Origin: Gemmatimonadaceae bacterium
GTDB lineage: Bacteria; Gemmatimonadota; Gemmatimonadetes; Gemmatimonadales; Gemmatimonadaceae
Direction of reading: 5' to 3'
Length of the DNA: 64,000 nucleotides
Assembly (NCBI GenBank): GCA_036504815.1
Contig: DASXUN010000008.1
Coordinates: 62,001 to 126,000, forward strand
Of the stretch, positions 1-64,000 are shown piece by piece (position 1 is the first letter of the stretch; each line of letters starts with the position of its first letter). The notes beneath the pieces were generated by a model that saw only the letters and a list, made by a program, of their open reading frames with translations, ran no database searches and had not been told where the DNA came from. The translations under genes were made by a program, and so were the position numbers.

Positions 1-646
1 GGACGTGCAGGGGGTGCTGATCTCGACGAAGGTGACGAGCCTGCGCACGGTGGACTGGGGGCGGTTCGACCCGAACTTCTTTGCGGTGTTCGACCCCGCG
101 GCCATTCGCGGCGCGCCCAAGCAGTGGGCGGCGGTGGCGGCCGTGGCAGACGAGAAGGCGATGCCCGTGCTGCAGCGGCGCGTGGTGGAGCGCTATCCGA
201 ACGTGGCGAGCCTCGACATCTCGCTGGTGCGCCGCACAATCAACGACATCGTGCACAAGGTCTCGTTGGCGGTGCGCTTCCTGGCGCTCTTCTCGCTGGG
301 GATGGGCGTGCCGGTGCTCTTCAGCGCCGTCGCCGCCACGCGCCGCGACCGGCTGCGCGAGAGCGTGCTGCTCAAGGTGCTGGGTGCGACGCACCGCCAG
401 GTGCTGCGCATCCTCTTCGCCGAGTACGCCCTGCTCGGCGCGCTCGGCAGCCTGTGCGGCATGGGACTCGCGACGATCGGCGGCTGGGCGCTGGTGACGT
501 TCGTCTTCGAGGCGCCGTTCCAGTTTGCCTGGGGCCCGGCGTCGGCGATTGCCGCGGCGATGCTGGGGATGGCCATCGGGATTGGCCTGCTGACGGCGCG
601 CGAGGTGTTCCGCGAGACGCCGATGGCGGCGCTGAGAGAGGCGTAA
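1..646 (+). CDS. ABC transporter permease, FtsX/MacB family (C-terminal part)
   Basis: The reading frame is open from the left edge (codons in phase with base 2) and stops with TAA at 644-646, so the true start lies outside the window. The visible ~214 residues end with three hydrophobic segments: one around ALFSLGMGVPVLFSAVAA, one around the ALLGALGSLCGMGLATIGGW stretch, and one around SAIAAAMLGMAIGIGLL. Between the first and second is the cytoplasmic loop RDRLRESVLLKVLGATHRQV, the 'LLKVLGA' loop typical of FtsX-like permeases that contacts the ATPase. The tail RETPMAALREA is also family-typical. YbbP-like permeases and LolC/E/MacB-like proteins share this end, so the substrate cannot be told; YbbP-type is my preferred guess. 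Confidence 0.85.
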   Translation, partial: DVQGVLISTKVTSLRTVDWGRFDPNFFAVFDPAAIRGAPKQWAAVAAVADEKAMPVLQRRVVERYPNVASLDISLVRRTINDIVHKVSLAVRFLALFSLGMGVPVLFSAVAATRRDRLRESVLLKVLGATHRQVLRILFAEYALLGALGSLCGMGLATIGGWALVTFVFEAPFQFAWGPASAIAAAMLGMAIGIGLLTAREVFRETPMAALREA

Positions 647-647
647 C

Positions 648-797
648 CGAGACGGAACGAGAACGGGATGGAGGCGAAGGAACGGGGGACGGGAGTGGGG
701 ACGAGGAGGAGACGCAACTCTTCCCTTCTCGTCCCCATCTCGTTCCTGCACTCATCCCTCGTCCCTTCGCCCCTACCCCCTCCCCGTTCCTGCCTGG
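648..797. repeat. Long imperfect palindrome, variant of the ~150-bp intergenic family
   Basis: The whole 154-bp gap between the permease stop and the next stop codon is an imperfect inverted repeat. The left arm is built from GGAACG/GGGACG/GGGACGAG words; the right arm has their complements (CTCGTCCC, CGTTCC, CGTCCC). It abuts the stop codon of the minus-strand gene at 801, as the three other copies abut their genes, but its arm words differ from the GATTGAGGAT type. It could fold as a long hairpin between convergent genes and act as a bidirectional terminator. Confidence 0.6.
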
Positions 798-800
798 TAG

Positions 801-3422
801 TTACTGTATCCGCACGATCGCCAGTCTCACCTGCCCCGGCGGGTCTCCGCCGGCTGCGCCGCGAAGGTCGAGCAGCTGCGGCGCGGCCTGCGATCCGCTG
901 ATGAGCCACGACGAGAACGATCCGGCGGCGAGCGCGCTGACCGTGGTGCTGAAGGCGCCGAACGGGACGCGGCGCGGCGTGAACGGATAGGCGACGGGAT
1001 AGAGGTTTCTCGTGCTCGCGGGGTTCGTGCACGGACCCAGGTCGGCGCAGAGGCCGGCGAACACGTCGCGCGTATTCCACGAGGGGAACTTCAGGCGTCC
1101 GTTCGCGAAGGTCACCCCCGGATAATCGTCGGCATAGAGTGCGAGTGCCCACTCGCCGTACATCTCTTCCCAGACATGCCCGGAGACGCGCGCCTCGAGG
1201 TTGGCCACGCCCGACTTGGTGGACTGGACGAGCGGCAGGAGGAAGGAGGACTCGCTCGTGGCGTAGTGATCGATCATCCAGCGCACGATGGACCAGGAGG
1301 TGCCGTAGAAGGTGGCGTCCGCGATGCCGGTGCGTCCGAACATCGTGTAGATGTCGGGCGCCTGGAGGTACTGATACAGGTTGTCGAAGTGGCGGAGCAT
1401 CAGGATCGGGCGTCCACCGCACGTCGCGTCTTCCGGGCGGATTTCGCAGTACAGGCTCGACCGGTAATCCGCATTCCCCTTCCACGTCGTGCCCTCGAGC
1501 GAGCGCGCCAACTGCTCTTCGGCATGGCGCGCGGTTCCTTCCTCGAGCCAGAGTTCCTCGAACGCCGTGTTCTGGCTGAGTCGCCAGGCGAACGACGTGA
1601 TGTGCTTGACTTCGTGGATGATCGTGCCGCGTATCTCACGCAGCCAGGACCCGCGGCTTCCGGCGCCGACGCCCGCCGCGAGCGACGTCGGCATGACGGC
1701 GTAGAAGAACTTTCCGTTGTTGCTGCTCGGCGCCTGCGACGCCGGATAGAAGTCGCAGCTCGCCACGAAGCCGGACAGGGTGCCCCCCGCCATCGTGTTG
1801 ATGCGTGGCGAGAAGACCATCACCACGATCCCGGCGTAGGCCGGACTCAGGCTCGCATCAAACACCGACGGGTTGCCGAAGTACTGCGTCAGGATCGGCC
1901 AGTCCACGTCATCGAACTCCTGGCCAATCTGCGCGTACAGCGAGTCCATCTGCCCCCGGAGCGTCGGCACCCCATTGATCACGCTCACCGTGTCCTCGAC
2001 AATGACCGCGTGCTTGCCGACCCACGCGGTGCGCGCGCCAATGGAGAGGAACTGCGAACAGAAGCTCGACGCGTCGAGGTTCGGAATCTTGAGCTGCGTG
2101 ACGGCGCCGACGGTGGCAATCTGGTTCGCGCGCGCCCGCACCATCGTGACCCCTTCGTCGGTCAGCGACCGCAGTCGGCGCGCTGCGGCTGACGGCGCGC
2201 CCTGGCGGCGCGCGAAGTCCAGCGAGCGCTGCAGGATGTCGGCATGCGTCCCGTCGGCGTGCCGCCGGCGTGCATCGTCCTGCCAGCGCGCGAATTGGGG
2301 CGATCCGATGCGGGGATAGGACGTGAGCGACGGCGGCGTGCCGGCCGGTGACACGGCCCGCGGCGCCCGTGCCGTCAACGCGACCGACTGCGCCGCCGCG
2401 ACCGCCGCACCGCGCAGCGCAAAGGATGCCTCATTGCCGGAAATCGTGCGGGCCGTGTTGTAGGCCGTCACGAGATAGGCGCCGCCGCTTACGGACAGTT
2501 CGTTGCAGCGGGCATCGGCCGCAGTGCTCAGCACGAGCGACTGGCCGACGGCGAGCGTCCGCTGCGCCGCCGTCCGCAGCGACGCGGTCGCGATGCCAGT
2601 CTGGTTGTTGGCATTCACCTGCAGCGCCACGGGGCGCACCACGTCGCAGGCCCAGCCGGTAGCGGGGAGCGTGACGGTGAGCTGCGTGGTGCTTGCCGCC
2701 GTCACGGTCGCCGCCACCCCCTCGACGAGCACCGCATTACCGCCGACCGACGAGGCGAAGTTCTCGCCGCTCACCACCGCCGATCCGCCAGCGACCAGGG
2801 GCGTCACGCTCGTGATGCGCGGTGAACTGGGCGTGACATTGGCGGTGACGCGCACGCGCATCGTCGCCGTGAGTCCCTCGGTGCTGGCGGAAACGATGGC
2901 GGTGCCCGCCGCGACGGCGGTGACGACGCCAATCGGCGACACGGTGGCCACCTTGGGCGCGTCCGACGCAAAGAAGAACGTCGGATTTGGAATGACGCGT
3001 CCGCTCGCATCCTTGGCGATCGGCGCCAGCGTCGCGCTGCCCGAGGGGAGCAAGAGCACCGTCGAGTCCTTGTCGAACGTGACGGAGGCGACGGGCGGAT
3101 TCGCCACGGTGATTTCGACGTCACCCGCGCGGCCGCCGTAGGAGGCCCGCACCTTGCCCTGGCCGGCCGCCAGCCCGGTCGCCAGTCCCGTGACCGAGAC
3201 GCCGATGACCGACGGCGTCACCGACGACCACGTCACCTGCGCCCCGTGGACGACCTGGCCGTCGACGCCGGTGACCCGCGCGGTGAGTTGCGTGCTGGCA
3301 CCGACGAGCACGGTCGTGGACGCCGCCGAGACGGCGACTTCCCTGACGGACACCGGGGGCCCCTCGCCACCGCCGCAGCCGATCAACACGAGCAGGCCAG
3401 ATACGAGCGCACGCCGCTTCAA
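801..3422 (-). CDS. Big2-domain lipoprotein with HExxH metallopeptidase domain (M30-like)
   Basis: 873 residues. The start gives a lipoprotein signal (MKRRALVSGLLVLIGCGGGE, lipobox cysteine 16). Roughly residues 25-105 and 110-195 look like two Big2 (bacterial Ig-like) domains, and about 200-285 like an IPT/TIG domain (SPRITSVTPLVAGGSAVVSG). The C-terminal half contains IRGTIIHEVKHITSF, a HExxH zinc site, followed about 20 residues later by EELWLEEGTARHAEE, which could provide the third ligand glutamate. This arrangement resembles the M30 (hyicolysin) group, but no close family is certain. Likely an outer-membrane-anchored, surface or periplasmic protease. It stands alone; its 5' region is the 240 bp up to the repeat at 3663. 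Confidence 0.75.
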   Translation of the reverse strand: MKRRALVSGLLVLIGCGGGEGPPVSVREVAVSAASTTVLVGASTQLTARVTGVDGQVVHGAQVTWSSVTPSVIGVSVTGLATGLAAGQGKVRASYGGRAGDVEITVANPPVASVTFDKDSTVLLLPSGSATLAPIAKDASGRVIPNPTFFFASDAPKVATVSPIGVVTAVAAGTAIVSASTEGLTATMRVRVTANVTPSSPRITSVTPLVAGGSAVVSGENFASSVGGNAVLVEGVAATVTAASTTQLTVTLPATGWACDVVRPVALQVNANNQTGIATASLRTAAQRTLAVGQSLVLSTAADARCNELSVSGGAYLVTAYNTARTISGNEASFALRGAAVAAAQSVALTARAPRAVSPAGTPPSLTSYPRIGSPQFARWQDDARRRHADGTHADILQRSLDFARRQGAPSAAARRLRSLTDEGVTMVRARANQIATVGAVTQLKIPNLDASSFCSQFLSIGARTAWVGKHAVIVEDTVSVINGVPTLRGQMDSLYAQIGQEFDDVDWPILTQYFGNPSVFDASLSPAYAGIVVMVFSPRINTMAGGTLSGFVASCDFYPASQAPSSNNGKFFYAVMPTSLAAGVGAGSRGSWLREIRGTIIHEVKHITSFAWRLSQNTAFEELWLEEGTARHAEEQLARSLEGTTWKGNADYRSSLYCEIRPEDATCGGRPILMLRHFDNLYQYLQAPDIYTMFGRTGIADATFYGTSWSIVRWMIDHYATSESSFLLPLVQSTKSGVANLEARVSGHVWEEMYGEWALALYADDYPGVTFANGRLKFPSWNTRDVFAGLCADLGPCTNPASTRNLYPVAYPFTPRRVPFGAFSTTVSALAAGSFSSWLISGSQAAPQLLDLRGAAGGDPPGQVRLAIVRIQ

Positions 3423-3662
3423 GTCCGGATATCCTCCACGCGCGGCCGGGGACGCGCTGGGAACAATGGAAAGCTCACGAGGCAGGCCCGCCGGTTCATC
3501 ACCGGCGCGCTGCCAGCCGCGGCGGCGCGGCCGGGCTAATTATGGCCTGTCATACCCCGCGGCGTCACCTTTCAGCGCCAAGAAGGAACAGTGGCCCCAC
3601 CGGCGCGCTCGCGATTGGGATTGGTTCGAAGGGACAGGAGCGAGCAGCCCGACGGCGAAGGA

Positions 3663-3811
3663 CGGATTGAGGATACGGAATTCGGAACGGGATTCAGGAA
3701 ATCGATTCAGGAATGCGACGGGCGATTGACTGCGGGTCGCCGTCAATCGCCAGTCGTGGTCCGCATTCGACATCCTGAATCCCGTTCCGGATTCCAGATC
3801 CTCGATCGCCG
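3663..3811. repeat. ~150-bp palindromic intergenic repeat, copy 1
   Basis: Left arm starts GATTGAGGATACGGAATTCG, right arm ends with the complement (TTCCGGATTCCAGATCCTCG). The tip pairs GGCGATTGAC (3721-3730) with GTCAATCGCC (3742-3751). The element ends 1 bp before the stop codon of the rhodanese gene at 3813. The rest of this 390-bp gap (3423-3662) should hold the promoter of the lipoprotein gene; I see no other gene in it. Copies 2 and 3 lie at 11534 and 13971. Confidence 0.85.
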
Positions 3812-3812
3812 T

Positions 3813-4469
3813 TCAGCAGCCTTCCTTCTTTTTCTTCTTCGGCGCCCCCGCCGGCGTTCCGCCTTGCGGCGCGGGCATCGCGAGCTTCGGCATTACGACG
3901 GCCGTGGCGGCGGAGTCGCCGGCCAGTGACTGCGGCGTGCCGCCGAAGAACTTGCTGACCTCCTTCACCCGGGCAAACTCGACCAACTGCGCCGGCGTCG
4001 CGTTGTCGGGGACGCGCGGAAAGAGGACGCTGTCCCTCCACGCCTCGAGGCCGCCGCGCAGGATGTAGGCCCCCCGGAAGCCGCGGGCGTTGAGCAGTAT
4101 CCACGCCTGCGCCGCGCGGGCGCCATCCTCGGCATACAGTACGATCTTCTCGTTGCGCTGCAGTCCCGACGTGCCGAGCCCGGCCACCGGGATGTTCTCC
4201 GCGTTCGGCAGGTGATACTCGGCATACGCGGCCGCCGGCCGCAGGTCGACGACCCGAAAGTCCGCCTTGCCCTGGATGATCCAGTCGGCGAGCGTCGTCA
4301 CGCCGACCTGGTCGGCGCCCGTTGCCATCCGGAGCGACAGCTCCTTGGCATTCACGGTCGCGCCAGCTCCCTTGTACGGATTGCCGAGGAAGAGCGCCAG
4401 GAAGCCGAGCACCAGGGCGACCAGGGCGAGCCGGCGATTCACCGAGAGATTCGTGAAGAAGCCTGGCAT
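3813..4469 (-). CDS. Membrane-anchored rhodanese-like protein lacking the catalytic cysteine
   Basis: 218 residues from ATG at 4469; this start is chosen because GGAGGG precedes it by 6 bases and it lies 2 bp behind the stop of the upstream gene, whereas longer frames overlap that gene. One membrane segment (about 11-30, ALVALVLGFLALFLG) is followed by a rhodanese fold: VVDLRPAAAYAEYHLPNAEN, and the active loop IVLYAEDGARAAQAW. Family members have Cys where this protein has Ala113, so sulfur transfer by the usual persulfide is unlikely from this loop. The tail is Lys-rich and ends KKKKKEGC, leaving a C-terminal cysteine. Last gene of the psr/yeeE operon; it may bind sulfane sulfur or act as a scaffold next to the importer. 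Confidence 0.85.
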   Translation of the reverse strand: MPGFFTNLSVNRRLALVALVLGFLALFLGNPYKGAGATVNAKELSLRMATGADQVGVTTLADWIIQGKADFRVVDLRPAAAYAEYHLPNAENIPVAGLGTSGLQRNEKIVLYAEDGARAAQAWILLNARGFRGAYILRGGLEAWRDSVLFPRVPDNATPAQLVEFARVKEVSKFFGGTPQSLAGDSAATAVVMPKLAMPAPQGGTPAGAPKKKKKEGC

Positions 4470-4471
4470 GA

Positions 4472-5071
4472 TCAGCCCTCCGCCTTGCGGGCCGCCATGC
4501 GCTTCTCCACCCACTCCGCGCCGACGAAGCCGCCCAGCGCCATCAGCACCACGGCGAAGACCAGCAGGCCGTACGGCAGCCCGGTGACCTGCGGCAGGGT
4601 GAGCTGCCCCATCTCCGTGGCGTTGTAGAAGCCGCTCACCATCGGGTAGAACTCGTTGAATCCCACGATGCCGGCGAAGATCCCGAGGAAGAGCACGAGC
4701 GCGTCAATGCGCCCGGTGGCCACGCCCACGCAGGCCGTGCCGGGACAATAACCGCCCACCACGAAGCCAACCCCGAGGACGAGCCCGCCAACCATCTGCG
4801 GCGCGAGGAACGTGGGGGTGAGGTAGACGAGCGAGAGGTCCATCACGCCAAGCACCGAGAGGTAGTACACCCCGAGCATCGCGGTGACAATGGCGGTGAA
4901 CATCACCTTGAAGACCCGGAGGTCGGTGAGATAGAACTGCGCCGCGAGCTTGCGCGCGCTGCCGAAGCCGGCGCGCTCGAGGAAGAAACCGAAGCCGATG
5001 CCGACGAGGAACGCCACCACGAGGCCGAGGTTGTCCCCGAAGAAGCCGAACTTGAAGAAGGGCGCCATCAT
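4472..5071 (-). CDS. YeeE/YedE-family sulfur transporter, second half
   Basis: 199 residues starting MMAPFFKFGF; ATG at 5071 overlaps the upstream stop in an ATGA junction, so the longer frame upstream is rejected. About five to six membrane helices. Two family landmarks are visible: GIGFGFFLERAGFGSARKLA near the N-terminus and GGYCPGTACVGVATGR, which carries the cysteines that in YeeE-type thiosulfate channels relay the sulfur compound across the membrane. It pairs with the preceding half (5068-5589); together they equal one full YeeE. In an operon with a molybdenum sulfur reductase it most likely imports thiosulfate or another sulfane-sulfur compound. Confidence 0.88.
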   Translation of the reverse strand: MMAPFFKFGFFGDNLGLVVAFLVGIGFGFFLERAGFGSARKLAAQFYLTDLRVFKVMFTAIVTAMLGVYYLSVLGVMDLSLVYLTPTFLAPQMVGGLVLGVGFVVGGYCPGTACVGVATGRIDALVLFLGIFAGIVGFNEFYPMVSGFYNATEMGQLTLPQVTGLPYGLLVFAVVLMALGGFVGAEWVEKRMAARKAEG

Positions 5072-5589
5072 GTCCACTGCCTCCGCATGACATACGCGAA
5101 CGCGTATGCGCCGACGAACACCATGATCATGAATCCCCAACTGCCCGCGTTGAGCAGCGCGCCGCCGGTGAGCGCCTGGCCGCTGGTGCAGCCGCGGGCG
5201 AGCTTGGCGCCGATGCCCATCAGCGCACCGCCGATGAACGCGAAGATCAGGCGATTCCGGGTCGAGATACGCGGTCCCTTCTCCACGGTTCTCGTCACGC
5301 GGTGCGCGAGGAGACCGGAGAGGAAGCCGCCGACGAAGACGCCGAGCACCTCGAAGACGAGCCAGTCCTTGAGCGGCGTCGTTCCCTCCTTGAGGTACTC
5401 CGCGTACGCGGGGTTCGCCGCGACATGCCCCGGCGCCACCGCGTTGAGCCCGGCGGTGATGGTCGAGGCGAAGGCGCCGGAGGCGCCGAGTCCGCGTCCC
5501 ATCACCACGAAGGCGGTGAGCAGAACAAGGCCGAGGCCAAAACCGGCGACGTACGGGTTCCAGTAGGGTTGGGCAGGCTTTGCTTCCAT
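5068..5589 (-). CDS. YeeE/YedE-family sulfur transporter, first half
   Basis: 173 residues, ATG at 5589 with GGAG eight bases upstream. Hydrophobic segments lie at about 12-35, 75-95, 112-132 and 145-168. The motif IGAKLARGCTSGQALTGGAL holds the CxSG signature of the first repeat of YeeE proteins. The gene follows psrC by 26 bp and overlaps its partner half by 4 bp (ATGA). A very similar split pair sits at 31800-32878 behind tsdA-soxCD, so the organism twice couples this split importer with sulfur redox enzymes. Confidence 0.88.
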   Translation of the reverse strand: MEAKPAQPYWNPYVAGFGLGLVLLTAFVVMGRGLGASGAFASTITAGLNAVAPGHVAANPAYAEYLKEGTTPLKDWLVFEVLGVFVGGFLSGLLAHRVTRTVEKGPRISTRNRLIFAFIGGALMGIGAKLARGCTSGQALTGGALLNAGSWGFMIMVFVGAYAFAYVMRRQWT

Positions 5590-5615
5590 GCGATGGCTCC
5601 TTGAGAACGCGCCGG

Positions 5616-6560
5616 TCAGGTCCAGTGACTGAACTGGCCGGCGTACACGATGACGAAGCGAAGGGTCAGGCCGCCGAGGAGAACGAGGATCGGCGCCACG
5701 GGGGTGTGCTTCACCCGGTGATTGACCGCGAGCATCTGGATGCCGAGCGGCACGAGGATCCCGAGGCCGATGACCAGCACCCAGAAGGCCGAGGCGTACG
5801 GGCCGTCGAGCAGGAGGCGCACGGCCTCGATGTGCACGCGAGACGACGTCAGCAGGCCGCTGATGAAGCCGCCGAAGACGAACAACTCGAGCGTCAGGAA
5901 GGCGGCGTCGGCCTTGGCCAGCAACTCGCGCTCGTATTCATCGGTGGTGATGAGGTGCACGAATGCGGCCGCCGCCGAGAGCCCGGAGACGAGGAACAAC
6001 ATCCAGAGCATCGCGCTGTTCCAGAGCGGACGGGCGCCGAACGAACTCAGCAGCACGCCCGTGTACATGCCCAGGAGCGTGCCGAGCAGCATGTTGGCGA
6101 TGCCGATGCCCTTGATGAGCTGCGGGCGCTGGTTCAGCGCGGCCGACCAGCGGTCGAAGAGCGGCACCCGGCCCTGGAACGGCTGCGGAATGCGAATGAG
6201 CGTGTTCGCCCAGAGCGCGGGGAAGACGATCATCAGGAGCCACGAGCCCCACGACATCGGCGCGCTCGGCTGGAACGTCGTGAAGAGGCGCCAGAAGTAG
6301 AGCTTGTGCTCGAGGTCGAGGAAGAGAGCGAACATGCCGCCGCTGAGCAGGACGAGCGCGATGTGCGGCAGGTAGAACGTGGAGAAGTCGGTGTGCCTGT
6401 ACCGGCGCTGCAGCACGAAGTACCCGGCGATGATCATGATCCCGGCGACGAGGCCGCCGAGGAACAGGTAGACCGGAATCTGCCACGACCAGATGCTGAG
6501 GACCGGGTCGATCAGCTCGTTGTGGCGCGTGATGGTGAGTTCTTGCATCGGGGCGCTCAC
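5616..6560 (-). CDS. psrC: NrfD/PsrC-type membrane quinone-oxidising/reducing subunit
   Basis: 314 residues, GTG start whose GTGA overlaps the ferredoxin stop (an internal ATG is four codons further). About eight to nine hydrophobic helices, e.g. WQIPVYLFLGGLVAGIMII and SAMLWMLFLVSGLSAAAAFV. NrfD family proteins form the membrane anchor of polysulfide, thiosulfate and tetrathionate reductases and exchange electrons with the quinone pool. Position behind a four-cluster ferredoxin and a molybdopterin subunit fits PsrC/PhsC/TtrC. The exact substrate cannot be read from this subunit. Confidence 0.9.
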   Translation of the reverse strand: MSAPMQELTITRHNELIDPVLSIWSWQIPVYLFLGGLVAGIMIIAGYFVLQRRYRHTDFSTFYLPHIALVLLSGGMFALFLDLEHKLYFWRLFTTFQPSAPMSWGSWLLMIVFPALWANTLIRIPQPFQGRVPLFDRWSAALNQRPQLIKGIGIANMLLGTLLGMYTGVLLSSFGARPLWNSAMLWMLFLVSGLSAAAAFVHLITTDEYERELLAKADAAFLTLELFVFGGFISGLLTSSRVHIEAVRLLLDGPYASAFWVLVIGLGILVPLGIQMLAVNHRVKHTPVAPILVLLGGLTLRFVIVYAGQFSHWT

Positions 6561-7096
6561 GTGAGGTAGTAGATGCGCGGCTTCGTGCCCGCGTCCGGCA
6601 TGAGCACGTGGTGCTTCCGCGACGCGAGGAGCTGGCTGACGTCGCTGTTGGGATCATCGAGGTCGCCAAAGTGCATGCAGTGCGTCGGGCAGACCGCGAC
6701 GCAGGCGGGCGACAGTCCCTGCTCCACGCGATGGATGCAGAAGGTGCACTTGTCGGCGTAGCCGTCGGGGTGGATGAAGCGCGCACCGTACGGACACGAC
6801 GCAACGCATCCCTTGCACCCGATGCACTTGTCCGCGTCGACCAGCACCACGCCCCCCACGTCGTGCACGTGGCTCGCCCCGGTCGGACAGCAGGAGACGC
6901 ACGGCGGGTTGTCGCAGTGATTGCAGCGCTCCGAGCGGATCTCCATGTGCAACGTCGGGAAGGTCCCCGTGACGTCGTACGCAATCCAGTCGCGGTTGAA
7001 TCCCTCGGGAACGTCGTTCTCGGTCTTGCAGGCGACCACGCAGTCCATGCAGCCGACGCACCGGACGGTGTCGATGACCATGCCGAACCTAGCCAT
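6557..7096 (-). CDS. psrB: Four-cluster ferredoxin subunit of the molybdenum sulfur reductase
   Basis: 179 residues with four 4Fe-4S cysteine groups: CVGCMDCVVAC (near 13), CNHCDNPPCVSCCP (near 58), CIGCKGCVASCP (near 91) and CTFC...CVAVCP (near 117-135). This is the PsrB/DmsB/TtrB electron-transfer layout, shuttling electrons between the catalytic molybdopterin subunit and the NrfD membrane subunit. No twin-arginine signal, as expected for a subunit that hitch-hikes with the Tat-exported catalytic protein. It overlaps psrA by 8 bp and psrC by 4 bp. Confidence 0.93.
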   Translation of the reverse strand: MARFGMVIDTVRCVGCMDCVVACKTENDVPEGFNRDWIAYDVTGTFPTLHMEIRSERCNHCDNPPCVSCCPTGASHVHDVGGVVLVDADKCIGCKGCVASCPYGARFIHPDGYADKCTFCIHRVEQGLSPACVAVCPTHCMHFGDLDDPNSDVSQLLASRKHHVLMPDAGTKPRIYYLT

Positions 7097-9293
7097 GGAT
7101 CGCCTCCGGCTCGAGGGTGACGAAGTTGACGTGCATGCCCGTCCCGCCCATCAACGGGTCGGTGACGTACCGGGTGACGAGTTGCGAGTCGCTTGCCCCC
7201 TTCTGGTAGGCATGCTTGAGGCCGCGGGCGGTGTGGCCGAAGCCGTGCACCATGTAGACGCAGTCGGGACGAATGCGCTCGGTGGCCTTCACGCGCACAC
7301 GGTTGCTGATGACGCCGTCCTGGTTCTTCAGGCGCACGTAGTCGCCCGATTTAAGCTCGAGGCGCCGCGCCACGTCGGCGTTCAGCCAGACCTCGTTCTC
7401 GTCCATCATGTCGGCGAGAATCCGGTTGGACTGCGTGCGGCTGAACGAGTGCACCGGCGCCCGGCCGAAGAGGAGGCGGAAGGCCCCCGGCGGCGCGTCG
7501 GCGGGACGGTGATAGACCGGCACGGGATCGAAGCCGGCCTTTTCGAGCTGGAGCGAGTAGAACTCGATCTTCCCCGACGGCGTCTCGAACTTCAGCGGCG
7601 CCCCTTCACTGGTGAAGATGGGCTGCGGCGCCCCGCGGATGATGCCGCGCGACTTCAATTCGGCAAAGCTCAGGCCGGCGTTGGTCAGCCGCTGGTCGAG
7701 ATACTCCTCGATGTCCTTCCACGGATAGTAGTGCGCGAGGCCCAGCGTTTCAGCGAGCTTCTTCGCCATCCACCAGTTGGGTTTCTGGTCGTCAGGAGCG
7801 TCCACCACCGGCTGGCGGATGGCGACGAAGGGCTCGCGGAACCACTCAACATTGAGATCGTCGTAGCGCTCGAGGTAGACCGACTCCGGGAGCACGACGT
7901 CGGCCCACCCGGCGATTTCGCTGGGTATCACGTCCACGACCACGAGCAGGTCGAGGTTCTGGATGGCCTTGATGGTCTCGGCTTCGTTCGGCAGGGCCTG
8001 GATCAGGTTGGTGGCGTAGACGAACCACCCCTTGATCGGGTACGGCTTGCCGGTGATCGTCGCCTCGCGAATGCCGGTGGTGATGGCCTCGTGGGCAAAC
8101 GGATACCGATTGTCCGGGTTGTCGACTTTCGGCCTGGCCGGCTTCGGATACGGGGGATAGGGATACCCGGGGACATCCATGCTGACGGGCGTATAGAACC
8201 CGCCCTCGCGGCCCCAGCTGCCCAGCAGGGCGTTGAGCAGCGCGATGGCGCGGCTGCGCTGCGCATCGTCGCCGTACCAGGTGGCGTGTCGCCCGGGGTG
8301 CACCAGGGTGCGCTTGTACCGCGCCATCTCGCGGGCAGTCGCGCGGATCACCTCGGGCGTGATGCCGGTCTCGGGGTACGCCCACTCGGGCGTGTACGTG
8401 CCGAGCGTCGCGGCGAACTGGTCGAAGCCGAAGCCATTCGCGGCGACGTACGCCTTGTCGTACAGCTCCTCCGTGACGATGACGTGCATCCACGCGAGGA
8501 GCAGGGCGAGGTCGGTGCCGGGCTTGATCGGGAGGTAGTGCTTGGCCTTGCCCGCCGCGATGGAGAACCGCGGGTCGACGACGATCACCGAGGCGCCGTT
8601 GCCGACGGCGTCGGCGAACTCCTGCACCTGCGAGTTGTGCATGTTCTCGCCGAGGTGGCTGCCGATGAGCACCAGGCACTCGGCGTTCTTGATATCCGTG
8701 CGTTCCGGCGATCCCACATCCTCGCCGTAGGTGAGGCGGAAGCCGACGTCGCGCGGACCGCGGCACTGCGCAAAGGACGGCGCGGCGAAGTTCGGCGTGC
8801 CGTACGCCTTGAGGGTGTGCTTGAGGAAGTTGCCGCCGATGCCGTGGGCGAACATCGCCACGGCCTCCGGGCCGTGGGTGGCCTTGATGGCGTGCATCTT
8901 CGTGGCGATGTACGCGAAGGCCTCGTCCCACGAGACCTCGGCCCACTCCTCCCGGCCGCGGTCGTGGCGACGAATGAGGGGGCGCTTGAGCCGGTCCGGA
9001 TCGAAGTGCGCGCCCACGCCGCCGGTGCCGCGCGGGCAGAGCCGGCCGCGGCTCAGCGGATCCTCCGGGTTCCCCTCGACCTTCCAGAGGACGCCATCGC
9101 GCACCGATGCGATCGCGCCGCATTTCCAGAAGCAGATGTCGCAGAAGGTCGGCACTTGCCGCACGCCCTTGGTGGCCCGCGGCGCCGGCTTGGCCGGTGC
9201 CGTCGGTCCCTTGGCGAAGGCGGCCGCGCCGGTAGCCACCGTCACGGTCGCCGCAGAGATCTTCAGGAATTTTCGTCGTGAGAACGCGCCCAT
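7089..9293 (-). CDS. psrA: Molybdopterin oxidoreductase, polysulfide/thiosulfate reductase type
   Basis: 734 residues from ATG 9293, preferred over an ATG 15 bp upstream because GAGG lies at normal distance in front of it. The N-terminus has a twin-arginine signal (FSRRKFLKISAATVTVATG). A 4Fe-4S site reads CDICFWKCG then GRLCPRG. The likely molybdenum ligand is the cysteine in SFAQCRGPRDVGFRL, as in PsrA/PhsA (not Sec or Ser). The C-terminal domain (GDYVRLKNQDGVISNRVRV) is the MGD-binding barrel. Length matches PsrA/PhsA and is shorter than typical TtrA. Periplasmic catalytic subunit: reduction (or oxidation) of polysulfide, thiosulfate or a related compound. First gene of the six-gene operon reading down to 3813. 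Confidence 0.9.
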   Translation of the reverse strand: MGAFSRRKFLKISAATVTVATGAAAFAKGPTAPAKPAPRATKGVRQVPTFCDICFWKCGAIASVRDGVLWKVEGNPEDPLSRGRLCPRGTGGVGAHFDPDRLKRPLIRRHDRGREEWAEVSWDEAFAYIATKMHAIKATHGPEAVAMFAHGIGGNFLKHTLKAYGTPNFAAPSFAQCRGPRDVGFRLTYGEDVGSPERTDIKNAECLVLIGSHLGENMHNSQVQEFADAVGNGASVIVVDPRFSIAAGKAKHYLPIKPGTDLALLLAWMHVIVTEELYDKAYVAANGFGFDQFAATLGTYTPEWAYPETGITPEVIRATAREMARYKRTLVHPGRHATWYGDDAQRSRAIALLNALLGSWGREGGFYTPVSMDVPGYPYPPYPKPARPKVDNPDNRYPFAHEAITTGIREATITGKPYPIKGWFVYATNLIQALPNEAETIKAIQNLDLLVVVDVIPSEIAGWADVVLPESVYLERYDDLNVEWFREPFVAIRQPVVDAPDDQKPNWWMAKKLAETLGLAHYYPWKDIEEYLDQRLTNAGLSFAELKSRGIIRGAPQPIFTSEGAPLKFETPSGKIEFYSLQLEKAGFDPVPVYHRPADAPPGAFRLLFGRAPVHSFSRTQSNRILADMMDENEVWLNADVARRLELKSGDYVRLKNQDGVISNRVRVKATERIRPDCVYMVHGFGHTARGLKHAYQKGASDSQLVTRYVTDPLMGGTGMHVNFVTLEPEAIHG

Positions 9294-9439
9294 GCTCGCC
9301 TCAACCATAGGGCGACGCCCGGCCCGCGGGCCTGGCTTTCACGCCCAACTGCCCGGGCGTCGCCTCGTTTACAGCCCTAGCCTAAGCGATCCGGGTTCGT
9401 TGGTCGGTCAGGCAAGTATTTCAAACCTGTCGGGAAAAA

Positions 9440-9492
9440 CCGGAAAATATGCGTAAATGAGGATATGGTGCTTTACAGAATCTGTTTTCCGG
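9440..9492. promoter_or_regulatory. Nested inverted repeats between psrA and the multihaem cytochrome
   Basis: CCGGAAAA (9440-9447) is answered by TTTTCCGG (9485-9492); inside, GTAAA (9452-9456) is answered by TTTAC (9472-9476). The stretch is AT-rich against its surroundings and lies between divergent starts (9293 and 9568), so a shared operator is plausible. No regulator family can be assigned. Confidence 0.45.
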
Positions 9493-9500
9493 CCAGAATA
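9472..9500 (+). promoter_or_regulatory. Candidate promoter of the multihaem cytochrome gene
   Basis: TTTACA (9472-9477), 17-bp spacer, AGAATA (9495-9500). It overlaps the right arms of the inverted repeats and would give a leader of about 60 bases before the ATG at 9568. Match quality is moderate. Confidence 0.35.
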
Positions 9501-9567
9501 CCTGACGACGGCCGACGATCGACCGCCATATTGCCTCCATGTCCGTGCCGCCTCGCCCGCCCGCCCG

Positions 9568-11523
9568 ATGACCGTCCGGCCGACGATCGCCACCCGGCTG
9601 ATGCTCGCCACGGTCGTGGGTGCTGCCGCGCTCGCGCTCGCGCTCGTGGCGCGGCGCAACGGGCGCATGCCGGACGCCGCCGGTGTCGACCGAGGACCGG
9701 GGCCGTCCGCCGTGGAACCACCGCTCATCCTCGGGCGCCGCGAGGCCTGTCTCGTCTGCCATGCGGGGATCACCGGACTCGACGAGGCGCACCGTCCCGA
9801 ACGCATCGGCTGTGCCGCCTGCCACGGCGGCGACGTGCGGGCGATGGACGCGCGCGCGGCGCACGCGGGGATGATCCGCGTGCCGGGGAATCTCGCCGAC
9901 GCGCCCCGCACCTGCGCGCAGTCGGCCTGCCACCCCGCCCTGGCCTCTCGCGTCGAACGGTCGATCATGGCGACGATGGCGGGGGTCATTGAAATCGATC
10001 GCCGGGTCTTCGGCGACCCCGCTCCCGCGTCGACCGTACCGCCCCACGCGGCCGCGCTGGGAGCGGGTCCGGCCGACACGCATCTGCGCCAGCTTTGCGC
10101 CTCGTGCCACCTCGACCAGCCGAAGACGGAGTGGGGCGCCATTGGCGAGGACACGCGGGGCGGCGGATGCAACGCGTGCCACCTCATGTACGACTCGGCC
10201 GCCACCCGAGAACTGGCGACGTATCGGGCGACGGCGCCGGCCGCGCGGACGGGGATTCCCCGTCGCCATCCGTCGTTCTCCATTGCGGTCGGCAACGACC
10301 ACTGTTTCGGCTGCCACAGCCGGTCGGGACGGATCTCGACGAACTACGAGGGGTGGAATGAACTGCGCGACGCGCCGTCGGACGCCGCGCTGGACGCCGA
10401 CGCGCGCGCGCCGCAGCGGCGATATCGCCGGCTGGAGGACGGACGGTATTTCACGCGCGTCACGCCCGACGCGCACCAGGCGCGGGGCATGGACTGCATC
10501 GACTGCCACACGCCGGGCGAGGTGATGGGAGCCGCCAAGGTCGTCACGCATGCGCGCGAGCAGGCGCAGATCCGCTGCGAGGACTGCCACACGGCGCGGC
10601 CTGCCTCAATTCCGTCGACACACGCCGACGCTGAAACCAGTGCGCTGCTCGCGCTGCGCCGTTGGACGCTTCCCTCCGGTCAGCGACTGGCCGTCACCGC
10701 CTCCGGGGCAGTTCTCTCCAATGTCGTCGTGGCGCCTGACGCCGGCCTGCGCTTGCGGCACAAGCGCGACGGCGCGTGGGCGCCGCTGCGGCCGCCATTG
10801 GCGGTGTGCACGCAGGGCGGCGGACACGCCCGGCTCACCTGCAGCGCGTGCCATTCAGCGTGGGCGCCCCGTTGCGCGACCTGTCACACGGCGTACGACA
10901 AGTCGGCGGACGCATTCGACCACGTCGACCAGCGGGACGTGCGCGGCGGATGGAACGAGTCCTCGGGGCCATTCGAAGCGACGCCGCCCACGCTGGGCGT
11001 CCGCGCCGACGCCGCCGATGACGCGCATCCGCACGGCGTGGTCGACACCTTCATTCCGGGAATGATCCTCGAACTCGACCGCAGTCAATTCACGACGGCA
11101 TCGCCCGCGCGTGTCTTTCGGCGGCTCTACGCACGCACGGCGGCGCACACGACGAGCCGGGCCGCCCGGTCCTGCACCTCCTGCCACACCGATCCGGTGG
11201 CGCTTGGCTTCGGGCGCGGCACGCTGCGCTACGCCATCGCCGGCGGGGTGGGACGCTGGAGCTTCACGCCGGAGCTCGCGCCGTCTCCGCACGACGGACT
11301 TCCCGCCGATGCGTGGACCGGATTCCTGCAGGCACGCCGTGGCATGGTCTCCACGCGCGACGACGTGCGCCCGTTCACCATCGAGGAGCAGCGCCGCATC
11401 CTGACCGCGGGGGCGTGCCTGACCTGCCACGCCGGATCGTCGGCGGTGATGCAACGCGCGATCGTCGACTTCGCGGCGACGGCCGCGCGGAAGACGAAGC
11501 GGTGCGTGGGGCCGACGTTCTGA
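9568..11523 (+). CDS. Membrane-anchored dodecahaem c-type cytochrome
   Basis: 651 residues from ATG 9568, chosen because the signal anchor (LMLATVVGAAALALALVAR) then starts at residue 11; no good ribosome site is visible. I count eleven CxxCH motifs (CLVCH, CAACH, CASCH, CNACH, CFGCH, CIDCH, CEDCH, CSACH, CATCH, CTSCH, CLTCH) plus one CAQSACH, a CX4CH spacing. They form an N-terminal group of five to six, a middle group, and after a long haem-poor stretch two C-terminal ones. The product should be periplasmic and hold 12 haems. Divergent to psrABC, it may pass electrons to or from that complex or accept electrons from another donor. I do not recognise a named family; tetrathionate-reductase-like octahaem proteins share only the general style. 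Confidence 0.85.
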   Translation: MTVRPTIATRLMLATVVGAAALALALVARRNGRMPDAAGVDRGPGPSAVEPPLILGRREACLVCHAGITGLDEAHRPERIGCAACHGGDVRAMDARAAHAGMIRVPGNLADAPRTCAQSACHPALASRVERSIMATMAGVIEIDRRVFGDPAPASTVPPHAAALGAGPADTHLRQLCASCHLDQPKTEWGAIGEDTRGGGCNACHLMYDSAATRELATYRATAPAARTGIPRRHPSFSIAVGNDHCFGCHSRSGRISTNYEGWNELRDAPSDAALDADARAPQRRYRRLEDGRYFTRVTPDAHQARGMDCIDCHTPGEVMGAAKVVTHAREQAQIRCEDCHTARPASIPSTHADAETSALLALRRWTLPSGQRLAVTASGAVLSNVVVAPDAGLRLRHKRDGAWAPLRPPLAVCTQGGGHARLTCSACHSAWAPRCATCHTAYDKSADAFDHVDQRDVRGGWNESSGPFEATPPTLGVRADAADDAHPHGVVDTFIPGMILELDRSQFTTASPARVFRRLYARTAAHTTSRAARSCTSCHTDPVALGFGRGTLRYAIAGGVGRWSFTPELAPSPHDGLPADAWTGFLQARRGMVSTRDDVRPFTIEEQRRILTAGACLTCHAGSSAVMQRAIVDFAATAARKTKRCVGPTF

Positions 11524-11533
11524 GAGAGAGAGA

Positions 11534-11682
11534 CGATTGAGGATCTGGAATTCGGTATGGGATTCAGGATTGCGAATTCCGATTGCGATTGGCGATTGGC
11601 GGTGATCCCGCGGTCAATCGCCCGTCACAATCTTGAATCGAATTCCTGAATCGCGTTCCGAATTCCAAATCCTCCATCGTCG
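11534..11682. repeat. ~150-bp palindromic intergenic repeat, copy 2
   Basis: Left arm GATTGAGGATCTGGAATTCG, right arm TTCCGAATTCCAAATCCTCC; the tip pairs GGCGATTGGC with GTCAATCGCC-type sequence. It fills the gap between the convergent cytochrome and mlaD genes, ending a few bases before the mlaD stop codon. Confidence 0.85.
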
Positions 11683-11686
11683 TGGG

Positions 11687-12694
11687 TCAGAAGATCTTCA
11701 CCCCGAAGTACCGCTTCGGCTGCTTCTGCACATCGGCCAGCAGCGCGCGCAGTTCCCGCAGCAGCGAGTCGGTGTTCTGGTACAGGCGCGGGTCGTTGAC
11801 GAGGAGACCGAGCGTGCCCTGCCCGCGGTCCACCTTCAGCAGGACCGAGTCGGCCCGCGCCATCACGCCGCGCAGGTGGCTCTCGGTGCGCTCGAGCGAC
11901 TGCGTGATCTGATTCAGGCGCGCGCTGGCCTCGCGCACCTGCGCCGCCGCCTTCTCGCTCTCGCTGACGATGTGGCGCACCTGACCCGCCGAAGTCGCGG
12001 TGTCGAGGCGTGACACCACCGCCAGAAACGACTCCGCCGCCCGGGACAGGTCGGCCGCGCCGGCGCGCACGTCCACCGATACGGTGTCGAGGTGCCTCGA
12101 CTGGACGCGCACGGTGCGCGCCAGGTCGGCCGAGAGCAGCGAGACGCTCCGGATGGACGCGCGCAGCTCGCGGGCCGCGCTGTCGTTGAACGCCACCTGG
12201 AAGCGCTGGGCCACGGAGGCCACGTCGCCGGCAATGCCGCCCGCGACGGTGGTCAGCTGGGCGACGTCGGGGAGCACCGCGCCCGCGAGCGTTCCCTTCT
12301 GCCCCGATGCCGCGGTGATCGCCGCGGCAACGTCCCGGTTGTTCGGCACCGCACCGCGCTCCAGCACCGTGGCCTGCCACTCTCCAAACAGCGAGGATGC
12401 GCCGAGCAGGACCACCGGATCGCGTGGCAGCTGGACATCGCCGTTGAGGGAGAGCCGCACCTGCACCCAGCCGTATTCGTCGAGCTCGATGGCCTCCACC
12501 TTGCCGCTCTTCACGCCGCGAATGACCACGGCATTGCCGACCTGCACCTGGCCGACATCGCTGAACCGCGCCACGACACGGTTGCGCCTGGTGCCGATGT
12601 CGGCCTCGCGCAGGAAGAGCGAGACGCCGATCACCAGCGCGATGGCGCCCAGGATCACGGCGCCCAGCATAAAGTCGTTCGATCGTTGCTTCAT
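11687..12694 (-). CDS. mlaD: MlaD-family (MCE domain) lipid-transport substrate-binding protein
   Basis: 335 residues from ATG 12694, which overlaps the mlaE stop (ATGA); the longer open frame upstream only shadows mlaE. One N-terminal helix (LGAVILGAIALVIGVSLFL) anchors it in the inner membrane. The MCE domain follows (about 35-115: VVARFSDVGQVQVGNAVVIR, then the G-V-K-S-GKVEAIEL core). The rest is long, alanine-rich alpha-helix (about 150-320), as in tubular MCE proteins that span the periplasm. Works with an MlaE permease and MlaF ATPase in glycerophospholipid traffic with the outer membrane; no ATPase gene is adjacent here. Confidence 0.88.
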   Translation of the reverse strand: MKQRSNDFMLGAVILGAIALVIGVSLFLREADIGTRRNRVVARFSDVGQVQVGNAVVIRGVKSGKVEAIELDEYGWVQVRLSLNGDVQLPRDPVVLLGASSLFGEWQATVLERGAVPNNRDVAAAITAASGQKGTLAGAVLPDVAQLTTVAGGIAGDVASVAQRFQVAFNDSAARELRASIRSVSLLSADLARTVRVQSRHLDTVSVDVRAGAADLSRAAESFLAVVSRLDTATSAGQVRHIVSESEKAAAQVREASARLNQITQSLERTESHLRGVMARADSVLLKVDRGQGTLGLLVNDPRLYQNTDSLLRELRALLADVQKQPKRYFGVKIF

Positions 12695-13467
12695 ACCGCC
12701 CTCCCCAGCAGCCAGACGACCGCCCAGAACGCATCGAGCACGAGAATGAGCACGGCCGACGTGACCACGGCGCGCGTGGCGGCCGCGCCCACGCCCTCCG
12801 CGCCGCCGCGTGTCTCGAGGCCGCAGGCGCAGCCCACCGCCGTGACGGCGAGGCCGAAGCTTGCGGCCTTCACCAGGCCGTAGCGCACGTCGAAGTCGTC
12901 GAAGAAGAGGCGCGCGCCCTTCAGGAACTGCTCCGACGACAGGTCGAGCAGCCCCATCGACGCCACCCATCCCGCGAACAGCCCGACCATCATCGCCACG
13001 CCGACGACCACCGGAAACATCAGGAGTCCGGCGAGCAGGCGCGGCACCACGAGGTACGCGATTGGATCATACGCGAGCGTCTCGAGCGCATCGATCTGCT
13101 CGGTCACCCGCATCGTGCCGATCTCGGCGGCGATATTGGCGCCCACGCGTCCGGCAAGCGCCAGCCCCGTGAGCACCGGGGCCAGTTCCATCATCACCGT
13201 CTTCTGCACCAGCGTGCCGACGAGATACCGCGGCACGGAGTTCGTGAAGCTGTAGCTCGCGAGCAAGGCCAGCACGATCCCGGTGAAGGCGGCAATCAGC
13301 ATGCCGATGGGAATGGACCCGACGCCCAGCTTGCGCATCTGGTCGGTCGTGAGCGGTCCCCAGGTGCGCACGTCGCGCGCCGCGCGGACCGCCTCAACGC
13401 CCATGCGCCCCGCACTGCCGAGACCCTCGAGCGCCTCGCGGACGGACCGGCCGACGAACTCGATCAT
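12691..13467 (-). CDS. mlaE: MlaE-family ABC permease
   Basis: 258 residues, ATG at 13467. Hydrophobic segments near 50-75, 150-180, 205-225 and 235-255 and the MlaE core signature VLTGLALAGRVGANIAAEIG followed by MRVTEQIDALETLAYDPI, the region that contacts the ATPase. Overlaps mlaD by 4 bp. The genes MlaF, MlaB and MlaC are not next to it, so the ATPase must come from elsewhere. Confidence 0.92.
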   Translation of the reverse strand: MIEFVGRSVREALEGLGSAGRMGVEAVRAARDVRTWGPLTTDQMRKLGVGSIPIGMLIAAFTGIVLALLASYSFTNSVPRYLVGTLVQKTVMMELAPVLTGLALAGRVGANIAAEIGTMRVTEQIDALETLAYDPIAYLVVPRLLAGLLMFPVVVGVAMMVGLFAGWVASMGLLDLSSEQFLKGARLFFDDFDVRYGLVKAASFGLAVTAVGCACGLETRGGAEGVGAAATRAVVTSAVLILVLDAFWAVVWLLGRAV

Positions 13468-13566
13468 ACGTGCAGTCTATGGCGCGCGGACGGGGCTCGT
13501 TAGAGGGATCTCCCTTCACGCGTCGTCGGCGCGCGCATTACCGGGGGCCGGTCCGCCGCCGTCGGG

Positions 13567-13953
13567 CTACGGGTTGTCCGCGGCCAGCGTGAAGCGCGGA
13601 ATCTCGCAGGCGAAGCGCTCGCCGTCCGCCGCCGCAAAGAAGTACTCGCCTTCCATGAAGCCGCTGCGCCCCTTGAGGACGCAGAAGCTCTGGTACTCGT
13701 GCACGCCGCCGGGCACCATGAGCGGCTGCTCGCCCACGACGCCATCGCCCACGACCTCGGTGTCGCCGTCCGCGTCGTCGTGAATGCGCCACCGGCGGGA
13801 GAGCAGCTGCGCCGCGCGCGTGCCCACGTTCTCGATGCGCACGAAGTAGGCAAAGACAAACTGCCGCTGCTCCGGCGCCGACTGATCGGCGAGAAAGGCC
13901 GGCCGCACCGTGATGCGGAAGCCGTTGGTCAGCTTATAGAAGAAGGGCGGCAC
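13567..13953 (-). CDS. apaG: ApaG domain protein
   Basis: 128 residues, GTG start at 13953. The sequence shows the ApaG/F-box-like Ig fold marks: ITVRPAFLADQSAPEQRQFV at the N-terminus, IENVGTRAAQLLSRRWRIHD, and VPGGVHEYQSFCVLKG followed by GFMEGEYFF. Length matches the family (about 125). ApaG is a small cytoplasmic protein of unclear biochemical role, linked to ApaH and Ap4A or Co2+ tolerance in enterics. Monocistronic here, transcribed towards copy 3 of the repeat. Confidence 0.93.
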   Translation of the reverse strand: MPPFFYKLTNGFRITVRPAFLADQSAPEQRQFVFAYFVRIENVGTRAAQLLSRRWRIHDDADGDTEVVGDGVVGEQPLMVPGGVHEYQSFCVLKGRSGFMEGEYFFAAADGERFACEIPRFTLAADNP

Positions 13954-13970
13954 GGTCCTAATCTACTGCT

Positions 13971-14118
13971 GATCGAGGATATGGAATCCGGAATGGGAAC
14001 CCGGATTCCGATGAAGGATTTCGACTGGCGATCGCACGGTGAATGGACGCTCCCGTCGCGAATCATTGTCCGCCGTCGCGATCCTCAATCGTAATCCGGA
14101 TTCCCGATCCTCAATCGC
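13971..14118. repeat. ~150-bp palindromic intergenic repeat, copy 3
   Basis: Left arm GATCGAGGATATGGAATCCG, right arm AATCCGGATTCCCGATCCTC. This copy is more worn in the middle than copies 1 and 2. Its right end touches the stop codon of the TonB-dependent receptor (14119). Confidence 0.8.
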
Positions 14119-16257
14119 CTACGGCCTCGCCCTTACGATCGACAGCGTCACAATCACCTGTCGCGGCAACCCCGGCTCGAACGCCACGGGGACCCCGCCA
14201 ACCACGTCGGGATTCAGAAACGCCGACGCGAGGTAGCGCTGGTCGGTCAGGTTCTGGACGCTCACCGACCCGCGCACGCCAAGGCCGCGGGCCAGCTCGA
14301 TCACGCGATCGGTATGGAGTCCCGCGCTGAGGATCGTCGATCCGGGGACGGTGATGCGGTTCGCGTCATCGGCGAAGTAGCGGCCCGTCTGCTGGACGCC
14401 CAGCTGCAGGCGCAGCCCGTGCGCGCGCTCGGGCGCCCACGACGCGCTGCCGTTGACGGTGAGCTTCGGCACGCCGACGACCTCGTTGTCCGAATAGTCC
14501 GCAAACCGTCCGGGCTTGCCGTAGTGCACCGAATCCACCACGTACGCCTCGTACGTGTTGTTCGAGGTCGTCAGCGCGCCCGCCAACTGCCAGCCATGCG
14601 CGAGGTGCGCGTTCACCCCCAATTCCGCGCCCATGCGGTGCACGCGACCGGCGGTGAAGTAGAAGCGCCCGCCGCGATACGGCACGATCTCGTTGCGCAC
14701 GGTCGTGAAATACCCCGCGAGATCATACGTCAGCTCACGCAGCACGCCCTTGCTCCGGAAGACGAACTGCCGCGTCCCCACCTCGTACGTCGTCGAATGG
14801 ATGGCGTCGAGCAGCAGATTGAGCGCGGTGACGGTGTCCTGCCCGAAGGTGCTCGCTGGGTCGGTCTCGTTGCCCGCCGGCGCCTCGATCCCGCCGCCGA
14901 TGCTCGCGTAGATGCTCTGCGTCGCGGAGGTCCGATAATTCACCCCGAACTTCGGCGTGATGCGCCTGAACGACTTCGCGTCGTTCAGGCGGGGGGTGAT
15001 GTTGCTCTTGTAGTCGTAGGTGATGTCATCGTACCGTGCGCCAAGCGACAGGCCGAACTTCTCGCCGATGGCGAGATCCTCCGTCAGGAAGAGCCCGAGA
15101 TTCGTCGCGCCTTCGCGCTTGTTGTCGCGCAGGTCCGTGGCGCGCGTCCCCGCGGCCGTCAGGCCGTAGAACTGGATCGAGCCGTCCTGGCCGGCCAGGT
15201 CGAGGCCGGCCGAGAAAGTCCCCTTCACCGCCGCGGTGAATGCTGTGCGCGCATGGTACAGCGCGCTGCCGCCCAGGTGCAGCCGGCTGAAATCGCGGAA
15301 CGTCCCGCGTTCGCTGCGATGCAGGAACTTGGGCTGCACGAAAAACATCGTGCTGATGTCCCGCGTCGCCGACAACTTGTGCTCGAGCGTAAAGCCGATG
15401 CGGCCGACGCGATTGTCGCGACGTTCGTGCCGCGACCGATACGTCGCGTTGGCCTGCGACGGGTCGGCATCCGCCTGCGCCTGCGTCAGCGGACCGGGAA
15501 TGAAGAACTGATCGTGCGTCACATAGAGGGCGACGCCCAGCCGCGTGGCGTCGCCGAGGGGCGTCACGAGCCCGGCGTTCAGCAATGAACGCGTGCTCCC
15601 GGAGTTGGCCCTCCAGCCGTCGAAGTCGGACTGCGTCGCGCTCCAGTGCATGCGCGCCGGCCCAAAGGGGACGCCGCCGGCCAGGGCGGCGCGCCGGAGT
15701 CCAAAGCCGCCGGCCGCGGCCTCGGCGCGCTGGTACGGATGGTCGAACTCCGGCACCGTCGAGACGCTGACCACACCGCCCGCCGCATTGCCGTAGACAG
15801 CGGATGCGTTGGAGCGAATGACATCGATGGACGTCGTCGCGGCGAGGTCGATGCCGTCGAACGACGTGCGGCCGTCCGGTTCCGTCTCCGGAATGCCGTC
15901 GAGCAGCACGCGCACGCCGCGCGACGTTCCTGCGTTCGAGCGGTCGCCGGCGCCGCGCGCACCGAAGCCGCGAATCACGAGCCGGATGTCGCTGGTCCCC
16001 GAACGCGACTGCGCAAGCACGCCCGGCACGAGCGCCAGCGCCTGGTCGAGACCGAGCCCGCTCCCGCCGCGCCACTGGTCGGCGATCACCCGCGAGACCG
16101 TCAACGGCGTGTCGAACAGCGACCGCGCGTATCGGCTCGCGGTGACGGTCACCGTGGGCAGGCTGGACGAGGAGTCCTTGGCCGGAGCATCCTGCGCTGC
16201 CAGGGGAAACGCCGTGACGGCCGACAGGGCGAAGGCCGAGAGGCGAGTGAGTCTCAT
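14119..16257 (-). CDS. TonB-dependent outer-membrane receptor
   Basis: 712 residues with a cleavable signal (ALSAVTAFPLAAQ). After it comes a short TonB-box-like strand (LPTVTVTASRYARS), then the plug domain: LVPGVLAQSRSGTSDIRLVI with RGFGARG, and VRVLLDGIPETEPDGRTSFD; the remaining ~520 residues alternate as expected for a 22-strand barrel and end in an aromatic-poor VTLSIVRARP. The plug pattern RLVIRGFGARG with the GxxxxEPDG loop resembles FecA-like iron-chelate receptors. No Fur box or riboswitch is apparent upstream and no transport genes adjoin it, so the substrate remains a guess. Confidence 0.9.
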   Translation of the reverse strand: MRLTRLSAFALSAVTAFPLAAQDAPAKDSSSSLPTVTVTASRYARSLFDTPLTVSRVIADQWRGGSGLGLDQALALVPGVLAQSRSGTSDIRLVIRGFGARGAGDRSNAGTSRGVRVLLDGIPETEPDGRTSFDGIDLAATTSIDVIRSNASAVYGNAAGGVVSVSTVPEFDHPYQRAEAAAGGFGLRRAALAGGVPFGPARMHWSATQSDFDGWRANSGSTRSLLNAGLVTPLGDATRLGVALYVTHDQFFIPGPLTQAQADADPSQANATYRSRHERRDNRVGRIGFTLEHKLSATRDISTMFFVQPKFLHRSERGTFRDFSRLHLGGSALYHARTAFTAAVKGTFSAGLDLAGQDGSIQFYGLTAAGTRATDLRDNKREGATNLGLFLTEDLAIGEKFGLSLGARYDDITYDYKSNITPRLNDAKSFRRITPKFGVNYRTSATQSIYASIGGGIEAPAGNETDPASTFGQDTVTALNLLLDAIHSTTYEVGTRQFVFRSKGVLRELTYDLAGYFTTVRNEIVPYRGGRFYFTAGRVHRMGAELGVNAHLAHGWQLAGALTTSNNTYEAYVVDSVHYGKPGRFADYSDNEVVGVPKLTVNGSASWAPERAHGLRLQLGVQQTGRYFADDANRITVPGSTILSAGLHTDRVIELARGLGVRGSVSVQNLTDQRYLASAFLNPDVVGGVPVAFEPGLPRQVIVTLSIVRARP

Positions 16258-16354
16258 GATGTGCGACCCTGCGTGCTGGAGGGGAGAGGCGGTAGCGCGT
16301 CGGCGCGCGGTCCGGCGCTACAATTCTACCGCCGGTGCCACCGAAACGTTGACC

Positions 16355-17530
16355 CTACCCGCCCTCTCCGGTCGGACTGATGCGCATCGAGCCCGGGAGG
16401 GTGTCGAGCAGCGGCTTCAGGTCGGTCGCGCGGTCGAGCGGCGTGACGAAGGTGAGCCCGGGGAGCGTCACGACGAGCATCTTGGACACGCCGTAGAGCA
16501 CCACGGTTCCGGACTCGCTGTGCACGATGTTGGAGTCCGCGTCCACGAAGTGTGCCGTCCCGACGACCCCGTTGCCATTATCGTCGAGCGAGCGCGCGCG
16601 ACGCAGCGACGCCCACGTGCCGACATCGTCCCACTCGAAGTCCCCCGGGATCACGAGCAGGCGCGGTCCGCGTTCCAGCAGCCCGCGCTCGATATCCACC
16701 GAGCGAATGCTGCCCACGAAGGCCGGCAGGTTTCCGGCGCGCAACGCGTCGAATCCGTCGCGCAGTTCGACCGTCTTCGCCTCGAGCTGCGACAGGAAAC
16801 CGGCCGCCGTGCCCACGAGAATTCCCGCATGCCAGAGCGCGCCCGCGGCGATCTGGGCCACCGCTTCCATTTCGCTCGGCTTCTCGACGAATGCGGCCAC
16901 CTCCTGCACGCCGCCATCGGCCAGGGCGTGCTGCGCATCCACCGGGTCACCGGGGCGAATGTAGCCGAACGCCGGCTCGACGCGCGTTGGGCGCACGCCC
17001 ACCGCGACGAGCGCGTCCTCGCGCTCGGCCACGGCGCCGGCGCGCCGCAGCACCCGCCGGAATTCCTCGGGAAAGCCCACCGCGAGATCGGCGTGAATGG
17101 CGCAGCAGAGCGTCTGCGGTCCGGCCCGGCGCGCCACTTCCTGCGCCCCCCACGCCAGGGCGGCCGCCGTCCCCAGCGGGCGCGGCTCCACCAGGATGTT
17201 CATCTCGGGGACCGTCGCGAGGGCGGCGCGGATGGTCGGTGCGATGTCACGGCTGGTGAGCACCAGCACGCGGTCGGCGGGAATGAGCGGTGCCAGACGA
17301 TGCACCGTGTCCACCAGCAGCGGCTGGTCGCTCACCAGACAGAGCAGCGGCTTGGGTCGCGACGGCGTGCTCAGCGGCCAGAATCGCGAACCGATGCCGC
17401 CGGCGAATATGATGGCCCACAGCGGGGCGTCCGTCTCGGGCAACTCCAGATGCGACGGCGACACCGACGGGTGAACCGTCGCCGCCGTGCCCGCGCCACC
17501 GGACGCGCCATGAGAACCGTGCTCAATCAT
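16355..17530 (-). CDS. manC: Mannose-1-phosphate guanylyltransferase
   Basis: 391 residues. The nucleotidyltransferase motif IIFAGGIGSRFWPLSTPSRP with the PKPLL that follows is at residues 40-65; the family signature EPRPLGTAAALAWGAQEVAR and the late GDFEWDDVGTWASL are also present. It makes GDP-mannose from mannose-1-phosphate and GTP for surface glycans. It is the short form without the C-terminal isomerase (cupin) domain. The first ~35 residues are poorly conserved, so a later start is possible, though no internal ATG is close to the motif. Apparently transcribed alone. Confidence 0.9.
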   Translation of the reverse strand: MIEHGSHGASGGAGTAATVHPSVSPSHLELPETDAPLWAIIFAGGIGSRFWPLSTPSRPKPLLCLVSDQPLLVDTVHRLAPLIPADRVLVLTSRDIAPTIRAALATVPEMNILVEPRPLGTAAALAWGAQEVARRAGPQTLCCAIHADLAVGFPEEFRRVLRRAGAVAEREDALVAVGVRPTRVEPAFGYIRPGDPVDAQHALADGGVQEVAAFVEKPSEMEAVAQIAAGALWHAGILVGTAAGFLSQLEAKTVELRDGFDALRAGNLPAFVGSIRSVDIERGLLERGPRLLVIPGDFEWDDVGTWASLRRARSLDDNGNGVVGTAHFVDADSNIVHSESGTVVLYGVSKMLVVTLPGLTFVTPLDRATDLKPLLDTLPGSMRISPTGEGG

Positions 17531-17582
17531 CGACCGCTAAGATACGCGTCGCACGTCTCGCGCGCCCCTCACCCCGCCGGCC

Positions 17583-18509
17583 CTACTCGGCGGGGTCCGC
17601 CAGCAACTGGTGCCGCGGCCGCAGGGAGATCATGACCACCGCCCCGACGATGACCACCATTGCCGCCACCGTGCGCGTCCCGAGCGGCTCCGACGCGAAG
17701 ATCCAGCCGAGGGCGACCGCCACGACGGGATTCACGAAGGCATACGTCCCCACCGCCGCGGGTGAGGCGCGATTCAACAGCCACTTGTAGGCGGAGAAGG
17801 CGATGATGGAGCCGAAGAGCGCGAGATAGCCGATCGATAGTCCCGACCGCCACGACACGTCGCTGACCGCCAGCTGCTGGAACTCGCCGCGCACGAGGGC
17901 GATGAGCAGCATGCCGACGCCACCGGCCAGCATTTCCATTGCGCTGGCGAGCAGCGGCGAGGCGGGCAATGGGGCGTCGCGCGCGATCAGCGAGCCGACC
18001 GACCAGCTGAGCGTCGAACAGATGAGCACAAGGGCAGCCAGCGGACCGATGCCGCCGCTCGTCGGATTGCCGTCGGTGGACACGAGCATGGCAACGCCGA
18101 GCAAGCCGATCGTGACGCCCAGCCACTCGCGCACGGACGGGCGCGACCCGCCGCGCAGCCAGCCCAGCAGCAGCATCCAGAGCGGGACCAGGGCGACGAG
18201 CAAGGCGACGACGCCGGACGCCACGAACTGTTCCGACCAGACGATGCCTCCGTTGCCGCCGGTCATCAGCAGCGGGCCAATGATGAACGCCGAGCGCCAC
18301 TCCGCGCGCGTCGGACGCGCCGCCCCGCGCATCCGCAGCCAGGCGTACATGACCGTCCCGGCCAGGATGAAGCGCGTGCCTCCCACGAGAAACGGCGGCA
18401 CCGTCTCGATGGCGAAGCGGATGAAGAGGTACGTGGACCCCCAGATGAAATAGACCGCCGCAAAGGCGACCAGCAGCTTCGCGCGCGACGGCACCGCCAG
18501 GTGATCCAC
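17583..18509 (-). CDS. EamA/RhaT-family (DMT) membrane exporter
   Basis: 308 residues from a GTG at 18509 (a TTG three bases earlier is possible). I reject longer frames because they run into the divergent promoter region. Ten predicted helices in two EamA repeats; the first has FAAVYFIWGSTYLFIRFAIE and the second VALGWIFASEPLGTR. Family members export amino acids, purines or other small metabolites. The divergent neighbour is a TPP-dependent enzyme, with about 200 bp between the starts, which gives no firm hint of substrate. Confidence 0.88.
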   Translation of the reverse strand: MDHLAVPSRAKLLVAFAAVYFIWGSTYLFIRFAIETVPPFLVGGTRFILAGTVMYAWLRMRGAARPTRAEWRSAFIIGPLLMTGGNGGIVWSEQFVASGVVALLVALVPLWMLLLGWLRGGSRPSVREWLGVTIGLLGVAMLVSTDGNPTSGGIGPLAALVLICSTLSWSVGSLIARDAPLPASPLLASAMEMLAGGVGMLLIALVRGEFQQLAVSDVSWRSGLSIGYLALFGSIIAFSAYKWLLNRASPAAVGTYAFVNPVVAVALGWIFASEPLGTRTVAAMVVIVGAVVMISLRPRHQLLADPAE

Positions 18510-18708
18510 CAACCGTGACTCCCGTATGGGACGTGTACGGGTGAACCTCGCGGATTTCGCCCCGTCTCCGCAAGGCGTGACGGGGTGTCGGAGCGCATGA
18601 GGTGGACGCCGCGAGCACCGGGCGTAGATTCTGCCGCTGGAGGTGCGGTTCCGTTTCCCTGCACCACACCGTGCCCGTGCCCGTGCACCCCACCAGCACC
18701 CAGCCACT

Positions 18709-20463
18709 ATGAGCGAGACCACCGGCGGCGAGTTCCTCGCCCGCACCCTGAAGGCTGAGGGTGTCGAGGTCGTATTCGGAATCATCGACGGCACGTATTT
18801 CGGCTTCTACTCGGCGCTCAAATGCGTGGGTATCCGGCTGATCACGCCGCGACACGAAGCGAGCGGAGCGCACGCCGCTGCCGCGTACGCGCGACTCACC
18901 GGCAAGCTCGGCGTCTGCATGGCCAGCAACGGCCCGGGCGTGGCCAACGTGCTGCCCGGACTCGTGGTGGAAGAAGCGGAGGGCAATCGCGTGCTCTGCA
19001 TCACGAGCGCGCGCCGCACCGGCGCCATGTATCCGCTGCGCACCGGCACCTATCAGGGGTTTGACCAGGAAGCAGTCATCGGCGCGTTTGCCAAGTGGAG
19101 CCGCGCCGTCCCGTCGTTCGATCGCCTTCCCGAGCTCACGCGGGCCGCGCTCCGCGCCTGCTGGGACGGCCGCCCGGGGGTCGTGCACCTCGACGTCCCC
19201 GAGAACCTGATGAACGGCAAGGTGGCGGCGAGTCCGCCCATCCTCGCGCCCTCCGCGTACCGTCGCACGGCCCCGCAGGGCGTGGACCCGGCGCAGGTGG
19301 AGGCCGCCGCCGACGTGCTGCTCAAGGCCGAGATGCCGGTGATCCATGCGGGGAGCGGTGTGCTGCACGCCCGCGCGTTCGATGCCCTGCAGGCGGTGGC
19401 CGACCTGCTCGAGGCACCCGTGACGACGAGCTGGTCGGCACGCGGCGTCATGCGCGAGTCTTCGCCATTCGCCATCCCGATGACGCACGTGAAGCTGAAC
19501 TCGATCGTGCGATGCGATGCCGACGCCGCGCTCATCCTCGGGTCACGCGTCGGCGAGACCGACTGGTGGGGGAAGCCGCCGTACTGGCGCGCCCCGGCCG
19601 AGCAGCCCACGGTGCAGGTGGACATCGACGACCGTGCCATCGGCGCGAACAAGCCGGTGGCCGTGGGCATCAACGCCGACGTCGGCCTGTTCCTCGACGC
19701 GCTGCGGGTGCGCCTCGCGTCGCGCCGCAGCGAGATCCGCCCCGCCGCTCGCCGTGAGCGCCTGAAGAAATACCACACGCTAATGGCGCGCTACCAGGCC
19801 AAGCTCGATCAACCGCTGGCGAACGCGTCGTCGCCGGTGCATCCGGCGCACGTGGGCGCGGCGTGCGGCCGGCACTTCCCCGCCGAGTCGCCGTTCATCG
19901 CCGACGGCGGCAACACGGCCGTCTGGGCGATGTTCTATCACGCGGTGCGCGCGCCAGGCCGGCTGCTTTCCACGTTCAAGATGGGAATGCTCGGCGCCGG
20001 CATGGGCCAGGCCATCGGCGCGGCGGTCGCCGCGCCCGACGTGCCCACGGTCTGCGTCATCGGCGATGGCGCGGCCGGCATGCATCCGCAGGAAATCGAG
20101 ACCGCGGTGCGGCACAAGCTGCGCATCATCTTGCTGGTGCTCTGCGATCGCCAGTGGGGGATGGTGAAGATCAACCAGTCGTTCGCGCTGCGCCCGCTCA
20201 AGATGCTGCTGCGCAAGCGGCTCGCGCCCGACGAGAACCTCTGGACGGACCTCGGCGAGATGGATTTCTCGCGCATCGCGCAGGCAATGGGCGCGCACGC
20301 CGAGCGCGTCGCCGACCCGGAGAACCTGTCGCACGCGATCACCCGTGCGCTGACCGTCAGCGGACCCTCGGTCATCCACGTGGACGTTGACCCCGTGGCC
20401 CACATGTGGGCGCCGGGGCTGGTGCACTTCAAGGCGATGCACCAGGAACCCAAGGGGAGATGA
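18709..20463 (+). CDS. Thiamine-diphosphate-dependent enzyme, acetolactate synthase-like
   Basis: 584 residues, ATG at 18709. Three-domain TPP layout: N-terminal PYR domain with the catalytic glutamate in ITPRHEASGAHAAAAYARLT, a middle domain (about 200-330), and the C-terminal PP domain with GDGAAGMHPQEIETAVRHKL and downstream LLVLCDRQWGM, which replaces the usual NN of the GDG-NN motif by CD. This departs from true acetolactate synthases, and there is no regulatory subunit nearby. A 2-oxo or 2-hydroxy-acid decarboxylase/lyase is likely. Translationally coupled (ATGA) to a BASS transporter, suggesting that transporter supplies or exports the acid involved. Confidence 0.8.
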   Translation: MSETTGGEFLARTLKAEGVEVVFGIIDGTYFGFYSALKCVGIRLITPRHEASGAHAAAAYARLTGKLGVCMASNGPGVANVLPGLVVEEAEGNRVLCITSARRTGAMYPLRTGTYQGFDQEAVIGAFAKWSRAVPSFDRLPELTRAALRACWDGRPGVVHLDVPENLMNGKVAASPPILAPSAYRRTAPQGVDPAQVEAAADVLLKAEMPVIHAGSGVLHARAFDALQAVADLLEAPVTTSWSARGVMRESSPFAIPMTHVKLNSIVRCDADAALILGSRVGETDWWGKPPYWRAPAEQPTVQVDIDDRAIGANKPVAVGINADVGLFLDALRVRLASRRSEIRPAARRERLKKYHTLMARYQAKLDQPLANASSPVHPAHVGAACGRHFPAESPFIADGGNTAVWAMFYHAVRAPGRLLSTFKMGMLGAGMGQAIGAAVAAPDVPTVCVIGDGAAGMHPQEIETAVRHKLRIILLVLCDRQWGMVKINQSFALRPLKMLLRKRLAPDENLWTDLGEMDFSRIAQAMGAHAERVADPENLSHAITRALTVSGPSVIHVDVDPVAHMWAPGLVHFKAMHQEPKGR

Positions 20464-21374
20464 GCGGCATCGACGCCGTCCGGCTGAACTTCAGCCCCAC
20501 CACGCTGCACGTCCTCAACGCGATCCTCGGGATCGTGATGTTCGGCGTGGCGCTCGACCTGCGGGCCGAGGACTTCCGGCGCGTGCTCGACCGGCCGCGC
20601 CCGGTGCTGATCGGGCTCGCGGGGCACTACCTCGTCTTCCCGGCGTTCACGTTCCTGCTCGTGCTCGCCATCAAGCCGCCGCCGAGCGTGGCGCTGGGCA
20701 TGATGCTCGTGGCGAGCTGCCCGGCGGGCAACATCTCGAACTTCCTGGTGCACCTCGCGCGCGGCAACACCGCACTCTCGGTGAGCATCAGTTCCACATC
20801 GACGGTGCTCGCGGTGTTCTTCACGCCGCTGGTGCTCCGCTTCTGGGGCTCGATGTACCCGCCGACGCGTGTGATCCTGCGCGCGGTGGCGGTGGATCCG
20901 GTGGAGATGTTCGTCACGATCTTCCTGCTACTCGGCTTGCCGCTCGCCGCGGGGATGTACGTCCAGCGCCGATGGCCCGCCTTCGCGGACCGTGTGCGGC
21001 GCCCGATGAAGCGGCTGTCCATCGGCATCTTCGTCACCTTCCTGGTGCTCGCCCTGGCAGCCAACTGGCAGTACTTCGTGAAGTACGTCGGGCGCGTGGT
21101 CCTCGCGGTGCTCGTACACAACGCGTTGGCGTTGACGACGGGGTACTGGACGGCCGCGGCATTTGGCCTGCCGGTGCGCGACCGACGGGCGGTGTCGTTC
21201 GAGGTCGGCATCCAGAACTCCGGACTGGGCCTAATTCTCGTCTTCACCTTTTTCGGGGGACTTGGCGGCGCGGCCATCGTCGCCGCGTGGTGGGGGATCT
21301 GGCACGTCGTGGCGGGGCTCAGTCTCGCCACGTATTGGAGCCGCCGGCCGCCGGCGGCGGTTACGGTCGCGTGA
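20460..21374 (+). CDS. Bile acid:sodium symporter (BASS) family transporter
   Basis: 304 residues, start overlapping the TPP enzyme stop (ATGA). About nine to ten helices. Landmarks of the BASS fold are visible: MLVASCPAGNISNFLVHLAR with GNTALSVSISSTST in the first crossover, and SFEVGIQNSGLGLILVF in the second; these conserved N, E and Q residues form the sodium sites. BASS members move bile acids, pyruvate, pantoate and other organic anions. Here the substrate probably relates to the TPP enzyme in front. Confidence 0.9.
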   Translation: MSGIDAVRLNFSPTTLHVLNAILGIVMFGVALDLRAEDFRRVLDRPRPVLIGLAGHYLVFPAFTFLLVLAIKPPPSVALGMMLVASCPAGNISNFLVHLARGNTALSVSISSTSTVLAVFFTPLVLRFWGSMYPPTRVILRAVAVDPVEMFVTIFLLLGLPLAAGMYVQRRWPAFADRVRRPMKRLSIGIFVTFLVLALAANWQYFVKYVGRVVLAVLVHNALALTTGYWTAAAFGLPVRDRRAVSFEVGIQNSGLGLILVFTFFGGLGGAAIVAAWWGIWHVVAGLSLATYWSRRPPAAVTVA

Positions 21375-21414
21375 GCAACGCCGCCATCGTCCTTCGCACG
21401 AGCCTGGTGGGCGC

Positions 21415-22386
21415 ATGACGCCCGCGTCAGCACGCGTGCTGATTACCGGGTCGTCGGGATACGTCGGCCGACTGCTCCTCGACGCGCTCGCGGACCGTGT
21501 CGTCAACGGACGGCTTGGCGCGGTGGTCGGCACCGACGTGCGCGAGCCGCTGTCCCTCCCGAGCGGCGCGCTCTTCGTGCACCACGACGTCCGCGAGACG
21601 GGACTGGCCGCCGAGTTGCGCGCGCACCGCATCACTTGCGTGGTTCACCTCGCGTCCATCGTCACGCCGGAACGCGCCAGCACGCGGGCCTTCGAGTACA
21701 GCGTGGACGTGGAGGGGACGGAGCGCGTGCTCGAGGCGTCCATCGCCGCCGGCGTCGCGCGGCTCATCGTGACGTCGAGCGGCGCCGCCTACGGCTATCA
21801 CGCCGACAACCCCGCCTGGCTCACCGAGGAGCATCCCCTGCGGGGCAACGAAACCTTCGCGTACAGCTGGCACAAGCGTCTGGTCGAGGAGATGCTCGCA
21901 CGGGCGCGCACGGAACACCCGGCGCTGCAGCAGATCGTCTTCCGCGTCGGCACGATCCTCGGTGCCTCGGTAAACAACCAGATCACGGCGCTGTTCGAGA
22001 AACCGCGGCTGCTGGCGATTCGCGGCGCCGCGTCGCCGTTCGTGTTCATCCACGACGCCGACCTCGTGGCGCTGCTCGGGCGCGCCGTCGATTCGCAGGT
22101 CACCGGGACCTTCAACGTGGCGGGCGACGGCGTGATGACCGTGGATGACATCGCCCAGGCGCTCGGCAAGCCGGTCGTGCGACTGCCCGCCTGGCTGCTG
22201 CAAGGCGCGCTCGCCGTGCTGCGCCCGCTCGGACTCACGCGATACGGTCCCGAGCAGGTGGATTTCCTGCGCTACCGCCCCGTGCTCGACAACGCGCGAT
22301 TGAAGGCGGTCTTCGGTTTCGCGCCGCGCCTCACTTCGCGCGAGGCGTTTGAGGCGTGGGCCCAGAGCCGACACGCTCGGGGCTGA
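21415..22386 (+). CDS. NAD-dependent epimerase/dehydratase (extended SDR)
   Basis: 323 residues, ATG at 21415, 40 bp after the transporter, so probably the same transcript. The Rossmann motif is VLITGSSGYVGRLLL, the acidic residue after it is in GTDVREP, and TSSGAAYGYHADNPAWLTEE leads to the active-site pair YSWHK (Tyr-x-x-x-Lys spacing). Substrates of such proteins are usually nucleotide sugars, but many act on lactones or polyketides. I can not tell which here. Confidence 0.85.
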   Translation: MTPASARVLITGSSGYVGRLLLDALADRVVNGRLGAVVGTDVREPLSLPSGALFVHHDVRETGLAAELRAHRITCVVHLASIVTPERASTRAFEYSVDVEGTERVLEASIAAGVARLIVTSSGAAYGYHADNPAWLTEEHPLRGNETFAYSWHKRLVEEMLARARTEHPALQQIVFRVGTILGASVNNQITALFEKPRLLAIRGAASPFVFIHDADLVALLGRAVDSQVTGTFNVAGDGVMTVDDIAQALGKPVVRLPAWLLQGALAVLRPLGLTRYGPEQVDFLRYRPVLDNARLKAVFGFAPRLTSREAFEAWAQSRHARG

Positions 22387-22432
22387 TCGCCGCGACTTTG
22401 GTTCGAGCGCACGACTTACTGCAACTGCCTTG

Positions 22433-22534
22433 CCACGGATTGCACGGGTTGGACACGAATGAACACGGATCATTCCTGGGGTTCCCCCCAATCAGGAATC
22501 CGTGTTCATCCGTGCAACTCCGTGTCATCCGTGG
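22433..22534. repeat. Palindromic intergenic repeat built on CCACGGAT...CACGGAT
   Basis: Left arm reads CCACGGATTGCACGGGTTGG, then GAACACGGAT; the right arm returns ATCCGTGTTCATCCGTGCAA and ends GTCATCCGTGG. Arms of about 45 bases with a short centre would give a long hairpin. It lies between the convergent epimerase and DUF2892 genes. A damaged half-copy is at 28830. The same style of repeat is widespread between genes in several bacterial phyla. Confidence 0.85.
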
Positions 22535-22566
22535 AAAGAAGTGGCAGTCCCCATCCCCCTCACCCG

Positions 22567-22770
22567 CTAGCCCGCCCGCTTGCACCCGGCTACGCCAACG
22601 TAACCGAGGATCCTCTCGAGCGGGCAGAAGTTGGAGAAGCTCGACTGCAGGAGGTTCACACCGACGAAGGCGGTGAACCAGTAGAAACGCGCGTCGACCA
22701 GCATCGCCAACGCGATGCTCGCCAGAATGAAGACGCCGGCGAAGCGACGAATGATCTTGTCAGGGCACAT
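22567..22770 (-). CDS. DUF2892 small inner-membrane protein
   Basis: 67 residues with two hydrophobic helices (FAGVFILASIALAMLVDARF and WFTAFVGVNLLQSSFSNF) and the family end FCPLERILGYVGV followed by a C-terminal cysteine. Such YgaP-tail-like proteins are often linked to rhodanese domains and sulfide handling. Here it stands beside the efflux operon and could be its last gene (32 bp behind the PII-like gene). No catalytic residues are expected. Confidence 0.85.
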   Translation of the reverse strand: MCPDKIIRRFAGVFILASIALAMLVDARFYWFTAFVGVNLLQSSFSNFCPLERILGYVGVAGCKRAG

Positions 22771-22802
22771 GGAAAGTAGGGTTCAGGGTGCAGGGTGCGG
22801 GG

Positions 22803-23093
22803 TCAGCGGAAGGATTCAACGGGCAGGACGGCGAAATGCAGCCGCTCCCCCACTCCGAGTTCGGATTGCAGGGCGACGAGGCCGTCGGTCACCCGGCTGG
22901 CGCGATCGGCGGCGATCACGGACGTGATGACCGTTTCCTCACCCGGCCAGGCGCGGGTACCCTCGATGCGGCCGTGCGTGCCGGTGCCGTGCGCCCTTGG
23001 GAATTCGGTGTAGCCCGTCGCCCCGTGCGCGAGCAAGGCATCCATGACGCGTGCAGCGCGTGGCCCGGCGTAGATGATCCAGAGCATCTTCAT
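22803..23093 (-). CDS. PII-like small signalling protein of the efflux operon
   Basis: 96 residues, starting on the last base of the RND pump stop (TGATG junction), hence translationally coupled. The sequence MKMLWIIYAGPRAARVMDAL, TGYTEFPRAHGTGTHGRIEG and ETVITSVIAADRASRVTD follows the ferredoxin-like beta-alpha-beta repeats of PII/CutA-like proteins, with a T-loop-like insertion in the middle. PII-like proteins beside metal or RND efflux pumps form a known group, but their ligands are largely unknown. Probably senses a nucleotide or metal and adjusts the pump. Confidence 0.7.
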   Translation of the reverse strand: MKMLWIIYAGPRAARVMDALLAHGATGYTEFPRAHGTGTHGRIEGTRAWPGEETVITSVIAADRASRVTDGLVALQSELGVGERLHFAVLPVESFR

Positions 23094-26000
23094 CAGTCAT
23101 TCCCTCCGGCCGTGCGCTGCAACTCCCAGTAGAGGAGCGGCACGACCACCATGGTGAGCAGGGTTGCGACGATCGCGCCGCTGATCAGCGCCACGGCGAG
23201 CCCCTGGAAGATCGGGTCGAGCACCATCACGATCCCGCCGACCACCACGGCGGCGGCCGTGAGCGCGATGGGACGGAAGCGCACCGCGCCGGCCTCGAGC
23301 ACCGCCTCGCGCAGCGGGCGTCCGCGGTCCTGCGCCAGCTGGATGAAGTCCACGAGCAGGATCGAGTTGCGCACGATGATGCCGGCCAGCGCGATCATGC
23401 CGATCATCGACGTCGCGGTGAAGAACGCCCCCGTGAGCGCGTGACCCGGCAGGATACCGATGAGCGTCAGCGGAATGGGCGCCATGATCACCAGCGGAAT
23501 GGTGAACGACTGGAACCAGCCGACCACCAGCACATAGATGAGCACGAGCACGATGGCGAAGGCCAGGCCGAGGTCGCGGAAGACCTCGATGGTCACCTGC
23601 CACTCGCCATCCCACTTCAGCGCCACCTCGTCCAGGCGATCGGGCTGCGTGGAGTTGTAGCGGTGGATCCTTGCTCCCTGCACCCACAGCGAGTCGATGC
23701 GCCCGTTCATCGCGAGAATTGCGTAGACCGGCGCCTCCACCGAGCCGGCGACGTCGCCGGTCACATAGACCACCGGCCGCAGGTTGCGGCGCATCCGCGT
23801 GCTCTCGATGGTGAGCGAGTCGACGGACACATAGCGGGCCAGCGGACGCGGGCCGAAGGCGGTCGCGACCGGCATCGCCAGCAGGGCCGCCTCCGACGAA
23901 CGGTCGCGTGCGGCAAGCCGCGGCGTGATCGCCACGCCCTCCCGCGCCTGCTCCGCCTCCGCGCCCGTCACCGGCATGCCATTGAGCGCCAGCACGACGG
24001 TTCGCGCAATCTGCTCGACGCTCGCCCCGTCCTGCGCGGCCCGCACGCGGTCCACGCGGAACCGGCGCTCCGGCCCCGGCGCGTCGATGCTCCAGTCCAC
24101 GTCCACCACGCCCGGCGTCGTCTCCATGATCGCCTTCACCTGCTCGGCGGCGGCAACACGGAGGGAATCGGTGGGGGCGTAGATCTCGGCGACCAGCGTG
24201 GAGAGCACGGGCGGTCCGGGCGGAATCTCCGCGACCTTGGCGCGCGCGCCGTACATCCTGGCAATGGAGTCCACCGCGGGGCGCACGGCCACCGCGATCT
24301 CGTGGCTCTGCCGCGACCGGTCGCCCTTGGGCTTGAGGTTCACCTGCAGGTCGGCCACGTTCGCGCCACGCCGCATGAAGTAGTGGCGAACGAGCCCGTT
24401 GAAATTGAAGGGCGCCGCGGTGCCGGCGTAGACCTGCGTGTGCGTCACCTCGGGCACCCGCCGCAGGTACTCGGCAATCTGCCGCGCGGCGGCCTGCGAC
24501 GTCTCCAGCGCCGTCCCCTCGGGGAAGTCGAGCACCACCTGGAACTCCGACTTGTTGTCGAAGGGAAGCATCTTCACCTGCACCAGCTTCACGCCGAGCA
24601 GCGCCACCGAACCAAGGAGCAGCACGCCGATGCCTGCATAGAAGCGCAGCCGGCGCGTGCGATCGTTCATCAGCGGCTCCATGATCCCCGCGTAGAACCT
24701 CGCAAACTTCGTCTTCTCCTCCGGCTCGTGCTCGCGCCCTTCCACCGGCGCCGCCAGCGGCTTCACGTGTCCGCGCAGGAGGCGGAGCGCGAGCCACGGC
24801 GTCACGATGAAGGCGACACCCAGCGACGCCAGCATCGCCACCGACGCGCCAACCGGGATGGGGCGCATGTACGGTCCCATCAGTCCCGAGACGAACGCCA
24901 TCGGGAGAATGGCCGCGATCACCGTGAAGGTCGCGAGAATTGTCGGGTTGCCGACCTCGTCCACGCCCTCCACCGCTGCGTCCTCCGCCCCCACGCGCCC
25001 CATCTGCAGGTGGCGATAGATGTTCTCCACCACCACGATCGCGTCATCGACGAGAATGCCGATGGAGAAGATCAGGGCGAACAGCGTGATGCGATTCAGC
25101 GTGTAACCGAGCGCGTAGTACGCGAAGAGCGTGAGGGCGAGCGTCACCGGCACCGCCACGAGCACCACCAGCGCCTCGCGCCAGCCGAGGAAGATCCCGA
25201 TCAGCAGCGTCACCGACAGCGTGGCGATGAGCAGGTGCAGGATCAGCTCGGAGGCCTTCTCTGACGCGGTCTCGCCGTAGTTGCGGGTGACCTCGTACGA
25301 CACGCCGTCCGGGAGCAGGCGCGCGCGCGCCGCCTCCACGCGGTGCAGCGCCTCGTCCGCCACGCGCGTCGCGTTGGCGCCGTGCCGCTTGGCCACCTGG
25401 ATGGTGACGGCCGACTCGGCCTCCTTGCCGGCGGCGAGGTGCGCGACGTAGTTGGTGGGCTCACCGAAGCCTTCGGCGACCGTCGCGACCGACGCGACGT
25501 ACACCGGGGCGCCGCTGCGCGTGGTGACCACCACGCGCCCGACGTCGGCCGCGGACGCCAGACCCGCGCCCACGCCGACGCGCACCACCGCATCGCCGGT
25601 GGCGTATTCACCGGCTTGCAGGCGGGCATTGGCGCCTTGCAGCGCGATGGCCACCTCACCGGGGGTGATGCCCGCAGCCGCGAGGCGCGCCGCGTCCATC
25701 GTCACGGTGATCTCGCGCGGCTGGCCGCCGATCACCGACGTGGCCGCCACGTCGCTGACCGTGCGGATCTCGTCCTCGAGGTGCAGCGCGATCTGCCGCA
25801 GGGCGTTGATGTCGGTCCCCGTGCCGTGCAGCGTGAGCGCGACGATCGGCACGTCGTCGATGGCGTGCGGCTTCACCAGCGGCGGCATGACGCCCGCCGG
25901 CATGAGGTCCATGTCCGACTGCAGCTTGGCGTGCACCCGCACGACCGAGCGTTCCTGGTCCTCGCCCACCTTGAACCGCACGGTCACCACGGCGTAGCCG

Positions 26001-26266
26001 TCGCCGCTCATCGCGTAGACGTGGTCGACGCCCGGCAGCTCCCACATGCGGCGCTCGAGCGGACGCGCCAGGTGATTCTCCACTTCCTTCGGGCCGGCGC
26101 CGGGCATGGCGACGATCACGTCGATCATCGGCACCGAGATCTGGGGCTCTTCCTCACGCGGCGTCGCCACCAGGCCGATCGCCCCCACGGCCAGCGAGGC
26201 CAGGGTGACGAGCGGCGTGAGCTTGGACGTGAGGAAGGCGCGGGCGACGCGTCCGGCGATACCCAC
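23093..26266 (-). CDS. RND efflux pump inner-membrane transporter
   Basis: 1057 residues, GTG start at 26266, with twelve predicted helices (one N-terminal, group near 330-500, one near 530, group near 860-1040). The first domain contains the periplasmic opening PGAGPKEVENHLARPLERRM, and helix 4 has FSIGILVDDAIVVVENIYRH with the DD proton-relay pair of hydrophobe/amphiphile-type RND pumps rather than the CzcA metal-type sequence. It works with the adaptor and TolC-like genes upstream. Gene order tolC-mfp-rnd-PII is compact (gaps 1-2 bp). Confidence 0.93.
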   Translation of the reverse strand: MGIAGRVARAFLTSKLTPLVTLASLAVGAIGLVATPREEEPQISVPMIDVIVAMPGAGPKEVENHLARPLERRMWELPGVDHVYAMSGDGYAVVTVRFKVGEDQERSVVRVHAKLQSDMDLMPAGVMPPLVKPHAIDDVPIVALTLHGTGTDINALRQIALHLEDEIRTVSDVAATSVIGGQPREITVTMDAARLAAAGITPGEVAIALQGANARLQAGEYATGDAVVRVGVGAGLASAADVGRVVVTTRSGAPVYVASVATVAEGFGEPTNYVAHLAAGKEAESAVTIQVAKRHGANATRVADEALHRVEAARARLLPDGVSYEVTRNYGETASEKASELILHLLIATLSVTLLIGIFLGWREALVVLVAVPVTLALTLFAYYALGYTLNRITLFALIFSIGILVDDAIVVVENIYRHLQMGRVGAEDAAVEGVDEVGNPTILATFTVIAAILPMAFVSGLMGPYMRPIPVGASVAMLASLGVAFIVTPWLALRLLRGHVKPLAAPVEGREHEPEEKTKFARFYAGIMEPLMNDRTRRLRFYAGIGVLLLGSVALLGVKLVQVKMLPFDNKSEFQVVLDFPEGTALETSQAAARQIAEYLRRVPEVTHTQVYAGTAAPFNFNGLVRHYFMRRGANVADLQVNLKPKGDRSRQSHEIAVAVRPAVDSIARMYGARAKVAEIPPGPPVLSTLVAEIYAPTDSLRVAAAEQVKAIMETTPGVVDVDWSIDAPGPERRFRVDRVRAAQDGASVEQIARTVVLALNGMPVTGAEAEQAREGVAITPRLAARDRSSEAALLAMPVATAFGPRPLARYVSVDSLTIESTRMRRNLRPVVYVTGDVAGSVEAPVYAILAMNGRIDSLWVQGARIHRYNSTQPDRLDEVALKWDGEWQVTIEVFRDLGLAFAIVLVLIYVLVVGWFQSFTIPLVIMAPIPLTLIGILPGHALTGAFFTATSMIGMIALAGIIVRNSILLVDFIQLAQDRGRPLREAVLEAGAVRFRPIALTAAAVVVGGIVMVLDPIFQGLAVALISGAIVATLLTMVVVPLLYWELQRTAGGND

Positions 26267-26268
26267 GG

Positions 26269-27306
26269 TCAGCGCTCCCCGCCGGCGAGCGCAACGCGCT
26301 CACCGGCCTGCAGTCCGGTGCGGACGACGACACGGTCGCCGCGCACGTCGCCCAGGCGCACCCAGCGCAGTTCGGCGCGGCCATCGCGCACCACGCGCAC
26401 CCCAGTGAGGTCGCCCTCGCGCACGATGGCTGACTGCGGCACGAGCAACACGCGCTCGGTGCTGCTGGCCGGCACGGCGATGGTCGCGGCGCCGCCCGCC
26501 GGCAACTCGCCCTTGGCGTTCTGGACGATCGCGTTGATGGTATACATCGTCGCCGCCGACGGCACGACGCCCTCGACGACGGCCGGCACCGCCTGTCCCT
26601 CGATCGTCGCGGCGATCTTCATTCCGGCCTTCACCCGCCTGGCCATCGCGGCGGGCACCGCCGCGGTGATGCGAAGCCGCGACGCGTCCTGCACCGTCAC
26701 GAGCGGCGCCCCGGGCGCGGCGAAGTCGCCGGCATCGACGAAGCGATGCGTGACCACGCCGGCGAAGGGCGCGCGCAGCACGCCGTAGGCGCGCACCGCA
26801 TTCAGTTCGGTCGCGCCGGCGCGCGCGGCGTCGAGCCCGGCGGCGGCGCGGGCCAGCCCCGCCTCGACGGCGTCGAGCTGCGCCCGGGGCGCCGCGCTGT
26901 CGGCGTACAGCGCGCGGATGCGCGTAGCCTGGGCCAGCGCCTCGCGATGGGCCGCTTCCGCGGCGGAAATGCCCGCGGCAGCCTGCCTTGACTTGGCGTC
27001 AAGGTCCGTGGCATCGAGCCGCACCAGCGGCGCGCCCGCCGACACGCGCGCCCCTTCCGTGACGAGGACGGCGGTCACCGCTCCCATCAGCTTGGTGCTC
27101 AGCGTGGCTTCGGCAATGGGCAGCGCCGGGCCGGAGGCCTCGAAGACTGACGGAAGCAGGGTGTCGACGACGGCAACCGTCGGACCCGTCGCCGCGGCGG
27201 TGGGCGCGTCGGCGGCCTTCTCGTTGCCACCGCAGGCGGCGGCGAGGATGAGGATGGCCGGAATGACGCCGGCCCGAATCAGCAGTGTATTGTGCATGGG
27301 AGTCAT
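26269..27306 (-). CDS. RND periplasmic adaptor (membrane fusion) lipoprotein
   Basis: 345 residues from ATG 27306, one base after the TolC-like stop; an ATG three codons on (27297) is an equal choice. Lipoprotein signal ending ILAAAC at the modified cysteine. Barrel-sandwich halves: VTAVLVTEGARVSAGAPLVR and the closing strand APFAGVVTHRFVDAGDFAAP, separated by a helical hairpin rich in Ala and Arg. The C-terminal part (GEQ-like LVPQSAIVREGD) is the membrane-proximal domain. It links the pump with the outer-membrane factor. Confidence 0.9.
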   Translation of the reverse strand: MTPMHNTLLIRAGVIPAILILAAACGGNEKAADAPTAAATGPTVAVVDTLLPSVFEASGPALPIAEATLSTKLMGAVTAVLVTEGARVSAGAPLVRLDATDLDAKSRQAAAGISAAEAAHREALAQATRIRALYADSAAPRAQLDAVEAGLARAAAGLDAARAGATELNAVRAYGVLRAPFAGVVTHRFVDAGDFAAPGAPLVTVQDASRLRITAAVPAAMARRVKAGMKIAATIEGQAVPAVVEGVVPSAATMYTINAIVQNAKGELPAGGAATIAVPASSTERVLLVPQSAIVREGDLTGVRVVRDGRAELRWVRLGDVRGDRVVVRTGLQAGERVALAGGER

Positions 27307-27307
27307 C

Positions 27308-28660
27308 TCAGCGGTTGTCGGTATCAAGGGAGGCGAGGTCGGCCGGATCGCCGCCCCACGCCTTCAGCCGCGCGGCGGCCGCGGCGATGAGTCGGAATCG
27401 GGCGTCGGAGCGCATGAGCTTGGCCTGCGTGTTGGCGGCGCTGGCGTCGAGCAGTTCGCTGATGGCGGCAATACCGCCCTCGTACTTGCGTCGCACGATG
27501 CGCAGCGCTTCATCGGACTGGCGCACGGCGGTATCGGCGATGGCGGCGCGCGCCGCGGCCACCTGCCACGATTCGTCGGCGTCCTGCCGCTCCAGCGCGG
27601 CGGCGGCCCGGGCGCCCTCCGCCTGCACCTCGGCGCCACGCAGGCGCGCGGCGGCTCCTTGCAGGTCGGCGAGCTCTCCGCCGCCGCCAAAGGGCGACCA
27701 GCTGAGCATCGCGCCCACCGTCCACATCGGCCTGCCCGCCGCTATCCGTGCGGGCGAGTTCCATTCGTAACGCGCAAATCCGTTCAGGCGCGGGAGCATC
27801 GAGGCGCCGGCGCGCATGCGGTCGAACTTCGCGGCCTGGCGAGCCAGCCCGGCCGCGTGCACGTCGGCGCGCGCCGTGACGTCCGCCGTTGCCGGCGCAT
27901 GCTCAGCCGCCAGCGGCAGCGAGTCGGGGAGCACGAACGCCGTGTCGCCGGGGGCGCCCAGCAGGACCGCGAGTTGCGCGCGCGCCAGGCGGGCGCGCGA
28001 CTGCGCCTCGAGCCGTTGCGCCTCGATTTCGCCGGCACGCACCCGCGCCAGCAGCGCATCGGATTTCGTGACGACGCCATTCGCGGCGGCCAATTCGGCC
28101 GCGCGCACGTGTTCACGCGCCGCGCGTTCGGCCGCCAGCATCGTGACTTCCATCTCACGCGCCACCACGGCGCCGTAGTAGGCCTGCACGACGTTCTGCC
28201 GCGTGGTCAGACGCGCCCAGTCGGCCTGCGCGTCGGTGGCCGCGGCGGCGGCGCGAGCCGCCCGCAGGCCGGCCCACGCATCGCTGTTGACGAGCGGCTG
28301 CTGCAGCGTGAGTCCCGCCGCGTAGTTCGAGATGGCGGACGGGTTGTTGAGGGTGGCGGGACTGAAGCTCGCCATCGAGACGCCGCGCTGCTTGAGCGAG
28401 AATCCGAAGGCGTTGATCGGGTCGGTGGTGCGGAGCAGCGAGGCGTCCGCCCCCACCGAGGGGAGCACGCCGCGTCGTGCGCCATTGGCCGCCGCGCGCT
28501 GCGCGTCGGCCGCGGCGCGGGCGCCGCGGTTGGCGTACGCCGCGGCATCGGCGCGCCGGAGGGCGTCGGCGAGCCGCAGCCGGGGGGCGGCCACCGGACC
28601 CTGCGCGACGGCGGGCACAACGCCGGCGAAGGCGGTCATGAGGAGCAACCGTCGGAGCAT
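27308..28660 (-). CDS. TolC-family outer-membrane efflux protein
   Basis: 450 residues, signal peptide (LLLMTAFAGVVPAVAQ), then two TolC-type repeats of long Ala/Arg-rich helices: RLADALRRADAAAYANRGAR in the first and RKYEGGIAAISELLDASAAN in the second, the latter being the classic outer-membrane-factor signature. First gene of the efflux operon. The AT-rich palindrome 70 bp upstream (28731-28748) is the probable operator. Confidence 0.92.
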   Translation of the reverse strand: MLRRLLLMTAFAGVVPAVAQGPVAAPRLRLADALRRADAAAYANRGARAAADAQRAAANGARRGVLPSVGADASLLRTTDPINAFGFSLKQRGVSMASFSPATLNNPSAISNYAAGLTLQQPLVNSDAWAGLRAARAAAAATDAQADWARLTTRQNVVQAYYGAVVAREMEVTMLAAERAAREHVRAAELAAANGVVTKSDALLARVRAGEIEAQRLEAQSRARLARAQLAVLLGAPGDTAFVLPDSLPLAAEHAPATADVTARADVHAAGLARQAAKFDRMRAGASMLPRLNGFARYEWNSPARIAAGRPMWTVGAMLSWSPFGGGGELADLQGAAARLRGAEVQAEGARAAAALERQDADESWQVAAARAAIADTAVRQSDEALRIVRRKYEGGIAAISELLDASAANTQAKLMRSDARFRLIAAAAARLKAWGGDPADLASLDTDNR

Positions 28661-28730
28661 ATGAGAGGATGTCGAGGGGTTCAGGACGGGCGGCCGGCGC
28701 TGGCGCGCGGCCGCGGCAACTAATCTGCTA

Positions 28731-28748
28731 TATAACTAATTAGTTATA
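28731..28748. promoter_or_regulatory. 18-bp perfect AT-rich palindrome upstream of the efflux operon
   Basis: TATAACTAA TTAGTTATA is a perfect dyad and the most AT-rich stretch for kilobases. It lies 71 bp before the TolC-like start and 168 bp past the end of an ArsR-type gene. ArsR/TetR/MarR regulators bind such sites, so it probably controls the efflux operon. Confidence 0.6.
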
Positions 28749-28829
28749 CAGTAGAATGCAAGCCCACAAGGGGCCGCGCGCGAGGCGAACGCCGCGACGG
28801 CGATTCAGGCGCGAGCCCCGCGACAACGG

Positions 28830-28863
28830 CCTTGCCGCGGATCGCACGGATGGGGCACGGACG
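28830..28863 (+). repeat. Decayed half-copy of the CCACGGAT repeat
   Basis: CCTTGCCGCGGATCGCACGG followed by ATGGGGCACGGA parallels the left arm at 22429-22462 (CCTTGCCACGGATTGCACGG). No right arm remains. The terminator of the regulator gene follows directly. Confidence 0.55.
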
Positions 28864-28870
28864 CGCAAAA

Positions 28871-28897
28871 CGCCGGGTCCCCCGCGGGGACCCGGCG
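28871..28897 (-). terminator. Intrinsic terminator of the ArsR-type gene
   Basis: On the minus strand the stem CGCCGGGTCCCC / GGGGACCCGGCG closes a CGCG-type loop and is followed by TTTTG. It lies 19 bp behind the regulator stop. Confidence 0.8.
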
Positions 28898-28915
28898 CCA
28901 TCGACCCACGCCGAG

Positions 28916-29269
28916 CTATCGGGAGGCGACGACCTTCTTGGACGTCTCCAGGTCGTGCTCGATCCGGTTGCACATGATCTCGCACAGCGTCAGCACGTCC
29001 TTGTCCGCCAGTTGGTAATGGACAAAGAGCCCGTCCCGCCGTCGGCTGACGTACCCGCAGGCGTACAGCTGCTGCAGATGCTTGCTCAGGTTGCCCTGCC
29101 CCAGCCCGGTCATCTCCACCAGCTCCGTGACCGTGCGCTCCTTCCCTTCGAGCGCATGCAGGATGGCGAGCCGCGTCGGCTCCGCCAGCGCCCGAAAGCG
29201 CTCCGCGATCAGCGAGAGCAGCTCGGGCGTCGGTTCGCGCTTGGTCCGTCCACGAGGTGTCATGCCCAT
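28916..29269 (-). CDS. ArsR-family winged-helix repressor
   Basis: 117 residues from ATG 29269 (ATG 29263 is also possible); longer frames enter the opposite gene. The winged helix spans about 20-95: ERFRALAEPTRLAILHALEG, then recognition helix GLGQGNLSKHLQQL and wing VSRRRDGLFVHYQL. The classical ELCVCDL metal site in the alpha-3 helix is absent. Cysteines occur in LYACGYV and in the C-terminal TLCEIMCNR, which might sense thiols or metals, but that is inference. Divergent to a secreted protein and near the efflux operon, either may be its target. Confidence 0.85.
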   Translation of the reverse strand: MGMTPRGRTKREPTPELLSLIAERFRALAEPTRLAILHALEGKERTVTELVEMTGLGQGNLSKHLQQLYACGYVSRRRDGLFVHYQLADKDVLTLCEIMCNRIEHDLETSKKVVASR

Positions 29270-29372
29270 AAAGGTAAGTATGAATACGGGTCGGGGAAAT
29301 GCTCTCGCGGCGGGCAACGGGAGGCACAAGTTTATATGCGTGACTTCCAATATAGCAATATATCGCCTTACG

Positions 29373-30311
29373 ATGAAGCCCCGACGCTGGGCCGCCGGCC
29401 TCGCCCTGGCGCTTCCCGCGGTCGCCGGCGCGCAGTGGCGCGTCGTCTCGCCGCCCGCCGCCGCCGCATGGTTTGCCGTCCTCGACTCGCTCGGTGCGGA
29501 CGGCCGCGGCGCCTTCGCCTTCACGAAGAGTGCGCAGCCCGGCCGGACCGCGCTCGGGCGCTCCCTCGCGCACGGCGACCGCCATGACATCCTGCACTTC
29601 GTTCCGCTCTACTATCCCTCGGCCTCGCGAGGCGCGCTGGCCGATGCGCTGACCGACGCCGCCGGCGACGCCCCGCCCTCCACGCCCCGCGCGCAATTCC
29701 TCGTCGGGGCCCTGCGCCAGACGCTGCCCAATCCCGCCGATCGCGCCGTGCTGCGTGAACTCGCCGCACTGCTGCGGCGCACGTCGCCGCCCGCCATCGC
29801 CCCCGCCACGCTCGCCGCGATGCAGGCCTATTGGGATCGGCGGCTCGCCGGACCGCTCGCCCCCTTCCTGCACGACGAGCGCCTCGATGCGGGAATGCTC
29901 TGGATCCTGCCACCGCTCGGCCCCGAAGGGCGGATCTTCGCCGGCGTCGCCGCCGATCGCACCGACAATCTTGCCGCCGTCGGCGCAGCCCGGGACGCTG
30001 AGAACGGACCGCTCTACGCCGCGGTCCGCGAACTCTGCTTCCCGCTCGTCTCGCGCGTCGCCGAGGCATCGGCGGCGTTTCGGCGGCGCGTGACTTCGGG
30101 GGACGACGCGGCGCACCGCACCAGCGTCGCCGCGGTGCGCTGCGGCGCCGAGCTGCTCGATCGCGTGGCGCCGTCCGAAGCCGGCGCGTATCGGACCCAC
30201 TGGCTTTCGCTCGCCAGCCGGGACGGCCCGTTTGACGCGGCTTTTCCCCCCGACCCTGCCCTGCAGGCGGGCATTCGCGCGGCCCTCGCCCGTTATGGCG
30301 CCGCACCCTGA
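29373..30311 (+). CDS. Secreted protein of unknown function
   Basis: 312 residues from ATG 29373 with a signal peptide (WAAGLALALPAVAGAQ). The mature part is helical and Ala/Arg/Leu-rich, with no motif I recognise; LADALTDAAGD and the C-terminal repeats of Ala/Arg suggest an all-alpha protein. It reads divergently from the ArsR gene, whose start is 103 bp away, and is followed 67 bp later by a FadL-type porin, so the pair may form an operon. Upstream AT-rich CAATATAGCAATATATCG could be promoter or operator. Confidence 0.6.
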   Translation: MKPRRWAAGLALALPAVAGAQWRVVSPPAAAAWFAVLDSLGADGRGAFAFTKSAQPGRTALGRSLAHGDRHDILHFVPLYYPSASRGALADALTDAAGDAPPSTPRAQFLVGALRQTLPNPADRAVLRELAALLRRTSPPAIAPATLAAMQAYWDRRLAGPLAPFLHDERLDAGMLWILPPLGPEGRIFAGVAADRTDNLAAVGAARDAENGPLYAAVRELCFPLVSRVAEASAAFRRRVTSGDDAAHRTSVAAVRCGAELLDRVAPSEAGAYRTHWLSLASRDGPFDAAFPPDPALQAGIRAALARYGAAP

Positions 30312-30378
30312 CACCCTGTTGCTCCACCCACCGCCGCCGACGCAGTCGGCGGTTTCATCTCCTCGAGGATCCGTACGA

Positions 30379-31701
30379 ATGAAATACCGCAGCCTCGTCT
30401 CACTCACCCTCGCCGCCGTGGCCGCCGTGCCCGCCACGGCGCGCGCCACCGACGGACATTTCCTGCACGGCGTCGGCGCCGTCAACTCGGCGCTCGGCGG
30501 CGCCGCGGTTGCATCCAACGCGAGCCTGCTCGGCGCGTTCTTCGTCAATCCGGCTGGATTGGCGTCGTTTGATGGCACCAACCTCGAGATGGGTTTCGAG
30601 CTGATGAAACCCGAGCGCACCGTCACCTCGGCCTACGGACCGATGCATGGCACGACCACCAGTGCCAGCGAGTTCACCCCGATCCCGGCCTTCGGGTTCT
30701 CGACGAAGTTGCACAGCGGCGTGGTGGTTGGACTCGCCGGCCTCGGCATCGGCGGCTTCGGCGTCAACTATCCCGCCGACATGACGAACCCCATCCTGAT
30801 GCCTGCGCCGAACGGTTTCGGCCACGTCTACTCGAACTTCGGCCTGATGAAGATCGTCCCCGCCGTCGCGTGGAACCCGTCGCCGAAGCTCCGCCTCGGC
30901 TTCGCGGTGAACGTGGACTGGGCCAGTCTCGCCGTCACGCCGATGCCGACCGCCGCGCCCGACGCGGATCCCGGTCCGGACGGGACGCCGCGCACCGCCG
31001 ACGATCGCGCCTACTATCCGAGCGCCGCCTCGGGTGACGGCGCCTTTGGATTTGGCGTGCAGGCCGGCCTGCAGTATCAGGTGAGCGAGAAGCTGGCCGT
31101 CGGACTCGCGTACACGTCCGCGCAGATGTTCCAGGATTTCGAATACCAGTCGGTCGTCGCCAATCCGAACCTGCCGTCCTTCGGCACGGCGCGCACCTTC
31201 AAGTTCCGGATGGACGCGCCCGCCATCTATGGCGCGGGGCTCGGCTGGCAGCCCACCGCCCGGCTGCAGACCGCCGCCGACGTGAAGTACTACACGTACA
31301 AGAACACCAAGGGCTTCGACAAGGTGGGCTACAACCAGGACTTCTCCGTCAAGGGCTTTGGCTGGGACAACATCCTGGTCGTGGCGCTGGGCGCGCAGTT
31401 CGCGGCGAACGACAAGGTGACGCTGCGCGGCGGGTACAACTATTCGGGCAACCCGATTCCCGACGAGAATTCGATGTTCAACCTGCCGGCGCCGGCCGTG
31501 GTGCAGCACAACATCTCGGCGGGCATGGGCTTCAAGGTCCGCCCCGGCATCGAGGTCAACGTGGCGGGGTACGCCGCGCTCGAGAACTCGATCGAGGGGC
31601 CGATGCAGCGCCCCACCGCCATTCCCGGGACGAGCGTGAAGAACACGATGTCGGAGAAGTCGATTCTCGTCGGCTTCACCTTCACGCCGACCAAGAAGTA
31701 G
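30379..31701 (+). CDS. FadL/TodX-family outer-membrane transport protein
   Basis: 440 residues, ATG at 30379, signal peptide ending ATARA. The mature N-terminus THE family mark: GVGAVNSALGGAAVASNASL and FFVNPAGLAS, the hatch region of FadL proteins. The rest alternates in barrel strands and closes with EKSILVGFTFTPTKK. Such porins let hydrophobic molecules (fatty acids, aromatics) cross the outer membrane. It ends 45 bp before a strong bidirectional hairpin. Confidence 0.87.
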   Translation: MKYRSLVSLTLAAVAAVPATARATDGHFLHGVGAVNSALGGAAVASNASLLGAFFVNPAGLASFDGTNLEMGFELMKPERTVTSAYGPMHGTTTSASEFTPIPAFGFSTKLHSGVVVGLAGLGIGGFGVNYPADMTNPILMPAPNGFGHVYSNFGLMKIVPAVAWNPSPKLRLGFAVNVDWASLAVTPMPTAAPDADPGPDGTPRTADDRAYYPSAASGDGAFGFGVQAGLQYQVSEKLAVGLAYTSAQMFQDFEYQSVVANPNLPSFGTARTFKFRMDAPAIYGAGLGWQPTARLQTAADVKYYTYKNTKGFDKVGYNQDFSVKGFGWDNILVVALGAQFAANDKVTLRGGYNYSGNPIPDENSMFNLPAPAVVQHNISAGMGFKVRPGIEVNVAGYAALENSIEGPMQRPTAIPGTSVKNTMSEKSILVGFTFTPTKK

Positions 31702-31745
31702 TCACCTCACGCGGCGCCGTCACCGCACCGGTGACGGTCCAAAGC

Positions 31746-31781
31746 CAGCGACCCCGGCGGAATCATCCGCCGGGGTCGCTG
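31746..31781. terminator. Bidirectional hairpin terminator
   Basis: Perfect 16-bp stem CAGCGACCCCGGCGGA / TCCGCCGGGGTCGCTG with loop ATCA, between the convergent FadL-type and YeeE genes. No strong T-run on either side. Confidence 0.75.
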
Positions 31782-31799
31782 TGCATCGCGCGCCGGGAC

Positions 31800-32342
31800 T
31801 CAGCGCTTCTTCAATTCCGTCGGCAGCATGTACACGATGCCGAGGAAGATCGCTCCGAGGCCGAGCGCGACGCCGACGGCCGGCAGCCCCAGGAGCTGGT
31901 CGAGGGTGAGCTTGCCGTAGTCCATCAGCTTGTTCATCGGCGCGATGATCGACGAGAAGAGGATCGTAAAGAAGAACGCGCCGACGACACCGCCGAGCAG
32001 CGCGAAGAGCGCGTCGCGCCGCCCCTCACCGGCTCCCACCACGCACGTGCCGGGGCAGTAGCCGCCGATGCCGAAGCCGACGCCAAAGACCAGGCCGCCG
32101 ATCAGCACGCCGATGACATACGTCGGCTTCACGTCGAAGTGCATCACGCCCGGGCCGAGCACGGCGGCGAGGACGAACGACAGCATGGCGCCGATGGCGA
32201 TGGTCGTCGCCATGAACTTGATGACCGAGAGATTCTCGAGACGCAGGTTCGCGGCAATCATGGCCGGGCTCGACGCCCGCACGCGCTGGATGAGCGCGCC
32301 CATCGCCACGCCGACGATCAGGGCATAAATGATTGGCGTCAT
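31800..32342 (-). CDS. YeeE/YedE-family sulfur transporter, second half (copy 2)
   Basis: 180 residues, start overlapping the partner stop (ATGA). Helices include ALIVGVAMGALIQRVRAS and the conserved core FGIGGYCPGTCVVGAGEG, with the CPGTC cysteines thought to relay thiosulfate in YeeE channels. Last gene of the tsdA-soxC-soxD operon. It lacks the charged FLERAGFGSA stretch seen in the copy at 4472. Confidence 0.88.
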   Translation of the reverse strand: MTPIIYALIVGVAMGALIQRVRASSPAMIAANLRLENLSVIKFMATTIAIGAMLSFVLAAVLGPGVMHFDVKPTYVIGVLIGGLVFGVGFGIGGYCPGTCVVGAGEGRRDALFALLGGVVGAFFFTILFSSIIAPMNKLMDYGKLTLDQLLGLPAVGVALGLGAIFLGIVYMLPTELKKR

Positions 32343-32878
32343 GACTGGGCCCCCCGGTGCATCAGCTTGGCGGTGAGAATGCCGGCGGCGAAGACGCCGG
32401 CGGCAAAAATCATCCCGCTGACGGAGAGTTGCGTGATGCCGGAGATGATGTGCCCGCTCGTGCAGCCGCCCGCGATGCGGGCGCCGAAGACGATCAGGAA
32501 TCCGCCGATGAAGGCGTCACGATAGCGCTTCCCCTTGGTGGTCTCGCCGGGGTGCGGATACTCGGCCGGCGCGGCGTGATCGCCCGCGAGCTTGGCGGCG
32601 AGGAACCCGCCGATCAGGAGGCCGATGACGAGGAAGGTCTCGGGCTTGATGAGCGAGCCCATCTTCTCGAGATACGGGTTGGCGTGCGCCAGGTCGGGCG
32701 TGAGGCGACGGAAGATCGCGCCGATGAAGCGAGGATAGGTGCCGGAGACGCCGATCGGTCCCCAGGTGAGAATGCTCAGCGCACTGACGACGCCAAAGAT
32801 CGCGCCGAGCTTCGCCCATGCGGGAAGCTTGGACGATCCGGCGCCGCCCGGGGGGGCCTGCGTTGCGGGATGTGCCAT
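32339..32878 (-). CDS. YeeE/YedE-family sulfur transporter, first half (copy 2)
   Basis: 179 residues with about four helices. The signature ARIAGGCTSGHIISGITQLS corresponds to the CTSG repeat of YeeE. The long loop AGDHAAPAEYPHPGETTKGK replaces the shorter one of the copy at 5068. It follows soxD by 56 bp. Likely supplies thiosulfate or a related compound to, or removes it from, the cytoplasm while TsdA and SoxCD act outside. Confidence 0.87.
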   Translation of the reverse strand: MAHPATQAPPGGAGSSKLPAWAKLGAIFGVVSALSILTWGPIGVSGTYPRFIGAIFRRLTPDLAHANPYLEKMGSLIKPETFLVIGLLIGGFLAAKLAGDHAAPAEYPHPGETTKGKRYRDAFIGGFLIVFGARIAGGCTSGHIISGITQLSVSGMIFAAGVFAAGILTAKLMHRGAQS

Positions 32879-32934
32879 CGGGTTTCTCCTTCTGGGGGGT
32901 GACCAGGCCGGCGGCCGTCGCCGCCGGCCTCCTG

Positions 32935-33555
32935 CTACTTCACTTCCTTGCCGCCGCGCCGGTCGTCGGGAACGAACCGGTCACGATACGGCATCTTCAC
33001 CTGCACCAACGAGGCCGAATCAAGCGTGGCACTCATTGGAATTACTTCATTCGCCGCCAGCAGGAAGGCCGTCAACGAATAGACCTCGTTGTTCGTCAGC
33101 GATCCAGGCTGCAGCAGCGGCATGGCGCGGCGAACATAATCAAAGACCGTCGTCGCTTCCGGCCAGTAGTTGCCGATGGAATGCGGCAGCTTGAAATCGC
33201 TTGCGAACTTGAAGCCTTCGGCCTTGGGGTCGCGGCTGATGAGCAGCGGGAACGCCGGTGGCATCCCCTGCCCCTTGGGGCCATGGCACATCGCGCACTT
33301 CTTCTGGAACAGGTCGGCGCCCTGCGCGACGGAGCCCGAGCCAGTCGGCAGTCCGGCACCGTCGGGAGCGACGTCCACGTTCAACGCCGCCACTTCGGCT
33401 GGAGTCGCCGCACGGCCGAGACCGTAGTGCCTGGCCGGAATGCCCGAGAAGCCGCCGGCCGTTGCCGTGGTCGCCGGCTTGTCGGAACTGGAGCACGTGC
33501 CGTAGCAGCCTGCCGTCGCCAGCACGAGGCCGAGCATGAGGGGGCGACGCATCAT
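32935..33555 (-). CDS. soxD: SoxD-like monohaem cytochrome c
   Basis: 206 residues from ATG 33555 (overlapping the soxC stop, ATGA). Lipoprotein-like signal (LVLATAGC). The sequence HYGLGRAATPAEVAALNVDV followed by PDGAGLPTGSGSVAQG is the SoxD N-terminal signature, and CAMCHGPKGQG is the haem site; a candidate distal Met lies in RRAMPLLQPG. SoxD is the electron-accepting cytochrome of sulfane dehydrogenase SoxCD. True SoxD often has two haems; this one has only one, as in SorB-like partners. Confidence 0.85.
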   Translation of the reverse strand: MMRRPLMLGLVLATAGCYGTCSSSDKPATTATAGGFSGIPARHYGLGRAATPAEVAALNVDVAPDGAGLPTGSGSVAQGADLFQKKCAMCHGPKGQGMPPAFPLLISRDPKAEGFKFASDFKLPHSIGNYWPEATTVFDYVRRAMPLLQPGSLTNNEVYSLTAFLLAANEVIPMSATLDSASLVQVKMPYRDRFVPDDRRGGKEVK

Positions 33556-34847
33556 GTCTCCCCGTGGAAGGTCACTGCGCCGTTCGCCGCCACTTTCCAC
33601 CCGACGATCGGGTTGAAGTGGAAATCGGTGCCGATGCCGCGCACCTTGATCAGCGCCGCGCGCGTCGGCTGCACATACCCCGTCTCATCGGTGGCGCGGC
33701 TGAGCAGCACGGCCTCCCTCCCGTCCCACTCCCACACGTGTGTGAAGCGCACGGGCGCCTTGACGCCGCTCGTCGCCGAGAGTTCGGCATCGTGCCAGGT
33801 CTTGCCGTTGTCCGTGCTCACTTCGACGCGCGTGATCCGGCCGCGCCCCGTCCACGCGAGCCCGGTCACCGGCCACCATCCCTTGGTGAGCACCTTCGGG
33901 TGCGCGGGCGACGTGATGATGGACTTGGCGTCCATGTCGAAGCTGTACTGGCGCGCTTTCCCGTCGGGGAGCGGGTCGGTGTACTTGCTCGTCTCCCAGC
34001 GTGTCGCCCACGCCCGCGTGCCGAGTTCGAGCCGGCGCAGCCACTTCACGCTCGTGTTCCCCTCCCAGCCGGGGAGGAGCAGGCGCAGCGGGAATCCCTG
34101 CTCGGGCCGCAGCGGCTCTCCGTTCTGCGCCCAGACCACCATCGCGTCATCCATGGCCTTGGACGTGGGGATGCTGCGCGCCATCAGGCAGGCGTCGCCC
34201 CCCTCGGCCAGGAACCAGCTCGCTTCGGGTTTCGCGCCCGCTTCGTCGAGCAGGATCTTGAGGGGAACGCCCGTCCACTCGGTGGTGCTCACCAAGCCGC
34301 CCACTTTCTGCGGCGTCATGTCGGGCTTCGGCTCGCGGTACGCCGCGCGTCCGTTGCCCGAGCACTCGATGAAGTAGGTGCGCGTCACCTGCGGGAAACG
34401 CTTCACCTCGTCCACGGTGAGCATCAGCGGGGTCGCGACGAGCCCGTGAATGAGCAGCGTGTGCCGGGCCGGGTCGATGAGCGGAATGCCCGCGTGATGA
34501 CGCTCGAAGTGCAGGTCCGCCGGCGTGATGGTGCCGGTGAGGTCCTGCAGCGGCGAGAGCGAGTTGCCGACGGTCTCGCCGAAGGGCGTGCGGGACGGTT
34601 TGTAGAAGGGCGAACGCGAACCGACCGGCGAGGTGGGTGCGCCCTGCAGCTTGGTGGGGTCGGCGGGCACCACCGGCGCGGCGGGCGCCGCAGGCGCGCC
34701 TGCGGCGCCCTGGCCGCCGGCTGCCAAAGGCAGTCCGGCGGCCACGGCGACCACGCCGGCCGCGCCAGCGATGAGGTCGCGGCGCGAGAGCACTTCCTCG
34801 GCCGCCCTCGGGGTGTCAGGGGTGACGCGGTCAGGACGGTCGTTCAT
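33552..34847 (-). CDS. soxC: SoxC-like sulfite-oxidase-family molybdenum enzyme
   Basis: 431 residues from ATG 34847. Tat signal with LSRRDLIAGAAGVVAVAAG. The Mo-cofactor cysteine is Cys162 in YFIECSGNGRAAYR, and VGGLVSTTEWTGVPLKILLD plus LLLPGWEGNTSVKWLRRLEL belong to the SoxC/sulfite oxidase fold; the C-terminal dimer domain runs from about 320. With SoxD it should be a periplasmic sulfane or sulfite dehydrogenase. No soxXYZAB genes are in the window, so the substrate carried by SoxYZ may be replaced by a free one. Confidence 0.9.
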   Translation of the reverse strand: MNDRPDRVTPDTPRAAEEVLSRRDLIAGAAGVVAVAAGLPLAAGGQGAAGAPAAPAAPVVPADPTKLQGAPTSPVGSRSPFYKPSRTPFGETVGNSLSPLQDLTGTITPADLHFERHHAGIPLIDPARHTLLIHGLVATPLMLTVDEVKRFPQVTRTYFIECSGNGRAAYREPKPDMTPQKVGGLVSTTEWTGVPLKILLDEAGAKPEASWFLAEGGDACLMARSIPTSKAMDDAMVVWAQNGEPLRPEQGFPLRLLLPGWEGNTSVKWLRRLELGTRAWATRWETSKYTDPLPDGKARQYSFDMDAKSIITSPAHPKVLTKGWWPVTGLAWTGRGRITRVEVSTDNGKTWHDAELSATSGVKAPVRFTHVWEWDGREAVLLSRATDETGYVQPTRAALIKVRGIGTDFHFNPIVGWKVAANGAVTFHGET

Positions 34848-35806
34848 TTGGCTCCCTTCAGCTCCGCGGCCGCACCAAGGCGCGGGGGGTTCGGCACGAG
34901 CGAGCCGACGACGTTCAGGCGCGGGACCAACGACGGCGGCGGCCGGTGCGCCGTGTGGCCCTTGGTGTCGTAGGGGACGTCCGCCGGGGCGCCGCCCATC
35001 GGCCAGTCCCCTTCCTTGCCCGGCGAATCCGGGCGCGGATGCGAGTTGATGAAGGCCGCGAGATCGAACGCCTCCTGCGCGTTCAGCGTCCCCGGCGCCG
35101 TCTGCGGCATGTTGTGCATGATGAACGAGGCGGCGCGCTCCTCGCGCGCCATCGAGGCGCCAATCGAGTACGACGTCGCGCCCCACAGCGCGGGGATGGG
35201 GCCGTTCCCCTTCCCCTCTGGTCCATGGCAGGTGATGCAGGTCTTCGCCGTGAAGAGCTGCTCGCCCCGCGCCACGTCGCCCACCAGCGTGTCCTTCATC
35301 GAGATGATGCCGTCCGTGCCGGCGATCTTCGTCCCGACCGGCACGTCGTAGGAGATGAAGGCGAGGTACGCGAGAATGTCCACCATCTCGCGACTCCCCA
35401 CCGGGATCGCGTTGCCGGCGAGCGAACGCGTAAAGCAGTAGTTCACGCGATCGGCGAGCGAGATGACGGCGCCGGAGCGCGGCATGTACTTGGGAAAACG
35501 CGCGTGCGCCCCGGTGAGCGGCGCGGAGGTCTTCTTGAGGCCGTCGACCTGGTGGCAGCTGGTGCAGCGCAGCGACGACGTCGCGTACCTTGGCAGCGAC
35601 TCGGGCGTGAAGCGCAGCAGGTAGAGCCCGCGCTTGATGGACGCGCCGAGCGAGTCGTTGGGAATGTCTGCCTCGAGCTTCGGGTGCCAGGCCTCTTCAC
35701 TGAAGCTGACGGCCTTGGCGGGCTTGGCGTCCTTGCCGCCGCACCCGCTGCCGAACATCACGACTCCGACGAGAAGAAGACCCGTTCGCCTGCTGATGCG
35801 TAGCAT
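34844..35806 (-). CDS. tsdA: TsdA-like dihaem thiosulfate dehydrogenase/tetrathionate reductase
   Basis: 320 residues from ATG 35806; lipoprotein signal with cysteine 22. Two haem motifs: CTSCH (81-85) and CITCH (190-194). Between them SGAVISLADRVNYCFTRSLA carries Cys124, matching the cysteine that is the distal ligand of haem 1 in TsdA and its SoxA relatives; Met233 (IMHNMPQ) may ligate haem 2. TsdA joins two thiosulfate to tetrathionate, or works backwards. It heads the operon and overlaps soxC by 4 bp. The last ~60 residues are Pro-rich and unusual. Confidence 0.85.
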   Translation of the reverse strand: MLRISRRTGLLLVGVVMFGSGCGGKDAKPAKAVSFSEEAWHPKLEADIPNDSLGASIKRGLYLLRFTPESLPRYATSSLRCTSCHQVDGLKKTSAPLTGAHARFPKYMPRSGAVISLADRVNYCFTRSLAGNAIPVGSREMVDILAYLAFISYDVPVGTKIAGTDGIISMKDTLVGDVARGEQLFTAKTCITCHGPEGKGNGPIPALWGATSYSIGASMAREERAASFIMHNMPQTAPGTLNAQEAFDLAAFINSHPRPDSPGKEGDWPMGGAPADVPYDTKGHTAHRPPPSLVPRLNVVGSLVPNPPRLGAAAELKGAK

Positions 35807-35852
35807 CGAGGGAGACTCCAACGGTAAGGGTTTCCTGTGCGCCAATACAGTA

Positions 35853-35888
35853 ATATTCCCGACGGGCCGGTGCAACTATTTGGAATAT
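35853..35888. promoter_or_regulatory. Inverted repeat upstream of tsdA
   Basis: ATATTCC (35853-35859) and GGAATAT (35882-35888) lie about two helical turns apart, 47 bp before tsdA, in an AT-rich patch. The halves recall the ATTC/GAAT words bound by sulfide-responsive ArsR proteins, but their spacing is wider. Candidate operator only. Confidence 0.35.
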
Positions 35889-35898
35889 GCGGTGCGGC

Positions 35899-36891
35899 CT
35901 AGGCGACAGCCAATAGCCGCACGAGCACCAGGCTCATCGTGAGCATCAGCACCAGCGAGACCAGCACCGTGGACGCGACGCGCGGTCCGACCCGGCGTAC
36001 GGCCTGCAGGTCCACGGCGAGTCCGAGCCCCGCCATGGCCACCACCGTGAGGGCGCGCGCCGCTTCACGGACCAGGTCGCCGGTGCTCGCCGGGATCACG
36101 TCCGTGGTCCGCAGGGCGGAGGCGATGCCGAATCCGATGATGTACCACGGAACGGCCCGCCACCATCGGATGTGCGCGGCATGATGTTCGGTGAGTGAGA
36201 GCAGCATCACCACGGGCCCGAGGAGCAGGACGCGCGTCAGCTTGACCAGCGTGGCCGCCTGCCCCGCGGCTACGCTCACGGGGAAGGCGGCGGCAATGAC
36301 CTGTGGCACCGCATACACCGTGAGCCCCGCCACCACACCGTACTGTGTGTCGCTGAGGTGCAGGACGGGGATGATCAGTGGAAGTCCGACGATGACACAC
36401 ACCCCCAGCACCGCGGTGAACGCGATGGCGGAGGCCACCTCGTCGCGCCGCGCGCCCACCACCGGCGCCGCCGCGCTGATGGCCGAGTTGCCGCAGATGG
36501 CATTGCCCACGGCCACCAGCAGGGCGTGCGTGCGCGGCAGGCCGAACCACTGCCCGATGTACAGCCCCGCCACCAGCGTGACGCCAACAATCACCACCAC
36601 GCCGGCCAGGATGGCGGGCCCCGCGGCGACGAGCGCCCGCAGGTCGGAGCCCGCGCCGAGCAGCACGATGGAGCATTCCAGCAGCAGGCCGCTGGCGACG
36701 GCCGCGCCCCGCTCGTACCTCGCGGGCGCGCGCACAAAGAGCGCGCGCACCGCGGCACCGATCAGGATGGCGAGAACGATCGCCTCGAGCACCGCGCGTC
36801 CGGCGGCCGCGACGAGCAGCTGCTCGCCGAGCCATGCGAGGGCCGACACGACCAGGGCCAGTAGCAGCCCGGGCGCCACCCGACGGATCAC
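35899..36891 (-). CDS. YeiH/UPF0324-family putative sulfate/sulfite exporter
   Basis: 330 residues, GTG start sharing one base with the DinB gene stop. Ten or so helices. Signature pieces: VASGLLLECSIVLLGAG, LLVAVGNAICGNSAISAAAP and YGVVAGLTVYAVPQVIAAAF, all typical of the YeiH family. Members are thought to expel sulfur anions such as sulfite, sulfate or sulfoacetate-derived sulfite. Upstream of and co-directional with the tsdA operon, across the 92-bp gap that holds the inverted repeat. Confidence 0.87.
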   Translation of the reverse strand: MIRRVAPGLLLALVVSALAWLGEQLLVAAAGRAVLEAIVLAILIGAAVRALFVRAPARYERGAAVASGLLLECSIVLLGAGSDLRALVAAGPAILAGVVVIVGVTLVAGLYIGQWFGLPRTHALLVAVGNAICGNSAISAAAPVVGARRDEVASAIAFTAVLGVCVIVGLPLIIPVLHLSDTQYGVVAGLTVYAVPQVIAAAFPVSVAAGQAATLVKLTRVLLLGPVVMLLSLTEHHAAHIRWWRAVPWYIIGFGIASALRTTDVIPASTGDLVREAARALTVVAMAGLGLAVDLQAVRRVGPRVASTVLVSLVLMLTMSLVLVRLLAVA

Positions 36892-37418
36892 TACTTGCTC
36901 CAGGGGGGCACGACGTTGTTGGAGCGCGCGTAGGCGATGGCCTGGCCCAGGTGCTCGTGCAGGTGCGTCACCGTGAGGATCATCAGCCGCTGCCGCGTGA
37001 ACTCCTGCCCAAAGACCTTCAGTTTCTCCAGTCGGTTCTCGTCGGTGGTCAGCCCCATCGCCTCATGCAGGTGCGTGAACGACGCCTCGAGTTCGGCGAT
37101 GATCTGCTCCTTCGTGCGCTGCTTGCCCGTGTAGGCGGCCGTGGACTTGTAGTCCTCGGTGATCCCCGTGGAAGCCGGCGCGGGCTTGCCCATCGCCACC
37201 GGAATGAAGTAGTTGTCCTCGGCGACATGCATGAACAGCTCGCCAACCGAGCGGGCACCGTTGGGATGCCAGCTGTAGGTGTTCTCGGGCATGGCCTTGG
37301 CCAGCGCGATCAGCTTCTGCTGCACCTGGCGGACGTCGGCATGGAAATCGGCCATCAGCCCCTGGGCATGCAGGGGAGCAGCGAATGCGAGCGCGAGCGT
37401 AAGGAAGGTACGACGCAT
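36891..37418 (-). CDS. Secreted DinB-family protein
   Basis: 175 residues, signal peptide (TLALAFAAPLHAQG). The DinB four-helix bundle is seen: ENTYSWHPNGARSVGELFMH with His in VAEDNYF, and the late VTHLHEHLGQAIAYARSNNV with histidines that may bind a metal. DinB/YfiT proteins are often thiol transferases or of unknown role; an exported version is a common type in this kind of genome. It overlaps the exporter gene start by one base. Confidence 0.85.
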   Translation of the reverse strand: MRRTFLTLALAFAAPLHAQGLMADFHADVRQVQQKLIALAKAMPENTYSWHPNGARSVGELFMHVAEDNYFIPVAMGKPAPASTGITEDYKSTAAYTGKQRTKEQIIAELEASFTHLHEAMGLTTDENRLEKLKVFGQEFTRQRLMILTVTHLHEHLGQAIAYARSNNVVPPWSK

Positions 37419-37559
37419 GGAGCACCTCGGGTTTGGGGGGCAAACCATCACAGGCGGTGAAGATCGCCCGCGCCGCTGGGCAGAACAAGGGAGCGCCATG
37501 CACCTTATCTTCACGCTGACCACGAATTCACCTGCCGCGATGCCCTCCTTCACCGCCTG

Positions 37560-39203
37560 ATGGACAAGTCCGCCGAACGCCGCGAGATCGCCTTCGCGCT
37601 GCTGCTGTTGGTAGCGGTGTTCGCCGCGTATGCGCCGGCGCTCGGCGGCGGGCTCGTGTGGGACGACAGCGCACATATCACGCTGGGCGCGCTGCAGGGA
37701 TGGGACGGACTGCTTCGCATCTGGCTGGAGCCGGGCGTCACGCAGCAGTACTACCCCGTGTTGCACAGCGCCTTCTGGCTCGAGCATCGCCTGTGGGGCG
37801 ACAGCGTGACCGGTTATCACCTGATGAACGCGGGGCTCCACGCGATCGCGGCCATTCTCGTCGCCGTGCTCGGACAGCGGCTCGAGGTACGGGGCGCCTG
37901 GCTCGGCGCCTTTGTCTTCGCCCTGCACCCGGTGAACGTGGAGTCGGTGGCGTGGATTTCCGAGCAGAAAAACACGCTGTCGCTGGTTCTCGCGCTGATG
38001 GCGGCCCTCGCCTGGCTGCGGTTCGATGCCTCGCGGGCGCGGCGCGACTGGCTGGTGGGGTCCGGGCTCTTCCTGTTGGCCCTGGGGAGCAAGACGACGG
38101 TGGCCACGCTCCCCTGCGCGTTGCTCGTCATCGTCTGGTGGAAGCGCGGCCACATCGCGTGGCGTCGCGACGTCGCCCCGCTGCTCCCGTGGCTCGTCGC
38201 CGGCATCGCGGCCGGGCTCACCACCGCCTGGATCGAGCGGCACGTGATCGGCGCCGAGGGGACCGAGTTTATGCTCTCGCCGCTGCAACGCACCCTGCTC
38301 GCCGGACGCGCGCTCTGGCACTACCTCGCGACCTTCGTGTGGCCCGCGTCGCTGGTCTTCACCTACCCGCGCTGGACGATCGATGCGCGCGACGCGGTCG
38401 CGTACGCCTATCCCGCGGCAATCGCCGCGGTCGCCGCGGTGCTGTGGACCGTGCGTCGACATACCCGCGCGCCGCTTGCCGCATTCCTGATCTTCGCCGG
38501 CGTGCTCTTTCCGGTGCTGGGTTTCCTGAGCGTCTATCCGTTCCGCTATGCGTATGTCGCCGACCATTTCCAGTACCACGCGAGCATCCCGCTGGCGTTG
38601 CTGGCTGCCGCAGGGCTGGCGTGGGCGGGCGATCGGGTCGCCGCCGGCGCGCGGACCGGAATGCGCTGGGCGGCCGCTGGTGCGACGCTGGTTGTTCCCG
38701 GAGTGCTGATCCTGTCGCTGGCCGTGCTCACGTGGCGCCAGGCCGGTGACTATCGCGACGCCGAGACTCTCTACCGCGCCACGCTCGCGCGGAATCCATC
38801 GAGCTGGATGGCGCACCACAACCTTGGCCGACTGATGTCCCGAACTCCGGGCGGGCTGGAGGAAGCGATCGCGCACTTTCAGCTGGCCCTCGCGCTCAAG
38901 CCAGATCATGCGCGGGCGCACTACAGCCTGGGCGTTGCGCTGCAGCGTGCAGGTCGAGGCCGCGAGGCGGTGCCGCACCTACAGGCGGCCATTCGACTCG
39001 AGCCGAACAACAGGCCGCTCGTGGCGAACGCCGAGTTCCTGCTGGGGACTGAAGCACTGCGCCGCCCCGACGGCGCCACGGAAGCCGTGGCGCACTTCGA
39101 AGCGGCGCTGCGCCTGAAACCAGGCGTGGCTGAAACGGAAGCGGCGCTGGCCGAGGCCCGGCGCCGCGCGGCGGCTAGTTCTTCTTCACCTCGAAGCCGC
39201 TGA
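37560..39203 (+). CDS. TMTC-like membrane protein with C-terminal TPR repeats
   Basis: 547 residues. About ten helices in the first 390 residues with the early LGGGLVWDDSAHITLGALQG, YHLMNAGLHAIAAILVAVL and HPVNVESVAWISEQKNTLS, which match the TMTC/DUF1736 GT-C-like glycosyltransferase fold (WDD near the N-terminus is the acidic catalytic pair). Residues 415-530 form three TPR-like repeats (HHNLGRLMSRTPGGLEEAIA, HYSLGVALQRAGRGREAVPH). Probably a lipid-linked sugar transferase acting in the periplasm. Its 3' end overlaps the next convergent gene by 29 bp. Confidence 0.82.
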   Translation: MDKSAERREIAFALLLLVAVFAAYAPALGGGLVWDDSAHITLGALQGWDGLLRIWLEPGVTQQYYPVLHSAFWLEHRLWGDSVTGYHLMNAGLHAIAAILVAVLGQRLEVRGAWLGAFVFALHPVNVESVAWISEQKNTLSLVLALMAALAWLRFDASRARRDWLVGSGLFLLALGSKTTVATLPCALLVIVWWKRGHIAWRRDVAPLLPWLVAGIAAGLTTAWIERHVIGAEGTEFMLSPLQRTLLAGRALWHYLATFVWPASLVFTYPRWTIDARDAVAYAYPAAIAAVAAVLWTVRRHTRAPLAAFLIFAGVLFPVLGFLSVYPFRYAYVADHFQYHASIPLALLAAAGLAWAGDRVAAGARTGMRWAAAGATLVVPGVLILSLAVLTWRQAGDYRDAETLYRATLARNPSSWMAHHNLGRLMSRTPGGLEEAIAHFQLALALKPDHARAHYSLGVALQRAGRGREAVPHLQAAIRLEPNNRPLVANAEFLLGTEALRRPDGATEAVAHFEAALRLKPGVAETEAALAEARRRAAASSSSPRSR

Positions 39204-39885
39204 CGACCACCTCGGTATTGTGCCCGAAACGCAGGCCGGCGACGCCGTCGAGCGACTTGAGCTTGCCCTCGCCCACCGTCTCCGCCTTGTCGAAGCTGGC
39301 CACGACGGTGCCGTTGATGGCGCACGACACCTTGCCGTCCTTCACCGAGACCGCGATCTCCTGCGTCACGGGTTCACCCTTGGCCGTTGCCTTGTGCACG
39401 GCGTCGTGCGCCGTGGCGCCGCGGCCGCCCAGCCGGAACGGGGCCGGGCCGAACCCACGCACGATGAACGTGCCGTTGCCGTACGCGGTGCAGTAGAGCA
39501 GGGTCGCCTTGTCGGTGCCCAGGTCGTTGCCGCCGATGGCGATGCCGTACGGATGCGGGTGGTCGTTCAGGTTCTGGTACTTGGGTTCCGTGAAAGTCGC
39601 CTTCACCGTGTAGTTGCCGCTCGCGGTGTTGGCGGGGTTCCAGTACGTCGCCGAGGGACCGGTCGTCACATGGAAGCCCTTGCCCTCGGCGACGAACCGA
39701 GCGTTGGCAATGGTCATGCCGTTCTTCGCTTCGTTCGCGTCCACGGCACCCGCCCAGCCCTTCACGGTGATGCCGCCACCTTCAACGGTGCGGGTGACTT
39801 CGGCGCCCTGGGCACGGGCGGATCCGGCGATGCTGGCGAATGCGAGGACTGCAACAACGGTCGAGATGCGCGGGGGGCGGATCAT
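39175..39885 (-). CDS. Secreted beta-sandwich (concanavalin-like) protein of unknown role
   Basis: 236 residues, AGGAG in front of ATG 39885, signal peptide ending GSARAQG. The mature part carries short beta-strand-like stretches: YTVKATFTEPKYQNLNDHPH, then YGIAIGGNDLGTDKATLLYC, VSVKDGKVSCAINGTVVASF and LRFGHNTEVVVSGFEVKKN. This layout is that of the DUF1080/laminin-G-like sandwich, with no catalytic residues I can point to. The gene is convergent with and slightly overlaps the TMTC-like gene. Confidence 0.7.
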   Translation of the reverse strand: MIRPPRISTVVAVLAFASIAGSARAQGAEVTRTVEGGGITVKGWAGAVDANEAKNGMTIANARFVAEGKGFHVTTGPSATYWNPANTASGNYTVKATFTEPKYQNLNDHPHPYGIAIGGNDLGTDKATLLYCTAYGNGTFIVRGFGPAPFRLGGRGATAHDAVHKATAKGEPVTQEIAVSVKDGKVSCAINGTVVASFDKAETVGEGKLKSLDGVAGLRFGHNTEVVVSGFEVKKN

Positions 39886-39968
39886 GGGGGGCTCCTTTGG
39901 GGGGATGGATCAAGCTACGGCCGGCTGATCGCCGACGGCAGAGGGCGGATGGCCGATTGTACAAGGAA

Positions 39969-40005
39969 GAAGGGCCGGCGTTCCCTCGCGGGACGCCGGC
40001 CCTTC
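39969..40005 (-). terminator. Intrinsic terminator of the cold-shock gene
   Basis: Minus-strand stem of 13 bp (GAAGGGCCGGCGT / ACGCCGGCCCTTC) with three further pairs and a short loop, followed by a T-rich CTTCCTTGT; 15 bp behind the cspA stop. Confidence 0.8.
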
Positions 40006-40020
40006 CCTTCCGCTCGCTGG

Positions 40021-40233
40021 TTACGCTTCGAGCTTGACGACGTTCTCGGCGGCCGGGCCCTTCTGGCCCTGCACGACGTCGAACTCGACGCGCTCGCCGT
40101 CGCGGAGCGACTTGAAGCCTGACGCCTGGATGGCCGAGTGGTGCACGAAGCAGTCCTTGGCCCCGCCGTCCGGCGTGATGAAGCCAAAGCCCTTCTCATC
40201 GTTGAACCACTTCACGGCGCCTTGCATACGCAT
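40021..40233 (-). CDS. cspA: Cold-shock protein (CspA family)
   Basis: 70 residues from ATG 40233, chosen because AGGAG precedes it by 6 bases. The whole protein is one cold-shock domain: [18 protein letters not shown] contains RNP1 (KGFGFI) and [10 protein letters not shown] contains RNP2 (FVHH). Binds single-stranded RNA and DNA and melts mRNA structure. The leader of about 150 bases from the TGTTATAAT promoter contains a full terminator hairpin (40308-40337), which may control expression. Confidence 0.96.
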
Positions 40234-40307
40234 TTCGAACTCCTGGTACTGGTAATGTTTGTCGTCGGAGTCCGGGCCATGCCGTTCGTCCGCAACCCTG
40301 ATCAATG

Positions 40308-40337
40308 AAAAAGGGGCCGTCGCAAGAGCGAGGCCCC
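40308..40337 (-). terminator. Terminator-like hairpin in the cspA leader
   Basis: On the minus strand GGGGCC-TCGC-TCTT-GCGA-C-GGCCCC followed by TTTTTC. It sits between the cspA promoter and its start codon, about 75 bases before the ATG. It could end readthrough from osmC or act as a regulated attenuator of cspA. Confidence 0.7.
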
Positions 40338-40386
40338 TGATCAGTGCGCAGGCGGCGGCGCCCTATGCGCCGCTACCCCGCCCTTC

Positions 40387-40395
40387 ATTATAACA
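40387..40395 (-). promoter_or_regulatory. Extended -10 promoter element of cspA
   Basis: Minus strand TGTTATAAT, a perfect -10 with a TG extension; no good -35 at 17 bp (TTTTGG is nearer). It is 154 bases upstream of the start codon, giving a long cold-shock-type leader. Confidence 0.6.
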
Positions 40396-40436
40396 CGTTC
40401 CCGGCCAAAAGGGTGGATTTCCCAAGAATCTTCCGG

Positions 40437-40865
40437 TTAGGCCGCCGGGACCCCAATGTCGATCTGAATGGCCACCTCGGCCCCGTGGACGAGCGTATTG
40501 TGCGCCGGGCAGCTGCGCGCCACCCGTTCGAGCATCTCCACGTGTTCGGCGGGAAGGCCGGCGGGAAGCACCACGCGCACCGCGAACTCGCCGATGCGGT
40601 TGGGATTCTGCGCACCCCGCTGCTGGACCTCGACGCGCATTCCCTCGTGCGAGAGGCCGCGGGAATGACAGAACTGCTGGACGTACAGCGCCACGCACGT
40701 GCCGAGCGAGACACCGAGTAACTCGATGGGTGACGGGCCTGCATCCGCGCCGCCGCCCCGCTCGGGCTGGTCGACGAGCAGGCGATGGGCGCGCACCTGG
40801 GCCGCAAACTGCACGCCGCCTTCGTGGGTGACGACGATCGGGTCGCGTTGTCGTGGGGCCGACAT
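40437..40865 (-). CDS. OsmC/Ohr-family protein
   Basis: 142 residues, ATG at 40865. The OsmC fold is seen with GPSPIELLGVSLGTCVALYV, whose cysteine is the peroxidatic one, and RVARSCPAHNTLVHG, which holds the resolving cysteine. OsmC proteins reduce organic hydroperoxides with lipoyl or thiol donors; YhfA-like members have uncertain function. A 16-bp AT-rich dyad lies 54 bp upstream. Confidence 0.88.
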   Translation of the reverse strand: MSAPRQRDPIVVTHEGGVQFAAQVRAHRLLVDQPERGGGADAGPSPIELLGVSLGTCVALYVQQFCHSRGLSHEGMRVEVQQRGAQNPNRIGEFAVRVVLPAGLPAEHVEMLERVARSCPAHNTLVHGAEVAIQIDIGVPAA

Positions 40866-40918
40866 GTAGACTCCCTGCGTTGAGATCTGATGAACCGCCG
40901 CAGAGAAGTATAATATTC

Positions 40919-40934
40919 TTATATGTGCATATAA
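40919..40934. promoter_or_regulatory. AT-rich dyad between osmC-type and thioesterase genes
   Basis: TTATATG-TG-CATATAA, perfect 7-bp arms, in the middle of a 142-bp divergent gap and surrounded by TATAATATTC. A likely operator or overlapping promoter for both genes. Confidence 0.5.
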
Positions 40935-41007
40935 TAGGGCAATCCCGCACAGCGGTGTCCGCTGACCCCAGCGCTCGCCTCGTGCGCCCTCCTCCACGGA
41001 CTCCCCG

Positions 41008-41487
41008 ATGACCGACGCCGCCCGCCCCGCCATCCAGGATCACTATCCCGACGCCTACGCCGTCTGTTACGGCTGCGGCCGCCTCAATGCGCACGGCCTG
41101 CACGTGCGCACGCTGCTCGAGGGCGACGAGGGCGTCGTCGTGTTCACGCCGCGCCCGGAGCACACGGGCGTGTCGGGCTTCGTGTACGGGGGCCTGCTCG
41201 CGTCGCTCATCGACTGCCATGCCATCGGCACGGCGGCGGCGCTGGCCGAGCGCGACGCGGGCCGGGCGGTGGGAGAGGCGCCGGCGCCGCGTTTCGTCAC
41301 GGCCTCGCTGCGCGTGGAGTACGTGGCGCCGACGCCCCACGGTCCGCCGCTCGAACTGCGGGCACGCGTGGTGGAGACCAGCGCGCGCAAGTCGGTGGTG
41401 GACGTGGCCGTCACGGTGGCGGGCGCCACCACCGTCACCGGCCGCGTGATCGCCGTCCGCATTCCGGATGCGATGGCGCGCGGCTGA
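41008..41487 (+). CDS. Hotdog-fold thioesterase (PaaI/4HBT type)
   Basis: 159 residues. N-terminal CYGCGRLNAHGLHV is a motif shared with a group of PaaI-like thioesterases. The hotdog core has TGVSGFVYGGLLASLIDCHA, where the aspartate after SLI is the usual catalytic position, followed by RVEYVAPTPHG and the strand RARVVETSARKSVVDVAVTV. It should hydrolyse an acyl-CoA or acyl-thioester of unknown kind. Confidence 0.87.
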   Translation: MTDAARPAIQDHYPDAYAVCYGCGRLNAHGLHVRTLLEGDEGVVVFTPRPEHTGVSGFVYGGLLASLIDCHAIGTAAALAERDAGRAVGEAPAPRFVTASLRVEYVAPTPHGPPLELRARVVETSARKSVVDVAVTVAGATTVTGRVIAVRIPDAMARG

Positions 41488-41499
41488 GCCGCGCGACGG

Positions 41500-41949
41500 T
41501 CAGGCCGGGCGCTTTCGCCCGCCCGACTTGCGGGCCGGGCGCTCGCGCCGGGGCCGGAACGGCAGCGCCTCGTCCACGAACGTCCGGTAGTCGGCCGTCA
41601 GCTCCTCGCCGGCCCGGATGCGGCGCAGCGCGCGAAAGCGGCCGTCGTCACCCGCCTCGACGTTCGGCCGGTCGGCGTGGTTCACGTACCACCCCACCGA
41701 GAGCCGGTTCAGATTGGGCGGCACACCGATCTTCGAGCCGGCGACCATGCCGAAGTCCTCGTAAAGCGCGCGAATTGCCGTCGGCATGCGCCGCACCGCG
41801 GCGCGCGACAGCCAGGCCACGCGTTCGTCTTCGCCGCGGAAGACCAGCGTCCCCGCCGGAATGTCGCGGATCGCCCGTGCGCCCACGCCGTGGATGCGCG
41901 AGGGCCCGATGCGGGCATAGACGCCGTCATGCGGTGCGCGCGGCTTCAT
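41500..41949 (-). CDS. SET-domain protein
   Basis: 149 residues. IGPSRIHGVGARAIRDIPAG is the SET N-motif, and WYVNHADRPNVEAGDDGRF with IRAGEELTADYRTF the NHxxxPN and GEELTxDY motifs that bind S-adenosylmethionine and the substrate lysine. The tail is Arg/Lys-rich (RRERPARKSGGRKRPA), suggesting nucleic-acid or acidic-protein contact. Bacterial SET proteins methylate lysines of unknown proteins. Convergent with the thioesterase; 12 bp between stops. Confidence 0.88.
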   Translation of the reverse strand: MKPRAPHDGVYARIGPSRIHGVGARAIRDIPAGTLVFRGEDERVAWLSRAAVRRMPTAIRALYEDFGMVAGSKIGVPPNLNRLSVGWYVNHADRPNVEAGDDGRFRALRRIRAGEELTADYRTFVDEALPFRPRRERPARKSGGRKRPA

Positions 41950-42081
41950 GAGCTCTTCTCCGAGGTAGGCGGGTCAAGCGCCAGCGAGCATCGAGGGATA
42001 TTGCACGCGAAGCGCGCCGCGCGCATCCGGCAATCCGCGGCGCCCGCCACGCGCGTTCGCTGGCATAAATGCTTCGCCTCG

Positions 42082-42093
42082 ATTCAATTGAAT
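42082..42093. promoter_or_regulatory. 12-bp palindrome in the polyamine operon leader
   Basis: ATTCAATTGAAT, perfect dyad, one base before the hairpin at 42095. Candidate operator or RNA element; the -10-like CATAAAT at 42064 is upstream of it. Confidence 0.4.
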
Positions 42094-42094
42094 T

Positions 42095-42116
42095 TGCGCG
42101 CGACGCGCGCATTTTT
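42095..42116 (+). terminator. Terminator-like hairpin in the leader of the polyamine operon
   Basis: TGCGCGC-GAC-GCGCGCA followed by TTTTTC, a complete intrinsic terminator 49 bases in front of the homospermidine synthase ATG. No plus-strand gene lies close upstream, so it seems to belong to this operon and may attenuate it. Confidence 0.65.
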
Positions 42117-42164
42117 CTCTGCTCCCGCGGCCCGGCCGTTGGCGTTTCCTCCGAGAGACCAGAA

Positions 42165-43622
42165 ATGACCCGATTCAAGAACAAGATCCTCTTCGTCGGC
42201 TATGGCGCTGTTGCCGAATGCGCGCTGCCCATCCTCTTCAAGACCCTCAAGGTGGCGCCCGAGAACGTCACCGTGATGGATTTCGAGGACCGGTCGGAGA
42301 AGCTGAAGAAGTTCATCGCGAAGGGGGTCCACTGGGTCCGCGACCGCGTGACCGAACAGAACATGGGCGCGCTCCTCGGGAAGTATGTCGGCGTCGGCGA
42401 TGTGGTGATCGACCTCGCCTGGAACATCGACGCCTGCGAGATCCTCGACTGGTGCCATCGCCACGGCGTGCTGTACGTCAACACGTCCACCGAGCTGTGG
42501 GATCCGTACGCCTCCGGCCCGAAGGCGCACCCGACGACCAGGACGCTCTACTGGCGGCACATGAACGTCCGCCGCCTGATGGCGCAGTGGAAGACGAAGG
42601 GCCCCACGGCGGTGCTCGAGCATGGCGCGAACCCGGGCCTCATCTCGCACTTCACCAAGCAGGGGCTCCTCGACATCGCCGCCGCGTCGCTCGCCGACAA
42701 GAAGTTCAAGCCGCGGAAGGCCGAACTGATCGCCGAGCTCGCGCAGACGCAAGCCTTCAATCACCTCGCGCACCAGCTGGGCGTGAAGGTGATCCATTGC
42801 TCCGAGCGCGACACGCAGATCAGCAACAAGCCCAAGCAGGTGGACGAGTTCGTCAACACGTGGAGCATCGAGGGCTTCCGCGAAGAGGGACAGACGACCG
42901 CGGAGATGGGCTGGGGGACGCACGAGAAGTGGCTGCCGCCGTTCGCCTTCAAGCACAAGGAAGGCCCGAGGAACCAGATCTGCCTCGCGCGGATGGGCAT
43001 GGAGACGTGGGTGCGCACGTGGGTGCCGAACTACACCATTCGCGGCATGGTCGTCCGCCACGGCGAGGCGTTCACCATCTCCGATCACCTCACGGTCTGG
43101 GAGAAGGGCAAGGCGGTCTACCGGCCGACGGTGCACTACGCCTACTGCCCGAGCGACGCGGCCATTGCGTCGCTCAACGAGATGCGCGGCTACGACTACA
43201 AGCTCAACGACAACCAGCGCATCATGAACGATGAGATCACCAGCGGCGCCGACATCCTCGGCGCGCTGCTGATGGGGCATCCGTACAACTCCTGGTGGAC
43301 GGGGAGCGACCTGAGCATCGAGGAATCGCGCCGCCTGGTGCCGCACCAGAACGCCACCACGATGCAGGTCGCCATCTCCGTCATCGCCGCCACCGCGTGG
43401 ATGATCGAGAACCCCGAGATGGGCGTCGTCGTGCCGGACGACCTGCCGCACGAGTTCATCCTCGACATCTCCAAGCCGTACCTCGGCAAGTTCATCTCGA
43501 CGCCGTCCGACTGGACGCCGCTCAAGAACTACCGGAATCCGTTTCCGGGCTTCGCCAAGCCGCAGTTCGACCTGAAGGATCCCTGGCAGTTCAAGAACTT
43601 CCTCGTCAAGGACGGCGAATGA
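42165..43622 (+). CDS. hss: Homospermidine synthase
   Basis: 485 residues from ATG 42165. The NAD-binding motif NKILFVGYGAVAECALPILF starts at residue 5. LEHGANPGLISHFTKQGLLD and the late PYNSWWTGSDLSIEESRRLV are characteristic. The enzyme joins two putrescines (or spermidine plus putrescine) into sym-homospermidine with NAD. It overlaps the decarboxylase by ATGA. The pair gives a pathway ornithine to putrescine to homospermidine, if the decarboxylase acts on ornithine. Confidence 0.93.
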   Translation: MTRFKNKILFVGYGAVAECALPILFKTLKVAPENVTVMDFEDRSEKLKKFIAKGVHWVRDRVTEQNMGALLGKYVGVGDVVIDLAWNIDACEILDWCHRHGVLYVNTSTELWDPYASGPKAHPTTRTLYWRHMNVRRLMAQWKTKGPTAVLEHGANPGLISHFTKQGLLDIAAASLADKKFKPRKAELIAELAQTQAFNHLAHQLGVKVIHCSERDTQISNKPKQVDEFVNTWSIEGFREEGQTTAEMGWGTHEKWLPPFAFKHKEGPRNQICLARMGMETWVRTWVPNYTIRGMVVRHGEAFTISDHLTVWEKGKAVYRPTVHYAYCPSDAAIASLNEMRGYDYKLNDNQRIMNDEITSGADILGALLMGHPYNSWWTGSDLSIEESRRLVPHQNATTMQVAISVIAATAWMIENPEMGVVVPDDLPHEFILDISKPYLGKFISTPSDWTPLKNYRNPFPGFAKPQFDLKDPWQFKNFLVKDGE

Positions 43623-44758
43623 TCTCGAAAGCCCGGCTGAAGAAGCTGGCCGAGGAGCACGGCACGCCGCTGCTCGTCATCGACCATGACGAGCTGCGGA
43701 AGAACTTCCGGTCGTTCCGGCGGTACATGCCGCGCGTGCAGCCGTACTTTGCGGTGAAGGCCGGCGCCGACCCGGCGATCGTGCGCACGCTGTTCGACGA
43801 GGGATCGAGCTTCGACGTGGCCTCGATGCCCGAGTTCGACCTCGTGTACGACAACATCAAGGGGATGCCGGCGCGCGAGCGCCAGCAGTGGATCTGGGAC
43901 AAGATCATCTACGCCAATCCCATCAAGCCCGTCGAGACGCTCCGCGAACTCGACCAGTACAAGCCGCTGGTCACCTTCGACAACGTCGACGAGATCGAGA
44001 AGGTCAGGCTGCACGCGCCGCGGGCCGGGCTCGTGCTGCGCCTGAAGGTGTCCAACACCGGCGCGATGGTGGAACTCTCCTCGAAGTTCGGCGCGCCGCC
44101 CAGCGAGGCGGTGGACCTGATTCTCGAGGCCGACCGTCAGGGGCTGGTGGTCGAGGGCGTCAGCTTCCACGTCGGGAGCCAGACGACGAACTTCGAGAAC
44201 TACGTCGAGGCGCTCAACCTCACGGCCGACATCTACGCGGAAGCGCAGTCACGCGGGTACACCAAGATGAACCTGGTGGACATCGGCGGCGGCTTCCCGG
44301 CACCCTACGATTCGACGGTGCGCCCGTTCAAGGAACTGGCGCGCATCATCAACTCCGAGATCAACCGGCTCTTTCCGAAGCACATCGAGATTTTGGCCGA
44401 GCCGGGGCGGTTCTTCGTGGCCACGGCCGGCTACTCGGTGTCCAAGATCATCGGCAAGTCGGTGCGCGAGGGGAAGCCGTCGTACTATCTGGACGACGGT
44501 GTGTACCACACGTACTCCGGACAGATCTTCGACCACTGCAAGTATCCGGTGAAGTCGTTCAAGCGCGGGCGGACGAAGCTGTCCGCGGTCTTCGGCCCCA
44601 CCTGCGACGCGCTCGACGTGATCTCGATGGCCGATCCCCTGCCGGAGCTCGACCGGGACGACCTGGTCTACAGCGAGATGATTGGCGCGTACACGTGGGC
44701 GTCGGCGACGACGTTCAACGGGTTTTCACCGGCCAAGGTGGTGCATGTAAACGAGTAG
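43619..44758 (+). CDS. Type III PLP-dependent ornithine/lysine-type decarboxylase
   Basis: 379 residues, ATGA overlap with hss. Alanine-racemase-fold: PYFAVKAGADPAIVRTLFDE has the PLP lysine, VEGVSFHVGSQTTN the His that stacks on PLP, NLVDIGGGFP the phosphate loop, EILAEPGRFFVATAGY and GPTCDALDVI the active-site cysteine and Asp. Length and motifs fit eukaryotic-type ornithine decarboxylase; lysine/ornithine or carboxynorspermidine use cannot be excluded. Placement after hss makes ornithine to putrescine the simplest reading. Confidence 0.9.
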   Translation: MISKARLKKLAEEHGTPLLVIDHDELRKNFRSFRRYMPRVQPYFAVKAGADPAIVRTLFDEGSSFDVASMPEFDLVYDNIKGMPARERQQWIWDKIIYANPIKPVETLRELDQYKPLVTFDNVDEIEKVRLHAPRAGLVLRLKVSNTGAMVELSSKFGAPPSEAVDLILEADRQGLVVEGVSFHVGSQTTNFENYVEALNLTADIYAEAQSRGYTKMNLVDIGGGFPAPYDSTVRPFKELARIINSEINRLFPKHIEILAEPGRFFVATAGYSVSKIIGKSVREGKPSYYLDDGVYHTYSGQIFDHCKYPVKSFKRGRTKLSAVFGPTCDALDVISMADPLPELDRDDLVYSEMIGAYTWASATTFNGFSPAKVVHVNE

Positions 44759-44815
44759 GGGCTCCGTGATGGCTGATGGCTGATGGCGGATGGCGGATCG
44801 CATCACACAGCATAC

Positions 44816-44849
44816 AAGCGGTCCCGGCGCAACGGCGCCGGGACCGCTT
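44816..44849. terminator. Bidirectional terminator after the polyamine operon
   Basis: Perfect 15-bp stem AAGCGGTCCCGGCGC / GCGCCGGGACCGCTT with loop AACG, followed on the plus strand by TCGCTTCC. It lies between convergent genes ending at 44758 and 44870. Confidence 0.8.
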
Positions 44850-44869
44850 TCGCTTCCTCAGCCGGGGTA

Positions 44870-45352
44870 CTACTCCCACAGATAGTAATCCTGCCCGAAC
44901 CAATGGTTCGTGAGCGTCGCGATGCGACGGAAGCCCGCGCGCTCGAGGACCGATCTGGACTCGATGTTGTCCACGCGCGAATCGCACCAGATCTTGTGCG
45001 CATTCCGCGACGGGAGTGTTTTGGCGAGCGCGGCGAGCAGTGCGCGACCGACGCCGCGGTGACGGGCACCGGCGGCAGTGCCGAACCACGAAAGCCAGAT
45101 GGTGCCGTCGTCATACCGGCTCACGCAGAAGCCGACGAGCTCAGCGCCATCGCGCGCCACCAGCACGGCCTGCGCATCATCCGTGACGAGCGCACGAAGG
45201 CCGGCTGCCGTGTACCTCGACAACTCGGCGCTGCGGGCGCGCGCATTGTAGTACGCGAGCGGCTCGATGACGGAGCGCATCAGGGCGACGACGGCGTCGA
45301 CGTCATCGACACCCATTGCCCCGATGGACACGGCCGGCGGGCGAGGGGCCAT
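44870..45352 (-). CDS. GNAT-family N-acetyltransferase
   Basis: 160 residues from ATG 45352, overlapping the epimerase stop (ATGA). The acetyl-CoA loop is GARHRGVGRALLAALAKTLP (Q/RxxGxG/A type), followed by WCDSRVDNIESRSVLERAGF, the usual N..A..Y-like C-terminal helix region. Substrate unknown. Probably the second gene of a two-gene transcript with the Tat-exported epimerase. Confidence 0.9.
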   Translation of the reverse strand: MAPRPPAVSIGAMGVDDVDAVVALMRSVIEPLAYYNARARSAELSRYTAAGLRALVTDDAQAVLVARDGAELVGFCVSRYDDGTIWLSWFGTAAGARHRGVGRALLAALAKTLPSRNAHKIWCDSRVDNIESRSVLERAGFRRIATLTNHWFGQDYYLWE

Positions 45353-46461
45353 CACCGGCCGCGCGCGTGCCAGTCGGCCAGCGCCGCGGCCTCCAGCTCG
45401 GGCGCAATGGTGAAGCGCGGCTTGGCGCGCCGCGCCTCCGGCACCGTCGGCCACCACGCCAGGGTGTCGCGCACCGTATCGGCGAGCGGCCGGAAGGTGA
45501 GGCCGGCCGCCACGGCGCGCGCGTTCTGGATGCTCATCATGCCGTCGTTGTTGCCGCTGAGCATCGCCCACGGGATCGCCTCTTCAATCTTGTGGGCCCG
45601 CAGGAAGTCGTAGTCGTCCACATACGTGAACGTCACGTCGGCCTTCAATGCCGCCGCCGCCGCGGCGTAGAACTCCCGAGCGGTCATCGGCTGTCGCGGA
45701 CCCACCGCGTTGTACACGCCCGAACGCCGCTGCTCCAGGAGTCGCACCATGAACTCGGCGAGATCGCGCACGTCGATGCACTGCGCCGGATCATCGACCC
45801 GGCCGGGCGCGAGCACCTCGCCGCCGCGCGCAAGGCGCACCGGCCAGTACGGAAAGCGGTCGCTCGAGTCACCAGGGCCGACGATGTACGTCGGGCGGAC
45901 CACCAGTCCGCGATCACCGAAGGCCTGCACCACATGGCGCTCGCCCTGCGCCTTCATCACGCCGAAGGCCTCGTCACCATCCTTCGGGTCCACGAGGTCG
46001 TAATGCACGGGGTCCGACTCCCCGAGTCCGCGACGGAGATACGGATAGTAGACGCCCGTGGACGAGACGAAAAGGTACCGCCCCGCCGATGACGCGAGCA
46101 ATTCGGTGGACTGCCGCACCCAGTCGGCGACGGTGCCGGAGTCGTCAATCACGGCGTCCCAGCGTTTTCCCTCGAGCGCCTGCAACTGCCCGTTGCGATC
46201 GCCCACGAGGCGCTCAACGGATTCCGGCAGGTCGGCCTGGCGACGGCCCCGCGTGAAGATGGTGACGCGATGTCCGCGGGCCACCGCGTGACGCACGAGG
46301 AACGGTCCGATGAAGTTGGTCCCGCCGAGGATGAGCAGGTCGAGCGGCTCGGCCGCGCCGCTCGGGATCTGTTCGACCGGCGCGGCGAAGGGCCGGAAGC
46401 CGCTCAACACCGCGCCGCCGGCAACGGCGGACGAGACCAGGAATGTTCGGCGACTTTGCAC
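45352..46461 (-). CDS. Tat-exported NAD-dependent epimerase-like protein
   Basis: 369 residues from a GTG at 46461, chosen because GAGG stands 8 bases before it and the protein then begins VQSRRTFLVSSAVAGGAVLS, a twin-arginine signal. The Rossmann motif LDLLILGGTNFIGPFLVRHA follows at about residue 40, then FVSSTGVYYPYLRRG. A cofactor-binding SDR that folds before export fits the Tat route. Similar secreted SDRs are known as lactone or sugar-modifying proteins, but no function is proven. The motif GxxxxxG is slightly changed (GGTNFIG). Confidence 0.83.
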   Translation of the reverse strand: MQSRRTFLVSSAVAGGAVLSGFRPFAAPVEQIPSGAAEPLDLLILGGTNFIGPFLVRHAVARGHRVTIFTRGRRQADLPESVERLVGDRNGQLQALEGKRWDAVIDDSGTVADWVRQSTELLASSAGRYLFVSSTGVYYPYLRRGLGESDPVHYDLVDPKDGDEAFGVMKAQGERHVVQAFGDRGLVVRPTYIVGPGDSSDRFPYWPVRLARGGEVLAPGRVDDPAQCIDVRDLAEFMVRLLEQRRSGVYNAVGPRQPMTAREFYAAAAAALKADVTFTYVDDYDFLRAHKIEEAIPWAMLSGNNDGMMSIQNARAVAAGLTFRPLADTVRDTLAWWPTVPEARRAKPRFTIAPELEAAALADWHARGR

Positions 46462-46606
46462 GATGAAGACCTCACAGACGATGCAGCGAATCGATGCGGA
46501 CGTGAGCGGCGGCGACAGGACGCACCTCCCATAATAATCCTGGTCCCGCCACGGCACGAAGCCGCGGCGGGGCCGGAGGTCGCGCCGACCCGGCGACGAG
46601 GTGGCG

Positions 46607-48730
46607 CTAGCGCTCGCCGCCCGTGAGACCCCGGTTGGACAGCAGCGGACCAATCACCGGATCACGCCCGCGGAACTCGCGATAGATCGTCGCCATGTCG
46701 CCCGTCCCGCCGCGCGACAGGATGAGGTCGCGGAAGCGCTGGCCGTTGGCCCTCGTCATCCCGCCGTGCTCGAGGAACCAGGCGTACGCGTCGGCGTCGA
46801 TCACTTCGCTCCAGATGTAGGCATAGTAGCCCGCCGAGTAGCCGCCGCCCCAGATATGCGAGAAGTAGTTGGTCTTGTACCGCGGCGGCACGAGCGGCAG
46901 GTCAACCCCGAAGCGCTTGAGCGCCTGCGCCTCGAACGCGTCGACGTCCGTCGGGTGGTCGTTCACCGACAAGGTGTGCCACGCCATGTCGAGCAGCGCC
47001 GCGCCCAGGTATTCCGTGGTCGCGAAACCCTGATCGAACGTTGTCGTGCGCCGGATCTTGGCCTCGAGCGCCGCCGGCATCGGTGCGCCGGTCTGGTAGT
47101 GCCGCGCGTAGTGCGCGAACACCTCGGGGTGCAGCGCCCAATGTTCATTGAATTGCGACGGGACTTCCGTGAAGTCCCGCGGCATGTTCCCCGCGAGCCG
47201 TGGATACGGCGCGGCGTTCATGAAGCTGCTCAGGGCGTGACCGAACTCGTGATACATCGTGGTCACGTTGTCCCACGTCAGCAGCGCCGGCTGGCCGGCG
47301 GCCGGCTTGGTGAAGTTGCAGTTGTTGATCACCACCGGCCGCGTGCCGAGCAGCGCCGAGCGGCTGACGAAGCCGGACGACCAGGCGCCGCCATTCTTGT
47401 TGTCGCGCTTGTAGTAGTCGGCGTAGAACAGGCCGAGCGACGAGTCGGCGTCGAAGACCTCGAAGACGCGCACGTCGGGATGGTAGACCGGAATGTCCTT
47501 CCGTTCCTTGAACGTCAGCCCGTACAGCTGCTGCGCCGCGTAGAAGACGCCGTCGCGCAGCACGCGGTCCATTTCGAAGTACGGCTTGATCTGCTCCTCG
47601 TCCAATGCGTACTGCTCGGCCCGCACCTGCTCGGCGTAGAACTGCCAGTCCCACGGCTCAAGCTTGAAGCCACCGCCCTGCCTGTCCACGAGCTGCTGCA
47701 TGGCCGTGGCCTCGCCCCGCGCCTTCGCGGTCGCCGGCGTCACGAGCTGGGTCAGCAGGCGGAGCGCGTTCTCGGGCGTCTTCGCCATGGTCTCGTCGAG
47801 GCCGTAGGCAGCGAGGGACGGATACCCGAGCAGCTGCGCCCGCTCGGGACGGAGCTGGGCGAGACGCAGGATGACCTGGCGCGTGTCGTTGCTGTCGCCG
47901 CGCGCGGCCCGCATGGTGGACGCTTCAAAGAGCCGCTGTCGCAGCGCGCGGTTCTGCAGTGAGGACTGCGCGGGCTGCTGCGTGGTGTTCTGCAGCGGCA
48001 GGAGCCAGCGCCCCGAGAGGCCGCGGGCCTGGGCGGCGCCCGCTGCTGCCGCGACCTCGCCGGCGCTCAGGCCGGCCAGCTGCCTCACGTCATCCACGAT
48101 GACGCCGCCGGCGCGCGTGGCGGCCAGCAACCGACGGCCGAACTCGTTGGTGAGCGACGCCTGCTCGCGATTGAGCGCGCGCAGCCGCGTCTTGTCGGCG
48201 TCGGACAGCAGGGCCCCGGCGCGCACGAAGTCGCGGTAGTAGCGCTCCACGACAAGGCGCTGCAGCGAGTCGAGACCGAGGCTCGCGCGGCGATCGTAGA
48301 GGCTCTTGATGCGCAGGAAGAGCGTGTCGTTGAGGTTGATCGCATCGCGGTGCGCCGCGAGCTTCGGCGCGAGCGCGCGCTGGATGGCCTGCAGCGTGTC
48401 GTTGGTGTTGGACGACGTGAGCGCGCCGACGACGCGCTGCACGCGCGACAGCAACTGCCCGGAGCGCTCGAACGGCAGGATGGTGTTCGCGAAGGTCGGC
48501 GTGCCCGGCGCGTGAATGATGGCGGCCACTTCGGCCAGTTGCTGGCGCATCCCCTCTTCGATGGCCGGCTGGAAGTCGGTGTTGCGAATGCGCGTGAAGT
48601 CCGGCGCCTGGTACAGCAGCGGACTCGGCGTGGCGAATGGATTGGTGCCCGGCAGCTGCGCGGTGACGACTTCGCTGCAGGCGAGAACGGCAATCCCAAG
48701 GGGGATCGCGAAACGGCGGACGGAGAACAT
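46607..48730 (-). CDS. dcp: Peptidyl-dipeptidase Dcp (M3 family metallopeptidase)
   Basis: 707 residues with a signal peptide ending VVTAQ, so periplasmic or lipoprotein-like form. The zinc motif is TTMYHEFGHALSSFM at about residue 490, with the third ligand E and the PSQFNEHWALHPEVF stretch of the M3 family shortly after. The C-terminal GGYSAGYYAYIWSEVIDAD with the Gly/Tyr-rich substrate loop is typical of Dcp. It removes dipeptides from peptide C-termini. Standalone gene. Confidence 0.93.
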   Translation of the reverse strand: MFSVRRFAIPLGIAVLACSEVVTAQLPGTNPFATPSPLLYQAPDFTRIRNTDFQPAIEEGMRQQLAEVAAIIHAPGTPTFANTILPFERSGQLLSRVQRVVGALTSSNTNDTLQAIQRALAPKLAAHRDAINLNDTLFLRIKSLYDRRASLGLDSLQRLVVERYYRDFVRAGALLSDADKTRLRALNREQASLTNEFGRRLLAATRAGGVIVDDVRQLAGLSAGEVAAAAGAAQARGLSGRWLLPLQNTTQQPAQSSLQNRALRQRLFEASTMRAARGDSNDTRQVILRLAQLRPERAQLLGYPSLAAYGLDETMAKTPENALRLLTQLVTPATAKARGEATAMQQLVDRQGGGFKLEPWDWQFYAEQVRAEQYALDEEQIKPYFEMDRVLRDGVFYAAQQLYGLTFKERKDIPVYHPDVRVFEVFDADSSLGLFYADYYKRDNKNGGAWSSGFVSRSALLGTRPVVINNCNFTKPAAGQPALLTWDNVTTMYHEFGHALSSFMNAAPYPRLAGNMPRDFTEVPSQFNEHWALHPEVFAHYARHYQTGAPMPAALEAKIRRTTTFDQGFATTEYLGAALLDMAWHTLSVNDHPTDVDAFEAQALKRFGVDLPLVPPRYKTNYFSHIWGGGYSAGYYAYIWSEVIDADAYAWFLEHGGMTRANGQRFRDLILSRGGTGDMATIYREFRGRDPVIGPLLSNRGLTGGER

Positions 48731-48808
48731 TGGGGAGACCCGGTGAGCGGAAAGGGACCGGGGGCCGTCTCCCTGAGAATACGATCCGGCGCCCCCTGGC
48801 GACAGCCG

Positions 48809-50023
48809 TCACAGCGACCGCAGGTACTGCACGAGGTCGGACTTCTGCGATGCCGTGAGCCCAAGGTTGCGACGACTGTTGTAGAGCTCCACCACGGCCT
48901 CGAGCGTTGGCGCAATGCCGTTATGGAAGTACGGCGCGTGCAATTGCAGCGCGCGCAGCGGCGTGGTGCGGTACATCCGCGTCGCACTGCGAGCGGCGGC
49001 GCTCGGCGCGCCATTCGGCTCCGGTTCGCTGACGACCTCCGCCGGTGAGTGCAGACGACTGTTGGCGTCGGTGAAGAGCGTGCCGGCGTGGCAGCTCGCG
49101 CACTGCCCGGCGCCACTGAACACCACCGCGCCGCGCGCGGCGGCGGCCACGTCATAGCTGCCAGCCGACGGCTTGGGCGCCGCCAGGCTGAGCTGATACT
49201 CCTGCAGCGCGGGGAGCAGCGCCGAGATCATATCAGGCCCGTTCTGGATGTTCACGTGCGTGCGCGCCTCGACGAACGAGCCGTGGCCGTGCATCTGCGT
49301 CACCCCCACGTAGCGGTTCCAGTAGGCGATGTCCTGGCCGTCACCGGTGAAGGTGATGCTGTGCACGCCGCGCAGTCCGTACGCCGGCGGAATGACCACC
49401 GGGCCGTTCAGGCCATCCATGTTGATGCGCGGATCAAACCGGCCGGGCCCCCACGAGTTGTAGACGGCCTTCTGGGCCGCGGTGAGCGCCGGCGAGAGCG
49501 CGATGATCGCCCCGGGGTTCAAGTCGAGATTCGGGTAACCGTCGCGTCGCGATCCAACGCCCTTGGCAATGCGGTCGTCCACCGTGGAGTGACAGAGGGC
49601 GCACGTGATGCCGAGTCGCGTGATGTGATTCTGCGCGTCCACCGTGGCCCGAATGCCGACCACGGCCCCGAGCTTCAGCAGGGTCACCGTGGTCGCGGGG
49701 CTCGACAGGTCCACCTGCCCGGCCTGCAGCGCCTGCAACACGGCCGGTGGGAGCGTGTCGGCATCCACCTTGAGCCCGACGGCAAGCGCCGTCGTCGGTG
49801 GGACGGTCTGGACAACTTCGTGCATGCGCAGCGTGTCGGTCCAGAAGGTCTCATCGCCGAAGGTCTCGAAGCGGAAGATCTGTTTCCCCGCGTCCACTGA
49901 CGCGGCGGAGAGACTGGTCGGCGTGCTTTCACGCGAGCAGGAAGTCGCGAGGATTGCCACGAGGGCGGTGCCGGTGAGCGTGAACCACGCCATCCGGGGA
50001 ATACGGGAGATGGAGGGCAGCAT
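48809..50023 (-). CDS. Dihaem cytochrome c, MauG/CcpA-like
   Basis: 404 residues; lipoprotein-type signal (LVAILATSCSRE). Haem sites CALCH (about 140) and CASCH (about 290). The C-terminal piece RTTPLRALQLHAPYFHNGIA, TLEAVVELYNSRRNLGLTAS is the end signature of the bacterial cytochrome c peroxidase/MauG family. The N-terminal half is longer than that of peroxidases and does not show a clear calcium site. Could be a peroxidase, a MauG-like oxidase or an electron carrier. The start codon is preceded by a poly-C run; an ATG ten codons further (MAWFTL) is possible. Confidence 0.82.
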   Translation of the reverse strand: MLPSISRIPRMAWFTLTGTALVAILATSCSRESTPTSLSAASVDAGKQIFRFETFGDETFWTDTLRMHEVVQTVPPTTALAVGLKVDADTLPPAVLQALQAGQVDLSSPATTVTLLKLGAVVGIRATVDAQNHITRLGITCALCHSTVDDRIAKGVGSRRDGYPNLDLNPGAIIALSPALTAAQKAVYNSWGPGRFDPRINMDGLNGPVVIPPAYGLRGVHSITFTGDGQDIAYWNRYVGVTQMHGHGSFVEARTHVNIQNGPDMISALLPALQEYQLSLAAPKPSAGSYDVAAAARGAVVFSGAGQCASCHAGTLFTDANSRLHSPAEVVSEPEPNGAPSAAARSATRMYRTTPLRALQLHAPYFHNGIAPTLEAVVELYNSRRNLGLTASQKSDLVQYLRSL

Positions 50024-50073
50024 TGGGGGGGGGCTACTCCAGAAGGGGAAGAAGGAAGTCAGACGCGAAGCAC

Positions 50074-51252
50074 TTACTCGGGCAGGCGTCCGATGAGCGC
50101 GGAGGCCGTGATCGGTCCGGAATCGGCGATGAGGCGCCGTGCCGCGTCGAGCTGGCCCCAGACGTTCCAGAGCAGCACGCCGCGTACGCGGCCGTCGCGG
50201 AGGTAGTAGATCACCCCCTCGCGAAACGGCACCTTCCAGTCGGCGACGGTCTGCAGTCGCGCATCAAGGTCGCCGACCGCCTCGTAGCCGAGCTCGAAGA
50301 GGTCGGAGTAGAAGAACGGCAGGTGGTGACACGCGACCGCGTCGCCGGCCATGTTCCGCCCGGCCTGCCGACCCATCGAGACGGCGTTGTCCTCGTGCTC
50401 GACACGCCGGCGGGTGTCGAGCGCCGGGCTGTAGAAGTTGGCCACGTCGCCGGCGGCGTAGATGTCGGGGCGTCGCGTGCGCAGGAACTCGTCCACCACG
50501 ATGCCGTTCGCCACTTCGAGCCCTGCCCGCTCCGCCAACTCGACGTTTGGCGTGAGGCCAAGGCCCGCAACCACCGCATCGGCCGCGAGCGCATCGCCGG
50601 TCGTGGTCGTCACGATTGTCTGCGCGTCGTTGCGCCGCACGCTGGCCACCCCGCGACCGGTGAGCACGGCGATGCCCCGCTCACCAAAGTAGTCGACGAG
50701 ATGACGCGAGAGATCGGCGGGAAAGACCCGACTACCGATGCCTTCTTCCGGCATGAGCATGGTCACCTCGTGCTCCTGCATCCGCAGCGCGGCGGCGATC
50801 TCGCTGCCAATGAAGCCCCCGCCGATGACGATGACCTTGCGGCGCACGGCAGACATGGCGCGCAGTCGCGCGTAGTCGTCGTAGGTGCGGAAGTAGATCA
50901 CGTCGTCCGGATCGGACGACAATCGGCGCGGCGTGCCGCCGGTCGCGAGCAAGAGCTTGTCGTAGGTGTAGACCGCGCCCACGTCGTCCGTGACCTGCCG
51001 GGCTTCGGGATCCAGCGCGGTCACGCGGCGGCCGAGATGCAGCGCGACCCCGGCGGCGGCCGTATCGCTCCATATGGATGCGAGCGCCGTGTCCTTCCAG
51101 AGCCCCTTCGAGAGCGGCGGCCGACTGTACGGGGGATGCGACTCGGCGCCGATCAGGCCAATGGTGGCATTTGCGTCGATTTCACGAATGCCGCGTGCCG
51201 CGGCATCCGCGGTCATGCCGCCGCCGACCAGGAGATGACTGTAGTGCGTCAT
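50074..51252 (-). CDS. FAD-dependent NAD(P)H oxidoreductase (ferredoxin-reductase-like)
   Basis: 392 residues from ATG 51252, overlapping folE (ATGA). The first FAD motif is [20 protein letters not shown], the NAD motif is [20 protein letters not shown], and [17 protein letters not shown] the second FAD contact. The C-terminal domain (about 320-390) resembles reductases of rubredoxin or AIF/BenD type. Such enzymes reduce ferredoxins, rubredoxin or NO-type acceptors. Coupling with GTP cyclohydrolase is unusual; possibly it recycles a pterin or serves a pterin-dependent oxygenase. Confidence 0.88.
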
Positions 51253-51929
51253 GATGCACCACCCCGTGCCTGAGCGGTGAAACCGGCGTCGCGCACCTCG
51301 GCGAGAAACCGGTTGCGCAGGGTTGCGTCGAGCAATGCGCCGCGTGTCGCCACCGTCCGTGTCGTGACGCCGGGGGCCCCGATCCCTCGCATCTCCATGC
51401 AGAGATGGCGAGCCTCGATCACCACGATCACCCCGGCCGGCTCCAGACGCGCGTCGAGCAGCTCGGTGATCTGCTGTGTCAGGCGCTCCTGCAGCTGCGG
51501 GCGCCGCGCGTAGTAGTCGACGACCCGCGCGAACTTCGACAACCCCAGCAGCTCGCGGCCCGGGATGTACCCCACGTGCGCCGTGCCGAAGAAGGGGAGA
51601 AAGTGGTGCGCGCACAGCGAGAAGAACGGGATGCCGACCACGGAGACGATATCCGCGTAGCCCTCGCTGTTCGGGAACGTGCTGAGCGTCGGCTCCGCGC
51701 CGGGGGCCAGGCCGGCGAAGAGTTCGCGGTAGGCGCGCGCCACGCGAAAGTCGGTCCCGACGAGATTCGGGTCGTCGAGGTCGAGGTCGAGCGACGCGAG
51801 AAAGGCGCGAAAGGCGGACGCGGTCCGGGCGAGCCGATCGTCATCGGCCAGGTGGAGCGCCGTGCGAGGGGCCGGCAGTTCAGCGTGCGGCGGCAACGAC
51901 GGGGCGAGCGCGACGAGCGGGACGGGCAC
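51249..51929 (-). CDS. folE: GTP cyclohydrolase I
   Basis: 226 residues, GTG start at 51929 with GGAGG six bases upstream. The zinc ligands are seen in [20 protein letters not shown] (Cys, His) and [10 protein letters not shown] (Cys). [20 protein letters not shown] and [20 protein letters not shown] follow the family. It converts GTP to dihydroneopterin triphosphate. The N-terminal 45 residues are variable and Pro/Ala-rich. Downstream partner is the FAD reductase. Confidence 0.93.
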
Positions 51930-51947
51930 GGGGGGCCTCCAGCTGGT

Positions 51948-51984
51948 TATTAGTACAATATGTCAATGACAATATTGCCTAATA
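51948..51984. promoter_or_regulatory. AT-rich imperfect dyad in front of folE
   Basis: TATTAGTACAATATGTC (51948-51964) pairs with GACAATATTGCCTAATA (51968-51984) with one shift. It lies about 20 bp before the GTG start, so a bound protein would block transcription or translation of folE. The regulator is unknown. Confidence 0.5.
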
Positions 51985-52099
51985 CTCCAAGTGTTGTCAA
52001 GTGTTTCATGCCCCTCTCCGCGGAAAGGCCCGCACGGCGGTGGTGCGCGCCCGGCGCGCACGTGCGATCCGGCGATGAGTATGACAGCCGCTTCGGCCG

Positions 52100-53044
52100 C
52101 TACGCCCGAACGCCCGCCTCTAGCAACGTGACGGTTCCCGCGCCGGCATCCATCCGGGCCGCAACGCCGTACGGCAACGTCACCTGATCGGGAACATGTC
52201 CCACCGCGACATTGCGAAGAGCCGGCACCTTGAGCGGGAGCAGGTGATCGGCAAAGACCTCGCGCATCGTCAGGCTGAGCCGGCCGGGGCAATTGCGCTT
52301 GTCGGTCCCCGTGAAGATCCCCAGCGCCACGCCCGCCGCATCCGTCAGCTTTCCCGCCGCGGTCAGCTGGGTCAGCATGCGGTCCACCTTGAAGGGCTCT
52401 TCGTCAACGTCTTCTATGAAGACGACTCGTCCTCGCGTCTCGACTTCATATGGAGTCCCCAAACTCGACGTCAGCAGGCTGAGCGTGCCGCCGGTGATGC
52501 GCCCCTGCGCGATTCCGCGTCGCAACGTTATCGGCCGGCGTCCCGGTGCAAACGGGACGCGTCCGGCCGGAACCTCGGACATCAGCGCGCGCTGAAGTGA
52601 ACGCGCGGAGAAGGGACTCCATCCGAGGGACGAGCAAGGCATGGGGCCCCAGAACGAGACGACGCCCGCCTTCTGCAAGGCGAGGTGCAACGCGGTGATG
52701 TCGGAAAAGCCGACGAGCGGCTTGGGGTGACGTCGCGCCAGGTCGAGATCGAACGACGGCAGAAGCCGCGCGACGCCGTAGCCTCCACGTGTACAGATGA
52801 TCGCCTTGATCTCTGGATCACGAAAAGCGGCCTCGAGGTCGTGCACGCGCTCACGGTCGGTCCCGGCGAGATACCCGTGTTCCGACAGCGCGTATCGCCC
52901 GGTCTTCACCCGGAGCCCAAACTGCTCCAGCCGCTTGCGGCCGAGTGCCAGAACGCGCGCGCTCCTCACCGGCGACGCCGGAGAGACCAGCGCCACGTGA
53001 TCTCCGACGGTGAGGCGACGAGAAACCTTCAGCGGCGTGGTCAT
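52100..53044 (-). CDS. ldcA: LD-carboxypeptidase (peptidase S66)
   Basis: 314 residues. S66 marks: CTRGGYGVARLLPSFDLDLA, then HPKPLVGFSDITALHLALQK with the nucleophile serine in GFSD, and VFIEDVDEEPFKVDRMLTQL with the glutamate, then late VAVGHVPDQVTLPYGVAARM with the catalytic histidine. Either murein tetrapeptide LD-carboxypeptidase (LdcA) or microcin-type MccF. Cytoplasmic, no signal peptide. The SpmB-like gene starts upstream; genes are close (7 bp), so an operon is likely. Confidence 0.9.
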   Translation of the reverse strand: MTTPLKVSRRLTVGDHVALVSPASPVRSARVLALGRKRLEQFGLRVKTGRYALSEHGYLAGTDRERVHDLEAAFRDPEIKAIICTRGGYGVARLLPSFDLDLARRHPKPLVGFSDITALHLALQKAGVVSFWGPMPCSSLGWSPFSARSLQRALMSEVPAGRVPFAPGRRPITLRRGIAQGRITGGTLSLLTSSLGTPYEVETRGRVVFIEDVDEEPFKVDRMLTQLTAAGKLTDAAGVALGIFTGTDKRNCPGRLSLTMREVFADHLLPLKVPALRNVAVGHVPDQVTLPYGVAARMDAGAGTVTLLEAGVRA

Positions 53045-53050
53045 GATCGC

Positions 53051-53584
53051 CTAGAACAGCAGGCGGCAGATGCCGTAGGCCGCGGCGATGCCCGAGAAGT
53101 CCGTGATGAGGCTGGCCGCGAGCGTGTACCGGGTCTTGCGCACGGCGACGGCGCCAAAGTAGACCGCCATGATGTAGAACGTCGTTTCGGTGCTTCCCTG
53201 GATCACGCTGACCAGCCGGCCGATGAAGGAGTCCGGGCCGTAGACCTTGAAGATCTCCGAGCTCATCGCGAACGCGGCCGACCCCGAGAGCGAGCGCATC
53301 AGCGACGAGGGGAGCGCTTCGGGCGGGAATCCCGTCCAACCGATCACCGGGCGAATGGCCCAGACCAGGTAGTCCATGGCGCCGCTCGCGCGAAACATGC
53401 CGATGGCGACGAGAATGGCGACGAGATACGGCATGATGCGAACGCCGATCGTGAACCCTTCCTTGGCCCCTTCGATGAAGCTCTCGTAGACGCGGACACG
53501 CTTCACGGCGTACGCGTAGAGCGGGACGGCGAGGATCAGCAGGGGAACAATCCAATTGGACGCGCTGTTCGCGAGTTCTCTCAT
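53051..53584 (-). CDS. spmB: SpmB-like membrane protein (nucleoside-recognition/Gate domain)
   Basis: 177 residues from ATG 53584, overlapping spmA (ATGA). Hydrophobic segments near 12-28, 50-68, 78-95 and 140-175. The motif RIMPYLVAILVAIGMFRASG, SLMRSLSGSAAFAM and STETTFYIMAVYFGAVAVRK match SpmB. In Bacillus SpmA/SpmB are spore-core dehydration proteins, but the pair is widespread in non-sporing bacteria, where its role is unclear (transport suggested). Confidence 0.87.
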   Translation of the reverse strand: MRELANSASNWIVPLLILAVPLYAYAVKRVRVYESFIEGAKEGFTIGVRIMPYLVAILVAIGMFRASGAMDYLVWAIRPVIGWTGFPPEALPSSLMRSLSGSAAFAMSSEIFKVYGPDSFIGRLVSVIQGSTETTFYIMAVYFGAVAVRKTRYTLAASLITDFSGIAAAYGICRLLF

Positions 53585-54180
53585 GCGGCACCTCCACGGG
53601 GCCGCAGCGCAAACCATCGGGCGAACATCTTCGACACCGCGATGGCGACGATCATCGAGGCCGCCGTGGCGAAAATGGTGCCGACGATAGTCTCGGACGG
53701 GTTCTTGGAGCCGGCGGCTGACCGGAGGCTGATGACCATCACCGGGATGAGCTGCAGCGAGCTGGAGTGCAACGTCACGAACATGCACATCGCATCCGAC
53801 GCCGTCTCCTTGTCCGGGTTCAGCTCCTGCAGGTCCTCCATCGCCTTGATGCCGAAGGGCGTCGCCGCGTCGCCGAGGCCAAGCATGTTGGCGCCGAAGT
53901 TCATGGCGATCGCGCCGAGGGCCGGGTGATCGCGGGGCACGTCGGGGAACAGGAAGCGAAAGACCGGGCGCAGGGCCCTCGCCAGCACCCGCACCAACCC
54001 GGCGTCCTCGGCGACGCGCATCAGCCCGAGGAACAAGGTCATGCCGCCCACGAGGCCGATGGCGAGTTCGATGGCGGTCGTCGCGGAACTGAACATTGCG
54101 TTGGACACGTCGGCCATGTGTCCCTTGACCGCGCCGCTGATGACCGCCGCACCGATGAGCAAGAGCCAGACGATGTTCAT
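53581..54180 (-). CDS. spmA: SpmA-like membrane protein
   Basis: 199 residues from ATG 54180 (GGGAGG nine bases upstream; the earlier ATG 54234 lacks this). Family marks: GAIAMNFGANMLGLGDAATP and FGIKAMEDLQELNPDKETAS, MFVTLHSSSLQLIPVMVISL. Head of the spmA-spmB-ldcA cluster reading left; in this order it suggests a link of these membrane proteins with murein recycling. Confidence 0.87.
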   Translation of the reverse strand: MNIVWLLLIGAAVISGAVKGHMADVSNAMFSSATTAIELAIGLVGGMTLFLGLMRVAEDAGLVRVLARALRPVFRFLFPDVPRDHPALGAIAMNFGANMLGLGDAATPFGIKAMEDLQELNPDKETASDAMCMFVTLHSSSLQLIPVMVISLRSAAGSKNPSETIVGTIFATAASMIVAIAVSKMFARWFALRPRGGAA

Positions 54181-54312
54181 ATCGTATTGTCCTCCCGGAC
54201 GCGTAAAACGTAACCGCGGCGGCCGCGGCGGCAATCGCTAGCCTGATATGGCGTTGCACCCTCCCGAGGCGCCTTCACCGGTGCATCGCCTCCGCCGGTG
54301 GGACGCCGCCAA

Positions 54313-54355
54313 TGGGCCATCAAGGAGTTGAACCTCGGTCGGCAGGCCGATCAGG
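54313..54355 (-). other. Decayed tRNA-Ile(GAU)-like 3' fragment, copy 1
   Basis: Minus strand, 43 bases that align without gaps to the fragment at 59414-59456 (36 of 43 identical by my count): CCTGAT at the anticodon loop, then CCGAGGTTCAACTCCT (T-arm) and GATGGCCCA (acceptor end). The 5' half of a tRNA is missing, so not a functional gene. It sits in a 361-bp gap (54181-54541) that also carries the probable promoter and the GGAGGG ribosome site of the gene at 54542; I see no further gene. Confidence 0.75.
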
Positions 54356-54541
54356 GTTCTCCTGACGCACCTGCACCGAGGCTGGAGTGGAACTGCCGTG
54401 CCTTGAGGCAGCGCGGGTGCGCGAGGCGCATCGCTCCCTGGCTCGACTTCGGAACAATTCGAGTTCGTTGTGCCAAAGGACACCTGATGGTGTATGATCG
54501 CACGGGTACCCCGCGCTTCCTCAATACGACCGGAGGGTATA

Positions 54542-54901
54542 ATGGGGCTTCTTGATGGCATGATGGACAAGGCCAAAGCTGCGTTTGGCCAAGCGGACGA
54601 TGCATCAAATCCACTGATGGGCCAGGTGATGGATCTCATTAACCAGCACGGTGGCGTCGCCGGAATCGCGCAGACGTTCCGCGACCGTGGCTTCGGCAGC
54701 GCGATCTCGTCGTGGATCTCGACCGGGCAGAACCTGCCGATAACGGGAGACCAGCTTCAAAGCGTGCTCGGGAGCGCCAAGGTGCAGGAACTCGCCGAAA
54801 AGGCCGGGGTGTCACCTGACATGCTCCAAACGGGACTGGCGACGCTGCTCCCGAATGTGATCGACAAGCTCACCCCCGACGGTAAGCTCCCCACTTCGTA
54901 G
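54542..54901 (+). CDS. YidB-like DUF937 protein
   Basis: 119 residues from ATG 54542 with GGAGGG at 6 bases. Begins MGLLDGMMDKAKAAFGQADD, MGQVMDLINQHGGVAGIAQT and ends LLPNVIDKLTPDGKLP, the YidB/DUF937 pattern of small helical cytoplasmic proteins of unknown function. It lies 13 bp in front of the alanine-lysine-rich secreted protein and may share its transcript. Confidence 0.85.
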   Translation: MGLLDGMMDKAKAAFGQADDASNPLMGQVMDLINQHGGVAGIAQTFRDRGFGSAISSWISTGQNLPITGDQLQSVLGSAKVQELAEKAGVSPDMLQTGLATLLPNVIDKLTPDGKLPTS

Positions 54902-54914
54902 TCAGGAGGTTCCA

Positions 54915-55550
54915 ATGATCAGGCGGATTGGCACGGTTGTGATGGCCGCAATCCTCGTCGCGGCGCTCGCAGTTCCACGGAGTTCGCACGCGCAGGCGGC
55001 CGCCCGCAGCGTGGTGTGCAAGGACGGATCTGCAGGCACGGCGGGTCGCGGCGCATGCGGCGGACATGGTGGCGTCGACCCGGTCGCCACCAAGAAGGCT
55101 GAAGACAAGGCAGCGAAGAAGGCCGCAAAGGCCGAGGCCGCAGCCTCGAAGAAGGCCGACAAGGCAGCGGCGGCAAAGCAGGCAGAGAAGGCTGAAGCCG
55201 CGGCGGAGAAGGCCGAGAAGTCGGCCAGGGCTGAGAAGACGGCGAAGGCGGAAGCTGCGGCCAGGGCCGAGAAGTCGGCGAAGGCGGAGGCGGCCGCCAA
55301 GGCTGATAGGTCGGCGAGGTCAGCCAGGGGTGAAGCGCGCGAGAAGTCCGAGCGGGCCGAAGACGCCGAGAAGTCGGCGAACGCGGCGGGCAAGGCGGCC
55401 CGCAGGGCAGCCGACGACGAGAAAGAGCGAGGAGCGGCCACGGCGCGCTGCAAGGACAACACGCTGTCCTACGCCAAGGAGCATACTGGCGCTTGCAGTA
55501 ACCACGGTGGCGTCGCCGAGTGGCTCGACGGACGCGCGAAGAAGCCCTGA
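54915..55550 (+). CDS. Secreted protein with two DUF3761-like motifs around an Ala/Lys-rich helix
   Basis: 211 residues, AGGAGG seven bases before ATG 54915; signal peptide ending SSHAQA. Residues ~35-54 (CKDGSAGTAGRGACGGHGGV) and ~179-201 (CKDNTLSYAKEHTGACSNHG) are two copies of the C-x-D-G..C-x-x-HGG motif of DUF3761. The ~120 residues between are nearly all Ala, Lys, Glu, Arg, Ser with AEKSAKAEAA-like repeats, i.e. a long charged single helix like those in TolA. The base composition of this part is repetitive but the reading frame is intact. Possible periplasmic spacer or cell-wall binding protein. Confidence 0.8.
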   Translation: MIRRIGTVVMAAILVAALAVPRSSHAQAAARSVVCKDGSAGTAGRGACGGHGGVDPVATKKAEDKAAKKAAKAEAAASKKADKAAAAKQAEKAEAAAEKAEKSARAEKTAKAEAAARAEKSAKAEAAAKADRSARSARGEAREKSERAEDAEKSANAAGKAARRAADDEKERGAATARCKDNTLSYAKEHTGACSNHGGVAEWLDGRAKKP

Positions 55551-55565
55551 CCCAGGGCTTCGTGA

Positions 55566-55603
55566 GCACAGAACGGCCGCCCGAACGGGCGGCCGTTCTG
55601 TGC
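55566..55603. terminator. Bidirectional hairpin terminator
   Basis: Perfect 17-bp stem GCACAGAACGGCCGCCC / GGGCGGCCGTTCTGTGC, loop GAAC. It lies between the convergent gene ending at 55550 and the anti-sigma gene. Confidence 0.85.
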
Positions 55604-55622
55604 TAAGGACGCCGTCGCGGAC

Positions 55623-55880
55623 TCATCCCTCGGGCGGCTGCGGAAGGTCGCGGTTCGTGTGCAGTCGGCGCAGCACGCGCTCAGACTGCTCGGCCACCGC
55701 GGGATCTGCCGGCGGCGCCGGCAGCGCGCGCACCGCGCGGTTGATCGCGGTCAGTTCCGCAGCGAACCGCCGGCACTGATCGCACATCAGCAGGTGCAGG
55801 CGGATCGCGATCCGGCGGCGCCAGCTTTCGTTGCGCAGATCGCCCGCCATGGCGCGGCTCACTTCATTACACGCGAGCAT
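55623..55880 (-). CDS. Zinc-finger anti-sigma factor (zf-HC2)
   Basis: 85 residues from ATG 55880, overlapping the sigma gene end by 14 bp. Zinc-binding motif HLLMCDQCRRF (H-x3-C-x2-C, residues 29-36) with N-terminal ACNEVSRAM typical of the ZAS domain. No membrane helix, so a soluble anti-sigma that would hold the ECF factor until a signal, perhaps oxidative, releases zinc. Confidence 0.87.
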   Translation of the reverse strand: MLACNEVSRAMAGDLRNESWRRRIAIRLHLLMCDQCRRFAAELTAINRAVRALPAPPADPAVAEQSERVLRRLHTNRDLPQPPEG

Positions 55881-56457
55881 CGGCACTCCCTCGCACTCCC
55901 TTGGCTTCGAGACACTCGCGCATCCGCACACGCGCGCGAAACAACAGCACTCCGAGATTATTGGCGCTCACGCCGAGAATCTTACAGGTCTCGTCGGTGG
56001 ACACCTCGTCCGCCTCGCGCAACAGCAGCGCCTGGCGCTGGCGATCCGGAATGCCGTCCAGGCAGTCGCGCAGGACGCGCTGCAGTTCCTCACCGGCCAG
56101 CGCCTCCAGCGGTCCACGCGGCGGTGTGCGCCACGTGCCGTGGTCGTCGAAGCGGGCGTCGAAGACGGCGTCAATGGCATCCGTCGCTTCTTCGCGCTGA
56201 TCCGCGCGCCGCCGCTCGGCGATCTTGTTCGCCAGGATCCCGAGCAGCCATGTCGTGGCGCGCGCCCGACCGTCGAACGCCGCGGCGCGCTCGAGGAAGA
56301 CGAGCACCGCCGCGTGCGCCACATCCTCGGCGGCGTCGCCCGTGAGCCCCGCGGCGCGCGCCGCGATGAGGAGGCGCGGCAGCGCCTCCCGCAGGACGGC
56401 GTCGAGCACCGCCGGATCGCGCCGGCGGATGCCGGCCGTGACCTCAGCGCGCTCCAT
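55867..56457 (-). CDS. ECF-type RNA polymerase sigma factor
   Basis: 196 residues from ATG 56457. Region 2: LPRLLIAARAAGLTGDAAED and RATTWLLGILANKIAERRRA (the W-LLGI-N helix). Region 4: LRDCLDGIPDRQRQALLLRE, then EVSTDETCKILGVSANNLGV, a helix-turn-helix. It drives expression of a small regulon, possibly including the neighbouring membrane protein gene (56563) and itself. The paired ZAS gene follows directly. Confidence 0.92.
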   Translation of the reverse strand: MERAEVTAGIRRRDPAVLDAVLREALPRLLIAARAAGLTGDAAEDVAHAAVLVFLERAAAFDGRARATTWLLGILANKIAERRRADQREEATDAIDAVFDARFDDHGTWRTPPRGPLEALAGEELQRVLRDCLDGIPDRQRQALLLREADEVSTDETCKILGVSANNLGVLLFRARVRMRECLEAKGVRGSADARV

Positions 56458-56562
56458 TAGAAGACCGGCAGACCGCCGCCATGTAATGAAATCGCATCCC
56501 CAAACAATAACGCTCGTCCGGCGCGATGGGCGCGCTGGCGCAACCTGGGCAAGGAGCGGACT

Positions 56563-57003
56563 ATGCATCTCGACGTGAGGCGGCTGGCGCTGGCGGGCGT
56601 GGCGGGAACCGCGGTGATGACGATGGTTGGACTGTGGGTGGCGCCGTTGATGGGCATTCCCGCCATGAATCCGGCGGCGATGCTCGCCATGGCGATGGGC
56701 GGAATGCTGGCGGCCGGCTGGGCGGCGCACTTCATGATCGGCATCGTGCTCGCCGTGGGATATGGCATCGTGGCGGGACACCTGCCCGGGCCGGCGCCGC
56801 TGCGCGGCGCCCTCTACGCGCTGGCGCCGTGGTTGATGGCGCAGGTCGTCGTGATGCCGATGATGGGCGCGGGGCTGTTTTCCGGCTCCATGGTACTCGC
56901 GGCCGGGAGCATGATCGGCCACGTGATGTACGGCGCCGTGGTCGGCGCGGTGGCCGGGGTGCCGGGTGCGCGGCGGGTCGCCCCGGCCGGGGCGCGTGCG
57001 TGA
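56563..57003 (+). CDS. Small membrane protein (DUF6789-like)
   Basis: 146 residues with four hydrophobic helices, Met/Ala/Gly-rich (LALAGVAGTAVMTMVGLWVA, AAHFMIGIVLAVGYGIVAGH). No catalytic motif. Divergent from the ECF factor (105 bp between starts), so a likely target. Function unknown. Confidence 0.7.
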   Translation: MHLDVRRLALAGVAGTAVMTMVGLWVAPLMGIPAMNPAAMLAMAMGGMLAAGWAAHFMIGIVLAVGYGIVAGHLPGPAPLRGALYALAPWLMAQVVVMPMMGAGLFSGSMVLAAGSMIGHVMYGAVVGAVAGVPGARRVAPAGARA

Positions 57004-57064
57004 CGACGGCAGCTGCAGCCAGGCCGGCGGGCGCGACCACGCTCATGGCGTGTCCAGTGAGAAC

Positions 57065-57094
57065 GCCCCGCAACGGCAGAGTCCGTTGCGGGGC
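57065..57094. terminator. Terminator hairpin next to tRNA fragment copy 2
   Basis: GCCCCGCAACGG / CCGTTGCGGGGC, 12-bp stem. On the minus strand it follows the tRNA-like end at 57102 by 7 bases, as a tRNA terminator would, and it also ends the membrane protein gene on the plus strand. A near copy is at 59366. Confidence 0.75.
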
Positions 57095-57101
57095 ATCCGT
57101 A

Positions 57102-57123
57102 TGGGCCATCGAGGAGTTGAACC
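57102..57123 (-). other. tRNA-Ile-like 3' end fragment, copy 2 (22 bases)
   Basis: Minus strand GGTTCAACTCCTCGATGGCC with the following CA; identical to the T-loop-to-acceptor part of the 59414 copy. It breaks off inside the T-arm and continues with unrelated sequence including GCTCACCC-GCA-GGGTGAGC (57136-57154). Not a functional tRNA. Confidence 0.7.
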
Positions 57124-57183
57124 GAAGGAGAGCGAGCTCACCCGCAGGGTGAGCGCAGCTCAACCTCGCCGGGTTTATCCCTC

Positions 57184-57212
57184 TTGACGATATTCGTTGC
57201 AACGTATATTAT
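57184..57212 (+). promoter_or_regulatory. Promoter and dyad operator of the MarR gene
   Basis: -35 TTGACG (57184-57189), 17-bp spacer, -10 TATTAT (57207-57212). The dyad ATAT-T-CGTTGCAACG-T-ATAT (57190-57209) fills the spacer, with CGTTGCAACG a perfect palindrome, the kind of site bound by MarR. The predicted start site falls on the A of the ATG at 57219, i.e. a leaderless mRNA. Confidence 0.75.
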
Positions 57213-57218
57213 TGGGCC

Positions 57219-57701
57219 ATGCCCCATGCCATCGCCCGCGCGATCAAGCAGCAGCGTCCATTCGCGTCGCCTGAACAGGAGGTCATGCTCGGCCTGCGCC
57301 TCGCCGCCGACCGCGTGCTCGACCCCTGGCGGCAGTTCCTCAAGACCACGGCCGATCTCACCAACGGCCAGTACAACGTCCTCCGCATCCTCCGCGGCAG
57401 CCATCCACACAAGCTCACCGCGGGGGAGATCATCGAGCGCATGATCGCGCGCGATCCGGACGTCACACGGCTCGTGGACCGGCTGGTCGCGCGCGGACTC
57501 GTTGAGCGGGAGCGCAGCGAACGCGATCGCCGCGTCGTCGAGACGGGGATCACGCCGGCGGGGCTCGCGTTGCTGGCCGAACTGGATCCGCACGCGAAGC
57601 GCCTGCCGAAGGCCCTCGTCGGCCCGCTTGGCGCCCGTCGCGTGAAGCAACTCGCCACACTGCTCAACGCCCTGATCGAGGAGATGGGCGCCTTTCCCTG
57701 A
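57219..57701 (+). CDS. MarR-family regulator
   Basis: 160 residues. DNA-binding core: LTNGQYNVLRILRGSHPHKL, GEIIERMIARDPDVTRLVDR, then wing LVERERSERDRRVVETGITP. Near RLAADRVLDPWRQFLKTTAD lies the dimer helix. Its promoter overlaps a strong MarR-type dyad, so autorepression is likely; the cupin (46 bp downstream) and the NmrA-like protein are probable co-targets. Confidence 0.9.
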   Translation: MPHAIARAIKQQRPFASPEQEVMLGLRLAADRVLDPWRQFLKTTADLTNGQYNVLRILRGSHPHKLTAGEIIERMIARDPDVTRLVDRLVARGLVERERSERDRRVVETGITPAGLALLAELDPHAKRLPKALVGPLGARRVKQLATLLNALIEEMGAFP

Positions 57702-57747
57702 GCGCGTTCGCAGTCCGCGTATTCCCCCCCAACGCGAGAGCCAGGTC

Positions 57748-58215
57748 ATGACGAGCCAGTACAAAGTGCACGAGCCGGGCGCCGGATTGAGACTGCAGTC
57801 GGGTCCGGGGCGTGATCTCATCTTCAAGGTCACGGGCGAAGACACGCGCGGCGCCTTCGATTACTTCATCGTCGAGGTCGCGCCGCACGGCGGACCACCA
57901 CTGCACGTGCACCATAAGCAGGAAGAGGCGATCCACGTGCTCAAGGGCACGTTCAAGGTACAGATCGGCGAGGAGACTTTTCGCTGCGCGCCCGGGGGAT
58001 TCGCCTACCTGCCCTCCAACGTGCCGCACGCGTTCCTCAACCTGACCGACGAGCCCGCCGAGCTCATCGTCGTCTACACGCCGGGCGGCGGGCACAAGTT
58101 CTATGAAGAGCTTGGGCCGATGACACGCGGTGGAACGCGTGATCCCAAGGCGATCGCCGCGGTGTTCACGAAGTACGACATGACGTTGCTGGGGCCGCCG
58201 CTGAGCGCAGACTGA
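57748..58215 (+). CDS. Cupin-2 domain protein
   Basis: 155 residues. FIVEVAPHGGPPLHVHHKQE is cupin motif 1 (G-x5-H-x-H-x3,4-E) and GGFAYLPSNVPHAFLNLTDE motif 2. The histidines and glutamate should bind a metal ion. Possibly an oxygenase, isomerase or sensor that handles a small compound linked to the MarR regulator. The start ATG at 57748 has GAGAG upstream. Confidence 0.87.
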   Translation: MTSQYKVHEPGAGLRLQSGPGRDLIFKVTGEDTRGAFDYFIVEVAPHGGPPLHVHHKQEEAIHVLKGTFKVQIGEETFRCAPGGFAYLPSNVPHAFLNLTDEPAELIVVYTPGGGHKFYEELGPMTRGGTRDPKAIAAVFTKYDMTLLGPPLSAD

Positions 58216-58357
58216 TGATGCTCGCGGTTCGGGGCATCCGGATCGAACGAACGAACGGACACACGAGCGCTGTCGTCGCGCTCGCCCACTAGCTTGCAGT
58301 CCCCCTGCCCGGCGCGTGAGTCCGGGTCGTTGTCTCACCGGTGCAACGGAGATCCAC

Positions 58358-59308
58358 ATGGCAGCCAAACAGGTCATTGCAGTATTCGGAGCGACGGGCG
58401 CACAGGGCGGCGGTCTCGTGCGCGCCATTGCGGCGGACAAGAACGGGCCGTTCACCGCGCGTGCCATCACGCGCCGGCCGGACTCCGACAAGGCCATGGC
58501 ACTCGCCGCCCTGGGCGTCGAGGTCGTGGCCGGCGACACCGACACCGAAGCGAGTCTCGCGCCGGCGCTCGCCGGGGCGTACGGCGCCTTCTGCGTGACG
58601 AACTACTGGGAGCACTATTCGGCAGAGCGCGAAGGCGTTCAGGCGGCCGCGATGGCGCGCGCCACGAAGCAGGCTGGGGTTCAACACGTCGTCTGGTCGA
58701 CGCTTGAGGATACCCGCAAGTGGATCCCGCTGGGCGACACCCGGCTCCCGACGCTGTACGGGAAGTACAAGTGCCCGCACTTCGACTCGAAGGGGCAGAT
58801 GGACGAGACGTTCGCCAAGGAAGGAGCGCCCACCACATATATGATGGCGGCCTTCTACTGGGACAACTTCATCCATTTCGGGATGGGACCGCGGGCCGGT
58901 GACGATGGCACGCTCACCCTCGCGCTGCCGCTCGGCGGCGTGAACCTCCCCGGCATCGGCGCCGAGGACATCGGCCGCAGCGCGTACGGCATCTTCAGGC
59001 AGGGGACCAGCACGGTGGGCCAGCGCATCGGCGTGGCCGGTGAATCGCTCTCCGGCGCCGACATGGCGGCCAAGATGGGGCGCGCGCTGGGGAAGACCGT
59101 GCGATTCTTCGACATGCCGTTCGACATGTACCGCGGCCTCGGATTCCCAGGCGCTGAAGACCTCGGGAACATGTTCCAGTTCCAGGCCATACTCGGCGAG
59201 GAGTTTCAGCGCTACCGCGACGCCAAACAGACGCGCGAGCTGAATCCGGCGCTCCAGGATTTCGACGCGTGGCTGGCGTCGAACGGATCGAAGATCGCGA
59301 TCAACTGA
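58358..59308 (+). CDS. NmrA-like NAD(P)-binding protein
   Basis: 316 residues from ATG 58358 with GGAG at 8 bases. The Rossmann motif VIAVFGATGAQGGGLVRAIA is the NmrA GATGxxG type, then RAITRRPDSDKAMALAALGV and GAFCVTNYWEHYSAEREGVQ as in HSCARG/NmrA proteins. Such proteins sense the NADPH/NADP ratio or act as quinone or azo reductases. It follows the cupin by 142 bp. Terminator hairpin 58 bp downstream. Confidence 0.87.
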   Translation: MAAKQVIAVFGATGAQGGGLVRAIAADKNGPFTARAITRRPDSDKAMALAALGVEVVAGDTDTEASLAPALAGAYGAFCVTNYWEHYSAEREGVQAAAMARATKQAGVQHVVWSTLEDTRKWIPLGDTRLPTLYGKYKCPHFDSKGQMDETFAKEGAPTTYMMAAFYWDNFIHFGMGPRAGDDGTLTLALPLGGVNLPGIGAEDIGRSAYGIFRQGTSTVGQRIGVAGESLSGADMAAKMGRALGKTVRFFDMPFDMYRGLGFPGAEDLGNMFQFQAILGEEFQRYRDAKQTRELNPALQDFDAWLASNGSKIAIN

Positions 59309-59365
59309 CGGGCGCGCGACGACGTAGCCTGCAAACATCCCGCGCGTTCGAAGCCCCGAACACAC

Positions 59366-59398
59366 AACCCCGCACCGGCACCAAGCCGTTGCGGGGTT
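59366..59398. terminator. Terminator hairpin next to tRNA fragment copy 3
   Basis: AACCCCGCACCGGC (59366-59379) pairs with GCCGTTGCGGGGTT (59385-59398) with one mismatch; TTG-rich flanks on both sides. On the minus strand it follows the tRNA-like end at 59414 by about 15 bases, followed by TTGTGTGTT, so it looks like the original tRNA terminator. Confidence 0.75.
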
Positions 59399-59413
59399 TG
59401 CGTTTGAATCCAG

Positions 59414-59456
59414 TGGGCCATCGAGGAGTTGAACCTCGGACCTCACGCTTATCAGG
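59414..59456 (-). other. 3' part of tRNA-Ile(GAU): probable attachment site of an island
   Basis: Minus strand CCTGATAAGCGTGAGGTCCG, then AGGTTCAACTCCTCGATGGC and CCA: anticodon loop CTGATAA (anticodon GAU), stem GCGTG, variable AGGTC, T-arm CGAGG-TTCAACT-CCTCG, acceptor ATGGCCC-A. The 5' side (GGGGTC) does not complement GCGTG and no D-arm follows, so only the 3' 43 bases are present. Breakage exactly at the anticodon loop is what tyrosine-integrase recombination at a tRNA leaves behind. The intact tRNA should lie further right, beyond 64 kb. Confidence 0.8.
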
Positions 59457-59666
59457 ACCCCGTAAGTGCGCATGAATTGTGCGCGAATGTTCACTTAGTT
59501 CGCGCTGGACGAACATCCTGCTCAGTTTCGCGTGACAATCTGTGCAAGTTGCGCACCTTGGCGAGCATCTTGTGCGCACGAATGGACACCATGAGGTCGT
59601 TAGGTGCTAAGCTGAAGTGCGTCACGAACTGACCTGCGTAGCATCGATGTTGAAGGAGGGAGAATG
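59457..59666. other. Non-coding left end of the island
   Basis: Together with 59309-59456 this makes a 358-bp gap. It contains several GTGCGCA/CGAATG words (for example TGCGCATGAATTGTGCGCGA and GTGCGCACGAATGGACACC), which may be binding sites for a recombinase or just remnants. A minus frame of 33 codons (59491-59592) is open but shows no known motif. I do not see an integrase gene. Confidence 0.4.
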
Positions 59667-62600
59667 CTACACTCCGAGTGTCTCTTGTATGCGCGTCGTT
59701 ACGTCGCTGACCGCTACCATGTCGAGCCCTTCAACTTCGGAGGTCGTGAAGAGGTTCGTGCCCTCAAACCAGCCATTCTTCTCATACCAGGTCTTCTTCC
59801 ATTCCCACGCCCGCCTGTAGTCGTCTCGCTGCATCATCCCCAAGTGTTCCCAGATGATGATATCTCCCGCGTCGTCGACGAAGGAGAAGTCGGGCCGAAG
59901 CCGTCCCGGTGCCTGCGTGCCATCGAGCGGTCTCTCGTAAGCGTAATTGAGGCCTGTCCGAAAGAGATGATTCGCGATAACAAGTTCGGATTTGCTCCGA
60001 ACCATCTCTCCCCGACTGGTCCTGTGGATTAAGTGCTCGGCATAGGGGACTCCGTCCAGTTCGCGACGGACTCCCGCACTGAATAGGTTGGAGTTCCTTC
60101 GTGCGGTTTCCGACCGTTCGGGTCTGGTTAGGTCATACAGGAAACTCGCGTCAGTTCCCTCCACGAACAGAACCATGTGACGTTTTGCACGCGTGAGCGC
60201 GGTGTACAGCAACTCGCGCGACATGAGGCGACAGTGCTTGGGAAGCACGACAAATACTGTACCGAACTCGCTGCCCTGCGACTTGTGTACCGTCAGTGCA
60301 TACGCGAGTTCGAGTGGGGCTGCGCCGTCCCGAAAGCCCCTTGCCGAGAAGCCAAATCTTACATCAGGTCTGCCGGCAAACGCGACGTTCAGGAATTTCT
60401 TCCTAGCTTCGCCCGACGCTGGAGCAGCGACGCCGATCTCGCCGTTGGCCAGATATTCTGAGACCGGCTCTTTCGCCGCGCCGTCCCATCCCTTTTGAGT
60501 GCCATTGCGAACTAGGATGACTTTGTCTCCCCACACAATCTGCTCATCGCCGAGACTGAGCCCTCCCCGTTCCTGCACGACCCTCAACTGCTCAGCGCGG
60601 AAGCGTCGTTGAAGAAGGCGATTCAGATCATACACTCCGTACGGATGAAGGCGTACCGGAGACAGAATCTGAAACCGCTCCGCACCGTCATGATCTGCGA
60701 ACGGTACCCAGCCTTCAGGAGTTAGGCCCAGGGCAGCGTTGAAGCCCTTCACGTCGGTCGGCCCGACCAGCCCGAGCTGCGCCACCATCTGCTCGTCTAG
60801 CCGCTGACGAAGCTCTCCAGGGCTCTGCCAGAAGACAACAGAAAGGTCGTTCAACGCGGCGCCGAGTTCTAGGTCACTGAGGACTCGGTCGGCGTCCACT
60901 GGTTGCAACTCTCGCGTATACCAAGAGGCAAGTCGCAGGGAATCGGACGGCGCTCCTGCCGCCGTTCGGAGTTCGACCGTGAGGCGTGCGAGCGCTTGCC
61001 CGTTAGCGTCGTTCTTCTCACGCAAAGAATCGAGATGCGCAACGAGATCGGCGAAGGGTCGACCCACGCCGATGGGCGGTAGCTGGTTCGGGTCGCCAAC
61101 GAGTATGATCCTCTGAACATGCCCTAGATCGAGAGCGGATAGCACGGCGTAGAGGTCGTCGAGGGTGAGCATGGAGCACTCGTCGATCACAACCGTCGTC
61201 TCCTTGCGGTAGGTGCTCGCCCCGACGAATAGCGGTCTCTGCCGCAGGCCGTCGTAGCGACCTAGCTGATTCAGGAACTGCGCTACAGTCATCGCGGTTT
61301 GGTTCGTCTTCTGGGTCAGACGAACACGGGCCTTACCTGTTGGGGCTAGGAACAGGATGCCACTGTTTGCAAGCTGTTTTGACTTCAGTAGAGCGCCCAA
61401 CACGGTCGTCTTGCCGGTTCCTGCTCTCCCAACAAGCGCCGTCAATCGGCGACTGGTCACAGTCTTCAGGGCAGCCGCTTGTTCAGCAAGAGCTTGGCGG
61501 TGCCGTGGACTGTGCGCATCAACGCTTCCGCCGCCCTCGGTGATCGACTCAACTATTAGGCGTTCCCAGTCCTCGTCCGGTGACGGAATTCCCTTTTCCG
61601 AGCGCCTCGACAGTAGCGATGATAGCTTCGCTTCACGGCGCTCAATCTCATCAAGCTGCAAACACGGCAACCGAGCGTCCGTAGGCTCGCCGGCGATTAC
61701 GGACAAGACCCTGATCTCTTCTGCAAGAGGTCCCTCGTTACCGGCTAGCCAATCTGAACTTACAACGCACGGGTGCGCGAGATTGAGTGACCCGAGTCGC
61801 CCCAACGCCTCAGGCTGGCTCAGCAATGCATCGCCGTCGGCGGCGGCCCTTCGCAGCACCGTCACGAGCGCGCCGCGCACACGACGCCAATCACTTGGCG
61901 AGCCAACTGCTGACGGTTCGTCGACTGGATGCCTCGCCGCAATGGTTACATCAGGCATCAGCCCTCGGTCCACTACGCCCATCGAGACCGGTTGCTCGCG
62001 CTCATCACCAAGGTCGAGTTCGACGATGCGGTACGGATTCGCGAGAATAGCGGCGTCGTCCACCGAGGTTCTACTGGACTTCTGTCTTTCTATTGGGTTG
62101 AACCACCGCGTTGCTTGGCGCGGGCTCAGGTTAATGCGCGACAGAAGTGTAAGGAGCGAGCGGCGTTCTGCTGACAGCTGGACCCAGGTCGCTCTCACTG
62201 CCTTCAGGTCTGCGGCGTACGCCTGCTGTGGCGGTGGCTGTGTGCCTCGCAGAATGGCGTCTAGTATGGGCCACGGATTATCGCCGCTCCTGACAGCGCC
62301 TCCGGCACATAACTCCAGAAACAGCGAGGTGCCGAGGCGCATTCCAAAGGCCTCAAGAGCCGCTCCCGTTCCAGGAAAGGCACCGCGATCCGTCCAAGCG
62401 CGCGCAATTTGCGCGTTGAGCCATTCTTCCCGCTGTTGCCACGGGCCTGGTGCGACCCCATGCGCGCGAATCTTTCTGACCGCCTCCAAACACTGCACTA
62501 GAGTCGAGAGTGTTACGTCAGCTGTTGATAGCGCCCCCGCATACGAAAACGACATGATGTCGCTCGAGTCTGGTACAACAGCTATTTCCCGCAGTAGAGA

Positions 62601-63353
62601 AGCGCGACGCTCGTCTTCCGCGGGGTCATCGGTGGGGGTGAGATAGTCGTGATACGGAAGTAGAAAGCCGTCGTGGCCAGTCGGTCGGATAGAGTGGCCG
62701 AACTGTCGGTCCCACAAGGGATATGAGAAGGGTCCGGTAGAGTCATACCATTGCAATGGGGCGATCGTCGTAATCGTGCCGACGCCGACGACCAGACGGC
62801 CGATAGTCTCTCCGAGCGGATGCCCGCTCTTGGTATAGAAGGAGACGAGCGAAGAGCCGGGCGTTAGTCGACTGAAGAAGAGTTCGCAGAGAGCCTCCTG
62901 CCGCTCGCGGCCGAACACCCAGGGGCTGTAGAAAGGCGGTTCCTGGTCTGGTGGAAGAGTATCCGCGATCTCCTCATCGATCCGCGCTTGACTCTCACGG
63001 AGCATCCAGTTGAACGGGACTGCGAACGAAGAGAAGGGACTCACCCGTATCTGGGTTTGTCGAAGATGGCCGTGAGTCTGCTGCGTCGATCTGCTGTTCT
63101 GATAAGGATGTTGCACCACGCGCCACCATTCATGCGCGTTCATAAATGCCGCTGACTCCGCTCGGCAGGGCGGAAGACTGGTCGGCTCGAGGTCTGCGAA
63201 CGAGCGCCCCGACACGGCATCCTCGGCTGTCTCATCGCGCTCTAGCCGAATACGATCGAGATCAACGCAGAACGCATTGGCAGATGGCTTAAGGCATACC
63301 GATCCGTTCCAGCGATTATCATGCCACGCGACTCGCACATTGAGATGATTCAA
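59667..63353 (-). CDS. RecD-like SF1 helicase with C-terminal PD-(D/E)xK-like nuclease domain
   Basis: 1228 residues, TTG start at 63353 (overlapping the small gene's TGA) with GAGG eight bases upstream. An N-terminal ~600-residue part begins NVRVAWHDNRWNGSVCLKPS and has no recognised fold. Helicase motifs: ALVGRAGTGKTTVLGALLK (Walker A, ~644), TVVIDECSMLTLDDLYAVL (~720), RIILVGDPNQLPPIGVGRP, ELAYALTVHKSQGSEFGTVF (~1020) and YTALTRAKRHMVLFVEG. The end RLRPDFSFVDDAGDIIIWEH, LGMMQRDDYRRAWEWKKTWY resembles a PD-(D/E)xK nuclease core. Lower GC than the rest of the window. Possible roles: anti-phage helicase-nuclease or island DNA processing. Confidence 0.85.
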   Translation of the reverse strand: MNHLNVRVAWHDNRWNGSVCLKPSANAFCVDLDRIRLERDETAEDAVSGRSFADLEPTSLPPCRAESAAFMNAHEWWRVVQHPYQNSRSTQQTHGHLRQTQIRVSPFSSFAVPFNWMLRESQARIDEEIADTLPPDQEPPFYSPWVFGRERQEALCELFFSRLTPGSSLVSFYTKSGHPLGETIGRLVVGVGTITTIAPLQWYDSTGPFSYPLWDRQFGHSIRPTGHDGFLLPYHDYLTPTDDPAEDERRASLLREIAVVPDSSDIMSFSYAGALSTADVTLSTLVQCLEAVRKIRAHGVAPGPWQQREEWLNAQIARAWTDRGAFPGTGAALEAFGMRLGTSLFLELCAGGAVRSGDNPWPILDAILRGTQPPPQQAYAADLKAVRATWVQLSAERRSLLTLLSRINLSPRQATRWFNPIERQKSSRTSVDDAAILANPYRIVELDLGDEREQPVSMGVVDRGLMPDVTIAARHPVDEPSAVGSPSDWRRVRGALVTVLRRAAADGDALLSQPEALGRLGSLNLAHPCVVSSDWLAGNEGPLAEEIRVLSVIAGEPTDARLPCLQLDEIERREAKLSSLLSRRSEKGIPSPDEDWERLIVESITEGGGSVDAHSPRHRQALAEQAAALKTVTSRRLTALVGRAGTGKTTVLGALLKSKQLANSGILFLAPTGKARVRLTQKTNQTAMTVAQFLNQLGRYDGLRQRPLFVGASTYRKETTVVIDECSMLTLDDLYAVLSALDLGHVQRIILVGDPNQLPPIGVGRPFADLVAHLDSLREKNDANGQALARLTVELRTAAGAPSDSLRLASWYTRELQPVDADRVLSDLELGAALNDLSVVFWQSPGELRQRLDEQMVAQLGLVGPTDVKGFNAALGLTPEGWVPFADHDGAERFQILSPVRLHPYGVYDLNRLLQRRFRAEQLRVVQERGGLSLGDEQIVWGDKVILVRNGTQKGWDGAAKEPVSEYLANGEIGVAAPASGEARKKFLNVAFAGRPDVRFGFSARGFRDGAAPLELAYALTVHKSQGSEFGTVFVVLPKHCRLMSRELLYTALTRAKRHMVLFVEGTDASFLYDLTRPERSETARRNSNLFSAGVRRELDGVPYAEHLIHRTSRGEMVRSKSELVIANHLFRTGLNYAYERPLDGTQAPGRLRPDFSFVDDAGDIIIWEHLGMMQRDDYRRAWEWKKTWYEKNGWFEGTNLFTTSEVEGLDMVAVSDVTTRIQETLGV

Positions 63354-63520
63354 CGGATTGGCCTCAGTTCGAGAAACACCCCGGATCGCGGCTCGCTTCG
63401 AGCCGTGGCGAAGTTGTATCCGCCGCGACGAACGAAAGCGTCCGCACTGCTGCGGCGCTCTTCGGTCGTTACATCATTGCGCACTATTCCAACTTTTCGG
63501 AGGCGCTTGGGGGCAGTCAT
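63350..63520 (-). CDS. Small basic protein gene overlapping the helicase start
   Basis: 56 codons from ATG 63520 to TGA 63350-63352; the TGA overlaps the TTG start of the helicase in a TTGA junction, so the two would be translationally coupled. The product begins MTAPKRLRKVGIVRNDVTTE and is Arg-rich (about a dozen Arg/Lys). An in-frame stop lies a few codons upstream of the ATG, which fixes the start. No known family is evident; no clear ribosome site. It could be a regulatory partner or just a leader peptide. Between it and the PIN-like gene is 165 bp without a gene I can support. Confidence 0.45.
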   Translation of the reverse strand: MTAPKRLRKVGIVRNDVTTEERRSSADAFVRRGGYNFATARSEPRSGVFLELRPIR

Positions 63521-63685
63521 GGCTGAGGCTAAGGTCGATCAATCGAGATCCGATTGTCCGGCCTACTTTCACATGAGCAGCTCCGAGGACCTCGAAACGC
63601 GAACGTGCGCGCCACCGCCGCTTGAATCGAAGCTCTCTGCCTGACGCGAACGATGCTGGCTCACGCCTCTGTGGGCACTTCAGGT

Positions 63686-64000
63686 TCATCGTACTACTTC
63701 GGGATAGATCTGCCTCGGAGTCTTGCAAGACTTTGCAAGGTGGAAGCCAAAGCCTCGCGGATGTTGGCGGGCTTTCATCAGGATGCTTGGAAAGAACCCG
63801 AGAAGCGCTTCTGCCTGCTTCGCACGCGGCTCGCGTGGCCACGGCTCCCCGAGGAAGAACGCAGTCAAACCGGATTCATGCCAGGCCCGCCTGTTCGCTG
63901 GGTGTGTGCTGATCCTCGAGTCACCAGAGATGATGATCCAGTCTCCTTCCTGTGCCAATTCTGAGATCCAATTCGGATCCGGAGTGTCTGCAGGAAACCG
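63686..64000 (-). CDS. PIN-like (VapC45-type) protein, partial
   Basis: The frame is open to the right edge, so the N-terminus is outside the window. The 104 visible residues include FPADTPDPNWISELAQEGDW, IIISGDSRISTHPANRRAWH and SGLTAFFLGEPWPREPRAKQ. The pattern of D in 'PDPNW', WxxISGDxRI and the late FFL strand is that of the PIN-like/DUF5615 VapC45 group, RNases of toxin-antitoxin or defence loci. Reads towards the helicase and is in the same low-GC segment. An antitoxin should lie just upstream if it is a toxin. Confidence 0.65.
   Translation of the reverse strand, partial: RFPADTPDPNWISELAQEGDWIIISGDSRISTHPANRRAWHESGLTAFFLGEPWPREPRAKQAEALLGFFPSILMKARQHPRGFGFHLAKSCKTPRQIYPEVVR

Follow-up and report, generated by a model that had tools for sequence, protein, structure and literature searches.

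A RecD-type helicase with a nuclease-like C-terminus in a tRNA-Ile-bounded cassette: a catalogued defence candidate, PDC-S68, with a possible modified-base reader

A small cassette that was acquired horizontally at a tRNA gene of a Gemmatimonadota bacterium carries a full-length member of the catalogued defence candidate PDC-S68, here called S68, which is probably an anti-phage protein. The defence reading is well supported by the sporadic distribution of the family and its defence-rich neighbourhoods. For its mode of action we favour, with confidence just short of even, a single-chain, ATP-dependent and modification-dependent (type IV-like) anti-phage restriction enzyme that is delivered by a tRNA-bounded cassette. 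An N-terminal EVE/YTH-like domain of the PUA superfamily would flip and sense a modified base in incoming DNA, which would license the RecD2-type 5'-3' helicase motor, in its loading and then in ATP-driven translocation; the PD-(D/E)XK-like nuclease at the C-terminus would cut the DNA. Like many catalogued defence candidates, PDC-S68 comes without a proposed mechanism, and reading it as reader, motor and nuclease makes a direct test possible.

Results and Discussion

The window that was analysed is a 64-kb stretch of contig C8 (G000:C8:62001-126000), and its features are collected in Table 1. The downstream end of the S68 cassette is a copy of the tRNA-Ile 3' end, which on the minus strand shows one mismatch to the last 44 nt of tRNA-Ile(GAT) where shuffled sequence is expected to give 0 matches, and the exact tRNA end that a sequence-only reading had placed before 59457 is thus real. 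An intact tRNA gene was not found by ARAGORN in the 64-kb window, boundary included, an Rfam search at E<=1 gave no match, and the intact tRNA-Ile lies on another contig of the same genome (G000:C3:282675-282750). The shift in base composition and codon use described in the same reading could also be confirmed, with a mean GC of 68.3% in 4-kb blocks left of the cassette (sd 1.5, minimum 65.9) against 59.2% in the cassette, and a GC3 that drops from 0.83-0.86 in the MarR, cupin and NmrA genes to 0.63-0.66 in the S68, PIN and HTH genes. Following the sequence beyond 64 kb, as had been proposed, completed the PIN gene to 64099 and revealed a further tRNA-Ile end at 65062-65105 (L005:1062-1105), in addition to those at 57101-57123 (23 bp) and 54312-54355. 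Terminator-like hairpins of the CCCCGCAACGG..CCGTTGCGGGG type look alike after several of these 3' ends (59386-59412 and 57083-57100), and the modules therefore seem to carry their own tRNA terminator.

Table 1: Features of the S68 cassette, its hotspot and related modules (positions are those of the window unless a contig or locus is named).
Feature	Position	Strand	Basis
Conserved chromosomal anchor gene	46616..48775	-	87% protein identity to L079, which starts with a tRNA end
Diverged tRNA-Ile 3' end, border of a further module	54312..54355	-	7 mismatches/44
Older neighbouring module (MarR, cupin, NmrA genes; 23-bp core remnant 57101-57123)	57101..59412	.	repeat family D3; Pfam
tRNA-Ile 3' end copy (attachment core), downstream end of the S68 cassette	59413..59456	-	43/44 identical to intact tRNA-Ile
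Attachment-site arm region beside the core	59457..59636	-	alignment A6; nhmmer E 1e-39 to 1e-73
S68, 1228 aa, TTG start	59667..63353	-	PADLOC PDC-S68 full-length match
S68 parts, N-terminal half	residues ~1-300 EVE/YTH-like (tentative); 300-470 helical; 480-620 RecD N-domain/winged helix		
S68 parts, C-terminal half	residues 623-1065 RecD2-like SF1B helicase; 1105-1228 PD-(D/E)XK-like nuclease		
PIN_10 toxin-like gene	63686..64000 (complete 63686-64099, GTG start, 137 aa)	-	PF18478 E 4.4e-14
Integrative element behind tRNA-Ile	G000:C3:282675-286486 (L006:12675-16486) + L005:1106-12303		
Congener modules with the same attachment regions at the same site	L071:8318-11932; L072:1050-2964; L074:9105-9334		

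The same site is differently occupied in congeners. G001 has an empty site, where the counterpart of window 48.7-46.6 kb (87% identity) comes immediately after the tRNA-Ile 3' end; this is the anchor gene, which is also present in G004 (86%) and G010 (80%). In G010 the junction homologous to 54312-54355 and the homologue of 54.35-52.1 kb come immediately after the intact tRNA-Ile, ahead of other cargo and the same anchor, and in G004 the counterparts of 56.9-55.6 kb and of the anchor lie behind three tRNA ends. Everything from the tRNA to ~48.8 kb is thus variable. The island had been taken to begin at 59457, and while this boundary exists it is not the start, since the empty site of G001 and the extra tRNA-Ile ends show that the stretch left of 59413 was inserted too. 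The 57-59 kb part is an older, GC-rich module nearer to host composition, and its NmrA, cupin and MarR genes, once considered as part of the defence, were dropped as belonging to a separate module. Just inside the 54.3-57.1 kb module (55082-55388) we also observed degenerate direct repeats of 9 and 18 nt, which seem to encode a Lys/Ala/Glu-rich, histone H1-like stretch.

The S68 cassette itself measures 5.6 kb and holds three recognisable genes, namely S68, PIN_10 and an HTH_66 gene (64096-64794), none of them an integrase. It is bounded by a region of ~190 bp that occurs together with the tRNA core in equal orientation at 59403-59636 and 65052-65286. The arm region was found at 8 sites in four genomes, where it bounds unrelated cargo, and the same attachment regions enclose other modules in the congeners G004, G005 and G003, with a Fic gene in G004 and a RES-domain gene or a 273-aa protein without Pfam match in G005. 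Cis-mobilizable elements (CIMEs) are elements that have lost their integration and transfer genes and retain both att sites (PMC5704250), and the S68 cassette likewise retains attL and attR without integrase or transfer genes.

A candidate for the missing integrase lies directly after the intact tRNA-Ile on contig C3, where a tyrosine integrase is followed by HTH genes, an SSB and a replication initiator. This initiator is of rolling-circle type; its homologue in G005 matches REP_ORF2-G2P and weakly RepSA of pSAM2, and the integrases of both G000 and G005 match PF00589. A single contig of G005 spans the matches to both contig ends (L073 against L006 and the end of L005), which makes it very probable that C3 and C8 meet at a homopolymer run and are parts of one element. 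This element also holds a type IIG restriction-modification (RM) gene (E 2.6e-253) and an HKD-Snf2 helicase (E 1e-51). Ahead of the integrase start in G000, at a distance of 19-63 bp, part of the arm region is found again (L006:14063-14107, E 1.8e-4), and so it is upstream of the integrase in a second species, G005 (L073:9134-9175, E 0.012), which ties the tRNA-Ile integrase to the attachment regions of the cassette. From this we infer that the S68 cassette is probably excised and inserted by this integrase in a CIME-like manner. What is new here is a cassette that lacks an integrase and shares its attachment regions with other modules, and this explains how single genes that bring no integrase of their own can enter and leave a tRNA hotspot. 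The location of the motif upstream of the integrase start in two species looks as if the integrase might bind its own promoter as well.

S68 matches PADLOC PDC-S68 with 1394.5 bits (E=0, residues 1-1221 to profile 5-1217 of 1221), which covers the entries PDLC05064/05065/05066 of PADLOC-DB 2.0, for which the catalogue gives no description; PDC stands for phage defence candidate (PMC11514479). The layout, which the sequence-only reading had not recognised as any named system, is by this profile match already catalogued, as S68 is an end-to-end member of the family. Our literature search for PDC-S68 gave no paper naming the family and no published mechanism, and searches for RecD-like defence and for EVE with RecD gave no paper either.

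The prediction of a huge RecD-like helicase held. Pfam recognises AAA_30 and UvrD_C_2 only (residues 623-1062), and the best structural match of residues 480-1065 is RecD2 3e1s (Z 29.9, rmsd 3.7, 486 aligned), with a Z of 23.8 to the RecD fold. Walker A and B and motifs III, V and VI are present within this RecD2-like fold, as in SF1B helicases of RecD type. G647-T649, D724-E725, Q757, H1023-G1027 and R1055 do not vary among 11-16 diverse homologues, which come from Alphaproteobacteria, Actinomycetota, Bacteroidota, Gammaproteobacteria and a phage-labelled contig. S68 stays below the curated NCBIfam cut-offs for RecD2 (195 vs 500 bits) and RecD (145.7 vs 310.15 bits), for which reason an assignment as RecBCD or RecD2 repair protein was dropped. 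It shares with RecD2 and RecD the SF1B core including the RecD N-domain and differs from them by ~470 additional N-terminal residues and the C-terminal nuclease-like domain.

The latter, also anticipated, carries the conserved motif RSKSE..YE..PDF..EH(L/W)G..K, and within residues 1105-1228 E1123, E1140, D1155 (of PDF), E1169-H1170 and K1186 are invariant. The model shows the alpha-beta-beta-beta-alpha-beta order of PD-(D/E)XK nucleases, and a search of this part against the PDB gave no sequence match. Because the canonical lysine two residues past the motif glutamate is missing (E1169-H1170-L1171), nuclease activity of this PD-(D/E)XK-like domain is likely but not certain; the invariant K1186 may stand in for the lysine.

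Residues 1-620 have no Pfam family at E<=1, in agreement with the N-terminal half having been called unrecognised and with no sequence match to a housekeeping family. Likewise, none of the 16 S68 members examined matches Pfam EVE (PF01878) at E<=1. The AlphaFold model of this part is good (mean pLDDT 85.1, pTM 0.85), and the structure search that had been suggested gave a divided answer. Foldseek against PDB and BFVD produced no match at E<=0.001, while among the 50 PDB matches listed all those aligning to residues 1-296 are PUA-superfamily readers (rmsd 3.2-4.9, 115-130 aligned) at Z 4.8-6.9, in a range below 8 that can reflect a common arrangement and with Z values that re-score Foldseek's own ranking and so are not independent of it. 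They include the YTH domain of Mmi1 (Z 6.9, rmsd 3.2, 122 aligned), the EVE proteins PH1033 (Z 6.5, rmsd 4.9, 122 aligned) and MJECL36 (Z 6.1, rmsd 4.9, 121 aligned) and the EVE-HNH restriction enzyme VcaM4I (Z 5.9, rmsd 3.9, 130 aligned). Foldseek rows for yeast RNA Pol III and Smc5/6 were set aside as being of low probability and large rmsd.

An independent HMM-HMM comparison of residues 160-300 with 28 EVE proteins gave E 0.009-0.012 and pairs SLVSFYTK/VVGVGTI of S68 with GDRVLYYHS/VAGIAEV of EVE. Controls with other S68 segments and reversed alignments scored lower (best control E 0.056), 4 of 450 trials with shuffled columns came up to the observed score, and the comparison over the whole domain was weaker (E 0.026). 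A poor alignment of 10 EVE sequences had given no signal and was replaced by that of 28. Taken together these models and alignments suggest, tentatively but with a fair balance in favour, that residues ~1-300 adopt an EVE/YTH-like reader fold. H3, W10, H11, D12, C20, C29 and C63 are conserved in this part of the homologues. EVE and YTH are domains that bind modified bases; the one in VcaM4I, of EVE type, flips 5mC or 5hmC (PMC7897488). Within the phylum genomes the N-terminus occurs only in full S68 proteins or pieces of them, and on viral contigs in S68, in cut-off frames and in one 134-aa frame (L299:6001-6402) that holds only the first ~63 residues of the domain and could be a remnant or a frameshift.

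The N-terminus of S68 was found in 7 of 395 genomes of the phylum and in 0 other genomes of the genus. A single-sequence scan of the genome contigs gave no S68 relatives, which were recovered with an alignment as query. The nearest homologue is a remnant of the last 251 residues (976-1226, 71% identical; L085:4902-5852), adjoining tRNA-Leu in a genome of another family of the same order. S68 is also present on plasmids and virus-labelled contigs, and it lies beside a type ISP RM on Paracoccus p7, a type I RM on a Bartonella plasmid and SNF2 and a methyltransferase on a Hymenobacter plasmid; the locus on a Vibrio plasmid has no annotated RM neighbour. The 68 neighbours of S68 match 220 PADLOC families (DrmD, HKD+Snf2, type I RM and others; E<=1e-15), compared with 29 for 68 neighbours of housekeeping-type RecD2 at the same threshold, counts in which one protein can match many related models, the families are not independent and the two sets are unmatched in lineage and gene length. 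A defence-type island at a tRNA site, as proposed from the sequence, is therefore supported, and the sparse occurrence and plasmid carriage differ from what homologues in mainly core positions would give.

The PIN-like gene beside the helicase was confirmed as PIN_10, and its overlap of 4 nt (64096-64099) with the adjacent HTH gene, which matches PF21321 HTH_66, gives the arrangement of a toxin-antitoxin pair as judged from domains and gene order. Helicase and PIN had been read as one combination, which we do not follow, as the annotation of the plasmids examined shows no PIN gene next to S68 and the PIN gene here probably forms a toxin-antitoxin couple with HTH outside the S68 machine. This pair would act as a separate stabiliser.

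RecD-type motors act from DNA ends, and Shedu, Gabija and Nhi are thought to sense DNA ends, recombination intermediates or a phage protein. S68 might accordingly be an anti-phage helicase-nuclease whose N-terminus, instead of reading base modification, senses one of these or licenses the loading of the RecD motor, an explanation that we hold to be possible at well below even confidence. It would suit the conserved N-terminal H, C, W and D residues, which could coordinate a metal or belong to another kind of active centre, and it gains from the values of Z 5-7 and HMM E about 0.01 on which the reader fold rests, but the top structural matches of residues 1-296 all fall into one superfamily of modified-base readers, a restriction enzyme included. 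Modification-dependent restriction by S68, considered for itself, we judge to be an evenly balanced inference.

It is improbable that S68 merely serves as accessory nuclease-helicase of adjacent restriction or DISARM/BREX-like systems. The frequent methyltransferases and the RM genes on the plasmids named above, the DrmD-like and HKD-Snf2 families among its neighbours, and the type IIG RM and HKD-Snf2 in the next module at this locus would all fit such a role; the partners, however, vary from locus to locus, some loci such as that on the Vibrio plasmid have no RM neighbour annotated, and here S68 has its own cassette with an attachment region between it and the RM genes. A direct role as DISARM or BREX component was dropped, as no full system lies beside S68 at this locus. 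Very improbable is a RecD2-like DNA-repair helicase carried in the island by chance and outside defence, for which the RecD2-like half of the protein speaks, and against which stand the missed RecD2 and RecD cut-offs, the sporadic distribution, the defence neighbours and the carriage on plasmids and virus-labelled contigs.

Conclusion

In summary the family of S68 was already a catalogued candidate, and new are the tentative modified-base reader and with it a testable mechanism. We consider it possible, at a confidence clearly short of even, that PDC-S68 is a new architecture of modification-dependent restriction, in which a single chain combines a base-flipping EVE/YTH-like reader, a RecD motor and a PD-(D/E)XK nuclease. 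It would be spread by cassettes without an integrase, which use the tRNA-Ile attachment regions of one common integrase in an integron-like array of defence and toxin genes. If true, this would be a new enzyme design for the destruction of modified phage DNA, and the small set of known ATP-driven type IV designs would gain a RecD motor.

The predicted logic resembles that of SauUSI, in which the sensor for modified bases, the helicase-like motor driven by ATP and the nuclease also belong to one chain, without homology being claimed; SauUSI uses a PLD-type nuclease (PMC3874153), whereas in S68 the motor is an SF1B helicase of RecD type, the nuclease is PD-(D/E)XK-like and the front is EVE/YTH-like. 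McrBC is a proposed functional counterpart, in place of whose motor S68 has that of RecD. VcaM4I and other EVE-HNH enzymes and the YTH-McrB of Thermococcus likewise join an N-terminal PUA-superfamily domain to nuclease machinery (PMC7897488, PMC7641849), but do so without a RecD motor, and the word 'RecD' does not occur in the EVE census paper; the S68 domain differs from EVE enzymes by a large insertion (about residues 12-160) and by its lack of a Pfam EVE match. With regard to mobility, the cassette is similar to cis-mobilizable elements (PMC5704250) and to the tandem ssrA islands of Dehalococcoides (PMC3146451), in which cargo that lacks an integrase is flanked by direct repeats of an RNA gene's 3' end and stacked behind an integrase-bearing element. 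In contrast to both, a tyrosine integrase and tRNA-Ile are involved here, a ~190-bp arm marks the module ends and recurs in part upstream of the integrase gene, and several of the cargoes are defence- or toxin-like.
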